The notes beneath the pieces were generated by a model, which saw only the letters and a program-made list of their open reading frames with translations, was not told the origin of the DNA and searched no databases. From Planctomycetota bacterium (GTDB lineage: Bacteria > Planctomycetota > Planctomycetia > Gemmatales > Gemmataceae), in NCBI GenBank assembly GCA_016191165.1, contig JACPPF010000018.1:1-64000 (forward strand): a DNA stretch of 64,000 bases, in the 5' to 3' direction. Position numbers and translations under genes: made by a program. Below are positions 1-64,000 of this stretch, piece after piece. Every line of letters begins with the position of its first letter. Position 1 is the stretch's first letter.

Positions 1-539
1 CGATCAGCGGCGCCGGCAGCGTGGACGAAGGGGCGCTCTACACGTTGAACCTCTCGTCCAGCGATCCGGGCGCCGACACCATTCAGAGCTGGTCGATCAA
101 CTGGGGCGACGGCAACACCGAAACCGTCAGCGGCAACCCGGCATCCGTGACGCACACCTACGCCGACGGGCCAGCCAGCTACACCATCACCGCCACGGCC
201 ACCGATGAAGACGGCACCTACAGCGCCAACACCGTCGGCGTCAGCGTCAACAACGTCGCGCCGTCGCTGGCGATCAGCGGCGCCGGCAGCGTGGACGAAG
301 GGGCGCTCTACACGTTGAACCTCTCGTCCAGCGATCCGGGCGCCGACACCATTCAGAGCTGGTCGATCAACTGGGGCGACGGCAACACCGAAACCGTCAG
401 CGGCAATCCCTCCTCGGCGACACACACCTACGCCGACGGCAACAACAGTTACACCATCAGCGCCACGGCCACCGACGAAGACGGCGCCTACAGCGCCAAC
501 ACCGTCGGCGTCAGCGTCAATGCGTTGAATCAAACGGAA
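1..539 (+). repeat. Tandem 270-bp repeat coding for PKD domains
   Basis: Two copies of a 270-bp unit begin at 1 and 271. The first 135 bases or so are identical, and divergence is concentrated in the middle of the unit. Such near-identity at the DNA level points to recent duplication or gene conversion. The array probably continues upstream of the window. Confidence 0.9.
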
Positions 540-1820
540 GGCTACGTTCGTCTGACCTCAGCCGGGGTCCTCGACATCGTCGGGACGGGCTTGCGCGATA
601 TGGTTCATGTTTATCTCGACGCTGAAAACCGCGTCCATGTCGAAGCTCGCTTTGGCATGCCCGATGGCTCCACCACGGGTGATGAAGACGACAGCGATGA
701 CGCCCCGACAGCGGATAATTTCATGGTGCATTACGTCGTCCCGGCAGATTCTGTGCAGAGCATTTTGATTCAAGGACTCGCCGGCGCGGATTTCCTGAAG
801 GTGCACAACAATGTCAGGATTCCCGCCATCATTGACGGTGGCGCGGGCAACGATGCTATCTGGGGCGGCGCAGGCCTAACGGCCATCACCGACCTGGCGG
901 GCGACAGCCGCATTCACGCAGGGCCGGGCAACGGCACCGTTATCGTCGGCAACGGCAACAACCGTATCTGGACCGACGGCGGCACCGATTCGATCACGGC
1001 GGGCGACGGTAACAATGAGATCCATACCGGCGGCGCTTTCGACACCGTCACCCTGGGGAACGGCAACAACAAAATCTGGCTGAACTCCGGCGCCGATGTG
1101 CTCAACGCGGGCAATGGTAACAACATCATCTACGGCGGCAACGGCAATGATGTCATCACCGTGGGCAACGGTAACAACACCATCAACGGCGGGGCAGGCA
1201 ATGACACGATTCTGACCGGCAACGGTAATAACACGATCGACGGCGGCTCCGGCGATGACTTCATTCGCGCGGGAACCGGCAAGGACGTCATTCGCGGCGG
1301 TGCCGGCAGCGACGTCCTGATCGGCGGCGCCGGCGCCGATGCTCTCAGCGGAGGTGAAGGCCGCGACCTGCTGATCGGCGGCCTCGGCGCCGACAAGATC
1401 TATGGCGACAGCCAGGATGACCTCTTGGTCGCCGGCTACACGCTGTTCGACAACGATATCGCCGCGCTGAGTGCCGTGATGACCGAGTGGACTTCCAATC
1501 GCTCCTACGCCGACCGCGTCATGAATCTCATGGGGGTCGGTGGCAATAGTGTCGTGACCGATAACGGCGTGACACTGAGCCGAACCACGGCATTTTCCGA
1601 TCGCGCTAACGGCGGCACGTTCCTCAGCGGCGCCGACGTCGTTGGTGTCGCCAGCCAGACCGTGTTCAGCGATTCCTCGGTCGACCAACTCACCGGCAAT
1701 CAGGGCTCGGATTGGTTCCTCGCCAATACCGTGAACGACAGCACGGGGGACGTGAAGGACGTGATTCTTGACGCCGCCAGGGGCGAGGTGTTGGCGGACA
1801 TTGACCTGAATTCGATGTGA
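3..1820 (+). CDS. PKD-repeat / RTX-like surface protein, 3' end
   Basis: This is the C-terminal 605 residues of a larger protein whose start lies before the window; the frame is open to the first base. It begins with two nearly identical 90-residue PKD-type Ig repeats, each with a WGDG motif and a THTYAD motif. A linker of about 100 residues follows. Then comes a glycine/asparagine-rich array (roughly nt 830-1440) of GNGNN and GGxGxD units, as in RTX/haemolysin-type calcium-binding beta-rolls. The last 125 residues are non-repetitive and rich in Ser, Thr and Asp. Family knowledge places such proteins at the cell surface or outside the cell, bound to calcium. The type I secretion-like adaptors at 9173-15430 could serve it, but that is inference. 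No C-terminal anchor is visible. Confidence 0.85.
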   Translation: MSGAGSVDEGALYTLNLSSSDPGADTIQSWSINWGDGNTETVSGNPASVTHTYADGPASYTITATATDEDGTYSANTVGVSVNNVAPSLAISGAGSVDEGALYTLNLSSSDPGADTIQSWSINWGDGNTETVSGNPSSATHTYADGNNSYTISATATDEDGAYSANTVGVSVNALNQTEGYVRLTSAGVLDIVGTGLRDMVHVYLDAENRVHVEARFGMPDGSTTGDEDDSDDAPTADNFMVHYVVPADSVQSILIQGLAGADFLKVHNNVRIPAIIDGGAGNDAIWGGAGLTAITDLAGDSRIHAGPGNGTVIVGNGNNRIWTDGGTDSITAGDGNNEIHTGGAFDTVTLGNGNNKIWLNSGADVLNAGNGNNIIYGGNGNDVITVGNGNNTINGGAGNDTILTGNGNNTIDGGSGDDFIRAGTGKDVIRGGAGSDVLIGGAGADALSGGEGRDLLIGGLGADKIYGDSQDDLLVAGYTLFDNDIAALSAVMTEWTSNRSYADRVMNLMGVGGNSVVTDNGVTLSRTTAFSDRANGGTFLSGADVVGVASQTVFSDSSVDQLTGNQGSDWFLANTVNDSTGDVKDVILDAARGEVLADIDLNSM

Positions 1821-1825
1821 CGCAG

Positions 1826-3226
1826 TTAGTCGCTTTGCTGCTTCTGCGCTTCCGCACGGGCCTGATGCGCCGCCAGAAAACGCGGATCGACGGCGATGGC
1901 GCGGTCAAAATCGGTCAGGGCGCCGGCAAGGTCGCCACGCTCGCGGCGCACTTGGCCGCACAGATACCAAGCCAGGGGCAGAGCAGGTTTCAAACGCACT
2001 GCTTCCAAGAAATCCGCAAGGGCTCGATCCAAATCGCCGACCTGCAAATAGCACTCGCCGCGGTGCAACCAGGCAGCTTCCAGCTCGGGCCGCCGTTCGA
2101 GCGCTTGGGTGTAATCGCCAATGGCAGAGTCATAATCGCACCCCATGCGCGCGATTTCGCCACGCCGAAACCACGCAAGGGCGAAAGTCGGTTCCAGTTC
2201 CAGTGCCCGGTCGAAGTCTTGCAAAGCGCGATCATACTCACCCTTGGCCATCCGGACGAAGCCGCGATTGAAATGCGCCAGGGCGCGCGTCGGGTGCAAG
2301 CCGATCTCGAGGTCATAGTCCGCCAGAGCCTGGTCGAAGTCGCCGAGTGCAAACTTGCAAAAGGCGCGATTGTGATAGGCGTTGGCTAGGCTCGGATCCA
2401 GCTCAAGGGCGCGCGTGAAATCCGCGACGGCTAGCTCAAAGTCACCGCTTTCCTTGTGGGCCAGGCCGCGATTGTGCCTCGCCTCCACATGGTCGGGCTG
2501 CACTTCGAGAACGAATGTGTAATCAGCGATGGCGCCGGACAGGTCTGCAACGGCAGCTCGTGCCAGCCCTCGATTATTGCGAAACGGGATTGATTTTGGC
2601 CTCAATGCCAGGGCGGCATCGAAGTCTGCCAGGGCTCGATCCAACTGACGACGCGAGACCTGAACGAGCCCGCGCAGATGATACGCCTCGGCAAACTTCG
2701 GCGCCAATTCCAGGGCGACGTTCAGGTCAGCCAACGCGTCTTCCAGACGCCGCTGCCGGTGATGGACGTAGGCGCGATTGCAGTACGCCTGCGTGCCGTG
2801 CTGATCGAGAGCTAACGCGCGATCAAAATCGGAGCGGGCCTGGTCCAACTCTTGTTGCATCAACCTGGCGAGACCTCGGTTGTTCCAATAAGCCGCATTC
2901 TTCGCGTCAAGACAGAGCGCGACATCGAAATCGGCAACGGCAAGACGAAGATCGCGCCTCGCGGTGTGGGCTCGGCCGCGTTCGTTGTATGCCTCTGCCA
3001 GAAGCGGATCGAGCGCGACGGCCCGTGTAAAAGCCTCGATCGCAGACGCGTACTCACGCTGGCTCCAAAGCATCCGTCCCCGGCCAAGAAACGCCAACGC
3101 ATCTTTCGCGTTCGTCGGCGCGGGCGCCGCCGCGATCTCCCACGAAAGTCCGCAATTCGCACACGGGCGGGGCGGGTTTTCCTTTGGCGCCAGTGGAAAA
3201 TGGCATTTGAGGCAAAAGTAAAGCAT
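1826..3226 (-). CDS. TPR-repeat protein with N-terminal zinc ribbon
   Basis: A 466-residue protein. The first 25 residues carry two CxxC pairs (CLKC and CANC), a likely zinc ribbon. The rest is about eleven tandem 34-residue tetratricopeptide repeats with the usual pattern (A..NRG.A....GD...A..DF..AL.LDP). TPR arrays are protein-interaction scaffolds, so no enzymatic role is implied. There is no signal peptide, so it is probably cytosolic. The start is the ATG just before the zinc ribbon. It converges on the RTX gene with a 5-base gap, and the kinase fusion gene lies upstream on the same strand 251 bases away. The exact function is unknown. Confidence 0.88.
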   Translation of the reverse strand: MLYFCLKCHFPLAPKENPPRPCANCGLSWEIAAAPAPTNAKDALAFLGRGRMLWSQREYASAIEAFTRAVALDPLLAEAYNERGRAHTARRDLRLAVADFDVALCLDAKNAAYWNNRGLARLMQQELDQARSDFDRALALDQHGTQAYCNRAYVHHRQRRLEDALADLNVALELAPKFAEAYHLRGLVQVSRRQLDRALADFDAALALRPKSIPFRNNRGLARAAVADLSGAIADYTFVLEVQPDHVEARHNRGLAHKESGDFELAVADFTRALELDPSLANAYHNRAFCKFALGDFDQALADYDLEIGLHPTRALAHFNRGFVRMAKGEYDRALQDFDRALELEPTFALAWFRRGEIARMGCDYDSAIGDYTQALERRPELEAAWLHRGECYLQVGDLDRALADFLEAVRLKPALPLAWYLCGQVRRERGDLAGALTDFDRAIAVDPRFLAAHQARAEAQKQQSD

Positions 3227-3477
3227 GCTCGGTTGAGCAGATGTCGCTTCCGGTTACAAAAAAACTCACTGCTTACGCAATTCGTGGCATTTTACGACGG
3301 GGCGAGCTACCAGTCAAGACACGCGGTGACGCGGGAAGGTCGCCGTTCGTACCATACCGTTGGATGGCATCATGGGCGGCGGGATTTGTCGAGTCAGCTC
3401 TCGGGCCGACCTTCGGCAACTAATCGGTGCTAAAAGCGATGGATCAGGCCTCGCTACGAACACCCATCGGAATGTGA

Positions 3478-5793
3478 TCAACCGGGCATCTCGCGATAGA
3501 CGTGCTCGAATTCTGGCGTACAGCGACGGAAAGCTTGCAGCAGAAGCGGATCGAATTGTCCGGCCGAACCTTCCAGCATCACCTCCAGCGTTGCAGAATG
3601 GCCGAGGGCCGGCTTGTAGGATCGGCGTGTGCGAAGCCCGTCATAGGCGTCGCAGATGGCGACGATACGGGCGGCCAAGGGGATGTCGTTGCCCCGCAGG
3701 CGATCCGGAAATCCCTGCCCGTCGTAGCGTTCGTGATGATGCCGGGTGATGTCGATGGCCATTTGCAAGAAGGCGACGGCCGAGCCGTGGCGCTGGGCAA
3801 CGTTCTGCAGGGTCTCGGCGCCGATGACCGTGTGGGTTTGCATCATGAGCCGTTCTTCGACGTCGAGGTTGCCGACCTTGTTGAGAATGTAATCTGGCAG
3901 AGCCGCCTTGCCGATGTCATGCAAAGGGGCGCAGCATTCCAGCATCGCGATAAAGTTCTGATCGATCTGGTCAACAAGACTGGGGACACCGGTGGCCTCC
4001 TCGGCGAGTATACGGCAGAAACGCTGCAAGCGCAGCACGTGCTGGAGGTCTTCGGCATCGCGCCGGCAGACCAAATCGGTCAAGCCCAGAACGAGGGCGT
4101 TACGCACATGGACCAGATCGCTGTCGCGGGACAGGAGGTTTTCTTCCAGTTGCCGATTGCACGCCAACATATGGCGGTTGAGCAGCGCACTGCGATCCTG
4201 GGCGTCCTTGAGTCGAAGCGCGGCTTGCACCCGCGCGACCAGTTGAACGGGGCTGAATTGCTTGGGGAGGAAATCGTCGGCGCCGCCGGCCAATACCTTG
4301 GCCACGTTGTCGTCGGTAACCGCGGATGAAAAAAGAATAATCTTGAAATTCGGCGATGGCGGGTCTTCGCGAATTTTTTGGCAAAGGTCCAGGCCCGTCA
4401 TTTCGGGCATCATCCAGTCGGTCAAAAGAAGGTCGAAGGCTTTGGTTCGGATGGCCTCAAGCGCCAGCACGCCGTTTTCAACCTGTTCGCATTCGATCCC
4501 CGCTTCCTGGAGGGTATGAGCGCAGAACGACCGAACCATGCGCGTATCATCGGCGATGAGAACGCGGTGCGCACGAGGTGCATTGCCGCCAACGCCTAGG
4601 CTTGCAGAACCTTGCACCCGAGCTTGTCCATGCGGCAGCTCATTTTTCTCGAGGCTCGGCGACAGGTAGAAGCTGTCGCTTGTTCCCGATTTGAGGAACG
4701 GCAATAGGGCCTTCATGAGGGCCTGCGGCGTCGGATAGCGATCCTCAGGGTTGCAGGCCATCATGCGCCGAACCAGCGCGTCGAGCTCGATCGGAAGCAT
4801 GGGGTTGACGAGTTGGAGCGATGGGGCCTTTTGGTTCATACGGCGCAACAGGGTTGCAGCGAGGCTGTCATTTCCCTGAAAGGGCGTTCGGCCCGTCAAA
4901 CACCAAAACAGCGTGCCGCCCAAGCCGTAAATGTCCGCGCGAATATCGACGTTGCTTGCGTCGCGTGCTTGCTCCGGCGCGAGATAGTCCAGCGTCCCCA
5001 GGACCGTGCCGTGGTCCGTGATCCGGTGGTGAAGTCGCCGAACCAGCCCGAAGTCGAGCAGTTTTGCCTGTTGGTTCGCGGTGATGCGAATATTCGACGG
5101 TTTGATGTCGCGATGCACGACATTGTGCTGGTAGGCCTCCGCCAGGGCGCTCGCCACCTGATAAATGATGTTACACGCCTGATCAGGGCGCATGGGGCCT
5201 TTCTCGGCGACAAGTTCATCCAGATCGTGGCCCGGGACGTATTCCATTACGAAAAAATGCACGGAGGGCTCACCGGTTGCGGCGCCGGCGAGGTGTCCAT
5301 CGTCGAGCGCCTCGATGATGTTCGGGTGCTTCATCTGGGCGATGGTCCGCATTTCCATGAGGAACCGGCGCAACATTCGTTCGTCGGTGTCGGGATGCAA
5401 CGGCAACACCTTGATGGCCGCCGGGCGACGCATACGCAGGTGTTCTCCCTTGAACACGATGCCCATGCCGCCACGTCCGAGACGATCCAGCACGCGGTAG
5501 TTGCCCAGAATTAGCCCGTGAAATTTGCCGGCATCAAGGCAGTCGGCTTGGTATTGGGTCAATAGACGATGCTCGACCAGCAAGGCCAACAAGGCGTCCT
5601 TGTCCACGCAGGCGGTCAGTTCCTGGCGAGAGGCCTCGGGGAGGTCCTCCCATTCCTCTTGGAGAATGATGGACGAGTCCAGCAATTCCTGAAGCAGGGT
5701 ATTCGCCCAAAAACCACGTTCGAATTCGATCGTTGCGGAAGCCAAATGCGGATGCGCCAGGCGATCAAGCGTTGGTGAGATCTGTTTCGTCAT
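3478..5793 (-). CDS. Ser/Thr protein kinase - receiver - HD-GYP fusion
   Basis: This 771-residue signalling protein joins three modules. A Hanks-type kinase (about residues 100-370) has the glycine loop GRGGMG, an HRDIKPSN catalytic loop, DFG and an APE motif. A CheY-like receiver (about 410-530) has the acidic pair, a phospho-acceptor Asp in LLTDWMMPEMTG and the conserved Lys in PKQF. An HD-GYP-type domain (about 570-750) shows HDIGK and HHERYDGQGFP. In known HD-GYP families this domain hydrolyses cyclic di-GMP; here GYP reads GFP. I chose the ATG at 5793 rather than the longer open frame to 5826 because MTKQ begins the conserved part. No transmembrane helix is visible. The fusion suggests phosphorylation control of c-di-GMP turnover, which is inference. 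Confidence 0.88.
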   Translation of the reverse strand: MTKQISPTLDRLAHPHLASATIEFERGFWANTLLQELLDSSIILQEEWEDLPEASRQELTACVDKDALLALLVEHRLLTQYQADCLDAGKFHGLILGNYRVLDRLGRGGMGIVFKGEHLRMRRPAAIKVLPLHPDTDERMLRRFLMEMRTIAQMKHPNIIEALDDGHLAGAATGEPSVHFFVMEYVPGHDLDELVAEKGPMRPDQACNIIYQVASALAEAYQHNVVHRDIKPSNIRITANQQAKLLDFGLVRRLHHRITDHGTVLGTLDYLAPEQARDASNVDIRADIYGLGGTLFWCLTGRTPFQGNDSLAATLLRRMNQKAPSLQLVNPMLPIELDALVRRMMACNPEDRYPTPQALMKALLPFLKSGTSDSFYLSPSLEKNELPHGQARVQGSASLGVGGNAPRAHRVLIADDTRMVRSFCAHTLQEAGIECEQVENGVLALEAIRTKAFDLLLTDWMMPEMTGLDLCQKIREDPPSPNFKIILFSSAVTDDNVAKVLAGGADDFLPKQFSPVQLVARVQAALRLKDAQDRSALLNRHMLACNRQLEENLLSRDSDLVHVRNALVLGLTDLVCRRDAEDLQHVLRLQRFCRILAEEATGVPSLVDQIDQNFIAMLECCAPLHDIGKAALPDYILNKVGNLDVEERLMMQTHTVIGAETLQNVAQRHGSAVAFLQMAIDITRHHHERYDGQGFPDRLRGNDIPLAARIVAICDAYDGLRTRRSYKPALGHSATLEVMLEGSAGQFDPLLLQAFRRCTPEFEHVYREMPG

Positions 5794-6215
5794 GGCAATA
5801 CCCAGGGTGACAAGGAACTTCCGCACTTGAAGCGCAAGGTTTGTGGCACGAAAAAGTTCGGCGGCTGGTCAAGGGCAGGCAAGGCATATCGTACCTGGCC
5901 TGCTCAACGTCTGCCCTCTCCACTTTAGTTCACAAATCCACGCAGGGCAAAAATGCCTGCTCGACACAAAACAAGAGCAGCAGCCGATTTGCCGATTTTG
6001 CGAGGCTTGCCCCGTTTTTCCGGGCCGGCAACAAGGAGCGGTTCAACCGGGATTGACATTTCGTTTGAACTGACGATAAGGGCGGCCAGCAACACTCCGT
6101 TTTTTTGAAGTCCGAATCGTCTAGTCAGGTTGCGTATGCGCGGTGACCAAGCGCCCCAATCCAATGGCGGCCATTGGTTTTCGTGCCGGAAACGTCATCC
6201 GTTCACGGGCGTTTT
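5794..6215. other. Divergent intergenic region, 422 bases
   Basis: This region separates the minus-strand kinase gene from the plus-strand TolC-like gene. A TTGACA at 6053-6058 faces the TolC gene, but the matching -10 (ATAAGG near 6076) is poor. Short reading frames here have no recognisable product or ribosome site. I see no RNA gene. Confidence 0.4.
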
Positions 6216-8261
6216 ATGAGAGCGATGGGCAGCCTTTTGTTCTTTCTCATGCTGGTGGCCGCGTGCCTGCCTGGATGCATGTTCATTGCGTCCGTGCAAA
6301 CCATGACCAGCAATACGCCTGACCACCTGTCGCTCCCGCTAACGAAAACCGACGGTCCTGCCGGCGGCCAGCGGCAAAACGGCGGCGAGCCTTCGCCCGG
6401 CCTGACGAGGACGCCGGGCCCGATGCAACTGAGGACGGTCGCAGCGCCGGAAAGTCCGCCGCGGCCCATTTCCCTGGTTGAGTGCATGGCTCTGGCCCTG
6501 GAAAACGGACGTACGGGTGAGTTCTTCGATGCGGCCGGCAGCGAGCGGCGCACGAGCGTCACCGGTTCAGGGCGTGTGCTGTCGCCATCAGATACTTCTG
6601 ACAGCATTCGTGTATTCGCCTTTGACCCGGCAGTTCTTGCAACCGAAACGGAACAGTCTTTGGCCAGGTTCGATGCGATTTGGAATTCCGGGTTCAGCTG
6701 GAACCGGACCAACCGGCGCAATTCCATTCTGGCGCCGTCGCCGTCGGACGAGTTCCTTTTGAAAAACCAGCTCGATGCCGTCGGTTTCCAATCGAGTCTT
6801 TTGAAGCCGCTGCCGACGGGCGGCGTCGCTGGCGTCACCTTTGCTGCCGACTACGCAAATCAAGCCGGTTTGCCCAGCTCCCAGTTTGTGAATCCGGGCT
6901 ATCGGCCGTTGATGAGCTTCATTCTCGAACAGCCCTTGCTGCGCGGGGCCGGTGTGCCGATCAATCAGATTCTGGACAGTCACCCGGGGGGGTTCCGCAA
7001 TACGTTCGCAACCAGCAATCGGGTGCCGGGAATCTTGTTGGCGCGGATCGGCCACGCCAAATCTCAGCTCGAATTTGAACGCCGAATTCACGATCTTGTT
7101 TTCAAGGTCGAGCAAGCGTACTGGAACCTCTACAGCGCCTACTGGGAGTTGCATAGTCGCGAAAACGGCCTGAAGCAGGCCCACCAGGCGTGGTTGATCG
7201 CCAAGAACAAGCAAGCCGCGGGCGGACTTGGCGATGCCGATCTGGCCATGATCGAGGAGCAGTATCACTTCTTTCGCACCCAGCGTCTAGAGGCATTGGG
7301 ACGTGGCACAGGCGGCCGCGCGGGCGTTCTCGAAGCGGAGCGCCACCTGCGTTACGTGGTCGGCCTGCCCGCCGAGGATGGCGCTCGCCTGGTGCCCAAA
7401 GACGAACCGGCGCTCATTTCCTTTGCGGGTGATTGGCATTCGGCCTGGCTGGACGCCACCCGGCACCGCCCGGAGTTAAAGCAGGTTCATCAGGATATCA
7501 AGGCGGCGCAGCTGTTGCTCATCAAGGCAAAAGAACTGCTCAAGCCAGATTTGCGTCTTTACTCGAAATACGGTTTCAACGGTCTTGGCGGCGACCTGGG
7601 CAGTGGTCTCAACGACTTGATCCGCTACGGACGCCCGGAATGGGAAGCCGGCGTACACATGCAAATTCCCATTGGCTTTCGCGAGGGACATGCGGAAACG
7701 TCTCGCGCCTCGCTCGCAATCGCGCAGCAGATGGCACACTTGCAAGACCAAGAAGCAAAATTAGTGTTTTCGCTCCAACGCAGTTTTCGCGATCTAGTTC
7801 AGTTCCGCGAAGAAATGCAAACGCGGCGCAGCCAGCAAGAGGCCGCCTTGAAGCAGCTCAAAGCTCGTTTACAAAAATGGCATGCCGGAGGCGTCGAGAG
7901 CGTCGATCTGATTTTACGAGCGCAAAGAAACTGGGTTGATGCGGTGCGCGACGAGCAAGCGGCAGTCTGCGGTTACCGCATTGCCCTGGCCGATTTTGAA
8001 AGGCAGAAAGGGACCATTCTTCGTTCGCGACAGATCGTCATTGCCGACGGGCGCCTGCCCGCATGCGTTCAGCCACAGGCCAGTTCACAAATTCGCAGTT
8101 GGTTCCGCGGCACCCGTCCGCCGATTCGATTCGGTTTGCAGCCGCCGACGAAAACTGCACCGGATGGGCCGACAGCCGATCTCGAACCGTTTGTCGCGCT
8201 TCCCTTCGATCCGCTGCACCTGCCCGGCCCGTTACCCCCGTTGGATTCCAGGACCCGATAG
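6216..8261 (+). CDS. TolC-like outer-membrane efflux lipoprotein
   Basis: A 681-residue outer-membrane efflux protein. I chose the ATG at 6216 because it opens directly into a lipoprotein signal peptide with lipobox LPGC (Cys 21); the frame is open 14 codons further upstream to a TTG. The mature protein shows the typical OEP pattern: a statement of the first repeat around ISLVECMALALENGR, a stretch ILEQPLLRGAG, and long heptad-rich helices (FKVEQAYWNLYSAYWELHSR, and KARLQKWHAGGVES near the C-terminus). Such trimers form the outer-membrane channel of tripartite exporters. The same strand continues with HlyD-like adaptors after one opposing gene, so it may be the channel for the 9173-25276 cluster (inference). 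The C-terminal tail of about 100 residues is proline-rich. Confidence 0.85.
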   Translation: MRAMGSLLFFLMLVAACLPGCMFIASVQTMTSNTPDHLSLPLTKTDGPAGGQRQNGGEPSPGLTRTPGPMQLRTVAAPESPPRPISLVECMALALENGRTGEFFDAAGSERRTSVTGSGRVLSPSDTSDSIRVFAFDPAVLATETEQSLARFDAIWNSGFSWNRTNRRNSILAPSPSDEFLLKNQLDAVGFQSSLLKPLPTGGVAGVTFAADYANQAGLPSSQFVNPGYRPLMSFILEQPLLRGAGVPINQILDSHPGGFRNTFATSNRVPGILLARIGHAKSQLEFERRIHDLVFKVEQAYWNLYSAYWELHSRENGLKQAHQAWLIAKNKQAAGGLGDADLAMIEEQYHFFRTQRLEALGRGTGGRAGVLEAERHLRYVVGLPAEDGARLVPKDEPALISFAGDWHSAWLDATRHRPELKQVHQDIKAAQLLLIKAKELLKPDLRLYSKYGFNGLGGDLGSGLNDLIRYGRPEWEAGVHMQIPIGFREGHAETSRASLAIAQQMAHLQDQEAKLVFSLQRSFRDLVQFREEMQTRRSQQEAALKQLKARLQKWHAGGVESVDLILRAQRNWVDAVRDEQAAVCGYRIALADFERQKGTILRSRQIVIADGRLPACVQPQASSQIRSWFRGTRPPIRFGLQPPTKTAPDGPTADLEPFVALPFDPLHLPGPLPPLDSRTR

Positions 8262-8277
8262 GTACACTGCCGATTTC

Positions 8278-8757
8278 TCAACGATTGTCGCATTCAAAGG
8301 TCCATAGCGGCGCTTTCCAGAGCCGACAGGGAAGAAGCAGAGCATCTCCGAAAAACCGCCCGGCCGACACCAACGGCTGCACGCAAGGCACGTAACGGCC
8401 GAACCGCTCGGTATGTTTATCCTCGAAGTACAGGGGTCGATAACAGACCTGGTTGGCGATTGGAGAAATAGCTTGTTCTGGGAAAGGCGGCAGGTCGGCG
8501 CCTGGCATTTCGCGCAACGGCGGCGCATCGGCGGGAAAGTCGACTTTCTTCACCTTCGGTAACTCCTTGCGGAGACGCTCCTTCAGTGCTTGCTCAGACT
8601 GAACCCGGAATAGTTGATCGCGGGTCGGCGGCGTCAATCCGGACTCACCTTTGTCAACGCCGACCGGCTTTCCAAAACTGACCTGAGGTTGCGCCGTTGC
8701 CTGTCCGCATAGGAAAAAGAAGGCTAGCCCGATGCATAAGCGAGGCAGCACTTGCAA
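8278..8757 (-). CDS. Small exported protein of unknown function
   Basis: A 159-residue protein with an N-terminal signal peptide (hydrophobic run LCIGLAFFFLCGQATA). The C-terminal half contains the stretch CYRPLYFEDKHTERFG and a cysteine at PCVQP, a pattern I associate with planctomycete secreted proteins without assigned function. The initiation codon is uncertain: the frame opens with TTG at 8757 or GTG at 8751, there is no in-frame ATG before the signal peptide, and the upstream DNA is a repeat element. It converges on the TolC-like gene with a 16-base gap. Confidence 0.7.
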   Translation of the reverse strand: MQVLPRLCIGLAFFFLCGQATAQPQVSFGKPVGVDKGESGLTPPTRDQLFRVQSEQALKERLRKELPKVKKVDFPADAPPLREMPGADLPPFPEQAISPIANQVCYRPLYFEDKHTERFGRYVPCVQPLVSAGRFFGDALLLPCRLWKAPLWTFECDNR

Positions 8758-8815
8758 GGGACACTCTCGCTTGCAAGGGACGCCCTCGCTTACGCTTCGG
8801 GCTTGTTTCCAAGAC
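8756..8815. repeat. Palindromic repeat copy (GCTTACGCTTCGGGCT type)
   Basis: This segment contains two direct CTCGCTT half-units and the string CCCTCGCTTACGCTTCGGGC. It resembles one arm of the hairpin elements at 28665-28720 and 30503-30563. It abuts the 5' end of the 8278-8757 gene and may have replaced its original start region. Confidence 0.55.
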
Positions 8816-9172
8816 TTGAGTCACTCGCCGTGTCCCCATTGGACCTCCACCCATTCAAGAAATCGACTGATTTGGCCCGAAAGGGGACCTCCGAAATTAT
8901 CGTCAAAGTCGCCCCAGGTTCTTCAATCTGAACCCGGCGGCGACAATTGAGCCGCAACTCATTACTAAATAACGGATTATGTCGAATTCTGGATGGATCT
9001 TGCCGGCGATGCTCCCCCTTCGATCGTGTCAGCTGCAGCCAATCGGCAGCTACAGGCTTACAAGTGGTGAAAAAACGCAAGATTGTGTAGCCAAACGTTT
9101 ACACCTTTGCTTTTTGTGACCTATATTTCGTCAGCATCGATGATTCCGCTTTTGCCAGAATAGGGATGTGTC
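8816..9172. other. Intergenic region upstream of the adaptor/adhesin cluster
   Basis: Apart from the promoter listed at 9098-9127, I see no gene or RNA here. The 3' part (about 8960-9130) is AT-richer than its surroundings, as expected for a control region. There is no clear operator palindrome. Confidence 0.4.
9098..9127 (+). promoter_or_regulatory. Sigma70-like promoter of the adaptor/adhesin cluster
   Basis: TTTACA (9098-9103) and TATATT (9122-9127) are separated by 18 bases, 45 bases before the ATG at 9173. A ribosome site AGGGA precedes that ATG. This is the only good promoter match before the five closely packed genes that follow. Confidence 0.5.
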
Positions 9173-11203
9173 ATGCCAGAACCATTGACGCATGAACCGG
9201 AGAGCACGCTCCATTCCGAAGCGTTGGCTCGGTTGCTTGAAGAGGTCCGCGTGCTCCTGGAAACGACCGCTGCCCCGGCGATATTCTTTGCCGAGTTCCT
9301 GCAGCGGGTGGTGTCAGCAATGCAGGTCGCCGGTGGCGCGATCTGGACACGAGGGGCCGAGGGGAGCTTCGATCTCGAACATACAATCAATTGGCCGGCA
9401 CTTCGACTGGAAGGCGTCCCGGACGGGATCGCATGCCACACCCAGCTGCTTCAGGTCGCCAGCCAGCGCGAGCGCGCCTTGTGGGTCCCGCCCCAGAGTG
9501 GTTCCAAGCTGGTCGGGGACGGCGGTCACGCTGCCAATCGAAGCGACCACGGATTGCTGCTCGCTCCGGTCATCGTGGAAAAGCAGATCGTTGGGCTGTT
9601 GGAGATTTGGCTGCATCCTATCCCCGAGGGACGGCACCGCCGGGATCTGGCACGCCTCCTCACGGAGTTAACGGGCTTCCTGGCGGCCTTCTTTCACAAG
9701 CGCATGTGCCAATCCCTGGTTCATCAACAACAGGTTTGGCTGCAACTCGACACGTTCGTTCGGCAGGTCCACAGCAGTCTGGATCCGAAGGTCGTCGCGC
9801 AATGGATCGCGCAGGAAGGCCGGCGCTTGCTCGAGTGCGATCAGGTCAGCGTGGCGTTGAGGTGGGGCCAGAAGACCAGGGTGGAAGCCGTCAGCGGCGC
9901 CGCGGTCGTCGAGCCGAATAGTCGCCTGGTGCAGTGCATGCGATCGCTTGGCGACGCTGTGCTGCAATGGGGTGAGACGTTGATCTACCAGGGGAAACGC
10001 GACGAGACCTTGCCGCCGACCGTCGTGTCCGCGCTCGACGGCTATCTCAGTGAGAGCAACTGCAAAATGCTCGTTGTGTGGCCTTTGAAAAAGCCCCAAG
10101 CCGGCTCAGAAGGCGGGACCGCTTTTGCCGCACTGACCGCGGAATCGTTCGAGCCCGCATTTTCCGCGGAACAATTGCATCAACGGCTCCAGGCGATTGC
10201 ACCGCACGCATCGAGGGCGCTGGCAAACGCCGTTGAAACGGCGCGAATGCCGCTGCGATGGGTCTCGCACGCCCTGGCCCAAGTGCGCGATTGGGCCAAC
10301 ACGCGAACCGTGACACGCCTCGGACTATACGCCCTGCCGTTGGTTGTGCTAATCGCGTTTCTGACGCTGGTGCCGATGACGCTTCGTCTGGAAGGGAAAG
10401 GCCAGCTCGTGCCGGCGCAACGGCAAATGGTCTATGCGGCGCAAAACGGCAAGATCATCGAACTGCGGGCGCGGCCGGGTGATCGCGTCGAAAAAGGCCA
10501 AGAATTGCTTTTCATTGAGGATCTCGACACTCAACTCCAAATCGATCAACTCGCCATCAAGGTCGGCGCAGCGGAGCAGCGGTTGTCACTTTTGAGCGAG
10601 CAGCTCGGCAAAAAGACCAGCAGCGAAGAACGCAGCGCACTCGTCAAGGAACGGATCCAGCAGCAATACGAACTGCGCAAGGCGACGGTCGAGCGGGACA
10701 TCCTCCTGCAAACGAGTCGCAGCCCGCGCAAGGCTCCCGTGTTCGCCCCTTTGGCTGGGAAGGTAGTCACGTTTGACGCCCACGAGCAATTGCTGGGCAA
10801 GACAGTCAAGCCCGGCGACCCACTCCTTCGTATCGCCGGCGTCACGGGAACGTGGGAGATCGAGCTGCTGATTCCGGAGCGGAATGTAGGCCCGATCCGC
10901 GCAGGCTTGTTTGCCAGTGAGGCCGGCTTTGTCGAGGTCGATCTGTTGCTCGCCAGTCAGCCGCATCGAACCTACAAGGGACGATTGTACAAGAACGGTT
11001 TGGGCGGCGAGACCAAGGTGCTGGACAACGCCGTCGTTCTGCCCGCGCGCATTCGCATTGTGGACGAGGAGCTGATCCAGCAGGGCGACAACCTGCCCGT
11101 GGGCCTGGAGGTTCGCAGCAAGGTCCACTGTGGGCCACGTTCGATTGGCGCTGTGTGGTTTCACGAGTTGTGGGAGTTTCTCTACGAACACGTGATTTTT
11201 TGA
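9173..11203 (+). CDS. GAF-GAF-transmembrane-HlyD adaptor fusion
   Basis: A 676-residue protein. Residues about 20-180 and 185-340 look like two GAF domains (for example LLLAPVIVEKQIVGLLEIWL). A single transmembrane helix (LYALPLVVLIAFLTLVPMTL, near 385-405) follows. The remainder is an HlyD/membrane-fusion adaptor: a lipoyl half-motif (GKIIELRARPGDRVEKGQEL), a helical hairpin, the second half-motif (APLAGKVVTFDAHEQLLG) and a beta barrel. By topology the GAF domains would sit in the cytoplasm and the adaptor in the periplasm, so the protein could link a cytoplasmic signal to export. It starts the tight gene run 9173-25276; the next gene begins 13 bases downstream. The GAF ligands are unknown. 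Confidence 0.82.
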   Translation: MPEPLTHEPESTLHSEALARLLEEVRVLLETTAAPAIFFAEFLQRVVSAMQVAGGAIWTRGAEGSFDLEHTINWPALRLEGVPDGIACHTQLLQVASQRERALWVPPQSGSKLVGDGGHAANRSDHGLLLAPVIVEKQIVGLLEIWLHPIPEGRHRRDLARLLTELTGFLAAFFHKRMCQSLVHQQQVWLQLDTFVRQVHSSLDPKVVAQWIAQEGRRLLECDQVSVALRWGQKTRVEAVSGAAVVEPNSRLVQCMRSLGDAVLQWGETLIYQGKRDETLPPTVVSALDGYLSESNCKMLVVWPLKKPQAGSEGGTAFAALTAESFEPAFSAEQLHQRLQAIAPHASRALANAVETARMPLRWVSHALAQVRDWANTRTVTRLGLYALPLVVLIAFLTLVPMTLRLEGKGQLVPAQRQMVYAAQNGKIIELRARPGDRVEKGQELLFIEDLDTQLQIDQLAIKVGAAEQRLSLLSEQLGKKTSSEERSALVKERIQQQYELRKATVERDILLQTSRSPRKAPVFAPLAGKVVTFDAHEQLLGKTVKPGDPLLRIAGVTGTWEIELLIPERNVGPIRAGLFASEAGFVEVDLLLASQPHRTYKGRLYKNGLGGETKVLDNAVVLPARIRIVDEELIQQGDNLPVGLEVRSKVHCGPRSIGAVWFHELWEFLYEHVIF

Positions 11204-11216
11204 TGGGGTATCGGCA

Positions 11217-13202
11217 ATGAGGCGATTTCTCTTGATCGGGTTGAGCGGCGCGGCCCTGGCGGTCCTTGCGGCCTGGTGGTCGTTCTCTGGAGCGGCCGAT
11301 TCTCAGGCGAAGGGGCCGATCGCCGGATCGAATGAGTATCCGGCTGTCAAAGTCGGGGCCTCATTCGTCAGGGACCGGGACGTTGCCAGCAATCACCGAG
11401 CGGCCAAGGTCAGCAAATCGCTTTTTGATCCCCTGGAAATCGCGCCGTGCAATTTGACGCCGATTGTGGAACAAGACGTGTCCAGTCAAGTGGACGGGAT
11501 CTTCGACGAGGTGTTCGTGGACGTCGGCAAGCAGGTTCGCAAGGGAGATCCGTTGGGTCAGCTGGATGATCGCCAGCTGCGCGCCCAGGTCGATTTGCTG
11601 ACCATCCGGGCCAACAGCCTTGCCGCCGAACGGATTGCGAAGGCCCAGTTCGACGAGGCCGATGCCAAGGTGGAGTACGCCAAAAAAGCCAACGAAACGG
11701 GTCTGCGCACGGTGCCTGAGCTGGAAGCCAAGACCTACCTCTTCCAGCGCGAACGCTACGCCAGCGAGATGAAGAAAGCACGCGAGGAGCGGGAGGCGGC
11801 ACAGAAGGAACTCGAACGCGCCAAGGTCGTCCTCCAGCAACACAGAATTCAAGCCGGCGTCGCTGGCGAAATCGTCAAGGTCTACAAACGAAACGGCGAA
11901 ACGGTCAAGCAAGGAGAACCGGTCTTCCGTGTTGCCAACTGCAATTCCTTGCGTGTCGAAGGGTTGTGCAAAATCCAGCAGGCGAGCCTGATTCGCGTCG
12001 GCATGCGCGCTCTGGTCGAGCCGGAGATTCGCGGCGAGCAGATGACGCGGTTGATTGGTCATACCGGCGCCATCACGGCGCTGGCGATTTCGCGCGATGG
12101 CCGACTGCTCGCCTCCGCCGGTGAGGACCGGACCGTATTTGTGTGGAACTGGCCTCAAGGCACGCGAAACGCGGAGTTGCCTCACTCCACCGAGGTGACC
12201 GCCGTTGCCTTCGTGCCGACTCCCGGGGACGGTCACACGTTGTTCACCGGTTGCAATGATGGGCAGGGTCGGCTTTGGCGCCTGCCCTCAACTGGAAAGC
12301 CCATTTCACGCACGCTGGGGGAACAACACGAGGGCCCACTTCGAGCGGTCGCGTTCAGCGCCGACGGAACTCAGTGCGCCACGGGCGGGGACGACAAGCG
12401 CATCGGCGTCTGGGAAACCGCGTCGGGCAAACTTCGGTTCTGGTTGCACGCGGAAGAAGGGCTGTCCGCTCATCAAGGGGGGGTGACAAGTTTGCGGTTC
12501 TGTCCCGACGGGCAACTCGTGTCGGCGGGACGGGACAACGTCGTCAAAGTATGGAGACTCGGTGCAAAGGCCGGCACGCTGGTCCGCATTCACACGGGCC
12601 GCACCTGCGAAGTCGCACAGCCTGGCGTCAGTCCCGAAGGCAAGCGCATCCTGCTCGATCTTGGTGAAGAGTTGCGTATTCTTGAGCGCGACAGCGGGAA
12701 ATGGCTCGGCTCGCTGAATAGCCGACGCCAGGGGCGCTTCCAGGGGCTGGCGGAGTTCTCCCCCAGCGGCAAGCTGGTGCTGACGGCCTCGACCAATCAA
12801 CGCTTGCAGTTGTGGCGCGTGCCGACGACGCCCGAGGAAATGCAGCGCATTCGTGGCGAGAATGCCCAGAACTTCCATCGCCACCTGGCCGGTGGCGAGA
12901 TTTGTCACTTCATCATTCCGGGCGCCTCGGTCGTTCATGCCGGTGTGTTCGCTCCGGATGAGTCGGTCTTCTTCACCGGCGGCAGCGACAAAATCGTCCG
13001 GGCCTGGGCGATGCCTTCCAGCGCGAATTGGCAGCCAATCTACGAAGCGCGCATCACTTATGTGGGCAATCAAATCGAGCGCGGCACCGACATGGTTCGC
13101 ATCCGCGCGGAGCTGGAGAACCCGGCCGACGGGCGACGCCGTCTTCGGGCTGGCATGTTCGCCGCCCTGCGTGTCTTTCCCGAAACGATCGACGCGAAAT
13201 AA
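11217..13202 (+). CDS. HlyD-type adaptor with an internal WD40 propeller
   Basis: A 661-residue protein with an N-terminal membrane anchor (residues 1-25). The lipoyl half-motif near 95-115 is VDGIFDEVFVDVGKQVRKGD. A coiled-coil hairpin of about 90 residues follows, then the second half-motif (GVAGEIVKVYKRNGETVKQG) and the start of a beta barrel. About 320 residues of WD40 repeats begin at LIGHTGAITALAIS (near 278), with about seven blades ending in VKVWRL- or VRAWAM-like strands. After them the barrel resumes (YEARITYVGN to LRAGMFAALRV). The propeller thus seems inserted into the barrel domain rather than fused at an end. The protein should be periplasmic. It is co-directional with its neighbours, with 13- and 29-base gaps. 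Confidence 0.85.
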   Translation: MRRFLLIGLSGAALAVLAAWWSFSGAADSQAKGPIAGSNEYPAVKVGASFVRDRDVASNHRAAKVSKSLFDPLEIAPCNLTPIVEQDVSSQVDGIFDEVFVDVGKQVRKGDPLGQLDDRQLRAQVDLLTIRANSLAAERIAKAQFDEADAKVEYAKKANETGLRTVPELEAKTYLFQRERYASEMKKAREEREAAQKELERAKVVLQQHRIQAGVAGEIVKVYKRNGETVKQGEPVFRVANCNSLRVEGLCKIQQASLIRVGMRALVEPEIRGEQMTRLIGHTGAITALAISRDGRLLASAGEDRTVFVWNWPQGTRNAELPHSTEVTAVAFVPTPGDGHTLFTGCNDGQGRLWRLPSTGKPISRTLGEQHEGPLRAVAFSADGTQCATGGDDKRIGVWETASGKLRFWLHAEEGLSAHQGGVTSLRFCPDGQLVSAGRDNVVKVWRLGAKAGTLVRIHTGRTCEVAQPGVSPEGKRILLDLGEELRILERDSGKWLGSLNSRRQGRFQGLAEFSPSGKLVLTASTNQRLQLWRVPTTPEEMQRIRGENAQNFHRHLAGGEICHFIIPGASVVHAGVFAPDESVFFTGGSDKIVRAWAMPSSANWQPIYEARITYVGNQIERGTDMVRIRAELENPADGRRRLRAGMFAALRVFPETIDAK

Positions 13203-13231
13203 CATTGGACCCACTCAGAGCACGGCGGATC

Positions 13232-15430
13232 ATGCAGATGCTGGCACCGACGGAAAACCTGGAAGGCAGAAAACGTGTGCGGGTGCGCGTCCGGCAGAAT
13301 CTGCGCACTACCGCTCAGACGTCCGGAATTCACACGACGTACGTGGTCAAGGATCCGATCACGATGCGCTACTTCCGCTTCGATGAACAACAGCACTTTC
13401 TCCTGGGCCTAATGGATGGCGCTCGTACCCTTGCCGAGATCAAGGAGGAATACGAGAAGCGATTCCGACCGGACCGTTTGACGTTCGATGAGCTGGAGAA
13501 CTTCATTGCCGAGCTACTGGAAGGCGGATTGGTTCAAAGCGATGCGCCGTCCAGCGGCACGCTCATGGTCGAGCGGGCGTGGAAACAAAACCGGAAGTGG
13601 TGGCTGGCAAAATTAAACGTCCTTAATGTGAGGATTCCGCTCGGCAACCCCGATCGCTGGTTGACGCCGTTCCAACCCGTCGCGAATCTTCTCTTTGGCC
13701 ACGCCTGTATTGCCGTCGGTCTTGTTCTCTTCGGCAGTGCGCTTGCTCTGATCGTGACTCACTGGGGCGAGTTCCTGACCAGGCTGCCGGTCTACCAGGA
13801 TTTCTTTCGCCTGGAGACGCTGGCGTACCTTTGGCTTTCGTTCGGCCTGGTAAAGGTGCTGCATGAGCTGGGGCACGCGCTTTGTTGCAAGCGCATGGGG
13901 GCGGAAGTGCAGGAGATGGGCGTGGTCTTCCTGTTTTTCTTTCCGACCCTGTACTGCAACGTCTCCGATTGCTGGCTGCTGCCGAGCAAATGGAAACGCA
14001 TGGCCGTCAGCGCCGCCGGCATTTACGTGGAAATGCTCGTTGCCGCCCTGGCGACGTTTGTTTGGTGGTGGACCGATTCCGGCGCGTTCGTGCATCAATG
14101 GGCCTTCGCGGTCATGGTTTATTGCAGCGTCCACACGGTGACTTGCAACGCCAATCCATTGATGCGCTTTGACGGCTATCATCTCCTGGCCGACTGGCTG
14201 GAGACGCCTAACCTCGCCGGGCAGTGCCAGCGAGCGCTGCGCTCGGCTCTCCTGGGTTGGCTTGGCATCGAGACACGACACGTCGCGCAAGTCGGCGGCG
14301 TGAGCAATCGCTTCTTGTTCTGGTTCGGGCTCGCCAGCCTGGTTTATCGCTGGTACGTCACCGCTCTGGTCCTGTTTTTCCTGTGCGACTTCATGAAGCG
14401 ACACCACGTTCCCGTCATCGGCTGGGGCCTGGCAGCAATCAGCCTGACGCTCCTGATCGGCGTGCCGATCTGGCAACTGTCTCGCTGGCTTCATCGACTT
14501 GGGAGGCTTCCTGACATGAAATTGGCTCGCGTGTGGCTCTCACTGGGCGCCCTGGCGGGGCTGGCGGCGTTTTTCTTCCTGGTTCCACTGCCGATGACCG
14601 TTCGCGGCGTCGCCCTCGTGCAGCCAGTCCCGGAACAAGTGCATCGGGTTATCGTTCCTGAGTCGGAAGGATTTCTCCGCGAGGTGCACATCCGCGACGG
14701 CCAGCGCGTCAAGGCGGGCGACGTGCTTGCCGTACTGACCAACCCCAGGCTTGAAATCCGGATTCGGCTAAACGAGGCCGACCAGGCGTTGCGCGTGGAA
14801 CAACAGAATGCTTTCATCGCACAGTTCGCGGATTTCGACGAGCCGGATGATACCTCCGCTCTTGCCGGCTTGCTCGTCTGCGAACACGAATTGAAAGCGC
14901 TCGCGCAGGAATATCGGACTCTCAAGGAGCAACGCGAGCGGTTGATTTTGCGGGCGCCAACCGACGGCATCGTCATGGGGCTGGTCCCCATGGAGGAAAA
15001 AGGCAAATGGCTTGCCAAGGGTGCGGAATTCTGCCGAATCGGCAACGCCGACGCGCTGCGAGCGCTCGTGCTGGTGGACCCCGCCGATCATCGGCAAGTT
15101 CGGCTCGGAAGCCAGACAAGCGTTTTGATTCACGGAGCGGCCGGCCGACACTGGCCGGGCGCCGTCACTTCGGTCGCCCAGATTGACGCCAAGAACATTC
15201 CGGTGGCGCTGTCCAACCGCGTCGGCGGCGATGTCGCTACCCAGCACGATCCGACGACCAAGGCGGAAAAACCGCACGGGCAGCATTACCTCGTGAGCAT
15301 CCACCTCAAGGGGGGCGATCCAGCCATTCATCCGGGCGTTCTGGGCCGAGTCGCGATCCATGCGGAAGCGCAGACGACCTGGTGGCGCGTGCGCCGCTGG
15401 CTGGGCACGACCATGAACTGGGGCCTGTAA
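13232..15430 (+). CDS. PqqD-like / M50 metalloprotease / HlyD fusion
   Basis: A 732-residue membrane protein. Residues about 15-105 resemble a PqqD/RRE-type peptide-binding domain (FRFDEQQHFLLGLMDGART and ELLEGGLVQS). Several transmembrane helices follow. The M50 site-2-protease zinc motif HELGH is at 211-215, and the second motif NPLMRFDGYHLL near 307 supplies the third ligand Asp. After the last helices (near 435-455) the C-terminal 280 residues form an HlyD-like periplasmic adaptor with a lipoyl half-motif (RDGQRVKAGDVLAVL). I chose the ATG at 13232 because the upstream extension overlaps the previous gene. In known families M50 proteases cleave within or near the membrane. The substrate could be the adhesin encoded next, but that is inference. 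Confidence 0.85.
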   Translation: MQMLAPTENLEGRKRVRVRVRQNLRTTAQTSGIHTTYVVKDPITMRYFRFDEQQHFLLGLMDGARTLAEIKEEYEKRFRPDRLTFDELENFIAELLEGGLVQSDAPSSGTLMVERAWKQNRKWWLAKLNVLNVRIPLGNPDRWLTPFQPVANLLFGHACIAVGLVLFGSALALIVTHWGEFLTRLPVYQDFFRLETLAYLWLSFGLVKVLHELGHALCCKRMGAEVQEMGVVFLFFFPTLYCNVSDCWLLPSKWKRMAVSAAGIYVEMLVAALATFVWWWTDSGAFVHQWAFAVMVYCSVHTVTCNANPLMRFDGYHLLADWLETPNLAGQCQRALRSALLGWLGIETRHVAQVGGVSNRFLFWFGLASLVYRWYVTALVLFFLCDFMKRHHVPVIGWGLAAISLTLLIGVPIWQLSRWLHRLGRLPDMKLARVWLSLGALAGLAAFFFLVPLPMTVRGVALVQPVPEQVHRVIVPESEGFLREVHIRDGQRVKAGDVLAVLTNPRLEIRIRLNEADQALRVEQQNAFIAQFADFDEPDDTSALAGLLVCEHELKALAQEYRTLKEQRERLILRAPTDGIVMGLVPMEEKGKWLAKGAEFCRIGNADALRALVLVDPADHRQVRLGSQTSVLIHGAAGRHWPGAVTSVAQIDAKNIPVALSNRVGGDVATQHDPTTKAEKPHGQHYLVSIHLKGGDPAIHPGVLGRVAIHAEAQTTWWRVRRWLGTTMNWGL

Positions 15431-15441
15431 GGTTCAACGCC

Positions 15442-18400
15442 ATGAGCAAGACCAAGAAACCAACCGGATTCCTCGACCGCCTGAAGGGCACGTGGGGATC
15501 GCTGCAACAACTCCTGGGCGGCGATGGGAAACCCGCATCCCGTCGCGATCGACGCCTCGCGCCGTTGCAAGAGCTAGAAGATCGCTGCTTGCTGAGCGCG
15601 GCGCCGATCGGGCCGGAGTTTCGCGTCAACACGACGACCGCCAACACGCAGCAAACCACGGCCAACACACCGAAGGCCATCGCCGTCGCCCCGAGCGGCG
15701 ACTTCATTGCGGCTTGGGCGAGCAAGGATCAAGACGGCGCCGGCTGGGGCGTCTACGCCCAGCGTTACGATGCAGCGGGCGTGAAGCAGGGAGCGGAGTT
15801 TCGCGTCAATGCCACGACCACAAACGACCAGATGAACCCTGCGGTCGCCGCCGATTCGAGCGGCAACTTTGCCATTACCTGGTCCAGCAAGCAATCCGGA
15901 AACTGGGATGTCTACGCCCAACGCTATGCCGCCGACGGGACGGCGCTGGGCGGCGAATTCCGCGTCAATACCGCCACGGCAAACGATCAGCAGGACGCTT
16001 CGATCGCCATGGACGCCAGCGGCAAGTTCCTGATCACCTGGGCGAGCAACAATCAGGACGGCAGCGGCTGGGGCGTCTATGCCCAGCGCTTCAATGCCGC
16101 GGGCGTCGCACAGGGGTCTGAGTTTCGCGTGAATACTTTCACCGCGAGCAACCAAATCGATCCCCAGGCGGCGATGGACGCCACGGGCAACTTCGTCATT
16201 GCCTGGACCAGCAGCAACGGTCAGGACGGCAACGGCAACGGCGTGTTTGCCCAGCGCTTTAGCGCCGCCGGCGTCATGCAGGGGAGCGAATTCCGGGTCA
16301 ACACCTACGTCCTCAATCACCAGGAAAACCCCGATGTCGCCATGGACGCCAGCGGAAACTTCGTCATCACCTGGTCCAGCAAGGACCAGGATGGCGACCG
16401 TTATGGCGTCTACGCTCAACGCTTCGACAGTAACGGAAATCGACTGGCAGAGGAATTCCAGGTCAATACCACCGTCGACAATGACCAGCGCTTCTCATCA
16501 GTAGCGATCGACGCCAGCGGCAACTTCGTGATTACCTGGTCGAGCGAGGATCAAGATGACGGAGTTTCCTGGAGCATTCAGGCCCAGCGGTTTCTCGTTT
16601 CAGGAGCCGTCGATGGGTCTGAATTTGCCGTCAACACCACGACAAGCAACGATCAGGTTTTCTCGTCGGTCGCCATGGCGACGACCGGCAATTTCGTGAT
16701 CCTCTGGTCCGGCAACGGCCCAGGCGATGGCAGCGGCGTTTTCGCGCAGCGCTTTCAAACGGCTGGCATCATTGTTGCCCCGACTGCCGGCCTGGTTACC
16801 TCCGAGGACGGTGCCGTGGCCACGTTCTCCGTCGTGCTGGCCACGCAGCCGACCGCCGATGTCACCATCGGCATAAGCAGTTCCGACATTACCGAGGGAA
16901 CCGTTTCGGTCTCCTCGCTTGCGTTCACAACCGCCAACTGGAACGTCGCCCAGACCGTCACCGTGACCGGTGCGGACGACGCCATCAGCGACGGCGCCAT
17001 CGCCTACGCCGCGATCACCGCCCCGGCGGCAAGCGCCGATCCCGCTTACAACAACCTGAACGCGTCCGACTTTGCGTTGACCAACGTGGACAACGAAAAC
17101 GCTGGCATTCTCATCAGTCCGGTGACCGGATTGGAAACGACCGAGGCCGGCGGCACGGCCGTCGTCAAGATCGCGCTCAACACCGCGCCGACCGCCAACG
17201 TGACCATCGGAATCAGTTCATCCAATCCGGCCGAGGGGACGGTGTCCGTCGCCTCGCTAACCTTCACGCCGGCGAACTGGAGCACCGGGCAGGGCGTTAT
17301 TATCACCGGTGTCGATGATGCCGTGAACGACGGCGATATCGGCTTCACCGTCGTCACCGCGTCAGCCGTCAGCGCCGACCCGAGTTACAACGCCCTGAAT
17401 GCCGACGACGTCTCGGTCACCAATTTGAATGATGATTTCGCCGGCGTCACCGTCACGCCCGCTTCCGGCCTGGTGACGACGGAAGGGGGAGGCCAGGCCA
17501 GCTTCAGCGTCGTCCTCAATAGCCAGCCGACCGCGAATGTTACCATTACGTTGAGCAGCTCCAACCCGGCGGAAGGGACGGTATCCACGCCGTCCTTGAC
17601 CTTTACCTCCGCAAACTGGAACGTGGCCCAGACGGTGACGATCACCGGCGTGGATGACGGCGCCGATGACGGCAACGTCGCGTACACGATCGCCCTCGAT
17701 CCCGCGGCGAGCGCCGATCCCGGTTACGCGGGGATCGATCCCCTCGACGTGAGCGCCACCAACGTGGACAATGACATTGCGCCGGGCATCACCATCTCGG
17801 CGGCAAGCCCGACTCCCCTCGGCAATGAATACCGCGTGAATACCACGACGGCCGGCGATCAGTGGGTCTACTACTGGTCGGTGCGCACCGTGGCCGTCGC
17901 TCCGGATGGAAGCGTTATCCATGTCTGGATCGACACCGCTGGCGCCGACGGCAGCCAGTACGGAATCTACGGACAACGCTTCGACGCGACTGGCAACCCG
18001 CTGGGCGGCGAGTTCCTTGTCAACACCAACACGGCTCTGAAACAGGACAACGGCTCGGTCGCCTTTGCTCCCGACGGCAGTTTCATCATCCTCTGGGACG
18101 GCCCCGGCGACGGCAACGGCACCGGCATCTTCGGTCAGCGATTCCTGGCCGACGGCACCAAGGTCGGCGGCGAGTTTCAGGTCAACACGTTTACGCTTGG
18201 TATTCAGCAGTATCCGGAGCTGGACTTCGCAGCGGACGGCAGCTTTGTGGCCGCGTGGGTCTCACCCCAGGGCGGGTCCGGCGCCAAGACGGTTTTTCAG
18301 CGCTTCGATGCCAACGCGAACAAGATCGGCGGCGAGATCGAACTTGCGACAGGCTCCAGCAACGCTCAGACGCTCGATTCGTTGGACGTGAAGTCCGATG

Positions 18401-21400
18401 GGTCATTCATCGTGACCTGGACAGAAGCCGACGATATCTATGCCAGACTCTACGACGCCAATACCAATCCCGTCGCAGCGGCCTTCCGGGTCAACCAATA
18501 TCTGCCTGATACGCAACAATACTCGGTGGTCCGGGCGGACGCGGCCGGCAACTTTGTCGTCGTCTGGGAAAGCGCCGGCCAGGATGGATCGGGCAACGGC
18601 ACATACGGCCGGCGCTTCGACGCCGACGGCACTCCACTGGACAATGAATTCGCCATCGCGACCTCGACCGCCGGCGACCAGTACGGCCAAGTGCTCGCGG
18701 TAGATGACGCCGGCAACTTCGTCGTTGCCTGGGCCGACGGCAATGCCCTGGACGGTAGCGCCGAGGCTGTCTTGATGCGGCGGTTTGACGCCAGCGGCAA
18801 TCGTGTGGGCGGCGTCATTCAGGTCAACCAAACCACGGCCGGCTACCAGGCCTGGCCTGTGATGAATATGAATCAAGACGGTCAACTCGTTGTTGCCTGG
18901 GAGGGAAATGGCCCGGGCGATGACTATGGCGTTATTGCGCGGCGCTATCAGCTCAACCCGACCGTCACGGAAGGAAACTCGACGACGTTTTCGGTCGTCC
19001 TCGATACGGCGCCGACCGCGGCCGTGACACTGAATCTCTCCGTCAGTGACTCGACCGAAGCGTTCTTGAGCACCAGTACGCTGGTCTTTGACGCAGGCAA
19101 CTGGAACATTCCGCAAATCGTCACGCTGACCGGAGTGCAGGACGGGATCACCGATGGTGATATTTATTCGATACTGATTGCCACGCCGGCGATCTCGAGC
19201 GATGTCAATTACAACGGCCTGGACGCCGGCGATATTCCCATTTTGACGCTGGATTCCGGTGTGGTCGTGCTGCCGGCCAGCGTCAGCGCCATCAGCGGCC
19301 CGACCACGGAGGCCGGCGGCACGGCGACTTTTACCGTTGTGCTCAACACCGCGCCCAGCGCGATTGTGACCATCGGCCTGTCCGGTTCCGACCCTACCGA
19401 AGGGATTCTGTCAAGCAGTTCGCTAACCTTCACCGCCGCCAACTGGAACGTGGCTCAGATCGTGACGGTGACCGGCATCGACGATTTTGTGGCTGACGGA
19501 AACGTCAATTACACCATCGTCACCGCGCCGGCGGTTAGCGCAGATCCGAACTTCAACAACCTGGACGCGACCGATGTCGCTGTTACGAACCTGGACAACG
19601 ATGTCGTTGGCATCAGCGTGACGCCCACAGCCGGCCTGGTCACGACCGAGGCGGGCGGCACCGCCACCTTTGACGTCGTCCTCACCAGCCAGCCGACCGC
19701 CGACGTCGCCATCGGCCTGTCGAATTCCAACACCGCCGAGGGGACGGTGTCGACAGCATCGCTGACGTTCACCGCCGCCAACTGGAATGTCGCGCAAACC
19801 GTGACCGTCACCGGCGTCGATGACGTCGTGGTGGACGGGAATGTTTCGTACACAATCATCACGGCGCCGGCCGTCAGTGCCGATCCTGGCTACAACAATC
19901 TCGACGCCGACGACGTGTCCGTGACCAACACCGACAACGATGTGGCCGGCATCACGGTCACGCCGACAGCCGGGCTGGTGACTACCGAGGCAGGCGGCAC
20001 GGCGACGTTTTCCGTCGTCCTGACCGCGGCCCCCCTCTTGCCGGTCACCATCGGCATTTCCTCGAACGACACGGCCGCGGGAACGACTTCCACATCTAGC
20101 TTGACATTCACGTTGCTGAACTGGAACGCCGCCCAAACGGTGACGGTTACGGGAGTGGATGATCTTGGCGCCGACGGGAACGTCAGCTACACGATTGTGA
20201 CGGCGCCCGCCGTCAGTTTGAGTCCCTTCTTCAACGGTCTGGACGCACCGGACGTTTTGGTAACCAATCTCGACAACGATATCGCCGGCATCAGCGTGAC
20301 GCCCACAGCCGGCCTGGTCACGACCGAGGCGGGCGGCACCGCCACCTTTGACGTCGTCCTCACCAGCCAGCCCACTGCCGATGTCACGATCGGCATCACT
20401 TCCTCCAACACGGCGGAAGCAACGGTGTCCACGTCGAGCTTGACCTTCACCGCCGTCAACTGGAACGTCGCCCAAACCGTGACCGTCACCGGCAGCGATG
20501 ACTTCGTGATGGATGGCAATATCGCGTACACGATCGTCACCGCGCCGGCCGCCAGCGCCGACGCCAACTACAACGGGCTGGATGCGAGCGATGTCGCGGT
20601 CGTCAATCTCGACAACGATACGGCCGGTATCAGCATCAGCGCAATTACAGGTCCGACGTCCGAATCCGGCGGGACCGCGGTATTCAAGGTGACGCTTGAC
20701 AGTCAACCCACCGCCGACGTGATCATCGGCATTTCTTCCTCCAACCCAACCGAGGGCACGCCATCGACGGCCAGCCTGACCTTCACCGCCGGCAACTGGA
20801 ACGTCACCCAGGTCGTGACCGTGACCGGCGTCGTTGATTTTGTCATGGATGGCGATATCGCGTACACGATCGTCACCGCCCCGGCCATCAGTGCCGACGC
20901 CAACTACAACGGCATGGACGCGGCCGATGTCAGTGTGACGAACACGGACAACGATATCGCCGGCATCAGCATTACGCCCACGGCAGGTCTGACCACCACC
21001 GAAGCGGGTGGCAGCGTCAACTTCGACGTCGTCCTCACCAGCCAGCCGACCGCCGATGTCACGATCGGCATCAGTTCCTCCAACACGGCAGAAGGAACGG
21101 TGTCCACGTCGAGCTTGACCTTCACCGCCGTCAACTGGAACGTCGCCCAAACCGTGACCGTCACCGGCAGCGATGACTTCGTGATGGATGGCAATATCGC
21201 GTACACGATTGTCACCGCCCCGACCACCAGTGCCGACGCCAACTACAACGGCATGGACGCAGCTGATGTCAGCGTGACAAACACGGACAACGATGTCGCG
21301 GGGGTCAGCGTTACTCCGACGGCAGGCCTGGTCACGACGCCGGGGGGCAGCGCCAGCTTCGACGTGGTGCTCACCACCCAGCCAACCGCCAGTGTGACGA

Positions 21401-22308
21401 TTTCGCTGACAAGTTCAAATCCATTGGCCGGCAACCCCACGCAGTCTTCCTTGACGTTCACCGCCGCGGACTGGAATACGCCGCAGTCCGTAACGGTCAG
21501 CAGCCCCGGCGCTCCCGGATTCCCGGGCGATGTGGCCTACACGATCCACGTTGGGCCGGCGGTGAGTGTCGATTTGACGTACCACGCACAATCGGGGAGC
21601 GATGTGGCGATGAAGCTCCACGTGGCGCCAGTCGCGTTGCCCATCCCGCCAGCGCCTCCCTCCCTGATTGGTCCAGTGATTTTGATGCCTGTGCCGGCGC
21701 TGTTCCCAAAGCCAGCGGCGCCCGCGCCTGGCGCCATCTTTGACAGTCCGGCGCCGGCGCCAGTCGTCCTTGCCGCGCCGCTTGGCGTGAACACGGTAGG
21801 TGCTCGGAATGGCAACGAACCTGCCGAAAACGGCGCCTCAGCGTTGCTGGCGCAAGCCGAAATAGTCGCGAATCGCACGATTCATGTTTTTGCACCGATT
21901 CCGCGGTCCTTCTGGCAGCCTGTTCAAAGCGTCGCCAGCGCGCTGCCGGAAGAAATGCCTTTCCATCTGCCGTTGCCCCGCGTCCAGTTGTTGGCCGCCT
22001 CGCCATCGCAAGAGCAAACAGGCCAGGCCGACGATTTCATGGACGTGTTGAGCGACACCGGGGAGCGGATACCCTGGACGGAGACTGGCCTCGATACGGC
22101 GGCCATCATGGGGGTGGGAATCCTTGCAGGCAGCGGATATGTGCTCTTGAACTCCAGGCTGGCCTTGTGGCTCCTGGGCCTGGTGACCGCGCAGCCGCTC
22201 TGGAAACAGTTTGATCCTCTGGATGTTCTCTATGCATGGGAAGAGGACGAGCAAAATCGCGGCCTCGACGAGGAAGACGAAGAAACCTTGATGTCGCTGG
22301 TGGATTGA
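15442..22308 (+). CDS. Giant LEPR-like Ig-repeat adhesin
   Basis: A 2288-residue protein. Near the N-terminus a basic stretch leads into LQELEDRCLLSA (residues 42-53), a match to the LEPR-xLL motif that planctomycete giant proteins carry. Residues about 57-440 and 790-1170 are tandem blocks of about 55 residues (GSEFRVNT...YAQRF), possibly propeller-like. Residues about 440-785 and 1170-2050 hold eleven 110-residue Calx-beta-like Ig units (for example TEAGGTATFSVVL). A proline-rich linker follows. Near 2219-2245 there is one hydrophobic helix, then an acidic tail ending in SLVD. The start ATG at 15442 lies 12 bases after the M50 fusion stop. It is probably a surface adhesin retained in the membrane by its C-terminal helix. 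Confidence 0.85.
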   Translation: MSKTKKPTGFLDRLKGTWGSLQQLLGGDGKPASRRDRRLAPLQELEDRCLLSAAPIGPEFRVNTTTANTQQTTANTPKAIAVAPSGDFIAAWASKDQDGAGWGVYAQRYDAAGVKQGAEFRVNATTTNDQMNPAVAADSSGNFAITWSSKQSGNWDVYAQRYAADGTALGGEFRVNTATANDQQDASIAMDASGKFLITWASNNQDGSGWGVYAQRFNAAGVAQGSEFRVNTFTASNQIDPQAAMDATGNFVIAWTSSNGQDGNGNGVFAQRFSAAGVMQGSEFRVNTYVLNHQENPDVAMDASGNFVITWSSKDQDGDRYGVYAQRFDSNGNRLAEEFQVNTTVDNDQRFSSVAIDASGNFVITWSSEDQDDGVSWSIQAQRFLVSGAVDGSEFAVNTTTSNDQVFSSVAMATTGNFVILWSGNGPGDGSGVFAQRFQTAGIIVAPTAGLVTSEDGAVATFSVVLATQPTADVTIGISSSDITEGTVSVSSLAFTTANWNVAQTVTVTGADDAISDGAIAYAAITAPAASADPAYNNLNASDFALTNVDNENAGILISPVTGLETTEAGGTAVVKIALNTAPTANVTIGISSSNPAEGTVSVASLTFTPANWSTGQGVIITGVDDAVNDGDIGFTVVTASAVSADPSYNALNADDVSVTNLNDDFAGVTVTPASGLVTTEGGGQASFSVVLNSQPTANVTITLSSSNPAEGTVSTPSLTFTSANWNVAQTVTITGVDDGADDGNVAYTIALDPAASADPGYAGIDPLDVSATNVDNDIAPGITISAASPTPLGNEYRVNTTTAGDQWVYYWSVRTVAVAPDGSVIHVWIDTAGADGSQYGIYGQRFDATGNPLGGEFLVNTNTALKQDNGSVAFAPDGSFIILWDGPGDGNGTGIFGQRFLADGTKVGGEFQVNTFTLGIQQYPELDFAADGSFVAAWVSPQGGSGAKTVFQRFDANANKIGGEIELATGSSNAQTLDSLDVKSDGSFIVTWTEADDIYARLYDANTNPVAAAFRVNQYLPDTQQYSVVRADAAGNFVVVWESAGQDGSGNGTYGRRFDADGTPLDNEFAIATSTAGDQYGQVLAVDDAGNFVVAWADGNALDGSAEAVLMRRFDASGNRVGGVIQVNQTTAGYQAWPVMNMNQDGQLVVAWEGNGPGDDYGVIARRYQLNPTVTEGNSTTFSVVLDTAPTAAVTLNLSVSDSTEAFLSTSTLVFDAGNWNIPQIVTLTGVQDGITDGDIYSILIATPAISSDVNYNGLDAGDIPILTLDSGVVVLPASVSAISGPTTEAGGTATFTVVLNTAPSAIVTIGLSGSDPTEGILSSSSLTFTAANWNVAQIVTVTGIDDFVADGNVNYTIVTAPAVSADPNFNNLDATDVAVTNLDNDVVGISVTPTAGLVTTEAGGTATFDVVLTSQPTADVAIGLSNSNTAEGTVSTASLTFTAANWNVAQTVTVTGVDDVVVDGNVSYTIITAPAVSADPGYNNLDADDVSVTNTDNDVAGITVTPTAGLVTTEAGGTATFSVVLTAAPLLPVTIGISSNDTAAGTTSTSSLTFTLLNWNAAQTVTVTGVDDLGADGNVSYTIVTAPAVSLSPFFNGLDAPDVLVTNLDNDIAGISVTPTAGLVTTEAGGTATFDVVLTSQPTADVTIGITSSNTAEATVSTSSLTFTAVNWNVAQTVTVTGSDDFVMDGNIAYTIVTAPAASADANYNGLDASDVAVVNLDNDTAGISISAITGPTSESGGTAVFKVTLDSQPTADVIIGISSSNPTEGTPSTASLTFTAGNWNVTQVVTVTGVVDFVMDGDIAYTIVTAPAISADANYNGMDAADVSVTNTDNDIAGISITPTAGLTTTEAGGSVNFDVVLTSQPTADVTIGISSSNTAEGTVSTSSLTFTAVNWNVAQTVTVTGSDDFVMDGNIAYTIVTAPTTSADANYNGMDAADVSVTNTDNDVAGVSVTPTAGLVTTPGGSASFDVVLTTQPTASVTISLTSSNPLAGNPTQSSLTFTAADWNTPQSVTVSSPGAPGFPGDVAYTIHVGPAVSVDLTYHAQSGSDVAMKLHVAPVALPIPPAPPSLIGPVILMPVPALFPKPAAPAPGAIFDSPAPAPVVLAAPLGVNTVGARNGNEPAENGASALLAQAEIVANRTIHVFAPIPRSFWQPVQSVASALPEEMPFHLPLPRVQLLAASPSQEQTGQADDFMDVLSDTGERIPWTETGLDTAAIMGVGILAGSGYVLLNSRLALWLLGLVTAQPLWKQFDPLDVLYAWEEDEQNRGLDEEDEETLMSLVD
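16767..21600 (+). repeat. Array of eleven 330-bp Calx-beta-like coding repeats
   Basis: Units of about 330-340 bp begin near 16767, 17103, 17445, 18958, 19275, 19613, 19950, 20287, 20630, 20965 and 21303. Between units 3 and 4 lies a second block of the FRVNT-type repeats (about 17800-18950). The start of the units at 19613 and 20287 is identical over roughly 90 bases. This indicates recent duplication or gene conversion and would make the locus prone to copy-number change. Confidence 0.85.
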
Positions 22309-22333
22309 GCGCTCGTGAAAACAGGGAGCTGTC

Positions 22334-25276
22334 ATGCTTCGGATCAGTATTGGCTTTGTCGGTATCCTGTTGGTTGTCATGTGTTCGGCGTTGTCGCTTG
22401 GACTCGTTCCCGATCAGCATGGCGCGACGACTCTTGGGCGCAAGAACCTCTGCGAGGCGATGGCGATCCATTGCTCGGTTGCCATTCAGCAAGGGGATAT
22501 GGCCGCGCTTGAGGCGGGCGTCAAAGCGATCTGCAAACGAAATCCCGATATTGTCTCTGCCGGCATCAGAAAATCGGATGGCCGCCTGGTGGTGGGCGCC
22601 GGAAACCATGCCGATACCTGGGCCGAGCCTGCGGGGGAACCCACCTCAGGATCCCAGATGAGAGTTCCGATCGCCATTCGAACTCAACCCTGGGGAGCAC
22701 TTGAGGTTCAGTTCCGCCCGCAGAGCGCCGCCGGCGCATGGGGAATTGGCTCGTTCACCGGTCTGACCGTCTTTGTTGTGATCGGCGGCTTCGGCCTTTG
22801 TGCGCTTTTCCTCCAATCCGTCATTCGGCACATTGATCCGCGCCAGGCCAAGGTGGTACCAGACCGCGTTCGCGCGACCTTGAATACGATTGCGGAGGGA
22901 GTCCTCGTGCTGGACAAGGATCAGCGCATTGCGCTGGCCAATGATGCGTTCGCCAAGACCGTCGGCCTTGCTCCGGCAACCCTAATGGGGCAAAAGATCT
23001 CCGAGCTTGCGTGGGTTGCCGATGGGGAAATTCAACCGGACGATTATCCGTGGGCCCAGGCCATTCATGAGGGCAAGACGGAGATGGGCTTTATCCTTGG
23101 CCTGAACGGAAATGGCAAACGTACGCTTTCCGTGAACGCCGCTCCGATCAACGCCGATGATGGTACTTGCAAAGGCGTGCTGGCGACGTTCGACGACATG
23201 ACGCCGATCGAGAACAAGAACGCCGAACTGGTGAGAACTTTGCGCCGCCTGCAGCAATCACGAACCAAGATTCGCAAGCAGAAAAAGGATCTCGAAGTCG
23301 CCAAGGACTCCGCCGAGGCGGCAAATCGCGCCAAGAGCGAATTCCTCGCCAATGTCAGCCACGAAATCCGCACACCGATGAACGCGATCATGGGTCTGAC
23401 TGACATCACCCTCGAAACGCCGTTGCACTCCGAACAGCGCGAGTATCTCGAACTGGTCAAGGCGTCGGCCGATTCACTCATGTCGGTCATCAATGAGATC
23501 CTCGATTATTCCAAGATCGAATCGGGCAAGTTCAAGCTCGATCCCGTCGAGTTTGCATTCCGCGACTGCGTGATCGATTCGCTCAAGCTTCTCGCCGTTC
23601 GCGCCCACCGCAGTGGGCTGGAGCTTCTGTGCGACATCGCGCCGGACGTGCCTGATATCCTGATCGGCGATTCGGTGCGCCTGCGGCAAGTCCTCATCAA
23701 CCTCGTGGGCAACGCAATCAAGTTCACGAAAACAGGGGAAATTGTTGTCCGCGTACGGGTCGAACGCCGCTCGGACGGGGCACTCCTTCTCTTGGTTGCC
23801 GTCAAGGATACCGGCATCGGAATTCCCGCTGACAAGCTCAAGGCGATCTTTGAACCATTCGTGCAGGCCGATGGGTCCACGACGCGCAACTATGGTGGCA
23901 CCGGGCTCGGTCTTACCATCTGCGCACATCTGGCCGAGCTCATGCACGGCAAAATCTGGGCCGAGAGCGAACTGGGCCAGGGGAGCACGTTTCATTTCAC
24001 GGCTCGCGTCGAAACACCGGCGAGCGCTCAGGGTTGGGCCGCACCGACAGACGCGATGCTGAAAGGCCAAAGCGTCCTCATCGTGGACGACAGCGCGACG
24101 AGCGCCGCCATTCTTGCCGGGGCCCTGCATGAGATGGGGCTTCATGCGCAGGCGGTCTCCGATCCGGCTCTTGCTCTGGAGATGATCGACCGGGCGGACC
24201 GAGACCAGGCGCCGTTCGCCATCGTCCTGATCGATGCAACCTTGCCCGGAATCGACGGCTTCGTTCTGGCACGCCACCTGCGCGAGCGACATCGCACGGA
24301 CCCCGCCATCGTCATGATGCTTCCTCCAGTCGATCGCAAAACCGAGGTGGCCCAATGCCAGGAGCTTGGCATCAAAGGCTACATCGCCAAGCCATACAAA
24401 CCGGCGGACCTGTTGAAAGCCCTGCTGAAATCCTGCGGCATCGTGCAATCGACCGGCACCGACATGGATATCAACCTGAGTGAAGCCGATACCAAAACGT
24501 CCGGGGCGCCGAAAGCCGGGGTGGCCCTGAAGCTGTTGCTCGTGGACGATAACCCGTTCAATCAAAAGGTCGGCGTGTTGAAGCTGCAACGCCAGGGACA
24601 CCAGGTAACCGTTGCCGGGAGCGGCAAAGAAGCGCTGGCTTTCCTTGAAAAGCAGGCCTTCGACATCATCTTCATGGACATGCATATGCCGGAGATGGAT
24701 GGTCTGGAGGCCACCGCGCGAATTCGCCAGCAAGAGGCAGGCGGGAAGCCCCGCACACCGATCATCGCCATGACTGCCAACGCCGGTGATGGCGCCCGCG
24801 AGCAATGCTTGCAAGGGGGCATGGACGCTTACGTTGCCAAGCCGATCCAGGACCAAGACCTGTTGGACGCAATCGCCGCGGTCGTTCCGACTACCCTACC
24901 ATCCCGCGATCCAACCCCTCAAAGCATCCCGACCACGACGGCGCCCCCGACGTTGGTCGATCGTGCGAAAATCCTGTCCTCCGTCGGCGGCAGCCTTCCG
25001 ATTCTCCGTCAACTGATTGCCGAGTTTCGCGAGGATTGCGGCAAATTCATCGACGAACTGGCCCGCGGCCTGGAAAAGAACGATTGCATGGCCGTGCATG
25101 GCGCCGCACACACTCTCAAAGGCATGGTCAGTTTCTTCGGCGTATCCGGTTTGACTCGGTTGATTTTGGACGTGGAAAAGATGGGGGCCAAAGGCGATTG
25201 CAGCCAGGCCCGCGATCCGTTCACCGCCTTTTGCCGCGAACTCGCATCCATGCAGGCGGAGCTGGATCAAATCTAG
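22334..25276 (+). CDS. BarA/GacS-type hybrid sensor histidine kinase
   Basis: A 980-residue multi-step phosphorelay kinase. Two transmembrane helices (near 5-25 and 137-158) flank a small periplasmic sensor region. A PAS domain (about 175-290) and a coiled linker follow. The HisKA domain has the phospho-acceptor His 343 in [14 protein letters not shown]. The HATPase domain has the N box ([13 protein letters not shown]) and glycine motifs (DTGIGIP, GGTGLGL). Two receiver domains follow, with Asp 634 and Asp 782, then a C-terminal Hpt domain with His 926 in AAHTLKGM. The ATG at 22334 follows a GGAG ribosome site, only 25 bases after the adhesin stop, so the two are probably co-transcribed. No output regulator is encoded in the window. 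Confidence 0.92.
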
Positions 25277-25391
25277 CAAGTACAACCAACGATAGTGAAG
25301 GGATACGCTTTCGCTACGATTTGGCAGCAAAGCATGTGATATCCTTAAGGGCAGAGACTTCTCGCCTCGGTTTTCACCCCGGGCAATATCC

Positions 25392-26003
25392 ATGTCACAG
25401 GTCGGCGGAATCGTGTTGTGCGGCGGTCGCAGTACCCGGATGGGCCAGCCGAAGGCCTGGTTGCAAGTTGACCGGGAGTCGATGCTTGCGCGCGTGGTAC
25501 GGACGCTTGCCGAGGTGGTGGAGCCAGTCGTCGTCGTGGCGGCGCCGGAGCAAGCGATTCCTGATCTACCGATTGGCATCCAGGTCGTGCGGGATGTTCA
25601 GGAAGGGCGAGGCCCAATGCAAGGCCTGGCGACCGGATTGGATGCCCTCGTCGGGCGGGTCGACGCGGCTTTCATTTCGGGCTGCGATGTTCCGGGTTTG
25701 AAGGCCTCGTTCATTCGGCGCATGATCGATTTGATCGGGCCGGCACTGGCCTGCGTGCCGTGGATTGAGGGTTTCCCGCATCCGCTGGCGGCCGTCTATC
25801 GCCTGTCAGTGATGAAGGTCGTTCAGGAAATGTTGCACGCCGAATCCCTGCGTCTGGCGGGCTTGCTGGATCGGGTTCCCACCCGCCTGGTAGGCGAAAA
25901 CGAGCTACGCGACATCGACCCGACGTTGGCTAGCCTTCGCAACGTCAACACGCCGAACGAATTCGCGCAATTCCTGCGCGAGTTGCAAGCGTCGTCGCCC
26001 TGA
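25392..26003 (+). CDS. mobA: Molybdenum cofactor guanylyltransferase
   Basis: This 203-residue protein should attach GMP from GTP to molybdopterin, giving the dinucleotide form of the molybdenum cofactor in the cytosol. The nucleotide-binding signature GIVLCGGRSTRMGQPKAWL sits near the N-terminus. A GCDVPGLK motif, where the metal-binding Asp is expected, lies in the middle, and the FPHPLAAVY stretch follows. Length fits the family. The start is ATG at 25392. It is separated by 115 bases from the hybrid kinase and is probably its own unit. No molybdoenzyme gene is nearby. A related IspD or CoxL-associated MocA activity is possible but less likely. Confidence 0.85.
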   Translation: MSQVGGIVLCGGRSTRMGQPKAWLQVDRESMLARVVRTLAEVVEPVVVVAAPEQAIPDLPIGIQVVRDVQEGRGPMQGLATGLDALVGRVDAAFISGCDVPGLKASFIRRMIDLIGPALACVPWIEGFPHPLAAVYRLSVMKVVQEMLHAESLRLAGLLDRVPTRLVGENELRDIDPTLASLRNVNTPNEFAQFLRELQASSP

Positions 26004-26259
26004 GGGCATTCGCCCGGATTGCCGATTCTTCGCTGCTTGCCGTCGATCCAGCTCTTTCGGTCTTTTGCGCATATTCCTTACAGTCTGCCCATTGCCTGTT
26101 CCGATGATATGGCGAGCAGCCCACCAGACCGAAACGTAAACGAGGGGTTTTGCAATATCTCCTTTCTTTGCGTTGCGGGCTGGCCGCGCCGCAAGCGGCA
26201 TAGCAGTTCCCCCGCGATGTGTGTTACACTTTGCGAATCTGTTGGAGGAAGGAACCGGC

Positions 26260-28662
26260 ATGTTCTATCGCTTAGGACATTTCGCTGCCCACCAATCCTG
26301 GATGATCTGCGCCGGCTGGCTCGTATTGGGCGTGGCCTTGAGTCTGGTCGCGCCCGCCTGGGATGCGCAGGCGCACGACGACGACGTGTGCTTCGTTCCG
26401 GATCGCTTCACCAGCGTGCGTGCCCATCATCTGCTCGAAAAAGCCTTCAAGGAAGACGTCGAGGCCTGCCGAGCAGTCTTCGCCGTCGAACGTGAAGAGG
26501 GCCCGCTGACGGATGAGGATTTCAAACTGGTCGAGCTCCTGGCCGCCGACCTGGAACAACTTCGCAAGGCCGAGCCGCAATTGAAAATCGGCAAGGTCGA
26601 ATCGTGCCAGAGCGGTTTGCTGGGCTGGCGCATGATCAGCAACGATCGGCAATGCACGCTAATCCAGGTGTCGCTGGGCATGCCCTATCTGGCGGTTGCC
26701 ACCAAGGATGCCGTCGAGCGGATGGATGAGGTCCTCAAGAAGCGGCTGGCTACGATGCTGCCGGCGGGATTGCAAGTCCACACCACGGGGTCGGCGGGCA
26801 TCGGGCGCGACCTGACCAAGGCGACGGCCGACAGTCTGGACACCACGACCTGGGCGACGATCATCCTGGTGGTGGTGGTCTTGCTGGCGGTGTATCGGGC
26901 GCCGCTGCTGGCGCTGGTGCCGCTGGCGACGATTGCCATTTCGGTCTGGGTCTCCCTCAAGATGCTGGCGCTGATGACGCTGTTGCCCGGTGTTCACCTG
27001 GTCAACATCAGCAAGATCTTCGCCATCGTGATCCTCTACGGAGCGGGTACGGACTATTGCTTATTCCTGATCAGTCGCTATCGCGAGGAGCTGGAAACGG
27101 GGTTTCAGGTCAGGGACGCGCTCGCGCGCAGCGTGAGCGGCGTCGGCGAGGCCCTGGCGGCGAGCGCGGGCACGGTGATGGTCGGCCTGGGCTTGATGGT
27201 GCTGGCGGAGTTTGCCAAGGTTCGCTACGCGGGCCCGGCCATTGCCCTGAGCCTGGGCGTCGCGCTTTTGGCGTCGCTGACGTTGACGCCGGCGCTATTG
27301 AGCCTGCTAGGGCGCGCCGTGTTCTGGCCTCGGCCGGCGCCGGCAGTCGCTTTTCGCGCTCGCCTGGCGACTCCAGAATCGCCGCGGAATCTGGGGCTTT
27401 GGGACGGGATCAGCCGATTCGTCGCCCGGCGTCCCGTGGTGACCTGGGTGGTCGCCACGGCGCTGTTGGCGCCGCTGGTTCTACTGGGCTTGCGCGTGCA
27501 ACCCAACTATCGCGCGACCGGGGAACTCAATCCCGAGTGCCCCAGCCTGTGCGGGCTGGCGTCGATCCAACGCCATTTCACCGCAGGCGAGATTGGACCG
27601 GTGACGATCCTTTTGACATCCTCACAGGACTGGACTTCGCCGGTCGGACAGCGCGAACTGGAGCGGCTGAGTCGAGGTTTTGGCAACCTCGACAACGTGG
27701 CCGAGGTGCGTTCGCTCGTGCAGCCGGTCGGTTTCCCGTGGCTGGAGGTGACGCCGAGCCCGCGGGGCGAGGGGTTGCTGCATCGAGCGCTGACGTTTTT
27801 GCAGCCGATCCTGCGGGACTGGCACGATGGCGCAATTGACGAGGCGCGTGGTCGATACGTTTCCAAGATTGAGGTTCCCGATGATGCCGGCAACCCGCAG
27901 ACGATCTACGTCACCAAGCTCGACGTGATCCTGAAGACCGATCCATTCGAGCCGGCCAGCGCCGAAACGCTCAAACTGTTGCAGGCCTGGCTGCGCGTCG
28001 ATCTGCCTCACTACAACCTGCTCGGCGAAAACATCGGCGCGGAGTGTTACGGCATCACCGCGATCGGGCAGGACCTGGCCGAGGTGACGGAAAGCGATCG
28101 CTATCGCGTCAACGGCTTCGTCCTGGCGGCGATCCTGGCGATTCTGCTTTTGCTCGTGCGGAGCGTCTGGCTGGCGATCTATCTGCTGGTGACCGTGCTG
28201 GCGAGCTACTACGCCGCCCTCGGCGCGACCGCTCTGACGGGCCTGTACTTTCACGGGCACGTCCTGACGCACGTCGATTGGCGCGTGCCGTTCTTTCTCT
28301 TCATCATCCTGGTCGCCGTGGGCGAGGACTACAATATTTTGCTTATATCGCGCGCCATGGAGGAGCGCAGGCGACATGGGGCGATCGAAGGGATGCGTCT
28401 GGCCCTGGCCAAGACCGGCGGCGCGATCACCTCATGCGGGCTCATCATGGCCGGGACGTTCGCGACCCTGATGCTCGCCGGGCTTAACACGCTAACCCAG
28501 ATCGGCTTCGCCCTCGCGTTCGGCGTGCTCGTGGACACCTTCGTGGTCCGGCCATTCCTCGTGCCGGCGTGCGCCATCCTGTTCTGGGGCAGCCCGCCGC
28601 GACCCAAATCGGCGGACCAATCAGCAGAAGAGGAACCAGCGCCCCTACGGCGTGTCGCCTGA
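26260..28662 (+). CDS. MMPL/RND-family transporter
   Basis: An 800-residue inner-membrane protein with the MMPL layout: one N-terminal helix, a periplasmic domain of about 190 residues, five helices, a central soluble segment, a second periplasmic domain and another five helices ending near the C-terminus. Two GAGTDY-like and GEDYN-like motifs (YGAGTDYCLFLISRY and VGEDYNILLISR) mark the two proton-relay regions of RND-type transporters. The ATG at 26260 follows GGAGGAAGG, which decides the start over the open frame to 26173. MMPL proteins export lipids or related hydrophobic compounds; the substrate here cannot be read. It is a single gene between mobA and a small lipoprotein gene. Confidence 0.88.
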   Translation: MFYRLGHFAAHQSWMICAGWLVLGVALSLVAPAWDAQAHDDDVCFVPDRFTSVRAHHLLEKAFKEDVEACRAVFAVEREEGPLTDEDFKLVELLAADLEQLRKAEPQLKIGKVESCQSGLLGWRMISNDRQCTLIQVSLGMPYLAVATKDAVERMDEVLKKRLATMLPAGLQVHTTGSAGIGRDLTKATADSLDTTTWATIILVVVVLLAVYRAPLLALVPLATIAISVWVSLKMLALMTLLPGVHLVNISKIFAIVILYGAGTDYCLFLISRYREELETGFQVRDALARSVSGVGEALAASAGTVMVGLGLMVLAEFAKVRYAGPAIALSLGVALLASLTLTPALLSLLGRAVFWPRPAPAVAFRARLATPESPRNLGLWDGISRFVARRPVVTWVVATALLAPLVLLGLRVQPNYRATGELNPECPSLCGLASIQRHFTAGEIGPVTILLTSSQDWTSPVGQRELERLSRGFGNLDNVAEVRSLVQPVGFPWLEVTPSPRGEGLLHRALTFLQPILRDWHDGAIDEARGRYVSKIEVPDDAGNPQTIYVTKLDVILKTDPFEPASAETLKLLQAWLRVDLPHYNLLGENIGAECYGITAIGQDLAEVTESDRYRVNGFVLAAILAILLLLVRSVWLAIYLLVTVLASYYAALGATALTGLYFHGHVLTHVDWRVPFFLFIILVAVGEDYNILLISRAMEERRRHGAIEGMRLALAKTGGAITSCGLIMAGTFATLMLAGLNTLTQIGFALAFGVLVDTFVVRPFLVPACAILFWGSPPRPKSADQSAEEEPAPLRRVA

Positions 28663-28664
28663 AG

Positions 28665-28720
28665 CCGAGCCTGAAGCGTGAGCGAGGGCAGGCAATTCTT
28701 CGCTCGCGCTTCAGACTTGG
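28665..28720. repeat. Hairpin repeat (CCTGAAGCGTGAGCGA type)
   Basis: The left arm CCTGAAGCGTGAGCGA (28670-28685) and right arm CGCTCGCGCTTCAG (28701-28714) can fold into a hairpin just after the MMPL gene. The same left arm recurs at 30509. It may act as a transcription terminator, although no T tract follows. Confidence 0.65.
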
Positions 28721-28999
28721 AAGAATTCATCCAATCCGCTGCCCAATCACAATCGCTACCAATTCCCCCATGTACCCAATCACGGATAGTGGCGCGCGGG
28801 CCACGGACGGCGCAAAGCACAAGAAACGCACGACCTTTGCCGAAGATACCTGCCACGCGAAAAAACTCATCATTTCAGTTCGCGAAATTTGCTCAAGAAA
28901 GGAACCGGGCGCATGATGGTATTGCACGGCCTTGCGATGCGAGGCCCCGGAACCGTGCCTTGAAACTACCTGGAACAGTCAACAGAAGAGGATTCAGCG
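28721..28999. other. Leader region with a possible tiny ORF and hairpin
   Basis: The region holds no convincing gene. A 16-codon frame (28913-28963, starting MMVLHGLAMRG) is preceded by AGAAAGGA, and it overlaps a possible hairpin with arms GCACGG (28924-28929) and CCGTGC (28953-28958). It could be a leader peptide for the lipoprotein gene, but this is weak. Confidence 0.25.
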
Positions 29000-29338
29000 A
29001 TGCTCCGCCTACGTTCGGCTTGCATGGCCCTGGCGTGCGGGTTTTTGATCACCCTGTCGGGTTGCTGCTCATTCTGCGAGGACGGCAAACTCTTTCCCCG
29101 CTTGTTCCGCAGCAACTACTCCGGGCCGGGGTTGTTCCAAGGCGGCGCCGAGTGCGAGTGCAACAGTACGCCCGTACCGCCGATCATGGATTCGGCAGCC
29201 TTCCCCAGTCCGTCCTGGTCGCCGCCGCGGCCGAATCCGTCGATGCCGATCCCGATCACGAACATCCCCGCCAATCAGCCACCGCATCTGTTCAAGATTC
29301 CGCAGGCCGCGCCGACGCCGTATGCGCCAACGAATTGA
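29000..29338 (+). CDS. Small proline-rich lipoprotein of unknown function
   Basis: A 112-residue protein with a lipoprotein signal peptide: positive N-terminus, hydrophobic core and lipobox LSGC (Cys 22). The mature part has several further cysteines (CCSFCED and CECN). From residue 60 on it is proline-rich, low-complexity sequence (PSPSWSPPRPNPSMPIP). An AGAGGA ribosome site precedes the ATG. I do not recognise a family. The following HAD gene starts 42 bases later, so the two may share a transcript. Confidence 0.7.
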   Translation: MLRLRSACMALACGFLITLSGCCSFCEDGKLFPRLFRSNYSGPGLFQGGAECECNSTPVPPIMDSAAFPSPSWSPPRPNPSMPIPITNIPANQPPHLFKIPQAAPTPYAPTN

Positions 29339-29380
29339 CGCCGCTTGCGGCGTAGCGCTCGCGTGACCATGGGAAGCGAC

Positions 29381-30067
29381 ATGATCCGAGCCATCGTCTA
29401 CGACGCCGTGGGCACGATCATGCACGTGGCGCCATCGGTGCAGGCAGTCTACGCGGACGTCGCCCGGCGTTTCGGCTGCGCGATGGATGAGGCCGAGATA
29501 CGCCGGCGTTTCCTGTCCGCGTTCGCCGAGCAGGATCTACTCGACTGCCGGTCCGGCTGGCAAACCAGTGAGGCACGCGAGCACGATCGCTGGCGCGCGA
29601 TCGTCGCAACGGTCTTTCCGGACATCGCCGACGCCGACGCTTGTTTCCACACGCTCTTTCAAGCCTTCGCTTCTCCCGATGTCTGGGCATTCGATCCGGA
29701 CTGGCTCCCCGCAGCAAAAGCCATGCACCAGCGCGGCCTTCGGCAAGCGGTGGCATCCAACTTCGACGCCCGCCTGCACGCGCTGATCGCTGCCATGCCC
29801 GGCGCGAATTTTATGGAGCGCGTCGTGGTCAGTTCCGAGATCGGCTGGCGCAAACCCGCAGCGGAATTCTTCACACGCCTCTTGGACCTCTTGCAACTAC
29901 CGCCCGAAGAAGTCGTTTTCGTGGGGGACGACCGCGTCAATGACTTCGACGCCGCCCGTCGGCTGGGCATCGCTGCCGTGCTGCTGGATCCCAGGAAGGA
30001 GCACCTGGAGCTAGGCCACAATCGAATCGAAGGATTTGCCGAGCTGCCGTCGCTATTCGTCATCTAG
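29381..30067 (+). CDS. HAD-superfamily hydrolase
   Basis: A 228-residue haloacid-dehalogenase-type hydrolase. Motif I reads YDAVGTI instead of the usual DxDGT; the nucleophile Asp is present but the second Asp, the general acid/base in phosphatases, is Val. Motif II is around AVASNFDAR, the motif III lysine is in GWRKPAAEFF, and motif IV is FVGDDRVNDFDAA. Dehalogenase-like and GEP/HDHD3-like members also vary at the second position. I chose ATG 29381 because GGAAG lies seven bases upstream; an ATG at 29369 lacks a ribosome site. The substrate is unknown. Confidence 0.8.
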   Translation: MIRAIVYDAVGTIMHVAPSVQAVYADVARRFGCAMDEAEIRRRFLSAFAEQDLLDCRSGWQTSEAREHDRWRAIVATVFPDIADADACFHTLFQAFASPDVWAFDPDWLPAAKAMHQRGLRQAVASNFDARLHALIAAMPGANFMERVVVSSEIGWRKPAAEFFTRLLDLLQLPPEEVVFVGDDRVNDFDAARRLGIAAVLLDPRKEHLELGHNRIEGFAELPSLFVI

Positions 30068-30155
30068 GCCCGCGTCAGGTCTCGCTTGGCAGTTTCGCGC
30101 ACATCTCGCCAATCCGTTCCTTATGATAACCATCACGCCCAAAGGAGGTCACGCC

Positions 30156-30503
30156 ATGCCACAGAATATCGACTGGATGTACCACCGCAAGAGCTGAACG
30201 TCATGCAAGCGAGCTCAGGGGTTCCTTGAGCAATATGACCTGGAAGCGAAAACCATCGTGGATGCCAGCAAGCAGAAGCAAGGCAAGGCCGAGGCCCTCG
30301 CGCTGGCGAAGTCGGTCCGAACGATTCACGTCGCCAAGGGCAAGAAGTGCGTTACCTTCGACATGAAGAACGACCCACCCGATGACGCGACGATCCTGGC
30401 CCACCTCCTCGGCCCGACCGGTAACCTGCGTGCGCCGACCATCAAGAAAGGCACAACGCTCTACGTCGGCTTCAATGAGGAAGCGTATCGCGGGCTCATG
30501 TAG
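30156..30503 (+). CDS. ArsC-like thioredoxin-fold selenoprotein (UGA = Sec14)
   Basis: Read through the in-frame UGA at 30195-30197, this is a 115-residue protein starting MPQNIDWMYHRKS-U-TSCKRAQ. The UxxC pair sits where ArsC/Spx-like thioredoxin-fold proteins have their redox cysteine. The rest fits the fold: a cis-proline region (GNLRAPTIKKG) and a C-terminal VGFNEEAY. A near-perfect ribosome site AAAGGAGGT lies seven bases before the ATG, so translation clearly begins upstream of the UGA. The frame is open and well conserved in character on both sides of the UGA, and a SECIS-like hairpin follows it. The role is probably redox, perhaps arsenate or disulfide reduction (inference). A plain annotation would report only a truncated product from 30258. 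A nonsense mutation is the alternative. Confidence 0.85.
30195..30239 (+). promoter_or_regulatory. Bacterial SECIS element
   Basis: Right after the UGA, GCTCAGG (30213-30219) pairs with CTTGAGC (30225-30231), with one G-U pair, around a five-base loop GGTTC (30220-30224). A lower helix GTCAT (30200-30204) / ATGAC (30235-30239) stabilises it. The 22-base distance from UGA to the loop and the loop starting GGU match known bacterial SelB-binding hairpins. Confidence 0.8.
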
Positions 30504-30563
30504 TTCCGAGCCTGAAGCGTGAGCGAAGGGCGGGCATTCCCTCGCTTACGCCTCAGGCCGGAA
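30503..30563. repeat. Hairpin repeat (CCTGAAGCGTGAGCGA type)
   Basis: Arms CCTGAAGCGTGAGCGA and TCGCTTACGCCTCAGG flank a short loop directly after the selenoprotein stop codon. It belongs to the same family as 28665-28720 and may serve as its terminator. Confidence 0.7.
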
Positions 30564-30587
30564 AATCCAGCCTTGCCAAACCGCTAA

Positions 30588-30607
30588 ATTGGATATATAT
30601 ATCCAAT
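30588..30607. promoter_or_regulatory. 20-bp perfect palindrome, possible operator
   Basis: ATTGGATATATATATCCAAT is a perfect palindrome in otherwise GC-rich DNA. It ends 32 bases before the ATG of the haem protein gene at 30640. The AT-rich core could hold a -10 element, so a dimeric repressor site overlapping the promoter is plausible. No candidate regulator is adjacent. Confidence 0.45.
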
Positions 30608-30639
30608 ATTGCCCACAGCACCCTTTTATTGGAGGTCCC

Positions 30640-31209
30640 ATGAAACGTCTCTCCCGTTGCAGCATGTTGGCCGTCCTTGCCGTCGGCCTTGGGGTGGGTC
30701 ACCATGAAACCGCGCCGGCCGGCGATGCGAAGGCGCCGGACAAGGCCGCCCTCGCGCGGACGCGCGAGCAGGTGCAGATGCTGGACACCCTTTACAAGAC
30801 GGCCGTCGTCAGCATCACCAACAGCTACGTCGAAGGTCAATCGAGCGTCCCGGCGGCCATGGTTGCCAAAGACGTTTTCGCCGCCATGCACAAGAAGGGC
30901 TACCATAATGCCCGCCTGCTCGACGCCACCGGCAAGCCGAAGAACAAGAAGAATGTCGCCAAAACCGAATTCGAGAAGAAGGCAGTGGCACAGATGAAAT
31001 CGGGCAAGGCCTATTACGAAGAGGTCGCCCAGGTCAACGGCAAGCACGTCCTGCGCGCCGCGACGATTGTGCCCGTGGTCCTCAAGCAATGCGCCACCTG
31101 CCACGGCAAGAAAGAAGGAACCCTGCTCGGCGCGATTGTTTATGAGCTGCAGATCAAGTACGTCTTGCGGTCTAGCGCTCGCACGGCGCCGCGCGAGCGC
31201 TACGCGTAA
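30640..31209 (+). CDS. DUF3365-like haem-binding periplasmic protein
   Basis: A 189-residue exported protein. The ATG at 30640 follows GGAGG and opens a signal peptide (MLAVLAVGLGVGHH region). The body resembles the DUF3365/Tll0287-like domain, with YYEEVAQVNGKHVLRAATI leading into a c-type haem site CATCHG near residue 152. Such domains are periplasmic haem-bearing sensors or electron carriers. The last 16 residues or so (from VLRSSARTAPRERYA) are encoded by a palindromic repeat element and look acquired. Its 3' end overlaps the convergent GmhB-like gene by 10 bases. Confidence 0.78.
   Translation: MKRLSRCSMLAVLAVGLGVGHHETAPAGDAKAPDKAALARTREQVQMLDTLYKTAVVSITNSYVEGQSSVPAAMVAKDVFAAMHKKGYHNARLLDATGKPKNKKNVAKTEFEKKAVAQMKSGKAYYEEVAQVNGKHVLRAATIVPVVLKQCATCHGKKEGTLLGAIVYELQIKYVLRSSARTAPRERYA
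31166..31207. repeat. Palindromic element forming the 3' end of the haem gene
   Basis: TAGCGCTCGC (31173-31182) and GCGAGCGCTA (31193-31202) form a perfect inverted repeat. The sequence CTTGCGG-TAGCGCTCGC also occurs at 29344-29362. The element supplies the stop region of the DUF3365-like gene. Confidence 0.65.
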
Positions 31210-31769
31210 TTTGCCAGGACCAACCGCGCCGCGGCGACCAGGTCGTCCGCCACGTGAAATGGCTCTGCCAGTCCGAATTGCGTTTCGTCGATCGGATGGC
31301 CCGTGCGGACCAAAATGCATTCGTGGCAGCCGGCGTTCTGTCCTGCCAGGATGTCGCGCAGCGTGTCGCCGATCATCCACGAGCGGGCCAGGTCGAGCCC
31401 CAAATCCGCGGCCGCGCGCAGCAACATGCCCGGTCCGGGCTTGCGGTCCGGATACTCCAGCGCGATCTTGTCCTCGGTCCGCGGCGCAATCGTGCAGGCG
31501 TAGATGCCATCCAGCGTCACGCCCAGCGCGGCAAGCTGACGTTTCATCTCGGCGTGGACCTGGTCAAGGTCCACGTCGGTCATCATGCCCCGGCCCACGG
31601 CAGACTGGTTGGTGACGACAACACACGCGAACCCCGCCGCCTGCAACCGGCGCAGCGCCTCGCCGACCCCCGGCAGGAGTTGCATATCTTCGGGCCGGAG
31701 AATGTACGAACGATCGACATTGAGCGTGCCATCGCGATCGAGAAACACGGCGGGGCGTAGCCCGGGCAT
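31200..31769 (-). CDS. HAD-IIIA phosphatase, GmhB-like
   Basis: A 189-residue HAD phosphatase resembling D-glycero-D-manno-heptose 1,7-bisphosphate 7-phosphatase, which acts in heptose synthesis for LPS. Motif I is FLDRDGTLN, motif II VVVTNQSAVGRG, the lysine is in DRKPGPGML and motif IV IGDTLRDI. The zinc loop of classical GmhB (several Cys and a His) is reduced: only one Cys remains (YACTIAP). The true enzyme specificity is therefore uncertain, and histidinol-phosphatase or another HAD-IIIA role is possible. I chose ATG 31769; the open frame further upstream runs through a repeat element and the PhoR-like gene in another frame. Confidence 0.8.
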   Translation of the reverse strand: MPGLRPAVFLDRDGTLNVDRSYILRPEDMQLLPGVGEALRRLQAAGFACVVVTNQSAVGRGMMTDVDLDQVHAEMKRQLAALGVTLDGIYACTIAPRTEDKIALEYPDRKPGPGMLLRAAADLGLDLARSWMIGDTLRDILAGQNAGCHECILVRTGHPIDETQFGLAEPFHVADDLVAAARLVLANYA

Positions 31770-31787
31770 CGAATTGATCCCCTGGTG

Positions 31788-31844
31788 GGTCAAGCTTTCC
31801 AGCCTGACGCGTAGTCGAAATACGTCGGGCTGGAAAGCCCGACC
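31788..31844. repeat. AFQPD/VRLESLT-type palindromic repeat
   Basis: Arms GGTCAAGCTTTCCAGCCTGACG (31788-31809) and its near complement (31823-31844) form a hairpin between the PhoR-like and GmhB-like genes. In this family the two strands read AFQPD and VRLESLT when translated. Related copies lie inside the flavoprotein gene at 63445-63577. Confidence 0.75.
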
Positions 31845-31848
31845 TACA

Positions 31849-33606
31849 TTAATCCGGCTTTGGTAAACGTACGGTGAAGGTGCTCCCCTGGCCAAGCGTG
31901 CTGCTGGCGCGAATGCCGCCTTGCATGGCCTGAACCAGGTGCTTGACGATCGACAGCCCGAGCCCGGTTCCGCCCATCTCGCGCGAGCGGGCTTTATCGA
32001 CGCGGTAAAAGCGTTCAAAAATGCGGGGCAGATCGCTTTCGGGGATGCCGATGCCGGTGTCCTGGACTTCCAGGTTGACATGACCATCCTCCGGCCACCA
32101 GTTGAGACGGATCACGCCGCCTTCGGGTGTGTATTTGACGGCGTTGTCCACGAGGTTATCGAGGATCTCGGAAAGCGCTTCCTGATCGGCCATCACCTGG
32201 ACGCTGGCTTTGGCGGATGAATCGAGGGTCAGCGTTTGTTTCTTGCCGCGGGCGCGGGCCTGATGGCGATCGATGCTGGCCTGAACCAGGTCGGCGACGA
32301 GGAGCGGCTTCAGAATCCAGTGCTGGTCGCCGGATTCGATGCGCGCCAGGCTGAGCAGGTCGAGGATCAGGGCGTGCAGGCGATGCGATTCTTCAAGCAC
32401 GCGCTGCAGGAATCGCCCGCGGTTTTCGACGTCGTCCATGCCGCCGTCGATGAGTGTTTCGACGCACGCCGCAATGACGGAGAGCGGCGTCTTGAGTTCG
32501 TGCGAGACGTTGGCGACGAACTCCTGGCGCAGCCTTTCCAGCCGGCGCAGTTCGGTGGTATCGTGGAACACGAGGACGGCCCCGCGTGCCGACTCGCCCG
32601 GGAGCTGGGCGACGTGCAACATCAGGGATTTGCCAGCCGCCTCGATGAACTCGAGGTTGCGTGGCGATTCACTCGATTCGCGCAACGTCGCTTGCACCAG
32701 GTCGAGGACGGCGCGTTGACGCACGATCTCCCAGAGCTTGCGCCCGGCCGCGTTCGTGGTGGAAAAATCGAGCATCAGACCGGCCCGATCGTTGGCGAAC
32801 AGGATGTCCTGCTCGCCGTCGATGGCGATGACCCCCTCGACCATGCTGCTCAGGACCGCCCGCAGTTGCTGGCGATCCTCGTCGAGTTGCGTGAACTGCC
32901 GAGCGAGCTGACTGCTCATGTGATTGAAGACGCCGGCGAGTCGGCCCGTTTCATCCTTGCGATCGATGTACACCTTGTGACCATAATCGCCCGCGGCGAT
33001 CGCACGGGCGCCATCGCTGAGTTCCTGGAGCGGCTGCGTGAGGCGCCGGGTCAATATCCAGGTGACGAACAAGGCCAGGAGAGCCGTCCCCGCCGCAGTG
33101 ATCCAGACGAGATTGCGCAAGCGAGCTGCGTCAGCAACGACCTCCGTCACCGGCAAAGCGACGCGCACATAGGCGACTTCCGAGGTGTCGGGTGAATGGG
33201 TGGCGACATACATCATGCTTTTCTGGACCGTCGTGCTGTACCGCGTGGCGACGCCATAGGGTGCGGTGCGCGACTGCTGAATCTCCGGACGCTTGAGGTG
33301 GTTGTCCAGTTCTTCGAGATCCTCACGATCGGTCTCGACCAGGACGGCGCCGTCCGCGCCGATCAGCGTGATGCGCGTATCGATCTTCCGGCGCAACGCT
33401 TCGACCTGTTCGCGCAAGTCGGTGACGGAACGGCCTCGCGCCAGCTCGCGCAACAGAATTGCCTTCGATTTGAGACGTTCCTCGATTTGCAAAAGCGCTT
33501 GCCGTTCCACCCACGAGCCAATTACCCCACCCAACACGCCGAGCGCCACGACGATGAGGATTCCAAACGCGAAGAACGTTTGCCAAAACATCGAGAGACG
33601 CGACAT
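31849..33606 (-). CDS. phoR: PhoR-like membrane sensor histidine kinase
   Basis: A 585-residue sensor kinase. Two transmembrane helices (near 10-32 and 165-185) bound a periplasmic region, followed by a HAMP domain (TRRLTQPLQELSDGARAIA), a PAS domain (about 240-340), HisKA with FVANVSHELKTPLSVIAAC, and an HATPase with NLVDNAVKYTPEGG, DTGIGIP and GGTGLGLSIVKHL. This is the PhoR/WalK architecture. It is divergent from pstSCA with Pho-box-like sites between, so phosphate sensing is likely (inference). The partner response regulator PhoB is not in the window. The ATG at 33606 begins the first hydrophobic segment. Confidence 0.85.
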   Translation of the reverse strand: MSRLSMFWQTFFAFGILIVVALGVLGGVIGSWVERQALLQIEERLKSKAILLRELARGRSVTDLREQVEALRRKIDTRITLIGADGAVLVETDREDLEELDNHLKRPEIQQSRTAPYGVATRYSTTVQKSMMYVATHSPDTSEVAYVRVALPVTEVVADAARLRNLVWITAAGTALLALFVTWILTRRLTQPLQELSDGARAIAAGDYGHKVYIDRKDETGRLAGVFNHMSSQLARQFTQLDEDRQQLRAVLSSMVEGVIAIDGEQDILFANDRAGLMLDFSTTNAAGRKLWEIVRQRAVLDLVQATLRESSESPRNLEFIEAAGKSLMLHVAQLPGESARGAVLVFHDTTELRRLERLRQEFVANVSHELKTPLSVIAACVETLIDGGMDDVENRGRFLQRVLEESHRLHALILDLLSLARIESGDQHWILKPLLVADLVQASIDRHQARARGKKQTLTLDSSAKASVQVMADQEALSEILDNLVDNAVKYTPEGGVIRLNWWPEDGHVNLEVQDTGIGIPESDLPRIFERFYRVDKARSREMGGTGLGLSIVKHLVQAMQGGIRASSTLGQGSTFTVRLPKPD

Positions 33607-33742
33607 GAAGCCGACTCCGCGCGACCAGCGCGGCCAAACGGTCGCGCTCGGGCTCCTACCATTTCAAATAGATATACGATTCGTGGCGAAGACTGGCCTA
33701 TGCCAAACCAACCCGAAGCGCAGGCAAGGCCATTCCCAAAAT

Positions 33743-33764
33743 CATCTTCATCGCATCTTCATCA
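33743..33764. promoter_or_regulatory. Pho-box-like direct repeat, distal
   Basis: CATCTTCATCG (33743-33753) is directly followed by CATCTTCATCA (33754-33764), an 11-bp direct repeat matching the spacing of PhoB half-sites. It lies between the phoR-like gene and pstS. Confidence 0.5.
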
Positions 33765-33820
33765 AACCAACATCGAATTTCCTTTTTGTCTTCTTATTTC
33801 ACTCCAGGGGGAATGATGTT

Positions 33821-33842
33821 TTCACGAAACCTTCACCAGGCG
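33821..33842. promoter_or_regulatory. Pho-box-like direct repeat, proximal
   Basis: TTCACGAAACC (33821-33831) and TTCACCAGGCG (33832-33842) again repeat the TTCAC core with 11-bp phasing, 82 bases before the pstS ATG. The position suits activation of pstS. Confidence 0.5.
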
Positions 33843-33923
33843 CAGGGTGAAAACACACGCCCAGGGCCGAAAATGCGCCTGACGTTCCGATGATTGTTCC
33901 CTACCGCTTCGGAGGACACCGCC

Positions 33924-34868
33924 ATGAAACGCTGGACCATTCTCGGCATCGCTATCGCATGGATTGGCTTCGGGGTGAGTTCGCCCGACTCCGCCGTCGC
34001 TCAAGGTAAAAAGCTCAGCGGCGAAGTCAAATGCGACGGATCGAGCACGGTGTACCTCATCACCGAGGCCGTTGCCGCCAATTTCAAAAAACTGCACGCG
34101 GGCGTCAACATCAGCATCGGTATCTCCGGAACTGGCGGCGGGATGCGCAAATTTGTGAACAACGAACTCGACATCTGCGACGCATCCCGAAAAATGAAGG
34201 ACGTCGAGGCCAAGGCCTGCAAGGCCAACGGCATCGAGTTCGTTGAACTCCAGGTGGCCTGGGATGGGCTGGCCGTGGTCGTCAACAAGAAGAACGACTT
34301 TGCTCCCAAACTGACTCTGGCCCAGCTCAGGAAAATCTGGCATCCCGACACCGATTCGTTCAAGAACGCTCGAACCTGGAAGGATGTCGATCCGACATTC
34401 CCCAATGAACCCCTTGCTCTTTGGGGCGCCGGCAAGGACTCGGGTACGTTTGACTATTTCACCGAGGCGGTCAACGGCAAGGAGCGCTTGATCCGCCAGG
34501 ACTACAAGGGAAGCGAAGACGACAACGTCGTCGTGACCGGCGTTTCCAAGAATCCCTATGCGATGGGTTTCTTCGGCGTCGCCTATTACACCGCCAACAA
34601 GAACTCCTTGAACGTGGTCGCCGTCGCCAAGAAGGCCGGCGAGAAATACTATGAGCCGACTGAAGCGAACGTGCTGTCCGGGAAATACCCGATCAGCCGG
34701 CCGCTGTATATCTACGTAAAGACGAAATCGCTGGCGCGCCCGGCGGTGCGTGAGTTCGTTGATTTTTATCTGCGCCGCGGCGATCTGGCCAAATCGGCCG
34801 GCTACGTGAAAATGAGCACGCTGCAAACGCTGCGCGTCCGCAAGATGTTCAATCAGGCCGTGAAGTAA
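33924..34868 (+). CDS. pstS: Phosphate ABC transporter substrate-binding protein
   Basis: A 314-residue periplasmic binding protein for phosphate. The ATG at 33924 follows GGAGG; a signal peptide with a cleavage site around AVAQG follows. Family markers include GEVKCDGSSTVYLITEAVAA, the SGTGGGMRKF loop (phosphate-binding Ser/Gly region), GKDSGTFDYF and YKGSEDDNVVV. It should deliver phosphate to the PstCA channel encoded downstream. The 191 bases between pstS and pstC hold a large palindromic element that could cause differential expression. Length is normal for the family. Confidence 0.92.
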   Translation: MKRWTILGIAIAWIGFGVSSPDSAVAQGKKLSGEVKCDGSSTVYLITEAVAANFKKLHAGVNISIGISGTGGGMRKFVNNELDICDASRKMKDVEAKACKANGIEFVELQVAWDGLAVVVNKKNDFAPKLTLAQLRKIWHPDTDSFKNARTWKDVDPTFPNEPLALWGAGKDSGTFDYFTEAVNGKERLIRQDYKGSEDDNVVVTGVSKNPYAMGFFGVAYYTANKNSLNVVAVAKKAGEKYYEPTEANVLSGKYPISRPLYIYVKTKSLARPAVREFVDFYLRRGDLAKSAGYVKMSTLQTLRVRKMFNQAVK

Positions 34869-34884
34869 CCGCGTTCGTGGCATT

Positions 34885-35025
34885 CGTTTAGCCGCAATGC
34901 CGTTTGTAGAAGAACACTTGACCAGCCCCACGCGCAAGCGTGGGGATTTGGGAGGCTGCCCCCCCCCCACGCTTGCGCGTGGGGCTAGTATCGCCCTGCT
35001 TGACGAACGGTATCGCGGCTAAACG
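34885..35025. repeat. Nested inverted-repeat element between pstS and pstC
   Basis: Outer arms of 23 bases (34885-34907 and 35003-35025) match as an inverted repeat at 20 of 23 positions. Inside, perfect 22-base arms occupy 34924-34945 and 34965-34986, and each arm is itself a hairpin with a GCAA or TTGC loop. The total length is 141 bases. It has the look of a small non-autonomous mobile element. Confidence 0.8.
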
Positions 35026-35059
35026 TGTCAAAACTTTCCCTTCACCCCGCGAGGTCCTT

Positions 35060-36073
35060 GTGGCAACGTCCACTCCGCCCGAACCGTCCACGTCGTTTCG
35101 CGATTGGCTGGCCCGGCGCGGCCCCCCCAAACGCGGCTGGGAAAAGCTCATCGAGTGGGCGCTGCTTTCCTGCGGGCTGTTCTCGATTGTGATCACCCTC
35201 GCCATCGCGTCGGTCATCCTGTTTGGTTCCTTTGAGTTCTTCACGCTCAAGACCTTGCGCGAGGATGGGCCGCAGGGCGCCAAGGGGCAAAACGTCGCCA
35301 TGTCCGGCGCTGAAATGTGGGAACGCTTCAGCACGTTCTGCACGGGCACCGAATGGACAGAAGAATCCGGCGTCTACGGCATCTGGCCGCTCCTGTCGGC
35401 GACGCTGATCGTCACGGTCGTCGCCGCCGCGGTTGCGATCCCGATTGGCCTGCTGACGGCAACCTATCTCAGTGAATATGCCTCTCGCCGGGTGCGCTCC
35501 ATTGCGAAGCCGACCCTGGAGTTGCTCGCGGGCATCCCGACCGTGGTTTATGGTTTCTTCGCGATCACGGTGGTCACGCCAACGCTGGCCCAATTCATCG
35601 AAGGGCTGGGCAATCCGAACAACCTCTTGAGCGGCGGCATTGTGGTGGGCATCATGATCATCCCCATGGTCGCATCGCTCAGCGAGGACGCGCTGCGGGC
35701 CGTTCCGCGCGCCCTTCGCGATGGGGCAATCGCCCTGGGAGCCAACAAATTCGAGACGTCGGTTCGCGTCGTGATACCCGCCGCTCTGTCCGGCGTGACT
35801 GCGTCGTTCTTGCTCGCCCTGTCCCGCGCCATCGGCGAGACGATGGCCGTCACTTTGGCCTGCGGCGAATCTCCCTGGATGACGCTCGACCCCCGCGAGG
35901 GCGCCGCCACCATGACCGGCTTCATCGTCCACCGGGCCATGGGAGATGTACCTCACTTTTCAACCGATTTCAACAGCCTCTTCGCGGTCGCGGCCGTGCT
36001 GTTCTTCATGACGCTTGCCATGAATATCATCGCCCAGAAGGTACTGCAGCGCTATCGGCAGGTGTACCAATGA
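35060..36073 (+). CDS. pstC: Phosphate ABC transporter permease PstC
   Basis: A 337-residue inner-membrane permease. It has one helix near residue 30-55, a periplasmic segment and then five helices. The permease signature is around EDALRAVPRALRDGAIALGA, with the preceding motif AGIPTVVYGFFAI typical of PstC/PstA. I prefer GTG 35060 (preceded by GAGGT) because the earlier in-frame codons lie in the palindromic element; about 40 residues would be added otherwise. It overlaps pstA by four bases (ATGA), so the two are translationally coupled. Confidence 0.9.
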   Translation: MATSTPPEPSTSFRDWLARRGPPKRGWEKLIEWALLSCGLFSIVITLAIASVILFGSFEFFTLKTLREDGPQGAKGQNVAMSGAEMWERFSTFCTGTEWTEESGVYGIWPLLSATLIVTVVAAAVAIPIGLLTATYLSEYASRRVRSIAKPTLELLAGIPTVVYGFFAITVVTPTLAQFIEGLGNPNNLLSGGIVVGIMIIPMVASLSEDALRAVPRALRDGAIALGANKFETSVRVVIPAALSGVTASFLLALSRAIGETMAVTLACGESPWMTLDPREGAATMTGFIVHRAMGDVPHFSTDFNSLFAVAAVLFFMTLAMNIIAQKVLQRYRQVYQ

Positions 36074-37488
36074 GCCAACCGTTGACGAAAACGTGGATGA
36101 TCCCACACCCGACTTTGGGCCAAATGCTCCTGGGCGCTTTGGCCCGTTCGTTCGGCTGGGCTCTGGGTCTTTCCGTGCTGACCTTTGTGATTCATTCCCT
36201 GTGGGCTGCTTATCGCCTGGCCTGGAATCCGGTCGACCTTTTTGGCTTTGCGGGTACGATCTTTCTGGTTTTTTGGGGCCTTCTTTTCGCTCTATTTCTC
36301 ATTGGGTCGTCGCGTTCCTGGTCGGATCGGGTCTTCACGCTGGCGGGTTTTCTGGCGACGTTTTTTGGCCTGGCGATCCTCGCGGTCTTCTTTGCCCAAC
36401 TCACGGCGGAGGTCGTCCAGTGGGCGCGCCATACGCCGGCGCTCATCGACCTCGAGAACAAAAGAAACCAGCAAATCATCGAGGATTTCAAGAAGATCAA
36501 GGCCACCAAGGCGACCGCCCTTGCCAGGCTCCTGACCGAACGCGACGAGGAATTGAAAAAGGCGGCCACGGATGAGGAAAAAAAAGAGATCCGCGAGCTC
36601 TTCAAGTTCGGCATCGAGGATGCGGAAAGGAACCTGGTGAAGATCGAAGGGCAGAAAGTCGACATCGCCGAAAGCAGCATGCGCCCGGACCGTTCCCTCG
36701 GCTCGATCTTGTTCTACTTCCTGAGCAACAACCCCAGCGACAAGCCGCAGGATGCGGGCATTCTGCCCGCCCTGGCGGGGAGTATCTGGCTCGGACTGAT
36801 CACCATTGTCCTGGCGGTTCCCGTGGGCGTCGGCGCCGCGCTTTATCTTGAGGAGTATCGCCAGGAAGGCCGGCTGGCGCGGCTGATCCAGATCAACATC
36901 AACAACCTGGCGGGCGTGCCGTCGGTGGTGTACGGAATCCTGGGCGGTTTCGTGTTCGTGTATCTTTTCCAGCACCTGCATGATTCCTATCCGAGGATTG
37001 CCGCACGCAACCTGCTCGGCGGCGGTCTCACGCTTGGCCTGCTCACGATGCCGGTGGTGATCGTCTCAACGCAGGAAGCGATCCGGGCCGTGCCGTTGTC
37101 GCTACGGCAAGGGGCGTACGCGCTGGGGGCGACGAAATGGCAAGTGATCTGGAACATCGTCCTGCCGATGGCCCGGCCTGGCATCCTGACGGGGACGATC
37201 TTGTCGCTGTCGCGCGCCGTCGGCGAGGCGGCGCCGCTAGTTTTCATGGGGGCGAAGACGTTTGTCGATCAATTCCCGTACCCGCACACGCCCTTCACGG
37301 CTTTGCCTTTGCAGATATTCAACTGGTGCGACCGCCCGCCGGTGCTGGTCGCTGGGGATGACACCCCGCTCGACATGTGGAAATACAACGCCGCCGTTGC
37401 CAGTGCGGTGCTGTTGATCGTGTTGTTGAGCCTCAACGGCATCGCGATCGTGATGCGCAATCGGGCGCAGAAGAAAATGCGCTATTGA
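36070..37488 (+). CDS. pstA: Phosphate ABC transporter permease PstA, extended
   Basis: A 472-residue permease, longer than the roughly 300 residues usual for PstA. Residues about 10-118 add extra transmembrane helices, and residues about 124-210 are a charged, lysine/glutamate-rich coiled coil (for example ERDEELKKAATDEEKKEI). The conserved permease part starts near 225, with AGVPSVVYGILGGFVFVY and EAIRAVPLSLRQGAYALGA. The last helix ends near the C-terminus. The usual next genes pstB (ATPase) and phoU are missing here; a palindromic repeat and an opposing TauE gene follow. The ATPase must be encoded elsewhere. Confidence 0.9.
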   Translation: MSQPLTKTWMIPHPTLGQMLLGALARSFGWALGLSVLTFVIHSLWAAYRLAWNPVDLFGFAGTIFLVFWGLLFALFLIGSSRSWSDRVFTLAGFLATFFGLAILAVFFAQLTAEVVQWARHTPALIDLENKRNQQIIEDFKKIKATKATALARLLTERDEELKKAATDEEKKEIRELFKFGIEDAERNLVKIEGQKVDIAESSMRPDRSLGSILFYFLSNNPSDKPQDAGILPALAGSIWLGLITIVLAVPVGVGAALYLEEYRQEGRLARLIQININNLAGVPSVVYGILGGFVFVYLFQHLHDSYPRIAARNLLGGGLTLGLLTMPVVIVSTQEAIRAVPLSLRQGAYALGATKWQVIWNIVLPMARPGILTGTILSLSRAVGEAAPLVFMGAKTFVDQFPYPHTPFTALPLQIFNWCDRPPVLVAGDDTPLDMWKYNAAVASAVLLIVLLSLNGIAIVMRNRAQKKMRY

Positions 37489-37509
37489 GAATCGCCTTCC
37501 AATGAAAAC

Positions 37510-37572
37510 GCCAGCCCCCGGCGCAAGCCGGGGGACGCGGCGATCTCACCCCCCGGCTTGCGCCGGGGGCTG
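37510..37572. repeat. Palindromic repeat after pstA
   Basis: CCAGCCCCCGGCGCAAGCCGGGGG (37510-37533, written in parts: CCAGCCCCCGGC, GCAAGCCGGGGG) and its complement (37548-37572) form a strong hairpin. It resembles the inner arms of the element at 34924-34986 and could end pst transcription. Confidence 0.75.
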
Positions 37573-37584
37573 GTTTCCTACTCG

Positions 37585-38574
37585 TCAAAGGTTGACCGTG
37601 CCGAATAGCCTGGGTTCGCCGGGGTCTGCCGGAGTGGGAATCGGCGCGTCGTCGAAAAAATCCAACGGCTGGGCATCCACGGGACGCATCGGCTCCGGCT
37701 CCAAATCCGCTTCCGGCAGGTCGTCGTCGAAATCGAACCAGTCGTCGAAATCCGATTCATGAACCAGCGGCGGCACCGCATCGTGCGGCCTGCGGACGAC
37801 GCCGACCGTGCCTTGGCCAACCAACAGAACGCCCGTCAGCATGACGATCACGCCGGCCATTCCTTGCACGGTTTCCTTGGTAATCTTGCCCGTCAACCAG
37901 CCGCCCAGCCAGCCGCCGAGAATGGTGGGTGGCACGACCACGGCCATGACCAACCACGGCATCTGCCCGTCGCCGGCAAACAGCCCCGTGGTGGAGCCGA
38001 CCGCCGCCGTCACGCAGCCGACGACCATATTGGTGCCGATCGCTTCCTTCGGGTCCATGCGCAGATAGCGGATCATCATGGGCAGGCGCAGACTGCCCAG
38101 CATCAAGCCGGTGACGGCCGCCAGGGCGCCCAGGGCCAAACCGATGGCCGTTTCCAGCGCCATGCGCCGCATGGGTGAAATGTCCTCGCCCGGCTCGGCA
38201 TCCGATTTTTTACGTATCAGGCTGAAACCCGAGACAACGAGCATCACGCCGATGACCAGGTACGACCAGAGCGGATTGAGGCGGACAAAAAACAACACGC
38301 CCAGGATCGCCCCCAGTGCCGACGGAATGCCCATCAGCGCGACCGCCTTCCACGACACGCGCCCCGCCCGCACATGACTCGCCGCACCGGCGATGGCGCC
38401 GGTGCCGGAGATGATGAGGTTCGTCATGGTTCCCGTCCCCGGCACACCAAAATAGGCAACCAGGAGAGGCAAGCGCAGGTGCCCCAGAACCAAACCGACC
38501 CCGGCGCCAATAAACGCCAGGACGAACGACAACGCGCCAATCGCGCCAAGCAGCAACGGACTGCCCGCTTCCAT
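37585..38574 (-). CDS. TauE/SafE-family membrane permease
   Basis: A 329-residue inner-membrane protein with about eight hydrophobic helices in two related halves. The halves are marked by GTGAIAGAASHVRAGRV and GTNMVVGCVTAAVGSTTGLF, the paired motif of TauE/SafE proteins that export sulfite or other sulfur-containing organic anions. The C-terminal 65 residues are acidic and cytosolic (FDDWFDFDDDLPEADLEPE). I chose ATG 38574, preceded by AAAGGG; the open frame to 38655 adds 27 residues with no hydrophobic content. It converges on pstA. The substrate is not evident from the context. Confidence 0.85.
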   Translation of the reverse strand: MEAGSPLLLGAIGALSFVLAFIGAGVGLVLGHLRLPLLVAYFGVPGTGTMTNLIISGTGAIAGAASHVRAGRVSWKAVALMGIPSALGAILGVLFFVRLNPLWSYLVIGVMLVVSGFSLIRKKSDAEPGEDISPMRRMALETAIGLALGALAAVTGLMLGSLRLPMMIRYLRMDPKEAIGTNMVVGCVTAAVGSTTGLFAGDGQMPWLVMAVVVPPTILGGWLGGWLTGKITKETVQGMAGVIVMLTGVLLVGQGTVGVVRRPHDAVPPLVHESDFDDWFDFDDDLPEADLEPEPMRPVDAQPLDFFDDAPIPTPADPGEPRLFGTVNL

Positions 38575-38929
38575 TGAAATCCCTTTCGTGACAAGGTTCC
38601 GCGAATGTTCGGTGACTTGACGCCGGGGCAACTTGTGAAAACGCCCTTCACTCAAACACCGCCGCGAACCATAGCGAGCAGATGAAAAAACACAATCGGA
38701 GTTGCATTAGTTATCAGAAAGCAGGCCAACGACGCGAGGCTGGGAACCTGCGGATTATTGTGCGGGTGCCTCAAGGGCATGGAATTGCAGCTCACCCGCT
38801 CGGCGCCGCCGCTGCAGGCGGCCATCAAATCCGCAATCGCCAAGGTGGTGCGGGCGCGCTTTCGCGGATTCGCGTCAAGATGAAACGCGCGGCGATTCCA
38901 GCGTAGGGCCGCAAATCCTTGGCCCGCCC
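38575..38929. other. Intergenic region, 355 bases
   Basis: It lies between the minus-strand TauE and HflX genes. A 74-codon plus-strand frame (38682-38906) has no recognisable product, and GC-rich composition explains its length. I see no hairpin repeat or RNA here. Confidence 0.35.
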
Positions 38930-40258
38930 TCAACCTCCGGTAACCGTGTTTGCTGGCGCCGCTTTCTCCATCTCGCCATTCACCTCCGCGATCTCCACGC
39001 CCGGTTCCTGGATATGCCGCACCAGATGTCGCGGCATCGACCCGAGCATCTTGATGCGATTGTCGTGAAATTCCTGGCGATAAATCTCGGCGTGAGCGGC
39101 GAGGTAGGCGAGGACGCGGCCGTTGCCGGCGTCCACATCGATACTGACGTGCGTGAAGTCGGCGCTGAGCATCTCGATGACGGCGTCGCACAGGCTATCG
39201 ATACCCTGCCCGGTGAAGGCGCTGACGGCGACCGCCCGCGGATGGTGCGCCTGCAAGACCTGCAAAAACGACGGGTCCTGCACCCGATCAATCTGGTTCA
39301 ACACGAGAAGCGTTGGCCGGGCGGCGCAGTCGATTTCCTTGAGCACCGCCTTGACCGAAAGAATGTGTTCTTCGGCATGAGGGTTGGCGGCATCGACGAC
39401 GTGCAGCAGCAGCCTCGCCTGGCGTGCCTCCTCCAGCGTCGCCTTGAAAGACGCGACCAGATGATGCGGCAGATCGCGAATGAAGCCGACGGTGTCGCTG
39501 AGGAGCACGCGGCCCCAGTCGTTGAGCCGCCACTGCCGGGTGCGTGTTTCGAGCGTGGAGAAGAGTCGGTTTTCGACATACACGCCGGCGCCGGTGAGGC
39601 GGTTCATCAGCGTGCTCTTGCCGGCGTTGGTGTAGCCGACGAGGGAGACGGTGTGTTCCTCGTATCGGCTTCCAACCTCGCGCTGGCGGCGCGTTTGCAC
39701 GTGACGCAGACGTTCCTTCAGATCGCGGATCTTCAGCCCAACGAGCCGGCGATCTTCTTCGAGCTGGGTTTCGCCCGGCCCGCGCAGGCCGATGCCGCCC
39801 TTGTAGCGCGACAGGTGGGTCCACATCCGTTTCAGGCGCGGCAAGGAGTATTCGAGCTGGGCGAGTTCGACTTGGAGCTTCGATTCGATGGTGCGAGCGC
39901 GGGTGGCGAAAATGTCGAGGATCAACTCGCTGCGGTCGATGACCTTGGCATTGGTCGCCTTTTCGAGATTGCGTACCTGGCCAGGCGACAGGTCGTTGTC
40001 GAAGATCACGACCTCGACGTCGTTGGCCTGACACAACTCGGTCAGTTCCGCGAGCTTGCCCTTCCCGATGTAGGTTCCGGGCACGATCTCCTGGCGTTTC
40101 TGCGTCAACTCGCCGACGATATTGGCGCCCGCGGTCTGTGCGAGGCCACGGAGTTCGTCAAGCGGATCATCGCCGTGCCAGGGGCGCTGAGGCAAGGCGA
40201 CACTGACAAGGACGGCCCGTTCGAGGCGAACCGTCATGTTTTCGCGCGTTTGGTTCAA
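38930..40258 (-). CDS. hflX: Ribosome-associated GTPase HflX
   Basis: A 442-residue GTPase of the HflX family, which binds the large ribosomal subunit and splits stalled ribosomes. The N-terminal domain shows TYIGKGKLAEL and EVVIFDNDLSPGQVRNLE. A basic linker follows (RYKGGIGLRGPGETQLEEDR). The G domain has G1 GYTNAGKST, G3 DTVGFIRDLP and G4 LNQID. The start is probably TTG at 40258, since GGGAG lies at the right distance; ATG at 40237 lacks a ribosome site. A 34-bp inverted repeat lies upstream between it and the Rieske gene. Confidence 0.92.
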   Translation of the reverse strand: MNQTRENMTVRLERAVLVSVALPQRPWHGDDPLDELRGLAQTAGANIVGELTQKRQEIVPGTYIGKGKLAELTELCQANDVEVVIFDNDLSPGQVRNLEKATNAKVIDRSELILDIFATRARTIESKLQVELAQLEYSLPRLKRMWTHLSRYKGGIGLRGPGETQLEEDRRLVGLKIRDLKERLRHVQTRRQREVGSRYEEHTVSLVGYTNAGKSTLMNRLTGAGVYVENRLFSTLETRTRQWRLNDWGRVLLSDTVGFIRDLPHHLVASFKATLEEARQARLLLHVVDAANPHAEEHILSVKAVLKEIDCAARPTLLVLNQIDRVQDPSFLQVLQAHHPRAVAVSAFTGQGIDSLCDAVIEMLSADFTHVSIDVDAGNGRVLAYLAAHAEIYRQEFHDNRIKMLGSMPRHLVRHIQEPGVEIAEVNGEMEKAAPANTVTGG

Positions 40259-40272
40259 AAGTTCTCCCTTGT

Positions 40273-40353
40273 AAGCCCCGGGATGAGCGCAGCGAATCCC
40301 GGGGATAAGGGGTGGCGCGATCCCCGGGATTCGCTGCGCTCATCCCGGGGCTT
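40273..40353. repeat. Perfect 34-bp inverted repeat
   Basis: Arms 40273-40306 and 40320-40353 are perfect complements (core GGGATGAGCGCAGCGAATCCC) around a 13-base loop. It lies between hflX and the Rieske oxygenase gene. A related copy is at 52521-52600. Confidence 0.85.
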
Positions 40354-40360
40354 CCCAAAA

Positions 40361-41461
40361 CTATTCACGTAACGTTTGCGCCAACAATTGATGAAAGTAA
40401 TACCCTCCCGCCTCGCGCTTCACACTGAAGCGTCCGGTGTCATACGATCGGCAGCGCAACCCGCGCTGCACTTCCTCGCACACGCCCCAGTCTTCGAGTT
40501 GCACCTGATGCGCCACGGCGATACTCTGGTCGTTGAATTGCTTTGCCTCTTCGCCTTCGATGTCCGTGAAATAGAAATCGAAAATCACTCGACACCGATC
40601 GGTTCCCAGCGGCATCACCCAGTTCGTGTCCATCACGCCCTGATACAGGTTAATCATCAGGTTCGGGAAAATCCACCAGTAATAAGCGTGCGTGCCGGCG
40701 CGCGTTTTGGCAACGGCGGGATCGTCCGACTGCTTGATTGGACTGATCTGCACCGTATTATGTTCATGCAATTCCGTGCGGTATTGCGAATAATCGAGCG
40801 CGCCTGCCAAACCGGGATGCACCGTGTTGACGTGATAGCCGCCATCCTGGTAGTTATCGACGAACACTTTCCAGTTGCATTCCAGCACGTATTCGCGACG
40901 GTCGAAATAGCGCAAATCCCCGACGCCAAGGCCCTCGGTCATCCGCGGAAAGGGCGCCAGATACTCAGCCAACTTTTTCGTCGGCGTGCCCTGATGCACG
41001 AAAACGAACGGGCCCCAGGTCTCGACGTTCATCGGCGGCAGCCCGTGCTCGGCGTGATCGAAGTCCTCCACGCCTGCGAACTCCGGCGTGCCACGCAGTT
41101 TGCCCGCGAGATCGTAGGTCCAGCCATGATAACGGCAACGCAACTTCGTGGCATGGCCGCACGGTTCGTTAATCACCTGAGCGGCCCGATGCCGGCAGGC
41201 GTTGTGGAAGGCGCGCAGCGTGCCCTGCTCGTCGCGCACGACAAGAATCGGTTGGCCCGCGAGTTCGACCGTCAAGTACGTGCCGGGCGCGCGCACCAGT
41301 TCGGCGCGGCCCACGTACTGCCAGGTGTTGCCGAAAACTTTTTCACACTCGAGCGCGTAGATTTCGGGATCGAAGTACCAGGCGCTTGGAATGGTGCGCG
41401 CCCTGGAAAGCGGCAGGCTGCCGTCGAAGGCCTTGAGGAGTTCCGGCAAGCGATCGGACAT
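40361..41461 (-). CDS. Rieske-type ring-hydroxylating oxygenase, alpha subunit
   Basis: A 366-residue protein similar to the large subunit of Rieske non-haem iron oxygenases, including choline and carnitine monooxygenases. The Rieske 2Fe-2S ligands are in CRHRAAQ and CRYHGW (CxH and CxxH) near 85-110. The catalytic iron site is in DNYQDGGYHVNTVHPGL near 205-220, with two His and a bridging Asp. The reaction is O2-dependent hydroxylation or demethylation using electrons from a reductase that is not adjacent. ATG 41461 follows AAAGGAG and is preferred to the TTG at 41479. The substrate is not determined. Confidence 0.87.
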   Translation of the reverse strand: MSDRLPELLKAFDGSLPLSRARTIPSAWYFDPEIYALECEKVFGNTWQYVGRAELVRAPGTYLTVELAGQPILVVRDEQGTLRAFHNACRHRAAQVINEPCGHATKLRCRYHGWTYDLAGKLRGTPEFAGVEDFDHAEHGLPPMNVETWGPFVFVHQGTPTKKLAEYLAPFPRMTEGLGVGDLRYFDRREYVLECNWKVFVDNYQDGGYHVNTVHPGLAGALDYSQYRTELHEHNTVQISPIKQSDDPAVAKTRAGTHAYYWWIFPNLMINLYQGVMDTNWVMPLGTDRCRVIFDFYFTDIEGEEAKQFNDQSIAVAHQVQLEDWGVCEEVQRGLRCRSYDTGRFSVKREAGGYYFHQLLAQTLRE

Positions 41462-41614
41462 TGGCGAGGCTCCTTTCAAGGTTCATTCTGTCCGAAATTG
41501 GCGGCCGATGCAATGGCGCGTTTCGCCGCTTGCACTAATCATTGGCCGAAACACGCGTTGGTTCATACCTTTTTCGTTGCATGGACTCACCCTTTCCCCA
41601 AAGGAGACCACCCC

Positions 41615-42625
41615 ATGGCCGAGAAAAAACCAACGCCGCGGCAGCAGCTCGTGCGGATGATCACCGGTTACTGGACATCTCAGGCGATCCATGTCGCCGC
41701 CAAGTTGAAACTTGCCGACCTTGTCAAGGACGGACCGAAGTCCGCCGAACAACTCGCGCAATCAACCAAGACCCAGCCGCAGGCCCTCTATCGGCTCCTG
41801 CGGGCGCTCGCCAGCGTCGAGATTTTCAGCGAGGACGAGCAAGGCCGATTCGCGATGACGCCGATGGCCGAGTGCCTGATCGATCAACACGGTTCGATGT
41901 GGGCGGTCGCGATGATGATGGGGGACGAACATTTCCGCTCCTGGGGCGAACTGCTCTACAGCGTGCAGACGGGCAAGCCCGCATTCGATCACGTCTTTGG
42001 CAAGCCGGTGTTCGACTGGTTGAGCGAACATCCTGCCGAGGCGAAAATCTTCGATGCCGCCATGACGGGCTTCCACGGACCCGAAACCCAGGCGATGATC
42101 GACGCTTATGACTACACCGGCATCAACACGCTCGTCGATGTCGGCGGGGGCAACGGGACCGTGCTCACCGCCGTGCTCAAGAAAAACACGGCGATGAAAG
42201 GAATCCTTTACGATCTCCCCGGCGTCGTTGAACGCGCCAAGAAAAACCTCGCCGACGCCGGGTTGGCGTCGCGCTGCCAGACCATCGCCGGCAGCTTCTT
42301 CGAGGCCGCTCCGCCCGGCGGCGATGCCTATCAAATGCGGCACATCATTCATGACTGGACCGATGAGCAGTGCCACACGATCCTCGGGCATATTCGCAAG
42401 GTCATCCCGCCGCACGGCAAGCTCCTGGTGATCGAGATGGTGATCAGGCCGCGCAACGAATTTCAGCCGGCGAAATGGCTTGATCTGAACATGCTGGTCC
42501 TGCCCGGCGGCCGTGAGCGCACCGAGGCGGAGTACGCCGCCATGTACGCGAAAGCGGGTTTCAAACTGGAGCGGATTGTTCCGACGCCGACCGAGGTGAG
42601 CGTGATCGAGGGACGGCCGGTGTAA
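41615..42625 (+). CDS. SAM-dependent O-methyltransferase (Methyltransf_2 type)
   Basis: A 336-residue methyltransferase of the plant-type/hydroxyneurosporene O-methyltransferase kind. An N-terminal winged-helix dimerisation domain (residues 10-95) precedes the SAM-binding fold. Motif I is LVDVGGGNGTVL, followed by YDLPGVVERAKKNL, and the catalytic His region is RHIIHDWTDEQC. Substrates of this family are phenols or other hydroxyl compounds; none can be assigned. The ATG at 41615 follows AAGGAG. The same frame is open far upstream (to 40376), but that part is antisense to the Rieske gene. It diverges from the Rieske gene with a 153-base gap. Confidence 0.87.
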   Translation: MAEKKPTPRQQLVRMITGYWTSQAIHVAAKLKLADLVKDGPKSAEQLAQSTKTQPQALYRLLRALASVEIFSEDEQGRFAMTPMAECLIDQHGSMWAVAMMMGDEHFRSWGELLYSVQTGKPAFDHVFGKPVFDWLSEHPAEAKIFDAAMTGFHGPETQAMIDAYDYTGINTLVDVGGGNGTVLTAVLKKNTAMKGILYDLPGVVERAKKNLADAGLASRCQTIAGSFFEAAPPGGDAYQMRHIIHDWTDEQCHTILGHIRKVIPPHGKLLVIEMVIRPRNEFQPAKWLDLNMLVLPGGRERTEAEYAAMYAKAGFKLERIVPTPTEVSVIEGRPV

Positions 42626-42672
42626 CTGCCGGCGGGGCGCGGGGTTTGCGTCGCACCCTACGACCCAAGAGG

Positions 42673-42984
42673 TCAAGGCCGGTGGGCGCGCCGGACCCAG
42701 TATCCCGGGCGCCGCTTCGTGTGAGCAACCGCGAGTATGCGGACCCGAGAGTCAGAATCGATCTTGTAGTATAGCACGTAAGGGAATTTCCGCACGCGCA
42801 CCCAGCGGCTGCCAGGCTGAAACTCGGGCCACTGTGCGGGATCATCGGCAATTTCTTGCAGTGCCGTCTCCACCGCGTTGAAGAATCTCTGGCTCGTTAA
42901 TGCGGATTTGGCACGGTAACGACCGAGTGCGTCGCGAAATTCGGCGGCAGCCAGGCGGTGGAGACGAATGTCCGAGGGGCTCAT
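42673..42984 (-). CDS. RelE/ParE-family toxin
   Basis: A 103-residue protein of the type II toxin RelE/ParE superfamily. The small alpha/beta fold is marked by AEFRDALGRY near the N-terminus and by the C-terminal strands KFPYVLYYKID and VRILAVAHTKRRPGYW. The Arg/Tyr-rich end resembles the RelE active site. Its start overlaps the end of the upstream gene by four bases (ATGA), as in typical toxin-antitoxin pairs. Gyrase (ParE) and mRNA (RelE) targets cannot be told apart here. Confidence 0.85.
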   Translation of the reverse strand: MSPSDIRLHRLAAAEFRDALGRYRAKSALTSQRFFNAVETALQEIADDPAQWPEFQPGSRWVRVRKFPYVLYYKIDSDSRVRILAVAHTKRRPGYWVRRAHRP

Positions 42985-43202
42985 TGAGACTCAATCTGCT
43001 TTTTGAGATCCGCCCACGAAATCCAGGCTGACCGATCCTTATCCTCGCTGCGACGTTTGAGCTCTTCGGCGAACGCTTCTTCGTCGAGGTGTTGATAATC
43101 GTCCTCGGGCAACGTTGCCAACAGCGCATCTGCGATTGCCAGGCGATCATCCTCGGAGAGTGCCAGGGCCGATTTCAAAATTGCGGAAGCTGAAGAACTC
43201 AT
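42981..43202 (-). CDS. Antitoxin, addiction-module component family
   Basis: A 73-residue protein that should neutralise the toxin at 42673-42984. The sequence ALSEDDRLAIADALLATLPED matches the start of the small 'addiction module component' family, and the C-terminus (WISWADLKKQIE) is an amphipathic toxin-binding helix. ATG 43202 follows GGAGG, which decides the start over the longer frame to 43286 that overlaps the htrA stop codon. No DNA-binding domain is clear. Confidence 0.8.
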   Translation of the reverse strand: MSSSASAILKSALALSEDDRLAIADALLATLPEDDYQHLDEEAFAEELKRRSEDKDRSAWISWADLKKQIESQ

Positions 43203-43282
43203 CGGATTTCCTCCGTTTGCATTTCCGAACATTCTAGCAGTCGCACGCGGTCTACGAAAGCCGAAAACGAGCGCGCCGTCAT

Positions 43283-44341
43283 TCAATTCGACTGCCCTTT
43301 CCGCCCATCGCCGATCCCATAACTCGCGGGTTGTTCCTCGATCACGACCGTGACGCGCATCGGCTGATTGCCGCGCAAGAGATCGACGTCCACCGCCTGA
43401 TTGACCGGGGCCGTCGCGATGATGCGCTGCAACACGTCGGCGTTCTTGGCGGCCTTGCCGGAGACGTGCGTCACGATATCGCCCGCCTTGAGCCCGGCCT
43501 TGGATGCGGGAGTCTGGTCGAACACCTCCACGATCACGACACCAGCGGTTTTGAGGCGTATGGCTGAATCCGTGTCCAGTTCGCGAACATGGGCGCCGAG
43601 GTAGCCGCGTTTCACGACGCCGGTGGTGCGCAGCGCCTGGACGATTCCCTTGGCCAGGTTACTGGAGGTGGCCAGGCCGACGCCCTGGAAGCCGCCGCTT
43701 TTGCTCTTGATGGCCGCGTTGATGCCGATGACCTTGCCTTCGAGGTTGACGAGCGGCCCACCGGAGTTGCCCGGGTTGATGGCGGCGTCGGTTTGCAGGA
43801 AGTCTTCGTACATGCTCAGGTGCAGCCCGCTGCGGGCCTTGCCGCTGATGATGCCGTGCGTGACGGAGCCTGCCAGGCCGAAGGGCGCGCCGACGGCCAG
43901 CACCCGGTCGCCGATCTCCATCGCGTCAGAATCGCCGAACGGCAGCACCGGGAATTTCGCGTCCTTCACGTCGAGCAGGATGACCGCCAGGTCGGTGCGG
44001 CGATCGCTGCGCATGTTTTTCGCCGTCAACTTTCGCCCATCGTGCAGATGGATCGTCGCACGCTCCGCGCCTTCGACGACATGGTGGTTGGTCACGATCA
44101 CGCCGGACGAATCGATGAAAAAGCCCGAACCCAGGCCGAGGCGATCGGTGCGATTCCTGGCGTAAGTCTCGATGAAAACCACCGCGGGCAGAAGCGGCTT
44201 GACAACATCCCGATAGGACGTCAACTCACGCGGCAACGGAGGCTTGGCTTGAGGTTGGCCGTGCGACCAGGAGCCGGCAAAAAAACTCCCAGCCGAGAAA
44301 CCGGTGACGAGCAAGGTGAGTGCGACGAAGTAGCGTTTCAT
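43283..44341 (-). CDS. HtrA/DegP-like serine protease with PDZ domain
   Basis: A 352-residue periplasmic or membrane-anchored protease for misfolded proteins. An N-terminal hydrophobic segment (residues 5-24) is a signal or anchor. The trypsin-like domain has the catalytic triad His 87 (TNHHVVEG), Asp 117 (RRTDLAV) and Ser 193 (NPGNSGGPLV). One PDZ domain follows (YLGAHVRELD to VIEEQPA, about 240-335), so it is DegS-like in having a single PDZ. ATG 44341 follows a GGAGG-type site (CGGAGGTTCCG). It stands alone between the toxin-antitoxin pair and the Cys-rich genes. Confidence 0.9.
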   Translation of the reverse strand: MKRYFVALTLLVTGFSAGSFFAGSWSHGQPQAKPPLPRELTSYRDVVKPLLPAVVFIETYARNRTDRLGLGSGFFIDSSGVIVTNHHVVEGAERATIHLHDGRKLTAKNMRSDRRTDLAVILLDVKDAKFPVLPFGDSDAMEIGDRVLAVGAPFGLAGSVTHGIISGKARSGLHLSMYEDFLQTDAAINPGNSGGPLVNLEGKVIGINAAIKSKSGGFQGVGLATSSNLAKGIVQALRTTGVVKRGYLGAHVRELDTDSAIRLKTAGVVIVEVFDQTPASKAGLKAGDIVTHVSGKAAKNADVLQRIIATAPVNQAVDVDLLRGNQPMRVTVVIEEQPASYGIGDGRKGQSN

Positions 44342-44474
44342 CGGAACCTCCGTTTGAAGGTGATTGGCAACCTCCCATTATCATAGCGTCCATCGCAGAT
44401 TATTTGCCACGAGTTGGTGGTGTCGCACTGTGCGTCTGCGGTCAAACTGAGACAATACCAAACAGATCGCGCCC

Positions 44475-44504
44475 TTGACAGTTGGGGCGAGGTCGGTGAA
44501 TAAT
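44475..44504 (+). promoter_or_regulatory. Strong sigma70-like promoter, possibly leaderless transcript
   Basis: TTGACA (44475-44480), an 18-base spacer and AATAAT (44499-44504) stand directly before the ATG at 44511. Transcription would be expected to start at or very near that ATG, so the mRNA could be leaderless. Confidence 0.6.
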
Positions 44505-44510
44505 AGAGGC

Positions 44511-44888
44511 ATGAAACGGTCCGGCATGATTCTTCTGGTTCATCTGGTCAGCCTGGTGATCGCAGTGCCGGTTGGCTGGTGTTGCCGGGCGCCATTGATT
44601 CAGGCGAACGAAGACTCGGGCACGGGCGAATGCTGTTGCTGCGCCGAGCGGAAGAACCCGCCGAGCGAGGCGCCGGCGCCGCCAACGTGCTGTTGCGAAC
44701 CGACCCCGGCCGCTGTTCTTGGTTGTTCACAGGATGAGATCAAACAGGCCGCGTCCGAGCCGCTCGCTGCTGCTTCTTGGCCAACGGTTGACCATTCGTT
44801 CGCGTCCGCTGAAAATGAACAACCTGTCGTCATTTCGTTGGGACGTTCGCCGCCGATACACGTTCTCCACTGTGTTTGGTTGTGCTAA
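44511..44888 (+). CDS. Small cysteine-rich exported protein A
   Basis: A 125-residue protein. The N-terminus is a signal peptide or anchor (ILLVHLVSLVIAVPVGWCC). The mature part is unusually cysteine-rich: CCCC, CCC, a single C, and a C-terminal HCVWLC. Cysteine clusters of this kind may bind metal (copper, zinc or Fe-S), but no known family is recognised. A strong promoter lies directly upstream. The next gene, 104 bases downstream, is also a cysteine-rich exported protein, so the two probably act together. Confidence 0.65.
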   Translation: MKRSGMILLVHLVSLVIAVPVGWCCRAPLIQANEDSGTGECCCCAERKNPPSEAPAPPTCCCEPTPAAVLGCSQDEIKQAASEPLAAASWPTVDHSFASAENEQPVVISLGRSPPIHVLHCVWLC

Positions 44889-44992
44889 CGGGTTTGGTTC
44901 AAAGTTCAAAGTCCGTGGCATGCGCTTACGGCAAACTAGCGGACTGACCATCAAACCGTACCACAACCAGAAACCATCATGGAGAAATCGAC

Positions 44993-45253
44993 ATGTTGAC
45001 GAAAATGATCACCGCAGTTGTTCTGTCTGGCGCCCTCTGGGTGGCGGGCGATGCCAGTTATCGGCAGTTTGACTGCTGCTACCCCGGTTCGCCATGCTGC
45101 GAACCCGGAGCCCCCTGCTGCCTGACGTCGACGGCGAAAGGGACGAGCGACTGTTGCGCGGTGAACGCGCCGTGTTGCGAGGAAGTCCGCGATTGCTGCG
45201 GCACCGCCAAAACGAGCACCAGCGCCGCCCAACCGGGTAGCCCCCGTCAATAG
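44993..45253 (+). CDS. Small cysteine-rich exported protein B
   Basis: An 86-residue protein with a short signal peptide (TAVVLSGALWVAGDASY). The mature part carries six CC pairs spaced by 6-11 residues (for example DCCYPGSPCCEPGAPCC), which suggests metal binding or many disulfides. GGAG precedes the ATG. A strong intrinsic terminator follows. No homologue is recognised. It forms a likely unit with the gene at 44511. Confidence 0.65.
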   Translation: MLTKMITAVVLSGALWVAGDASYRQFDCCYPGSPCCEPGAPCCLTSTAKGTSDCCAVNAPCCEEVRDCCGTAKTSTSAAQPGSPRQ

Positions 45254-45269
45254 TCAAAGAAGCGATTAA

Positions 45270-45305
45270 GGCCCGGGGACCATTGTCCTCGGGCCGTTTT
45301 TTTTT
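45270..45305 (+). terminator. Rho-independent terminator
   Basis: GGCCCGGGGAC (45270-45280) and GTCCTCGGGCC (45285-45295) form a stem with loop CATT, with one mismatched position, followed by G and nine T residues. It ends the cysteine-rich gene pair. Confidence 0.9.
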
Positions 45306-45352
45306 GCGGCGTTTCTCCATTTCCACGGAGCGTCGCTTCCCGGAATGGATTT

Positions 45353-46690
45353 TCACTTCTTGATTTTGGCCTGCCATTTGCGCAACGCTTCGCGCGGGCG
45401 CGGGTCGGTGGGGCGAGCGAATTGCACGGCATATTCAAGGTGCTGCAAGCCCTCTTTGAGTTGATCCGCCTCGGCCAGCGCTTCCCCCAGGCTCAACTGC
45501 ATGTCGGGCGAATCAGGTTGAATGAGCACGGCCTGGCGCAGCGCCTTGAGCGCCTCGTCACGTCGACCCAGGTGCTTGAGCGCCAGCCCGCGGGTTTCAT
45601 GGGCCAGGGCAAGCTGGTTTTTGAGCGCCAGCGCCTTGTCCTCCGCAACGATGGCCTGGCGGAACAACTCCAGCGCCGCCTCCTTGCCGTCGGCCTCCTT
45701 GAGTTTTTTCTCGCCGCGCAGCAACAAACTGGACCCCAAGAATACGTGAGCTGAAACGAGCGTCGGTTCGGCATCGATGGCCGCACGCAGGTACTTTTCG
45801 GCTTCGTCCAGTTGATTTCGTTTGTAGAGGGCAAAGCCGAGCGTGAAACAGGTCTCCGCGTCCGGCGATTCGCGCGCCAGCTGGCGCAGGAATTCGATGG
45901 CCTCCCGGTCGCGACCTTGACCCTCCAGCGCCAGGAACGGGGCGAGCCGACTCATGCGATCGACGTAGTGGCTCCGCATGCGTTGCTCGAATGGGTCAGG
46001 CCAGGCCAGGTCCGTGGGCAGTCGTGCGGCTCGGTCTAGCAGCTTCTGGGCCTTTTTGCCATCCACCAGGCCCGCGAGCAAAGTGCAGGCGCGCTTTTGA
46101 ATGAAGGGAACCTCGACCAGACGGGCCAGGTGCTGCCGGGCCGCATCGCGATCGTCCCTGGCCAGCGCCATCAGAGAGATTACAAAATGGGCTCGCGCCC
46201 CCTCCGGCTCGATCTTGCGCAGCGCGACGGCATGGCGGTCTGCGTCCGCCAGTTGGCCCGCTTCGATCAGCAGGACCGCGAGACGGAAGTGAATGGCAGC
46301 CTGCTCCACCGGTTCACTGGTGAGCGCCAGGGCCTTCTCGAATAAGGGAAAAGACTGATTCGGATCGCTGTCCGCGATTTGCACTCCGCGCAGGTACGGC
46401 CAGGCCGGGTTGGCAGGATCGAGACGCTCGGCCTGGGCATAGCAGGGCGGCGCCTCGGCCTCGAACCCGTTGGCGGCGAGCACCATGCCAAGCTTGCCCC
46501 ACGCCGAACCGGAGCGCGGCGCCGCGCGCACCTCGGCCAGCGCCTCACGGACCGCATCGCCGATGCCTTTGTCCACGCCCTCCAGTGAAATCACGGGCGG
46601 GGTGGGTGTGAGAAACCAGCGCAATCCGAACCCGCCGCCGGCAACCACCGCGACCAGGATCAGGACCGCGATCAACTTGCGAATGTTCAT
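45353..46690 (-). CDS. Membrane-anchored TPR protein
   Basis: A 445-residue protein. One N-terminal helix (LIAVLILVAVVAGGGFGL) anchors it to the membrane. Tetratricopeptide-like repeats fill the rest, e.g. AETCFTLGFALYKRNQLDEA and AHETRGLALKHLGRRDEALK. It begins 23 bases after the stop of the CRTAC1-like gene on the same strand, so the two are probably co-transcribed; this pairing is common in planctomycetes. I chose ATG 46690, because the open frame beyond runs through the neighbouring gene in another frame. Its partners are unknown. Confidence 0.85.
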   Translation of the reverse strand: MNIRKLIAVLILVAVVAGGGFGLRWFLTPTPPVISLEGVDKGIGDAVREALAEVRAAPRSGSAWGKLGMVLAANGFEAEAPPCYAQAERLDPANPAWPYLRGVQIADSDPNQSFPLFEKALALTSEPVEQAAIHFRLAVLLIEAGQLADADRHAVALRKIEPEGARAHFVISLMALARDDRDAARQHLARLVEVPFIQKRACTLLAGLVDGKKAQKLLDRAARLPTDLAWPDPFEQRMRSHYVDRMSRLAPFLALEGQGRDREAIEFLRQLARESPDAETCFTLGFALYKRNQLDEAEKYLRAAIDAEPTLVSAHVFLGSSLLLRGEKKLKEADGKEAALELFRQAIVAEDKALALKNQLALAHETRGLALKHLGRRDEALKALRQAVLIQPDSPDMQLSLGEALAEADQLKEGLQHLEYAVQFARPTDPRPREALRKWQAKIKK

Positions 46691-46713
46691 TTCGAGTCTC
46701 AAACCGCAAACGG

Positions 46714-48429
46714 CTATTTGCCATCGCCACGCCGCAGCGTGATGACGCGATCGGCCGCGCCGCCGGGAAACGTCTCCACCAGCCCATCGGGCCAGACGAT
46801 ACGAATCGAGTCGTACCGCGTCGCCTCTCCCAGGCCGAAATGCGCACGGGGATCGCTGCTGCTCTGATAACTGTCGGCCGGGTTGATGACGCGAGGCCAA
46901 ACGCGCGGTCCAGCCTTGACGTGGACTGCCGCGCCGTAGGCATCGCGCTTGAGCCTTGGGTCGAAAGCGCGGACGATCAGCCAGTGGCCGCGATTTTTCG
47001 CGACGTTGCGAAAGATGCGGGCCCGATTGCCAACCGTTGTCAGAACGAGGTCCGGTGCGCCGTCGCCGTCCAGATCGCCACACGCCAGTCCGCGCCCCAC
47101 ATTGGCCAGCCCGCAAAACGGATCGTTGGCAAGCGAGATGTCCGCGAACTTCCCCTTGCCGTTGTTGCGAAACAGCTGATTGCGGTCCCCGTACTGTTGA
47201 AAGTGCGCACCCAGAGCGGGATTGATGGTGGTGCTGCCCTGGCTGATCCGGCCATTGACGACGGCAAGGTCGGGCCAGCCGTCGTGATTGAAGTCGGCCA
47301 TCAGCGTGCCGAACCCGGTGCCGCGCCAGTGGGAGTTGAGCAAGCCGGTGTCGGCGGTGACATCGCGGAAGTAGCCGAGCTTGGGCCCCTGGCGCCAGAG
47401 CGTGTTGCGTTCGCTGGACAGGTGGGTCATGTAGATATCGAGAAGCCCATCGCCATCGACATCGCCGACGGCGACGCCCATGCCGGCCTGCGCCTGGCCC
47501 AGGGAATCGACGGCGATGCCGCGGCGGATCGCTTCCTCGGTGAAGGTGCCGTTTTTCTGGTTGATCCACAGGTGGTTGGGTTTGTTGTCATTGACGATCA
47601 GGATGTCCGGCCAGCCATCGCCCGTGAAATCGGCACAGTAGACTGCCAAACCGGGCCCTGGCGCCTTGGCAAAACCAGCTTTCAAGGTCACGTCCTCAAA
47701 GCGAACGCCCTTGCCGTTGGCGCCCAGGTTGCGAAACAGCTTGCTGACCGTGCCCGGGAAATGGGTTGGCCCGCAGTAGTCGCGTTTGGCCATCGGGTTG
47801 TAGCAGCGGCGGTGCGGCTCATCGTCGAGGTAATTGACGATGACCAGATCAAGCCAGCCGTCGCGATCGAAATCGACGAAACTGGCAGAGCAGCCCCAGA
47901 GCGGGTTTTTCAGGCCGGATTCCTCGGTTGCATCGCGGAAGGTCCCGTCGCCGCGGTTGAGGAATATCTTGACGTTGCAGTGCTGGACGACGAGGACGTC
48001 CGGCCAGCCGTCGTTGTTGACGTCGCCGATGGCGACGCCGGTGTTGTGGCCGTCGATGCCCAGCCCGGATCCGGCGGTGACATCTTTGAATTTGCCATCG
48101 GGCATATTTTTGTAGAGGCGGTTGGTGGACTTGGAGCCGGGCCCGCCGAAGTTGAGGAGGTAGAGGTCAAGGCGACCATCGCCGTCGAAGTCGAAGATCG
48201 CGACGCCGGAGCCGTGGATTTGCGGTTGCCACCAGGAGGCCAGATCGCCGGGATCGTGGACGAAATCGAGCCCCATTGCATCGGTGGCATCTTCGAACCA
48301 GGGATCCTGAACGACCGAGGGAATCTCGACGCCGGGTCGAAACCAAAAAAACGCGGCGCCCGCGGTCGCCAGCAAAAGCGCGGCCACAAGACCAGACGCG
48401 ATCCAGGTTTTTTTGGCGGTGGATGGCAT
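46714..48429 (-). CDS. CRTAC1-like FG-GAP/ASPIC-UnbV protein
   Basis: A 571-residue exported protein. An N-terminal hydrophobic helix (residues 9-30) is a signal or anchor. It contains several FG-GAP (VCBS) repeats with calcium-binding DxDxDG loops, for example FDFDGDGRLDLY, GDVNNDGWPDVL and GDVDGDGLLDIY. The C-terminal ASPIC/UnbV-like part (HFGLGEATRYDSIRIVWPDG) matches human CRTAC1-type proteins. The fold is a seven-bladed beta-propeller, likely extracytoplasmic and calcium-binding. The start is ATG 48429. It lies upstream of, and probably in an operon with, the TPR gene. Confidence 0.9.
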   Translation of the reverse strand: MPSTAKKTWIASGLVAALLLATAGAAFFWFRPGVEIPSVVQDPWFEDATDAMGLDFVHDPGDLASWWQPQIHGSGVAIFDFDGDGRLDLYLLNFGGPGSKSTNRLYKNMPDGKFKDVTAGSGLGIDGHNTGVAIGDVNNDGWPDVLVVQHCNVKIFLNRGDGTFRDATEESGLKNPLWGCSASFVDFDRDGWLDLVIVNYLDDEPHRRCYNPMAKRDYCGPTHFPGTVSKLFRNLGANGKGVRFEDVTLKAGFAKAPGPGLAVYCADFTGDGWPDILIVNDNKPNHLWINQKNGTFTEEAIRRGIAVDSLGQAQAGMGVAVGDVDGDGLLDIYMTHLSSERNTLWRQGPKLGYFRDVTADTGLLNSHWRGTGFGTLMADFNHDGWPDLAVVNGRISQGSTTINPALGAHFQQYGDRNQLFRNNGKGKFADISLANDPFCGLANVGRGLACGDLDGDGAPDLVLTTVGNRARIFRNVAKNRGHWLIVRAFDPRLKRDAYGAAVHVKAGPRVWPRVINPADSYQSSSDPRAHFGLGEATRYDSIRIVWPDGLVETFPGGAADRVITLRRGDGK

Positions 48430-48461
48430 GGGTAAGGGTTTCGCCGTAGGCGGCAGGGCTC

Positions 48462-48839
48462 TCAGATATCATTCGATGGCCAGGTCGGCGCCTTGCGATC
48501 GAGGTACACGCGCTTGTGTTCGCCGGGCGTGCCTTTCTGGACGATTTCGATGAAAACCGCCTCGAATTTCGTGCCGTTTTGGTCGGGCACGTAGATCGAG
48601 TCGCCGTTGGTCGGAGAGCTGCTGCTGCCCGTGTACTTGTCGCGGATGTCCACCGCGAAATCGACGAGGAGAATGTGCGTCCACATCAGGCCGACGGCGG
48701 CGCGATCGCCCGCTTCCTGGCCGCGCACCCAGTCGGGCCGCAACACGCATGACAGGCCCGCGATGTCGGGTGCGCTGGGTGGCGAATTCAGGTTGTGGTA
48801 AAGGTCGCAGGTGGCGTTGGCGGCGACTGGCAGGCTCAT
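48462..48839 (-). CDS. Small protein of unknown function
   Basis: A 125-residue protein that I do not recognise. It shows no signal peptide. Two cysteines (CDLYHNLN and LSCVLRPDW) and the C-terminal stretch GTKFEAVFIEIVQKG stand out. ATG 48839 is preceded by AAGGAG, which decides the start over the longer open frame to 49103. It stands upstream of the CRTAC1-like gene on the same strand with a 32-base gap. Confidence 0.6.
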   Translation of the reverse strand: MSLPVAANATCDLYHNLNSPPSAPDIAGLSCVLRPDWVRGQEAGDRAAVGLMWTHILLVDFAVDIRDKYTGSSSSPTNGDSIYVPDQNGTKFEAVFIEIVQKGTPGEHKRVYLDRKAPTWPSNDI

Positions 48840-48925
48840 CGCACTCTCCTTGACAGGGTGCATCGGGTTGGTGCATCCTATCATCGCCAGACCACAGGTT
48901 GCGATGTCAGTTGGCCAAGAACCAA

Positions 48926-48949
48926 CCAGCCCCCCGCGCAAGCGGGGGG
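48926..48949. repeat. Half element: hairpin with GCAA loop
   Basis: CCCCCCGC-GCAA-GCGGGGGG forms a hairpin like the inner arms of the element at 34924-34986. It appears to be a degraded or single-arm copy. Confidence 0.6.
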
Positions 48950-48976
48950 AGCAGGAGAATCCGCGAGTGGAAATTC

Positions 48977-49597
48977 CTACAGCGTTCCCGCCTTGGCCTT
49001 GGCGTAGCGATCGCCGACGGCTTTCCAGTTGACGACGCTCCACCAGGCGTCCAGATAATCCGGGCGCTTGTTCTGGTATTTCAGATAATAAGCATGTTCC
49101 CACACGTCGACGCCGAGGATCGGCGCCTGCCCGGACAGGTAGGGGCTGTCCTGATTGGCGCTCGAGAGGATTTTCAACTTGCCATCGGCGAGGACCAGCC
49201 AGGCCCAGCCGCTGCCGAAGCGCTTGACGCCGGCGTCCTTGAGTTGAGCCTTGAAATTGGCGAAATCGGTGAAGGTCGCCTTGATGTCATCTGCGAGCGG
49301 CCCGGTCGGGTCGCCGCCGGCGCCGCCGGCCATGATCTCCCAGAACATGGCGTGGTTGGCATGTCCGCCGCCGTTGTTGATGACCGCCTGGCGGATGCCT
49401 TCGGGCACCTGGCTGATCTCGCGCAAAAGTTGTTCGATCGGTTTCGATGCCAGGGCCGCCTGGCCTTCGAGCGCCTTGTTCACGTTGTCCACGTAAGCCT
49501 TGTGATGTCGGCCGTGATGAATCTCCATCGTCATCGTATCGATGAACGGTTCCAGGGCGTTGGTTGCGTAGGGAAGACTCGGTAAGGTATAAGCCAT
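48977..49597 (-). CDS. sodA: Superoxide dismutase, Mn/Fe family
   Basis: This 206-residue enzyme converts superoxide to hydrogen peroxide and oxygen. The metal ligands are His 27 (MEIHHGRHH), His 82 (NHAMFW), Asp 164 and His 168 (DVWEHAYY). Gly 77 together with Gln 149 (ANQDSPYL) favours manganese over iron, although cambialistic use is possible. No export signal is present, so it is cytosolic. ATG 49597 follows GGAG. A truncated hairpin repeat lies just after the stop. Confidence 0.92.
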
Positions 49598-49790
49598 GAT
49601 GGTTCTCCGTGGGTTGCCAGGCCGCTCGCGGCATAGCATTCGCAAGTGTGGCGCAAGCGGTCAACGAATAGAACTGCGATGGTGGTAGTGTATTTGCATT
49701 CCCTCCCAAGGCAAATGGCGATATACTGCACGCGGCCAACCGCCTCGCTGAAAACCCGCAACATCCATGCCGCGATTGGAGGAGGGAACC

Positions 49791-50231
49791 ATGAGATTGA
49801 TGCTTTCAGCATTCGCCCTGCTGGTGTTCGCCTGGGGGTTCGCCCAGGCCGGCGACGATGACACGGATTTGCGGTCGCTGCAAGGAACCTGGCTCGTTGT
49901 ATCGCTGACGGAAAAGGACAAGAAGGTTCCAACCGCCGAGACCGAGGTCCTGGAGTTCCGCGTCGTCAAGGATACCTTCACCGTCACCGAAAAAGGCAAG
50001 GTCATTGCCAAGTACCAGTTCAAGCTCGATGCCACCAAGACGCCCAAGGCCATCGACGTCACGCATTTGATCGGCGAGGACAAGGGAAAGAAGAACCTGG
50101 GTGTCTACGGAATCGACAAGCTTTTCCTGCGCATCTGCCTGGACGAGACCGGCAAGCAGCGCCCGACCGCGTTCACCGGCGCGGAAGCCAGGCGGTGCAG
50201 CGTGATCGTCCTGAAGCGAAAGCGGTCGTGA
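49791..50231 (+). CDS. TIGR03067-like small exported protein
   Basis: A 146-residue protein with an N-terminal signal peptide (LSAFALLVFAWGFAQA). The mature sequence, from DLRSLQGTWLVVSLTEKDKK on, matches the planctomycete/acidobacterial TIGR03067 family (QGTW opening, then a small beta-barrel). The pattern resembles small lipocalin-like or ligand-binding folds, with no assigned function. The ATG at 49791 follows GGAGGAGGG. It precedes the Rieske/cytochrome pair by 91 bases. Confidence 0.75.
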   Translation: MRLMLSAFALLVFAWGFAQAGDDDTDLRSLQGTWLVVSLTEKDKKVPTAETEVLEFRVVKDTFTVTEKGKVIAKYQFKLDATKTPKAIDVTHLIGEDKGKKNLGVYGIDKLFLRICLDETGKQRPTAFTGAEARRCSVIVLKRKRS

Positions 50232-50322
50232 TCTTTGACGGCAATGCGTGGTTTCGCGTAGAATGAAGGTTAGCCGCGTGCCTGTGGCACGCGCGCCGAA
50301 TACCGTTGTACCAGAGGAACCC

Positions 50323-50655
50323 ATGACCGAGTATCATACCGTGTGCAAGCTGGCTGACCTGAAGCCTAACGAAGGCAAGACGGTTGCCATCGGGCATCGC
50401 ATGGTTGCCCTGTTCCTGATCGATGGCGTCGTGCATGCGATCGACGACACCTGCCCGCACATGGGCGCTTCCTTGAGCGGCGGTTACTTCGAGAACAACA
50501 TCGTCACCTGTCCCTGGCACGCCTGGCGCTTTCGCGTCACCGATGGCGTGTGGGCGGACAACCCGCGCATCAAAATAGGCTGCCATTCCGTGCGCGTCGT
50601 CGGCGACGACGTGCAGGTGCAGATCGCCAGTCCCATCGCGGAGAAAACGCCATGA
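50323..50655 (+). CDS. Rieske-type 2Fe-2S ferredoxin
   Basis: A 110-residue soluble Rieske protein of the NirD/ferredoxin-component type. The cluster ligands are in CPHMGA and CPWHAW (CxH and CxxH). The ATG at 50323 follows AGAGGA. It overlaps the next gene, a c-type cytochrome, by four bases (ATGA). Such proteins pass electrons between oxidoreductases or oxygenases; the partner here may be the cytochrome or the Rieske oxygenase at 40361 (inference). The protein has no signal peptide, so its location is likely cytoplasmic, unlike its neighbour. Confidence 0.88.
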   Translation: MTEYHTVCKLADLKPNEGKTVAIGHRMVALFLIDGVVHAIDDTCPHMGASLSGGYFENNIVTCPWHAWRFRVTDGVWADNPRIKIGCHSVRVVGDDVQVQIASPIAEKTP

Positions 50656-51146
50656 CGCCTCCGGTTCGCATGATCCTGGGCAGTGCCCTTCTTTTCGCGG
50701 CCGCGGTTGTACCGGGGCTGGGCCAGAACACCGGCGCGAAAGTCGTGCCGAAGCTTCAGCCAATTGCCGAGACGAAGCTGTTGATGGAAGGCCTGGCGAA
50801 CCCCAACTTTCGCGGGCTGGAGCGCAATCTCAGCAAGAACCCGATCGACGATCAAACCTGGACCTACGCCCGCGGGCAGGCTCTGTTGATCGCGGAATGC
50901 GCTAATCTGTTGATGTTGCGGCCGCCGAAGGGAACACAGAGTCAGCCGACGTGGTTTCAGGAGACGATGGATCTGCGCACCCAGGCGACCCGGCTGGCGC
51001 AGAGTATTGCGAAGAAGGACCTGGCCAGCGCGAAGGCAGGGATGCAGAATCTGGCCCGCAGTTGCAACCGCTGCCATCAGAGTTTTCGCGTACCGGTTGA
51101 CATCGTGCCGTTTCAGCCGGTCCCGCCGCCGGTGCGTAAAATCTGA
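50652..51146 (+). CDS. c-type cytochrome (cytochrome c'-like)
   Basis: A 164-residue exported protein with a signal peptide (LGSALLFAAAVVPGLGQ). The single haem site is CNRCH near residue 139, close to the C-terminus, as in cytochrome c' and related four-helix cytochromes. The predicted helices around it (RTQATRLAQSIAKKDLASAK) fit that fold. It overlaps the Rieske ferredoxin gene by four bases. A proline-rich tail (VPFQPVPPPV) ends the protein. The electron partner is not known. Confidence 0.8.
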   Translation: MTPPVRMILGSALLFAAAVVPGLGQNTGAKVVPKLQPIAETKLLMEGLANPNFRGLERNLSKNPIDDQTWTYARGQALLIAECANLLMLRPPKGTQSQPTWFQETMDLRTQATRLAQSIAKKDLASAKAGMQNLARSCNRCHQSFRVPVDIVPFQPVPPPVRKI

Positions 51147-51176
51147 AACGCTGCTGGCGGGGCGGCCCTTTTGCCG

Positions 51177-52508
51177 TCAATCATGCCGCAGCGCTTCGAT
51201 CGGGTCCAGACGCGAGGCCCGGAACGCGGGATACAGACCGAAGAACACGCCGACGGAGAGCGACGCCCCCATCGACAGGAAGATCGACTCCACGTTGAGC
51301 TGGGCCGGCAGGGTGACGCGGAAGAGCGCCAGGAGCCACGGGAAAAGGAACACGAGGCTGACGCCAAAAAGGGTTCCGAGCGTGCCGCCCACGGTGGTTT
51401 GCACGATGGCTTCGATGAGGAATTGTTGCGTGATGTCCCAGCGTTTGGCGCCGAGGGCGCGGCGGATGCCGATCTCGCGGGTGCGTTCGGTGACGGTGGC
51501 GAGCATGATGTTCATGATGCCGATGCCGCCGACGACGAGCGAGATGCCGGCGATGACGGCGAGGAGCATCATGTAGCGCGCCTTGGCGCGTTTGGCTTCC
51601 TCGAGGCGATCGAGCGGGACGGTGACGGTCCAATCTTTTTTGAATCCATGCCGGCGTTTCAGTACGGCCCGCGCGAATTCCCCCGCGTCGCGCACCTTCT
51701 CCATGTCTGAAATCGTCAGCGTGATTTGATGCAGTTCCACCTGTTCGCCGGTGCGCGAGCCCGACTGCCGAATGAAGATACGCTCGCCATAGCGTCCGCG
51801 GCAAGTCCGCAGGGGGATGTACACATCGCTGTTGTAATCGTCGGCCACGCCGCCTGCGTTGGTCAAGGGGCTGCGTTCCTTGAGGACGCCGACGACGACG
51901 AAGTGGTGTTTGTTGAGCACGATCGTTTGCCCAACCGCCGATTGAAACGGAAACAGCGCCTCGGCAACGTCGGCGCCGAGCACGCAGACGTTGCGCATCT
52001 CGTTATCATCGCCGGGTTCGTCGGCCTCGTCGCTGTCGTTGAGGAATCGGCCATCGACGAGTTCGATGCGGTTGACGTTTTCATACGCCGCGGTGGTGCC
52101 AACGACCCGGCCATTGTGCATGCGATGCAGGTTGCGGATTTCCTGGCGGAACATGCGCATGGGCACGCTGCCGACGATGGTGTCCAGGAGCAGTAATTGT
52201 TCGTAGTCCTCGTAGGTCAGACCGTAGTTGAGGATCATGACACGCCGTCCGCTGGAGGCGTCGTCGGGCGGCTTGGTGCTGGTGACGATGACGTTGGTGG
52301 CGCCCTGGCGCTTGATGTCGTCGAGGGCGTCGCGCATGCTGCCTTCGCCGAACGACATCAGCATGATGACCGACACGGTGCCGATGATGATGCCCAGGAC
52401 TGACAGAAACGAGCGGAGCTTGTGCAGCCACAGGCTGCGCAGGGCGAGGACGAAGCTGCGCCGAGAAGTGTCCCAAAGGAGCAGGTAACGTTGGAGAGAA
52501 GTCTTCAT
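51177..52508 (-). CDS. MacB-like ABC permease (FtsX-type)
   Basis: A 443-residue inner-membrane protein, with one helix near residues 30-50, a large periplasmic domain (about 55-300) and three helices near the C-terminus (TM segments such as YMMLLAVIAGISLVVGGIGI). The ending motif ITQQFLIEAIVQTTVGG is typical of MacB/LolC permeases. The separate ATPase at 52605 would power it. I chose ATG 52508, since upstream lies a hairpin repeat. It is the last gene of a TolC-adaptor-ATPase-permease set. Confidence 0.87.
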   Translation of the reverse strand: MKTSLQRYLLLWDTSRRSFVLALRSLWLHKLRSFLSVLGIIIGTVSVIMLMSFGEGSMRDALDDIKRQGATNVIVTSTKPPDDASSGRRVMILNYGLTYEDYEQLLLLDTIVGSVPMRMFRQEIRNLHRMHNGRVVGTTAAYENVNRIELVDGRFLNDSDEADEPGDDNEMRNVCVLGADVAEALFPFQSAVGQTIVLNKHHFVVVGVLKERSPLTNAGGVADDYNSDVYIPLRTCRGRYGERIFIRQSGSRTGEQVELHQITLTISDMEKVRDAGEFARAVLKRRHGFKKDWTVTVPLDRLEEAKRAKARYMMLLAVIAGISLVVGGIGIMNIMLATVTERTREIGIRRALGAKRWDITQQFLIEAIVQTTVGGTLGTLFGVSLVFLFPWLLALFRVTLPAQLNVESIFLSMGASLSVGVFFGLYPAFRASRLDPIEALRHD

Positions 52509-52520
52509 GGTGGTTACGAA

Positions 52521-52600
52521 CAAGCCCAGGGGTGAGCGCAGCGAACTCCTGAGATAATCACGGCATCCCAAGGGGTTCGCTGCGCTCACCCCTGGGCTTG
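52521..52600. repeat. Inverted repeat between ATPase and permease genes
   Basis: Arms CAAGCCCAGGGGTGAGCGCA (52521-52540) and the complementary sequence up to 52600 form a hairpin, related to the 40273-40353 element. It fills the gap between two genes of one operon. Confidence 0.8.
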
Positions 52601-52604
52601 GGCG

Positions 52605-53369
<765 letters not shown>

Positions 53370-53381
53370 GGTCAGTGACTT

Positions 53382-53501
53382 TCTCGTTCCCAGGCTCTGC
53401 CTGGGAACGCACGGCTGGCGAGGCTCCGCCTCGCTTCCATTGGCGTGGCAGGCAGAGCCTGCCGAACGGTGCGTACCCAGGCGGAGCCTGGGTACGAGAT
53501 A
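53382..53501. repeat. Multi-palindrome repeat between adaptor and ATPase genes
   Basis: Several nested palindromes (CGTTCCCAGGCTCTGCCTGG, GGCGAGGCTCCGCCTCGC and GTACCCAGGCGGAGCCTGGG) fill 120 bases in the operon gap. This type of Cys/Pro-free palindromic DNA is common in several bacterial genomes. It has no coding potential. Confidence 0.8.
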
Positions 53502-53525
53502 AAAAGCCTTGGCACGGGAAAAAAC

Positions 53526-55502
53526 CTAGTTTTTGGGCATGCCCTTTCCTTTGCCCTTGCCCTTTTTCATTTCGCCATCTCCGAACTCGGCGCCGCGGCG
53601 GGTGCCGGGGGTGCCGGGCTTGAGGTCGCTTTTTTCGGGAATGAGGGTGCGTGGGTTGAGGGCGATCCGGTCACCTTCTTCCAGCCCGGAGCGGATCTCG
53701 ACGAGCTTGTCGTTGCTCAGGCCAATGTCGATATCGCGCTCCTGGGCGAAGCCACGGGCATCGAGGACGTAGCACTTGCGTTTGGCGCCCATGGACACGT
53801 TGCCGACAATCGCCTGAATCGGCACGACCAGGACCGGCTCGTGGGTGGCGTCCGCGAGGATCGTGACCTCGGCGCTCATGCCGGGCTTGAGGGCTTTTTC
53901 GTCGAGATCGTCGATGGAAACCATCGTCTGGTAGACCTTGATGTCCGAGGAGAAGAAGTCGGCCTGGGACGCCACGGTGGCGACGGTTTTGACGCGGCCC
54001 TTGTATTGCTTGCCGGGGAACGCGTCAATGCGGATGGCGGCCTGATGGCCCGGGAAGAGGACGCGTTGATCCTTGTCGCGGAATTTTTCGCGCAGTTCCT
54101 CGAAGCCCACCACATAGGCCGCCAGGGAGAGCGGATTGGTGTTGCCCATGCTGAACGCGCGGCGCATGCGTCGGGTGTAGCCCGTCGGCTCGGTTTTTTC
54201 GCCGCGGATTTTGGAGACCATGGCCTCGTGGACCTTGGCGTTGACCATCATGCGTTGCAGATTGGGAATGCGGATGAGCTTCTGTCCTTCTCGCACCGGC
54301 TCGCCCTGCGCCACGGTGGACTGCTGGCTGCCGCTGCCGAATCGGCTTTGCTCGGGAATGTAGTAAACGATCATACCGTCCTGGGGCGCGACGATCTTGT
54401 AGTATTTCTCTTCCCTTTCCATTTCGCGGATGCGATCGAGCTCCTGTTCGTAGATGGCGCGTTTCGCTTTCTCGTCGGCGCGGCCTTGTTGGGTTTTCAA
54501 CACGGCCTGGGTCCTGACGCGATTCAAGGCGCGCTCGGCTTCCTTGAAATCGCCCCACAGTTTCGTAACGTTGCGTTCTAGCTCGAACTTGCGGTAGATG
54601 TCCAATTCTCCCTGCACCTTGCGCAGCGAGATTTCCGCACTGGCCAGGCGCGACTGGTCGGCGTCGGCCTGGCTCAGGCTGTAGTAACCCTTCTTCACCA
54701 TGCGCAACGACCAGGAGGCGCGGTCCAGCCAGCTTTCGCGATCGGAGAGGGCGATTTCTATTCGGCCCTTGATGTCATTCACGTCCTGGAGGTATTTGCT
54801 CGTTAGTCGCTCCGGGTCCAGGGCCAACTCCTTGCGCACATCTTCCTCATATCCCGCATTCATATATTTTCGCAGCTGTTCGCGGGTCTCAAACTTCGCA
54901 ATCTTGGCCACGGGCAACACGCCGACGAATTTTTCCAGATCCAGGGTAGCCAGGTTCAAAACCACCTCGGCCGTTTTGATGTCGCTGACGTTCTGGCTCT
55001 CCTGGATTTCGAGCTTGGTCTTGGCATCGATCCATTCAAAGTCAACCTTGTTCACCGTGTTGCGCTGGGTCTTGAGTTGCTCCTGAAAGCCGGAGTCGTC
55101 CAGCTCGACGATCAGCTCGCCGGCCTTGACCTGCGTGCCGTCATCGATCACCCACTTGATGGTGGACGCGATGGTGCTTCCCTTGGTCCCGGCCTTGACG
55201 CGACAGACGATGTCGCTGTTCTCCGCCGATTCGAGCGTGCCGCGCTCGACGATCGTCACGCGCAAAAGCTCGCGTTTGACGGTCCAGGTCGGTCCCGTGT
55301 AGGGGGTGGGAAAGCGCATCCACATCACGCCGTAGACGCTCGCGGCGGCGCCGACGACGACGACGACCGCGAGAATCCAGACTAGCATTTTGTTGCGGCC
55401 AAGCACGCCGAGCTTCGCGGCGCTACGGGTTGGTTTTTCCGGCAGGGAGTTGCCGTTGGCGCTGGGGGAACTGTCGGTCGGACGTGCGGTTGGCGAATTC
55501 AT
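53526..55502 (-). CDS. MacA/HlyD-type periplasmic adaptor
   Basis: A 658-residue membrane-fusion protein, longer than the usual 370 for MacA. A transmembrane helix near 40-60 (VWILAVVVVVGAAASVYGVM) anchors it. A first lipoyl half-motif and a coiled-coil region of about 330 residues follow (for example SLSQADADQSRLASAEISLR). The second half-motif is around YYKIVAPQDGMIVYYIP, then the beta-barrel and membrane-proximal domains. The C-terminus is lysine/glycine-rich (KKGKGKGKGMPKN). The ATG at 55502 follows GAGGAG and lies inside the end of the TolC gene. Confidence 0.87.
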   Translation of the reverse strand: MNSPTARPTDSSPSANGNSLPEKPTRSAAKLGVLGRNKMLVWILAVVVVVGAAASVYGVMWMRFPTPYTGPTWTVKRELLRVTIVERGTLESAENSDIVCRVKAGTKGSTIASTIKWVIDDGTQVKAGELIVELDDSGFQEQLKTQRNTVNKVDFEWIDAKTKLEIQESQNVSDIKTAEVVLNLATLDLEKFVGVLPVAKIAKFETREQLRKYMNAGYEEDVRKELALDPERLTSKYLQDVNDIKGRIEIALSDRESWLDRASWSLRMVKKGYYSLSQADADQSRLASAEISLRKVQGELDIYRKFELERNVTKLWGDFKEAERALNRVRTQAVLKTQQGRADEKAKRAIYEQELDRIREMEREEKYYKIVAPQDGMIVYYIPEQSRFGSGSQQSTVAQGEPVREGQKLIRIPNLQRMMVNAKVHEAMVSKIRGEKTEPTGYTRRMRRAFSMGNTNPLSLAAYVVGFEELREKFRDKDQRVLFPGHQAAIRIDAFPGKQYKGRVKTVATVASQADFFSSDIKVYQTMVSIDDLDEKALKPGMSAEVTILADATHEPVLVVPIQAIVGNVSMGAKRKCYVLDARGFAQERDIDIGLSNDKLVEIRSGLEEGDRIALNPRTLIPEKSDLKPGTPGTRRGAEFGDGEMKKGKGKGKGMPKN

Positions 55503-58188
55503 CGATCCATACTCCTCGTGCATCCAGCGGCATCACTTCGATGTCGACAAAGAGTTGCTGCCGGGCTATCTGGTAGTCAATCCACGTTTTCAAAACCTGT
55601 TCCTGAGCTTGCGGGAGCTGGGCGTAGGCCTGCAAAAGTTGGTTGGTCAAGGCGGCGGCATTGGCGGCGGCGTTCGGGCTGTTGTCGGGAACCGTCGGCG
55701 CGGTGAAGATCTCATACGAACTTTCCACGCGGCGGTAGGCCAGTTCCAGCGCTTGCTGTTGAATCTTAAGATTCTGCCGCAATACTTGCAACTGCCTGAT
55801 GTCCGCGCGGACCTGGGCAACAATCTGATCCTCCTTCTGTTGCAGATCGCGCCGTGAACGCTGATACGCGATCAGGCTCGCGCGGTAGGCATTCCTCTCT
55901 GTTAGACGCACCAGAGGCATCTCAAAATTCATGACCAGCTGGTGGCGCGTGCGCGAACTGTTGAAGGCAAACGGCGCACTGGCCCCCGGCGGCGTGCTGC
56001 TATCCATATGATACGCTAAATTGAACACGCCCATCAGCCCATTTGCGAAAACGCGCAGCTGGCGCCAGCCGTCCACGACCTGGGCCCGGGCGTTCATCAG
56101 GTCAAAACGCTTCTCCAGCGCCGCCTGGGTCGCGAGTTCATAGGCCGCCTCGAGGTCAGCATCCACCACGTTGACCCCGTCGATTACCGCCGGGCTCGGC
56201 CCGGCCCAGCGCGGGCGCAACGTCTCATAGCGCTCGTTGTTCGCATCCAGCAGCACATCGAGGAACGCATTGTACAACTTGTGCCAGAGCGTCGCCTGCA
56301 CCTGTTTCTTTTGATGTTCCTCTTTCAACTTGAGCCACGGGGCGTCCTTGTATTTGCGCAAGCTCTCCTCCAGTCGGCCGGCCGCCATCTTCGATTCGAC
56401 GGCGTTGAGCTTTTCCTGGACGTCGTTCAACTCTTTCTGCTGTTCCGGCGTGCGCGGCCTGGCGCCGACGTCGGTGCGGCGATTGAGCAGGTCCCGTTTC
56501 CGAAAGCCCTCTTCCCGCAACTTTTTCACAATGGTCTCGTCGTCATAGGATCGCCACAGCTTCCATTCCGCGGGGAAGCGCTTTTGGAAAAGGGGTGTCG
56601 TCTTGGTCAACGGCGACGCGAAGGCGATTTTCTCCAGGGCCGCACGCATCTGTGCCGGCGCGACTTTGACGTAGAGACCATTGATCTCCTTGACCGTGAC
56701 CTTGTAGTCCTCAAGGGCATCGGAATACTCGGCGATCTGCTCGGTCAATGGCGCGACCGTGAAATCATCCAGCTCCAGAGGAACGTTGATGGGGATGCCA
56801 AGTTGCGCGCGAAATAAATCCAGAGAGGTTTGCTTGTCTTGCTCGCGGGCGAGCAACGAGCTTCGGCCTTGCAGGAGCTGCTGGTTGACCTGGTCAACCT
56901 GAAGGGACGAGACCTGGCCGCCTTCCTTGTAGGAATCGAAGAGGGCGAGGATATCGCTCAGGGCCTTGACGTTGGCCTCCTCGTATTTGACGATGGAAGA
57001 TTTGTACAGCGCCGGCAGGAACCCCTCGGAGACGCCGACGGGATTGATCTGCAAGAAAAGCGTGCCCGGCACCGCCGACCCGCCGACGGAGCCAAGACCA
57101 GCGGGCACGACCTGCTGTCGACCGGGGTTGGCGCCCTGAAGCGTGCCCGTCAGCGGATGCGAGGCCGCGAGGCTGCCGGCGGCCGTCACGCTGCCCGGGG
57201 CGATGGAGAAATCACCGCCGCCAATCAGGTATTGAAAATACTCCTTGCGAAAGCGGGCGTAGTTGCGGATGTCATAGAGCAAATTGCGCTCCGCCAGGGT
57301 CAAAGGCTCGAGGGTGACCGCCTTGCCGCCGCCGCGCAGGAGCGGCTGAATGAAATCGAGATTGATGCCGGAGGTATTGGTGACCCGTTTGTTGACCGCG
57401 CCGCCGCCAAGTTCCAGAACGGTCTGGTTGGCGAACCCGACAAGCAAAAGGGCCCCGGTAGAAAAGAGCTTGCTCATGCCCGCTGTTGAGGCATATTGCC
57501 AGCGATCGCCCGCGCCAACTCCAAACGCCTGGCCAGTTCGTTCGCGCACGTTTTGCTCCAGGGCCAAAAACTGCGCCGCGAAACCAAAACGTTCGCGCGT
57601 CACGGGCAGGGCGCTCAGGTAGAGGTCCTCGCGGCGGGATTGAAACTCCCGGCTATTGATCAGGCCCAACTCCATGGCTTGCTCGATGCGAAGCAGGTAG
57701 GGCTTCGATCGCGCGACGCCGGCGTCGGGATCATACGGCGTCCAGTCGCCGCGGTGTCCGCGCGGGACGTCGCGCGAAGCGACCGCCAGTTTTACATCGC
57801 CGCCTTCCTTGGCGGCACGCTCCAGGCGATTTTGCTGGTCCCACGTTGCCAATAGCTCAAAGTAGCCGGTCTCCTCGATGCGCTGGGGCCCCTTGTGTCC
57901 GGGTTTTTGCGGATTCGGACCCAGCAGGAGAGCGGCGGCGTCATCGGGCGGCATCGGCGGACGATCCGGATTCGTCGGGTCCGCGTGCCGGGCCATCGGG
58001 TGGGGATAAACGTACATGCCCTCGATCTTCCAGCGGTCGAAAATATCCTTTTCCCGCAGGACCGCGTTGACCTCCTTGTCCGCCTGCTTGCGGTAAAACT
58101 TGCGCGTGCAACCCGCCTGGGAGCCAGCCATCCAGACTACCGCCGCCATCACCAGGATGCCACGGCACATCTTGCATGTCTTCACCAT
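55423..58188 (-). CDS. TolC-like outer-membrane lipoprotein, long form
   Basis: A 921-residue outer-membrane channel protein. A lipoprotein signal peptide ends in SQAGC. The central and C-terminal regions carry the OEP helices (for example QLQVLRQNLKIQQQALELAY and NQLLQAYAQLPQAQ). It is nearly twice the usual length; long inserted stretches (around residues 480-720) are helical and charged. The gene precedes the MacA-like adaptor and overlaps its start by 80 bases, an unusually long overlap. Together they form the outer-membrane end of the MacAB-TolC-type efflux set. Confidence 0.87.
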   Translation of the reverse strand: MVKTCKMCRGILVMAAVVWMAGSQAGCTRKFYRKQADKEVNAVLREKDIFDRWKIEGMYVYPHPMARHADPTNPDRPPMPPDDAAALLLGPNPQKPGHKGPQRIEETGYFELLATWDQQNRLERAAKEGGDVKLAVASRDVPRGHRGDWTPYDPDAGVARSKPYLLRIEQAMELGLINSREFQSRREDLYLSALPVTRERFGFAAQFLALEQNVRERTGQAFGVGAGDRWQYASTAGMSKLFSTGALLLVGFANQTVLELGGGAVNKRVTNTSGINLDFIQPLLRGGGKAVTLEPLTLAERNLLYDIRNYARFRKEYFQYLIGGGDFSIAPGSVTAAGSLAASHPLTGTLQGANPGRQQVVPAGLGSVGGSAVPGTLFLQINPVGVSEGFLPALYKSSIVKYEEANVKALSDILALFDSYKEGGQVSSLQVDQVNQQLLQGRSSLLAREQDKQTSLDLFRAQLGIPINVPLELDDFTVAPLTEQIAEYSDALEDYKVTVKEINGLYVKVAPAQMRAALEKIAFASPLTKTTPLFQKRFPAEWKLWRSYDDETIVKKLREEGFRKRDLLNRRTDVGARPRTPEQQKELNDVQEKLNAVESKMAAGRLEESLRKYKDAPWLKLKEEHQKKQVQATLWHKLYNAFLDVLLDANNERYETLRPRWAGPSPAVIDGVNVVDADLEAAYELATQAALEKRFDLMNARAQVVDGWRQLRVFANGLMGVFNLAYHMDSSTPPGASAPFAFNSSRTRHQLVMNFEMPLVRLTERNAYRASLIAYQRSRRDLQQKEDQIVAQVRADIRQLQVLRQNLKIQQQALELAYRRVESSYEIFTAPTVPDNSPNAAANAAALTNQLLQAYAQLPQAQEQVLKTWIDYQIARQQLFVDIEVMPLDARGVWIDEFANRTSDRQFPQRQRQLPAGKTNP

Positions 58189-58389
58189 TTTCGCAGTCTC
58201 GCGCCGACAGGGTCCAACGGACTCCTAGAACCAGGAAATCCAGCACAATCGTTATCGGCGGAAAAGTTCCCGTGCTTGAACAAGCCGTGCCAACGTGGCA
58301 ACCAACCGCCAAGCGCCGCTCGTTGAAGGGACGGACCTCCAGCACAATCCGACGATGGGGGCGGTTGAAATTGGTTCTAACCCGCATTA

Positions 58390-58558
58390 TTCACCGCGGA
58401 AACCGCGGAGAGCGCGGAGAGAATACAAGGCAGTGTGACAGCAGGGCTTGTGGTGAAACCGATATTCCGCAGCCGAAAACACCCTGTTTCACACGCCGTT
58501 AACCCAAGTCCAATCTCCTGCCGTCTCCGCGTTCTCGGCGCTCTCGGCGGTGAATAAT
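58390..58558. repeat. CCGCGGAGAGCGCGG-type inverted repeat
   Basis: The left part TTCACCGCGGAAACCGCGGA (58390-58409) and following AGAGCGCGGAGAG have an imperfect complement at 58525-58558 (CTCCGCG...GGCGGTGAA). The two arms flank about 100 bases of unrecognised DNA, as in a small mobile repeat. Confidence 0.6.
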
Positions 58559-58583
58559 CCGGCCTGGTTCAAATGAGGGTCAA

Positions 58584-58661
58584 AGCGAGCCGCCGGGCTT
58601 GTCCCGGCGGTGCATTCCGATTCGCCTTGATTCACCGCCGGGACAAGCCCGGCGGCTCGCT
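58584..58661. repeat. Perfect 29-bp inverted repeat
   Basis: Arms at 58584-58612 and 58633-58661 are perfect complements (core GCCGCCGGGCTTGTCCCGGC) with a 20-base loop. The position in a gene-free region is typical for the repeat families of this window. Confidence 0.85.
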
Positions 58662-58888
58662 GATGGTTTGTTACCCAAAAATCGATGGATTTGAATCAGG
58701 CCAATAATCCGGGTTGGCAATAACCCGACGGTCGCGAGGTCCCGGCCCACCGGAAAAGGACGCCTCCGCTGGAAGGGGTTTTCCGCCAAGAAATCCGAGA
58801 CTCGATATCGGCCATCGGATGAGGCAAAAGCTGTCATGCAGTTCGTTCTATGCCGTCTTCTTGGCTGGGGGCGACGTCCGTGGCTGGT

Positions 58889-60325
58889 TCACGCCAGGAT
58901 CTCCTCGACGACATGTCCCGCGACATCGGTGAGACGGAAATCGCGGCCATCGTGGCGATAGGTCAACCGAAGGTGGTCCAGACCCAGGAGGTGCAGAATG
59001 GTGGCATGCAGATCGTGCATGTGGACGACACCGGTGACGGAGTGGAATCCGTAATCGTCGGTCGCGCCGTGGACGATGCCGGGCTTGACCCCGGCGCCGC
59101 ACAGGAACTGCGTGAACCCGCCCGGATTGTGATCGCGGCCCGTCCCATTGCGTTCGGCGTAAGGCGTGCGTCCGAATTCCCCGCCCCACCAGACGAGCGT
59201 GTCTTCCAGAAGTCCACGACGTTTCAGGTCCGCCAAGAGGCCGGCGACCGGCTGGTCGGTGTTGCGCGCGTGCGTGGCGTGCATCGGCAGGTTGGAGTGC
59301 TGGTCCCACGCGGGGTTGTCGGTGTTGTCGCCGTAGTTGATCTGCACATAGCGCACGCCGGCCTCCGCCAAACGACGGGCCATTAAACATTGCCGGCCAA
59401 AGTTATCGGTCCCCGCCTGACCGATGCCGTAAAGGCGAAGGGTTTCCGGCGTTTCGCGCGCCAGGTCAAGAATCTGCGGTGCGTTCATCTGCATGCGGAA
59501 CGCAAGGTCGTAGGAGTTGATGACCGCATCCAGTTCAGAATCCCCGGGACGCCCAGGGCCGAAAGGCCCTGGGATCGAGCGCGCCATCTGCTCGCGGTTG
59601 AGCGCCTGCAACAAATCAAGCTGCCGTCGTTGTTCGTCGGCCGTGCGGCGCGGATTGGTGATATTTCGTATGCGCGCCTCACTCGCCGGAATGCCGGCTC
59701 GGCCAATCGCGGTGCCCTGGAACGTGGAAGGAAGGAACGCATTGGACCAGTTGCGAGGCCCGCCGTTGCCCATCGACGGGCAGATGGTGATGAAGCCAGG
59801 CAGGTTCCGGTTCTCGGTGCCGAGGCCGTAGAGCGTCCACGCGCCGACCGACGGGCGCACGAGGTTGATCGACCCGGTGTGCATGAACAGCGTCGCGGGG
59901 CCATGGGCGATGCCGTCGGTGGTCATGCCTTGCAGGAAGCATATGTCGTCCACGTGCTGGGCGATGTGCGGAAACAGGGCGGAGACCCACTTGCCCGATT
60001 GGCCATGCTGGCGAAAGTTCCACAGGTTCTTCATGACGCGATGCTCGACGATGCTGCGATCGCGCGCGAAGGTGCGCGCGTCCTGAAACGAGCGCATCTG
60101 CCCGTCCTCGCGCGCGAGCCGCGGCTTGTAGTCAAACGTATCGACCTGGCTCGGCCCGCCTTGCATGAAGATGAAGATGACGCGCTTTGCCTTTGGCACG
60201 TGGTGCGGCGAGCCGAGCCCCGTCAGAGGCCGGTTGCCGGCGTCGAGCATATCCGCCAGCGCCAGCGAGCCGAAGCCACAGGCGAGCGATTGGAGAGCGG
60301 AGCGGCGGGAGATGTTGGGGTTCAT
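58889..60325 (-). CDS. DUF1501 family exported protein
   Basis: A 478-residue protein of the DUF1501 family, distantly related to sulfatases and alkaline phosphatases. A twin-arginine signal (NISRRSALQSLACGFGSLAL) at the N-terminus marks Tat export. Conserved segments include IFIFMQGGPSQVDTFDYKP, GRQCLMARRLAEAGVRYVQI and WWGGEFGRTPYAE. In planctomycetes such genes normally sit after a DUF1549/DUF1553 cytochrome gene; here the upstream genes are a toxin-antitoxin pair and a remnant of another DUF1501 gene. The function is unknown. The start ATG is 60325. Confidence 0.9.
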   Translation of the reverse strand: MNPNISRRSALQSLACGFGSLALADMLDAGNRPLTGLGSPHHVPKAKRVIFIFMQGGPSQVDTFDYKPRLAREDGQMRSFQDARTFARDRSIVEHRVMKNLWNFRQHGQSGKWVSALFPHIAQHVDDICFLQGMTTDGIAHGPATLFMHTGSINLVRPSVGAWTLYGLGTENRNLPGFITICPSMGNGGPRNWSNAFLPSTFQGTAIGRAGIPASEARIRNITNPRRTADEQRRQLDLLQALNREQMARSIPGPFGPGRPGDSELDAVINSYDLAFRMQMNAPQILDLARETPETLRLYGIGQAGTDNFGRQCLMARRLAEAGVRYVQINYGDNTDNPAWDQHSNLPMHATHARNTDQPVAGLLADLKRRGLLEDTLVWWGGEFGRTPYAERNGTGRDHNPGGFTQFLCGAGVKPGIVHGATDDYGFHSVTGVVHMHDLHATILHLLGLDHLRLTYRHDGRDFRLTDVAGHVVEEILA

Positions 60326-60339
60326 GGCAAGCTATCCTC

Positions 60340-60768
60340 TTAAACTGTCCAATCCTCGATGATCAAACCTGACACCTTGGTGAAATCACGTGCGTTGCGT
60401 GTTAGTAACGTCAGGCGCTGGCTCAAGGCGATCGATGCAATTCGCAAATCCATCGTGGCCACCCGCAACCGTTGCCCTATCAGGCCATCGAATACCAGCG
60501 ACGCATTGGCGTCGAACGGCAGTACCGCCGCAGCGGCAAACGCGGACAGAACCCGATCAAACATCCGATATCCTCGAACGACGTCCGCCGGTGTTTTGGC
60601 CTGAGCGACATAGGTATTGCAACCCAATACCTGCTCGTGAAAGCTGACTATGCAAAACGCGAGATCATCGCGGCGAACCTGGGTCAGGCGGCCAATCAAC
60701 GCAGCGTATTCCAGGCCGCTTTGCTTTTGGAGGATACTAATGTGATCAGTATCCAGGAGGAATTTCAT
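60340..60768 (-). CDS. vapC: VapC-like PIN-domain toxin
   Basis: A 142-residue PIN-domain ribonuclease. The acidic site begins with LLDTDHIS near the N-terminus, a Glu follows in SFHEQV and the C-terminal Asp residues are in MDLRIA and TRNARDF. Known VapC toxins cleave tRNA or rRNA. The start codon overlaps the stop of the upstream antitoxin by four bases. ATG 60768. It ends 14 bases before DUF1501, so some co-transcription is possible. Confidence 0.88.
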   Translation of the reverse strand: MKFLLDTDHISILQKQSGLEYAALIGRLTQVRRDDLAFCIVSFHEQVLGCNTYVAQAKTPADVVRGYRMFDRVLSAFAAAAVLPFDANASLVFDGLIGQRLRVATMDLRIASIALSQRLTLLTRNARDFTKVSGLIIEDWTV

Positions 60769-60974
60769 TTCGCTTGACCCTCGACCGGTCGGTCGGCTTC
60801 CCGTGCGGCTCGACCATGGGCCAACACCTCGTCAAATGCCGGCTCGTCCTTCATCGAACCAATGACGCAGTCGAGCCAATCCGGTGCCGCCGGGCGCGAA
60901 ATCATGGCATCTTGCAATTCGCGCACCCTTTCTTCGAGAACCGTCATTCGCTGTTCGAGTGTGGCTTCGGCCAT
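60765..60974 (-). CDS. Antitoxin partner of the VapC-like toxin
   Basis: A 69-residue acidic protein that overlaps the PIN toxin start, the usual antitoxin position. The first half is a coiled coil (LEQRMTVLEERVRELQD), and the C-terminus (EVLAHGRAAREAD) is the likely toxin-binding segment. The ATG at 60974 follows AAGGAG. It lacks a visible AbrB-like or ribbon-helix-helix DNA-binding motif, so autoregulation is unclear. Confidence 0.7.
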   Translation of the reverse strand: MAEATLEQRMTVLEERVRELQDAMISRPAAPDWLDCVIGSMKDEPAFDEVLAHGRAAREADRPVEGQAK

Positions 60975-61020
60975 GGAAGGGTCTCCTTTTTCTACATGGT
61001 AGGCCATTTCGACTCACGAA

Positions 61021-61137
61021 TCAACGCCGAGGACGCCAATCAAGCAAACTGCCGGACGCGTTGCGCCTTGTCAGTGAGCGAGAGCCGAGGCCGCAGGCAA
61101 GGGCTTGGAGAACGGAGCGGCGGGAGAGGAGGGTCAT
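61021..61137 (-). pseudogene. Remnant of a DUF1501 gene (Tat signal only)
   Basis: The minus strand from the ATG at 61137 reads MTLLSRRSVLQALACGLGSR, closely matching the Tat signal of the intact gene at 60325 (SRRSALQSLACGFGS). After about 20 residues similarity ends, and a stop follows at 61021. It looks like the 5' end of a deleted or displaced paralogue. Confidence 0.65.
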
Positions 61138-61293
61138 TGGGTTCGTTGGTGATTTTCCCTTGTAGCGGTGCCCGGGTTGGCCTACGCGTCAGGATCAGCG
61201 CCGGGGTGTTTGTTTTGCCGGTTGATCGATCCCAAGCACTTGATTATGATACACACATTCACAGTTCCTGCCGAGGCCTCGTGAGACACTCCC
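61138..61293. other. Short region upstream of the LarA-like gene
   Basis: No gene or RNA is visible here. No clear ribosome site precedes the ATG at 61294 (the sequence is GAGACACTCCC), so initiation may be weak. Confidence 0.3.
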
Positions 61294-62625
61294 ATGGAAT
61301 TCCTCCACGAAGGCGCCCCGCACGCCATCATCGACGAAGCGCGGGCGAAAGCGCACGTGCAAGCGCTGCTCGGTCAGCTTCGCCGGCGCGGGCCGCTGCG
61401 CCGTGTGCTGCTGTTGCCGCCGGACATCACGCGCTTGCACTCGTGGGCCGGCTTCTTGACTTGCGAACTATACGAGCAACTTCACCGCGACGCGGCCGTC
61501 GCCGTGCTTCCGACGGTCGGCACGCATCTGCCGATGTCCGGCGATGAAATCGCGCACATGTTCCCCGGCGTGCCGCATTCGGTATTCCACGCACACGACT
61601 GGCGCAACGGCGTGGTTCAGGTCGGCGAGATTCCCGCCACCTTCGTGCGTGAAATCTCCGCGGGTCGGCTCGACTTTCCGATCCGCGTTGAACTCGACCG
61701 CCTGATCGTCGAACAAGCGTGGGACGCGATCGTCTCCATCGGTCAGCTTGTCCCGCACGAGGTCATCGGCATCGCCAATCACGCCAAGAACGTCTTCATC
61801 GGCGCCGGCGGCAGCGACCTGATCAACAAGTCGCACTGGCTCGGCGCCGTCCACGGGATCGAGCGCATCCTGGGGCGAGCGAATACGCCGGTCCGTGCCG
61901 TACTCGATTACGCCAGCGAGCATTTCGCCCGGCACTTGCCGATCGTCTATCTGTTGACGGTCCGGGCGAAGGCGCCGCCATCGCTCCCCTCTCCCCTTGC
62001 GGGAGAGGGGTTGGGGGTGAGGGGTGGATTGGTCACCCGCGGGCTCTACGCTGGCGACGACCGCGCCTGCTTCGAGCGCGGCGCCGAACTTTGTCGGCAA
62101 GTCAACCTCGATCGGCTCGAGCGGGCGCCGAAGAAGGTCGTCGTCTATCTCGATCCGCTGGAATACAAATCGACCTGGCTGGGCAACAAGGCGATTTACA
62201 GAACGCGCATGGCCATCGCTGACGAGGGCGAACTGATCGTCCTCGCACCGGGCGTGCGCACCTTCGGCGAGGACGCCGCCATCGACCGCCTGATCCGCCG
62301 CTTCGGCTATCGCGGCACGCTGAACACTCTGGAGAAGGTCCGCACGGAACCCGACCTGGCCGCGAATCTCTCCGCCGCCGCTCATCTGATCCACGGCTCC
62401 TCGGAAGGCCGATTCACGATTACCTACTGTCCCGGCCAACTGACGCGCGCCGAAATCGAAGGCGTCGGTTTTGGTTACGGCGTCCTCGAGGAAATGACGC
62501 GCCGCTACGATCCCGCCAAATTGCAGGACGGCTGGAATCGCCTCGCGGATGGCGAGGACCTCTATTACATCTCGAATCCCGCCCTGGGCCTGTGGGGCAC
62601 GGCGGAGCGGTTTGATGCCCAATAA
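61294..62625 (+). CDS. LarA-like (DUF2088) lactate-racemase family protein
   Basis: A 443-residue cytosolic protein. Nickel-pincer lactate racemase LarA and its relatives show GTHLPMSGDEIAHMF near residue 70-85, a His-containing IGIANHAKNVFIGAGGSDLI near 155-175 and a C-terminal LGLWGT. These segments match the DUF2088 family, although several residues around the LarA active site appear to differ, so another 2-hydroxyacid epimerase reaction is possible. Residues about 228-247 (PPSLPSPLAGEGLGVRGG) are a repeat-derived insertion. It overlaps the next gene by 11 bases. No LarB/LarC/LarE genes are nearby. Confidence 0.75.
   Translation: MEFLHEGAPHAIIDEARAKAHVQALLGQLRRRGPLRRVLLLPPDITRLHSWAGFLTCELYEQLHRDAAVAVLPTVGTHLPMSGDEIAHMFPGVPHSVFHAHDWRNGVVQVGEIPATFVREISAGRLDFPIRVELDRLIVEQAWDAIVSIGQLVPHEVIGIANHAKNVFIGAGGSDLINKSHWLGAVHGIERILGRANTPVRAVLDYASEHFARHLPIVYLLTVRAKAPPSLPSPLAGEGLGVRGGLVTRGLYAGDDRACFERGAELCRQVNLDRLERAPKKVVVYLDPLEYKSTWLGNKAIYRTRMAIADEGELIVLAPGVRTFGEDAAIDRLIRRFGYRGTLNTLEKVRTEPDLAANLSAAAHLIHGSSEGRFTITYCPGQLTRAEIEGVGFGYGVLEEMTRRYDPAKLQDGWNRLADGEDLYYISNPALGLWGTAERFDAQ
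61976..62035 (+). repeat. In-frame repeat insertion (PSPLAGEGLGVRG)
   Basis: CTCCCCTCTCCCCTTGCGGG followed by AGAGGGGTTGGGGGTGAGGG is a common bacterial intergenic palindromic repeat. Here it is fused in frame into the LarA-like gene. Confidence 0.85.
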
Positions 62626-64000
62626 CCATATTCATTTAGCCGCGGGGCTTGCCCCGCGCGCCAATCCGGACGCGACAACGTGGGACGTGATCGTCGTCGG
62701 CGCCGGCGCCGCGGGCCTGATGGCGGCGATTCACGCAGCCGAGCGCGGGCGGCGCGTGCTCATTCTGGAAAAAAATCGCAAGCCCGGCGTCAAAATCCTC
62801 ATGTCCGGCGGCACACGCTGCAACATCACCCACGCCACCGACAACCGCGGCATCGTTGCCGCCTACGGGCAGCCTGGGAAGTTCCTTCACTCCGCCCTGG
62901 CGGCCTTCACCGTGCAAGACACGATCGACTTCTTTGAATCCGAGGGGGTCGCGACCAAGGTCGAGGAGACGGGCAAGGTTTTTCCCGTGAGCAACAAGGC
63001 GCTCGATGTGCTCGACGCTCTCCTGGCGAGGCTCAATCGCAGCGGTGCGGTGTTGGCGGTTGGGGAAGGCGTGCTTGAGTTGGGCTTCGCAGATGAACGC
63101 CATGTGATTCGGACCACTTTGCGGGCGCTAAACGCGGGCCGGATTATTCTCACTACCGGCGGGCAATCCTATCCCGGGTCGGGCACGACTGGCGATGGTT
63201 ACCGCTTCGCGCAACAGCTCGGCCATCGCATCGTCCCGCCACGCCCCGCGCTCGTGCCCTTGACGACCAGCCTGCCCTGGGTCGCCGAGCTACGCGGCAT
63301 CACCCTGCCCGATGTTGCCGTGCGTATTCTCGACGGAGAGCGCGCCCTGATCCAGCGCCGCGGTTCACTGCTGTTCGCCCACTTCGGGCTGTCCGGCCCC
63401 GTCATCCTCGACGTGAGCCGGGTTGTCAGCGAGCATTTTCAACCCGACGTAGGTCAGGCTTTCCAGCCTGACACGGACGTGAGTCGGGGCCTCAGTGAGC
63501 ATTTTCACCCCGACGTAGGTCAGGCTTTCCAGCCTGACAGGCCGGTCCCCCCCGTCAGGCTGGAAAGCCTGACCTACCCGAGCCGTGAGGGGCATGCAAC
63601 GCTTGCCCTTGACCTCGACCTCGCGCCGCAAATGTCGGACGTGGATATGAATGAATGGTTGCGCCACGAATCCCAGGCATCCGGCAAAAAGCAGCTGGCC
63701 ATCGTCCTGACCCAGCACGCGCCGCGCCGGCTGGCGGACATCGTACTGGGCGAGGCCGGCTTGCCGATCGACCGCAAGGCCGCCGCGTTGACGAAGGAGG
63801 ATCGGCAGCGCATCGTTCATGCCATGAAGCATCTGCGAATCCCCATCACGGGCACGCTTGGCTTCAAGAAAGCCGAGGTCACCGCCGGCGGTGTCGCGCT
63901 TGACGAAGTCGATTCACGAACGATGGAGAGTAAGCTCGTGCCAGGCCTCTTTCTAGCGGGCGAGATTCTCGACCTCGATGGCCCGATCGGCGGCTACAAC
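62615..64000 (+). CDS. HI0933/BaiN-like FAD-dependent oxidoreductase, partial
   Basis: The window ends within this gene, after 462 codons. It begins at ATG 62615, overlapping the LarA-like gene by 11 bases. The N-terminal FAD-binding motif is VIVVGAGAAGLMAAIHAA, and the family stretch KILMSGGTRCNITHA follows. Other HI0933-type blocks are LTTGGQSYPGSGTTGDGYRF and FAHFGLSGPVILD. Near the C-terminus VPGLFLAGEILDLDGPIGGY continues the second FAD-contact region. A repeat-derived insertion occupies residues about 275-325, between conserved blocks. The reaction is unknown; such proteins are NAD(P)/FAD oxidoreductases. Confidence 0.88.
   Translation, partial: MPNNHIHLAAGLAPRANPDATTWDVIVVGAGAAGLMAAIHAAERGRRVLILEKNRKPGVKILMSGGTRCNITHATDNRGIVAAYGQPGKFLHSALAAFTVQDTIDFFESEGVATKVEETGKVFPVSNKALDVLDALLARLNRSGAVLAVGEGVLELGFADERHVIRTTLRALNAGRIILTTGGQSYPGSGTTGDGYRFAQQLGHRIVPPRPALVPLTTSLPWVAELRGITLPDVAVRILDGERALIQRRGSLLFAHFGLSGPVILDVSRVVSEHFQPDVGQAFQPDTDVSRGLSEHFHPDVGQAFQPDRPVPPVRLESLTYPSREGHATLALDLDLAPQMSDVDMNEWLRHESQASGKKQLAIVLTQHAPRRLADIVLGEAGLPIDRKAAALTKEDRQRIVHAMKHLRIPITGTLGFKKAEVTAGGVALDEVDSRTMESKLVPGLFLAGEILDLDGPIGGYN
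63436..63594 (+). repeat. AFQPD/VRLESLT repeat cluster inside the flavoprotein gene
   Basis: Copies of GTAGGTCAGGCTTTCCAGCC start at 63449 and 63515 (66-bp tandem spacing), and an inverted copy lies at 63554-63577. In the gene frame they read VGQAFQPD twice and VRLESLTY. The 66-bp duplication includes host-gene sequence (SEHF), showing that it arose in place. Confidence 0.85.

Follow-up and report, generated by a model that had tools for sequence, protein, structure and literature searches.

A planctomycete ArsC/Spx-like gene with an in-frame UGA is a new member of the selenoprotein family NF041106

In classical ArsC arsenate reductases, three arginines that surround the active cysteine take part in catalysis. 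Their relative YffB keeps one ArsC-type arginine, and a role as glutathione-dependent thiol reductase has been proposed for it (PMC3169414). A related family, NF041106, is listed by the 2026 review PMC13188914 as 'Arsenate reductase-like protein' with a UxxC motif, among 119 selenoprotein families or subfamilies, and the entry cites the 2008 Global Ocean Sampling study PMC2398784. The relevant passages of these catalogues give the same family accession and UxxC motif as found for the gene analysed here, and do not describe the present lineage or the hairpin covariation reported below.

The gene lies in a 64,000-nucleotide stretch of a Gemmataceae genome (contig JACPPF010000018.1; hereafter the window). 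It was picked out by a reader of the raw sequence from three weak signs, namely a ribosome site, a UGA in a redox motif within an open frame, and a SECIS-like hairpin, and the reader pointed to a Cys/Sec ArsC-like family in planctomycetes. That family does exist; it is NF041106, and the passages of PMC13188914 and PMC2398784 that deal with it show that it was already catalogued.

A UGA codon in a family with selenocysteine and cysteine forms

The full protein matches the NF041106 profile (ArsC family (seleno)protein, ArsC_rel_Se_1) over model positions 1-107 of 107 at 144.1 bits, the curated cut-off being 85 bits. Like the family, which has Sec and Cys forms and many planctomycete members, it carries the UxxC at the same position, and it differs by ordinary sequence divergence alone. 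The window gene thus adds a member to a selenoprotein family already known and is nothing categorically new; since NCBI has a curated model of the family, its own pipeline could call the gene. All 46 aligned members match the profile at E 0.001 or better. The profile's cut-off is exceeded in 80 of the 392 phylum genomes that were sampled and in 16 of the 21 closest relatives, mostly with a single TGA in both sets. Those relatives in the genome collection that carry a name are planctomycetes without exception, the closest being a Gemmataceae bacterium (isolate Baikal-deep-G160) at 82-83% identity.

The predicted ribosome site, ATG, TGA at codon 14 and 101-codon in-frame continuation (codons 15-115) were each found at the expected coordinates (Table 1). 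Codon 14 is the only in-frame TGA of the gene; if it is read as selenocysteine, the N-terminus becomes MPQNIDWMYHRKSUTSCKRAQGFLEQ... and a UTSC active site results, in which the TGA is paired with the cysteine of codon 17, as the proposed UxxC redox position requires. Because no start codon follows the TGA before a GTG at codon 35, a plain gene caller yields an 81-residue fragment, and the first 34 codons are lost together with the active site, as had been anticipated.

Table 1 Coordinates of the gene and its features in the window
Feature	Position	Strand	Details	Basis
ArsC/Spx-like (seleno)protein gene	30156..30503	+	115 aa with TGA14 read as Sec; ATG start at 30156; stop TAG at 30501-30503	NF041106, Pfam ArsC
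Shine-Dalgarno-like sequence AAAGGAGGT	30141..30149	+	ends 6 bases 5' of the ATG	sequence
In-frame TGA, Sec codon 14 of UTSC motif	30195..30197	+		homologue codon comparison
TGC codon 17	30204..30206	+	resolving Cys of UxxC, invariant in family	alignment
Truncated 81-aa ORF	30258..30503	+	GTG start at 30258; expected from ordinary gene caller	
SECIS-like upper hairpin	30213..30231	+	GCTCAGG (30213-30219) paired with CTTGAGC (30225-30231); loop GGTTC (30220-30224)	fold, pair counts vs Cys forms, covariation
Extended SECIS-like element	30200..30239	+	with lower helix GTCAT (30200-30204) / ATGAC (30235-30239)	

We compared the codon-14 column in 52 members of the family. It holds TGA in 37 and a cysteine codon (TGC or TGT) in 15, so the Cys homologues that the original prediction had asked for are present. 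All homologues align across the UGA and start about 13 codons upstream of it, none beginning only past it, and the stretch before the TGA is conserved. On a maximum-likelihood tree the column has undergone at least six Sec/Cys changes, three of which are forced by well supported branches. The recurrence of TGA at one codon, the upstream conservation and the repeated Sec/Cys changes therefore indicate that the TGA is no local error and that cysteine is its functional equivalent. Alternatively, the UGA might really terminate translation, or reflect a sequencing error or decay, with only the 81-residue downstream frame made, or nothing. This would agree with an ordinary caller reporting only the GTG-started frame and with the absence of selD from the genome bin (see below), yet the identical TGA recurs phylum-wide in dozens of genomes, conservation extends over the part before it, and the downstream frame has neither the active site nor a clear ribosome site. 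We regard this alternative as exceedingly improbable; codon 14 almost certainly encodes selenocysteine. Computation shows here that the gene belongs to the family, that Sec and Cys stand against each other at codon 14, that the hairpin covaries and that the genome has the selenocysteine machinery with the exception of selD; we hold with high confidence that the window gene truly encodes a selenoprotein of NF041106.

A covarying hairpin downstream of the UGA

The hairpin proposed to lie 22 bases after the UGA has the helix and loop described, and RNAfold closes one further pair beyond the upper helix; the distance of 22 nt is that of the loop, whereas the helix itself starts 15 nt 3' of the UGA. 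The lower helix of the extended element occurs in the window gene and its near relatives, yet its conservation is only partial, 56% of its cells pairing across 22 homologues. Taken alone the hairpin is weak evidence, because an equally good one follows about 2.7% of the 1904 TGA triplets in the window. It becomes strong because it covaries among the Sec homologues and is absent from the Cys homologues.

Of the upper-helix cells in the 22 Sec homologues that share the register of the window gene's hairpin, 91.6% pair, a percentage biased upward since these sequences were picked by hand and are approximately those with at least five of the seven pairs. Covariation is the stronger sign. Five of the seven pairs have changed on both strands; such double changes affect 17 cells, where shuffling gives 7.8, and the covariation score reaches 0.360, compared with 0.195 for the shuffled sets, none of 500 of which scored as high. 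Sliding the partner strand by one to three bases destroys this signal. The pair formed by columns 18 and 32 is U-A in 12 of the 22 sequences and G-C in the other 10, with zero mismatches.

All seven pairs form in 14 of 37 Sec members versus none of 15 Cys members. Pair formation in register exceeds what synonymous recoding predicts in the Sec members (5.2 observed, 3.9 expected) and equals it closely in the Cys members (2.3 observed, 2.4 expected). A freer best-hairpin score is likewise higher in Sec than in Cys members (p = 3e-6, by a statistic that ignores kinship); minimum free energies relative to synonymous recoding do not clearly separate the two forms (p = 0.08). An Rfam scan around the gene returned no match to a SECIS family and one chance match. 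As is looked for in bacterial selenoproteins, then, a stem-loop with an apical G lies close downstream of the UGA, and its helix covaries.

Five Sec members with a RAD-type motif in place of RAQ (L043, L051, L052, L053 and L058) lack the hairpin in the usual register; their UGA is apparently followed by another stem-loop, in a different register. With repeated Sec/Cys exchange inside one phylum and a hairpin lost along with the Sec codon, the family lends itself, as a natural series, to the study of selenocysteine gain and loss.

Selenocysteine machinery in the genome

The search for sel genes succeeded in part. The window's genome contains selA (560 bits) and selB (362 bits), both well over their cut-offs, and a tRNA-Sec (selC; 73 bits) with anticodon TCA, but selD was not found in the bin, which is 95% complete in 183 contigs and gave three hits below the cut-off. 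From their reading frames and neighbours, these three weak matches are ThiL-, HypE- and PurM-like. In all six genomes of the same genus selD is over the cut-off, three of them having an in-frame TGA of their own. Since a gene neighbouring selD is also missing and the bin is incomplete, an assembly gap is the likely cause of the absence. The neighbour is a small gene near selD in G392 and G397 that looks, from its sequence, like one for a DTW-domain protein. Across genomes of the same genus or family (G392-G400), selD occurs either as a short gene with an in-frame TGA or within a frame of 760-1439 residues without TGA; these long frames may be fusions.

Among 28 genomes carrying the family, selB is present in 14 of 15 with the Sec form and 6 of 13 with the Cys form (Fisher p = 0.011). 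The lone Sec-form genome without selB comes from an assembly of 79% completeness. In one family, the six Cys-form genomes that are 99-100% complete all lack selB, and four Cys-form relatives from the same family or order keep it, so that the exchange of Sec for Cys can precede loss of the machinery.

Structure, likely role and gene surroundings

A confident structural model built from the family alignment (mean pLDDT 88, pTM 0.78) shows a strand spanning residues 7-10 and a helix that begins at residue 15, so that Sec14 would sit at the N-terminal end of the first helix. This is the usual active-site position of the thioredoxin fold. Spx and YffB/ArsC-related proteins are nearest to it among solved structures, by both sequence and fold; the TM-scores, near 0.55, are modest. 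The term 'ArsC-like' holds as the name of the family, but the closest known structures are of the Spx and YffB types and not arsenate reductases.

The protein could nevertheless be an arsenate reductase in which Sec14 acts as the nucleophile on arsenate. The NF041106 entry of PMC13188914 labels the family arsenate reductase-like, and the Pfam ArsC model is matched at 26.1 bits, narrowly above its cut-off of 24. Across the 46-member alignment the invariant residues are W7, Y9, R11, U/C14, C17, G86, P87, G89, L91, R92, P94 and G105; R11 and R92 are the only arginines among them, and the classical ArsC triad is lacking. Relatives of the YffB type (PDB 1rw1, 2kok) share the fold and the single conserved ArsC-type arginine near the active site with the window protein, and for these one-arginine proteins a function as glutathione-dependent thiol reductases has been suggested (PMC3169414). 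Brucella YffB differs in having one cysteine and no UxxC or CxxC pair. No ars genes were found among the neighbours examined. Arsenate reduction appears quite unlikely, and judged by its sequence the window protein is to be placed with Spx and YffB, not with the classical arsenate reductases.

The kinship with Spx suggests another possibility, in which the protein would be no enzyme but a Sec-based redox regulator that binds RNA polymerase and senses oxidants through a UxxC switch. Spx is the closest relative of solved structure by sequence (E 3e-10) and also provides the top Foldseek matches. Spx/MgsR proteins (TIGR01617; PDB 1z3e, 3gfk, 6gho) have in common with the window protein the thioredoxin/ArsC fold, a CxxC in the same place and the LR.P and VG[FY]NE motifs, the C-terminal VGFNEE of the window protein aligning with VGYNED of Spx. 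TIGR01617 is matched at E<=0.001 by 45 of the 46 members. The window protein, however, is shorter, has Sec in place of the first Cys, is only about 20% identical to Spx and scores far under the curated cut-offs of the Spx models, TIGR01617 included (22 of 123, 19.5 of 159 and 29.1 of 75 bits). We consider a regulatory role of this kind unlikely for the window protein, and the broader proposal, in which the NF041106 family consists of Spx-related transcriptional regulators whose redox action depends on selenium, very unlikely. Were the latter true, the oxidant sensitivity of a global planctomycete switch would be governed by the supply of selenium.

An oxidoreductase role, as a thiol/selenol-disulfide reductase, is what we think probable. 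For selenocysteine insertion, the catalytic steps and the substrate we infer the following scheme. SelB and Sec-tRNA(UCA) would decode UGA codon 14 as selenocysteine during translation, assisted by the hairpin downstream. This would yield a small protein with a thioredoxin fold, belonging to the Spx/YffB/ArsC superfamily, whose redox centre is a UxxC; Sec14, at the N-terminus of helix 1, would serve as the attacking selenolate and Cys17 would resolve the mixed selenosulfide. Its likeliest job would be thiol/selenol-disulfide exchange, reducing a disulfide or a peroxide-type substrate.

The gene surroundings give no operon or functional clue because the neighbours are not conserved around homologues: a HAD hydrolase gene lies upstream, a gene for a Tll0287-like sensor downstream and phosphate uptake genes farther on, and no window neighbour was found to recur near homologues. 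Past the selenoprotein gene, at 31849-36073, are genes for a PhoR-like histidine kinase (minus strand) and for PstS-like and PstC-like proteins, the last two names resting on translated sequence only. In four other loci (L007, L009, L031 and L055) a small protein recurs just downstream of the Cys-form gene. Its copy in L009 has a YDGDCPLCN motif and, by eye, resembles DCC-type thiol-disulfide oxidoreductases.
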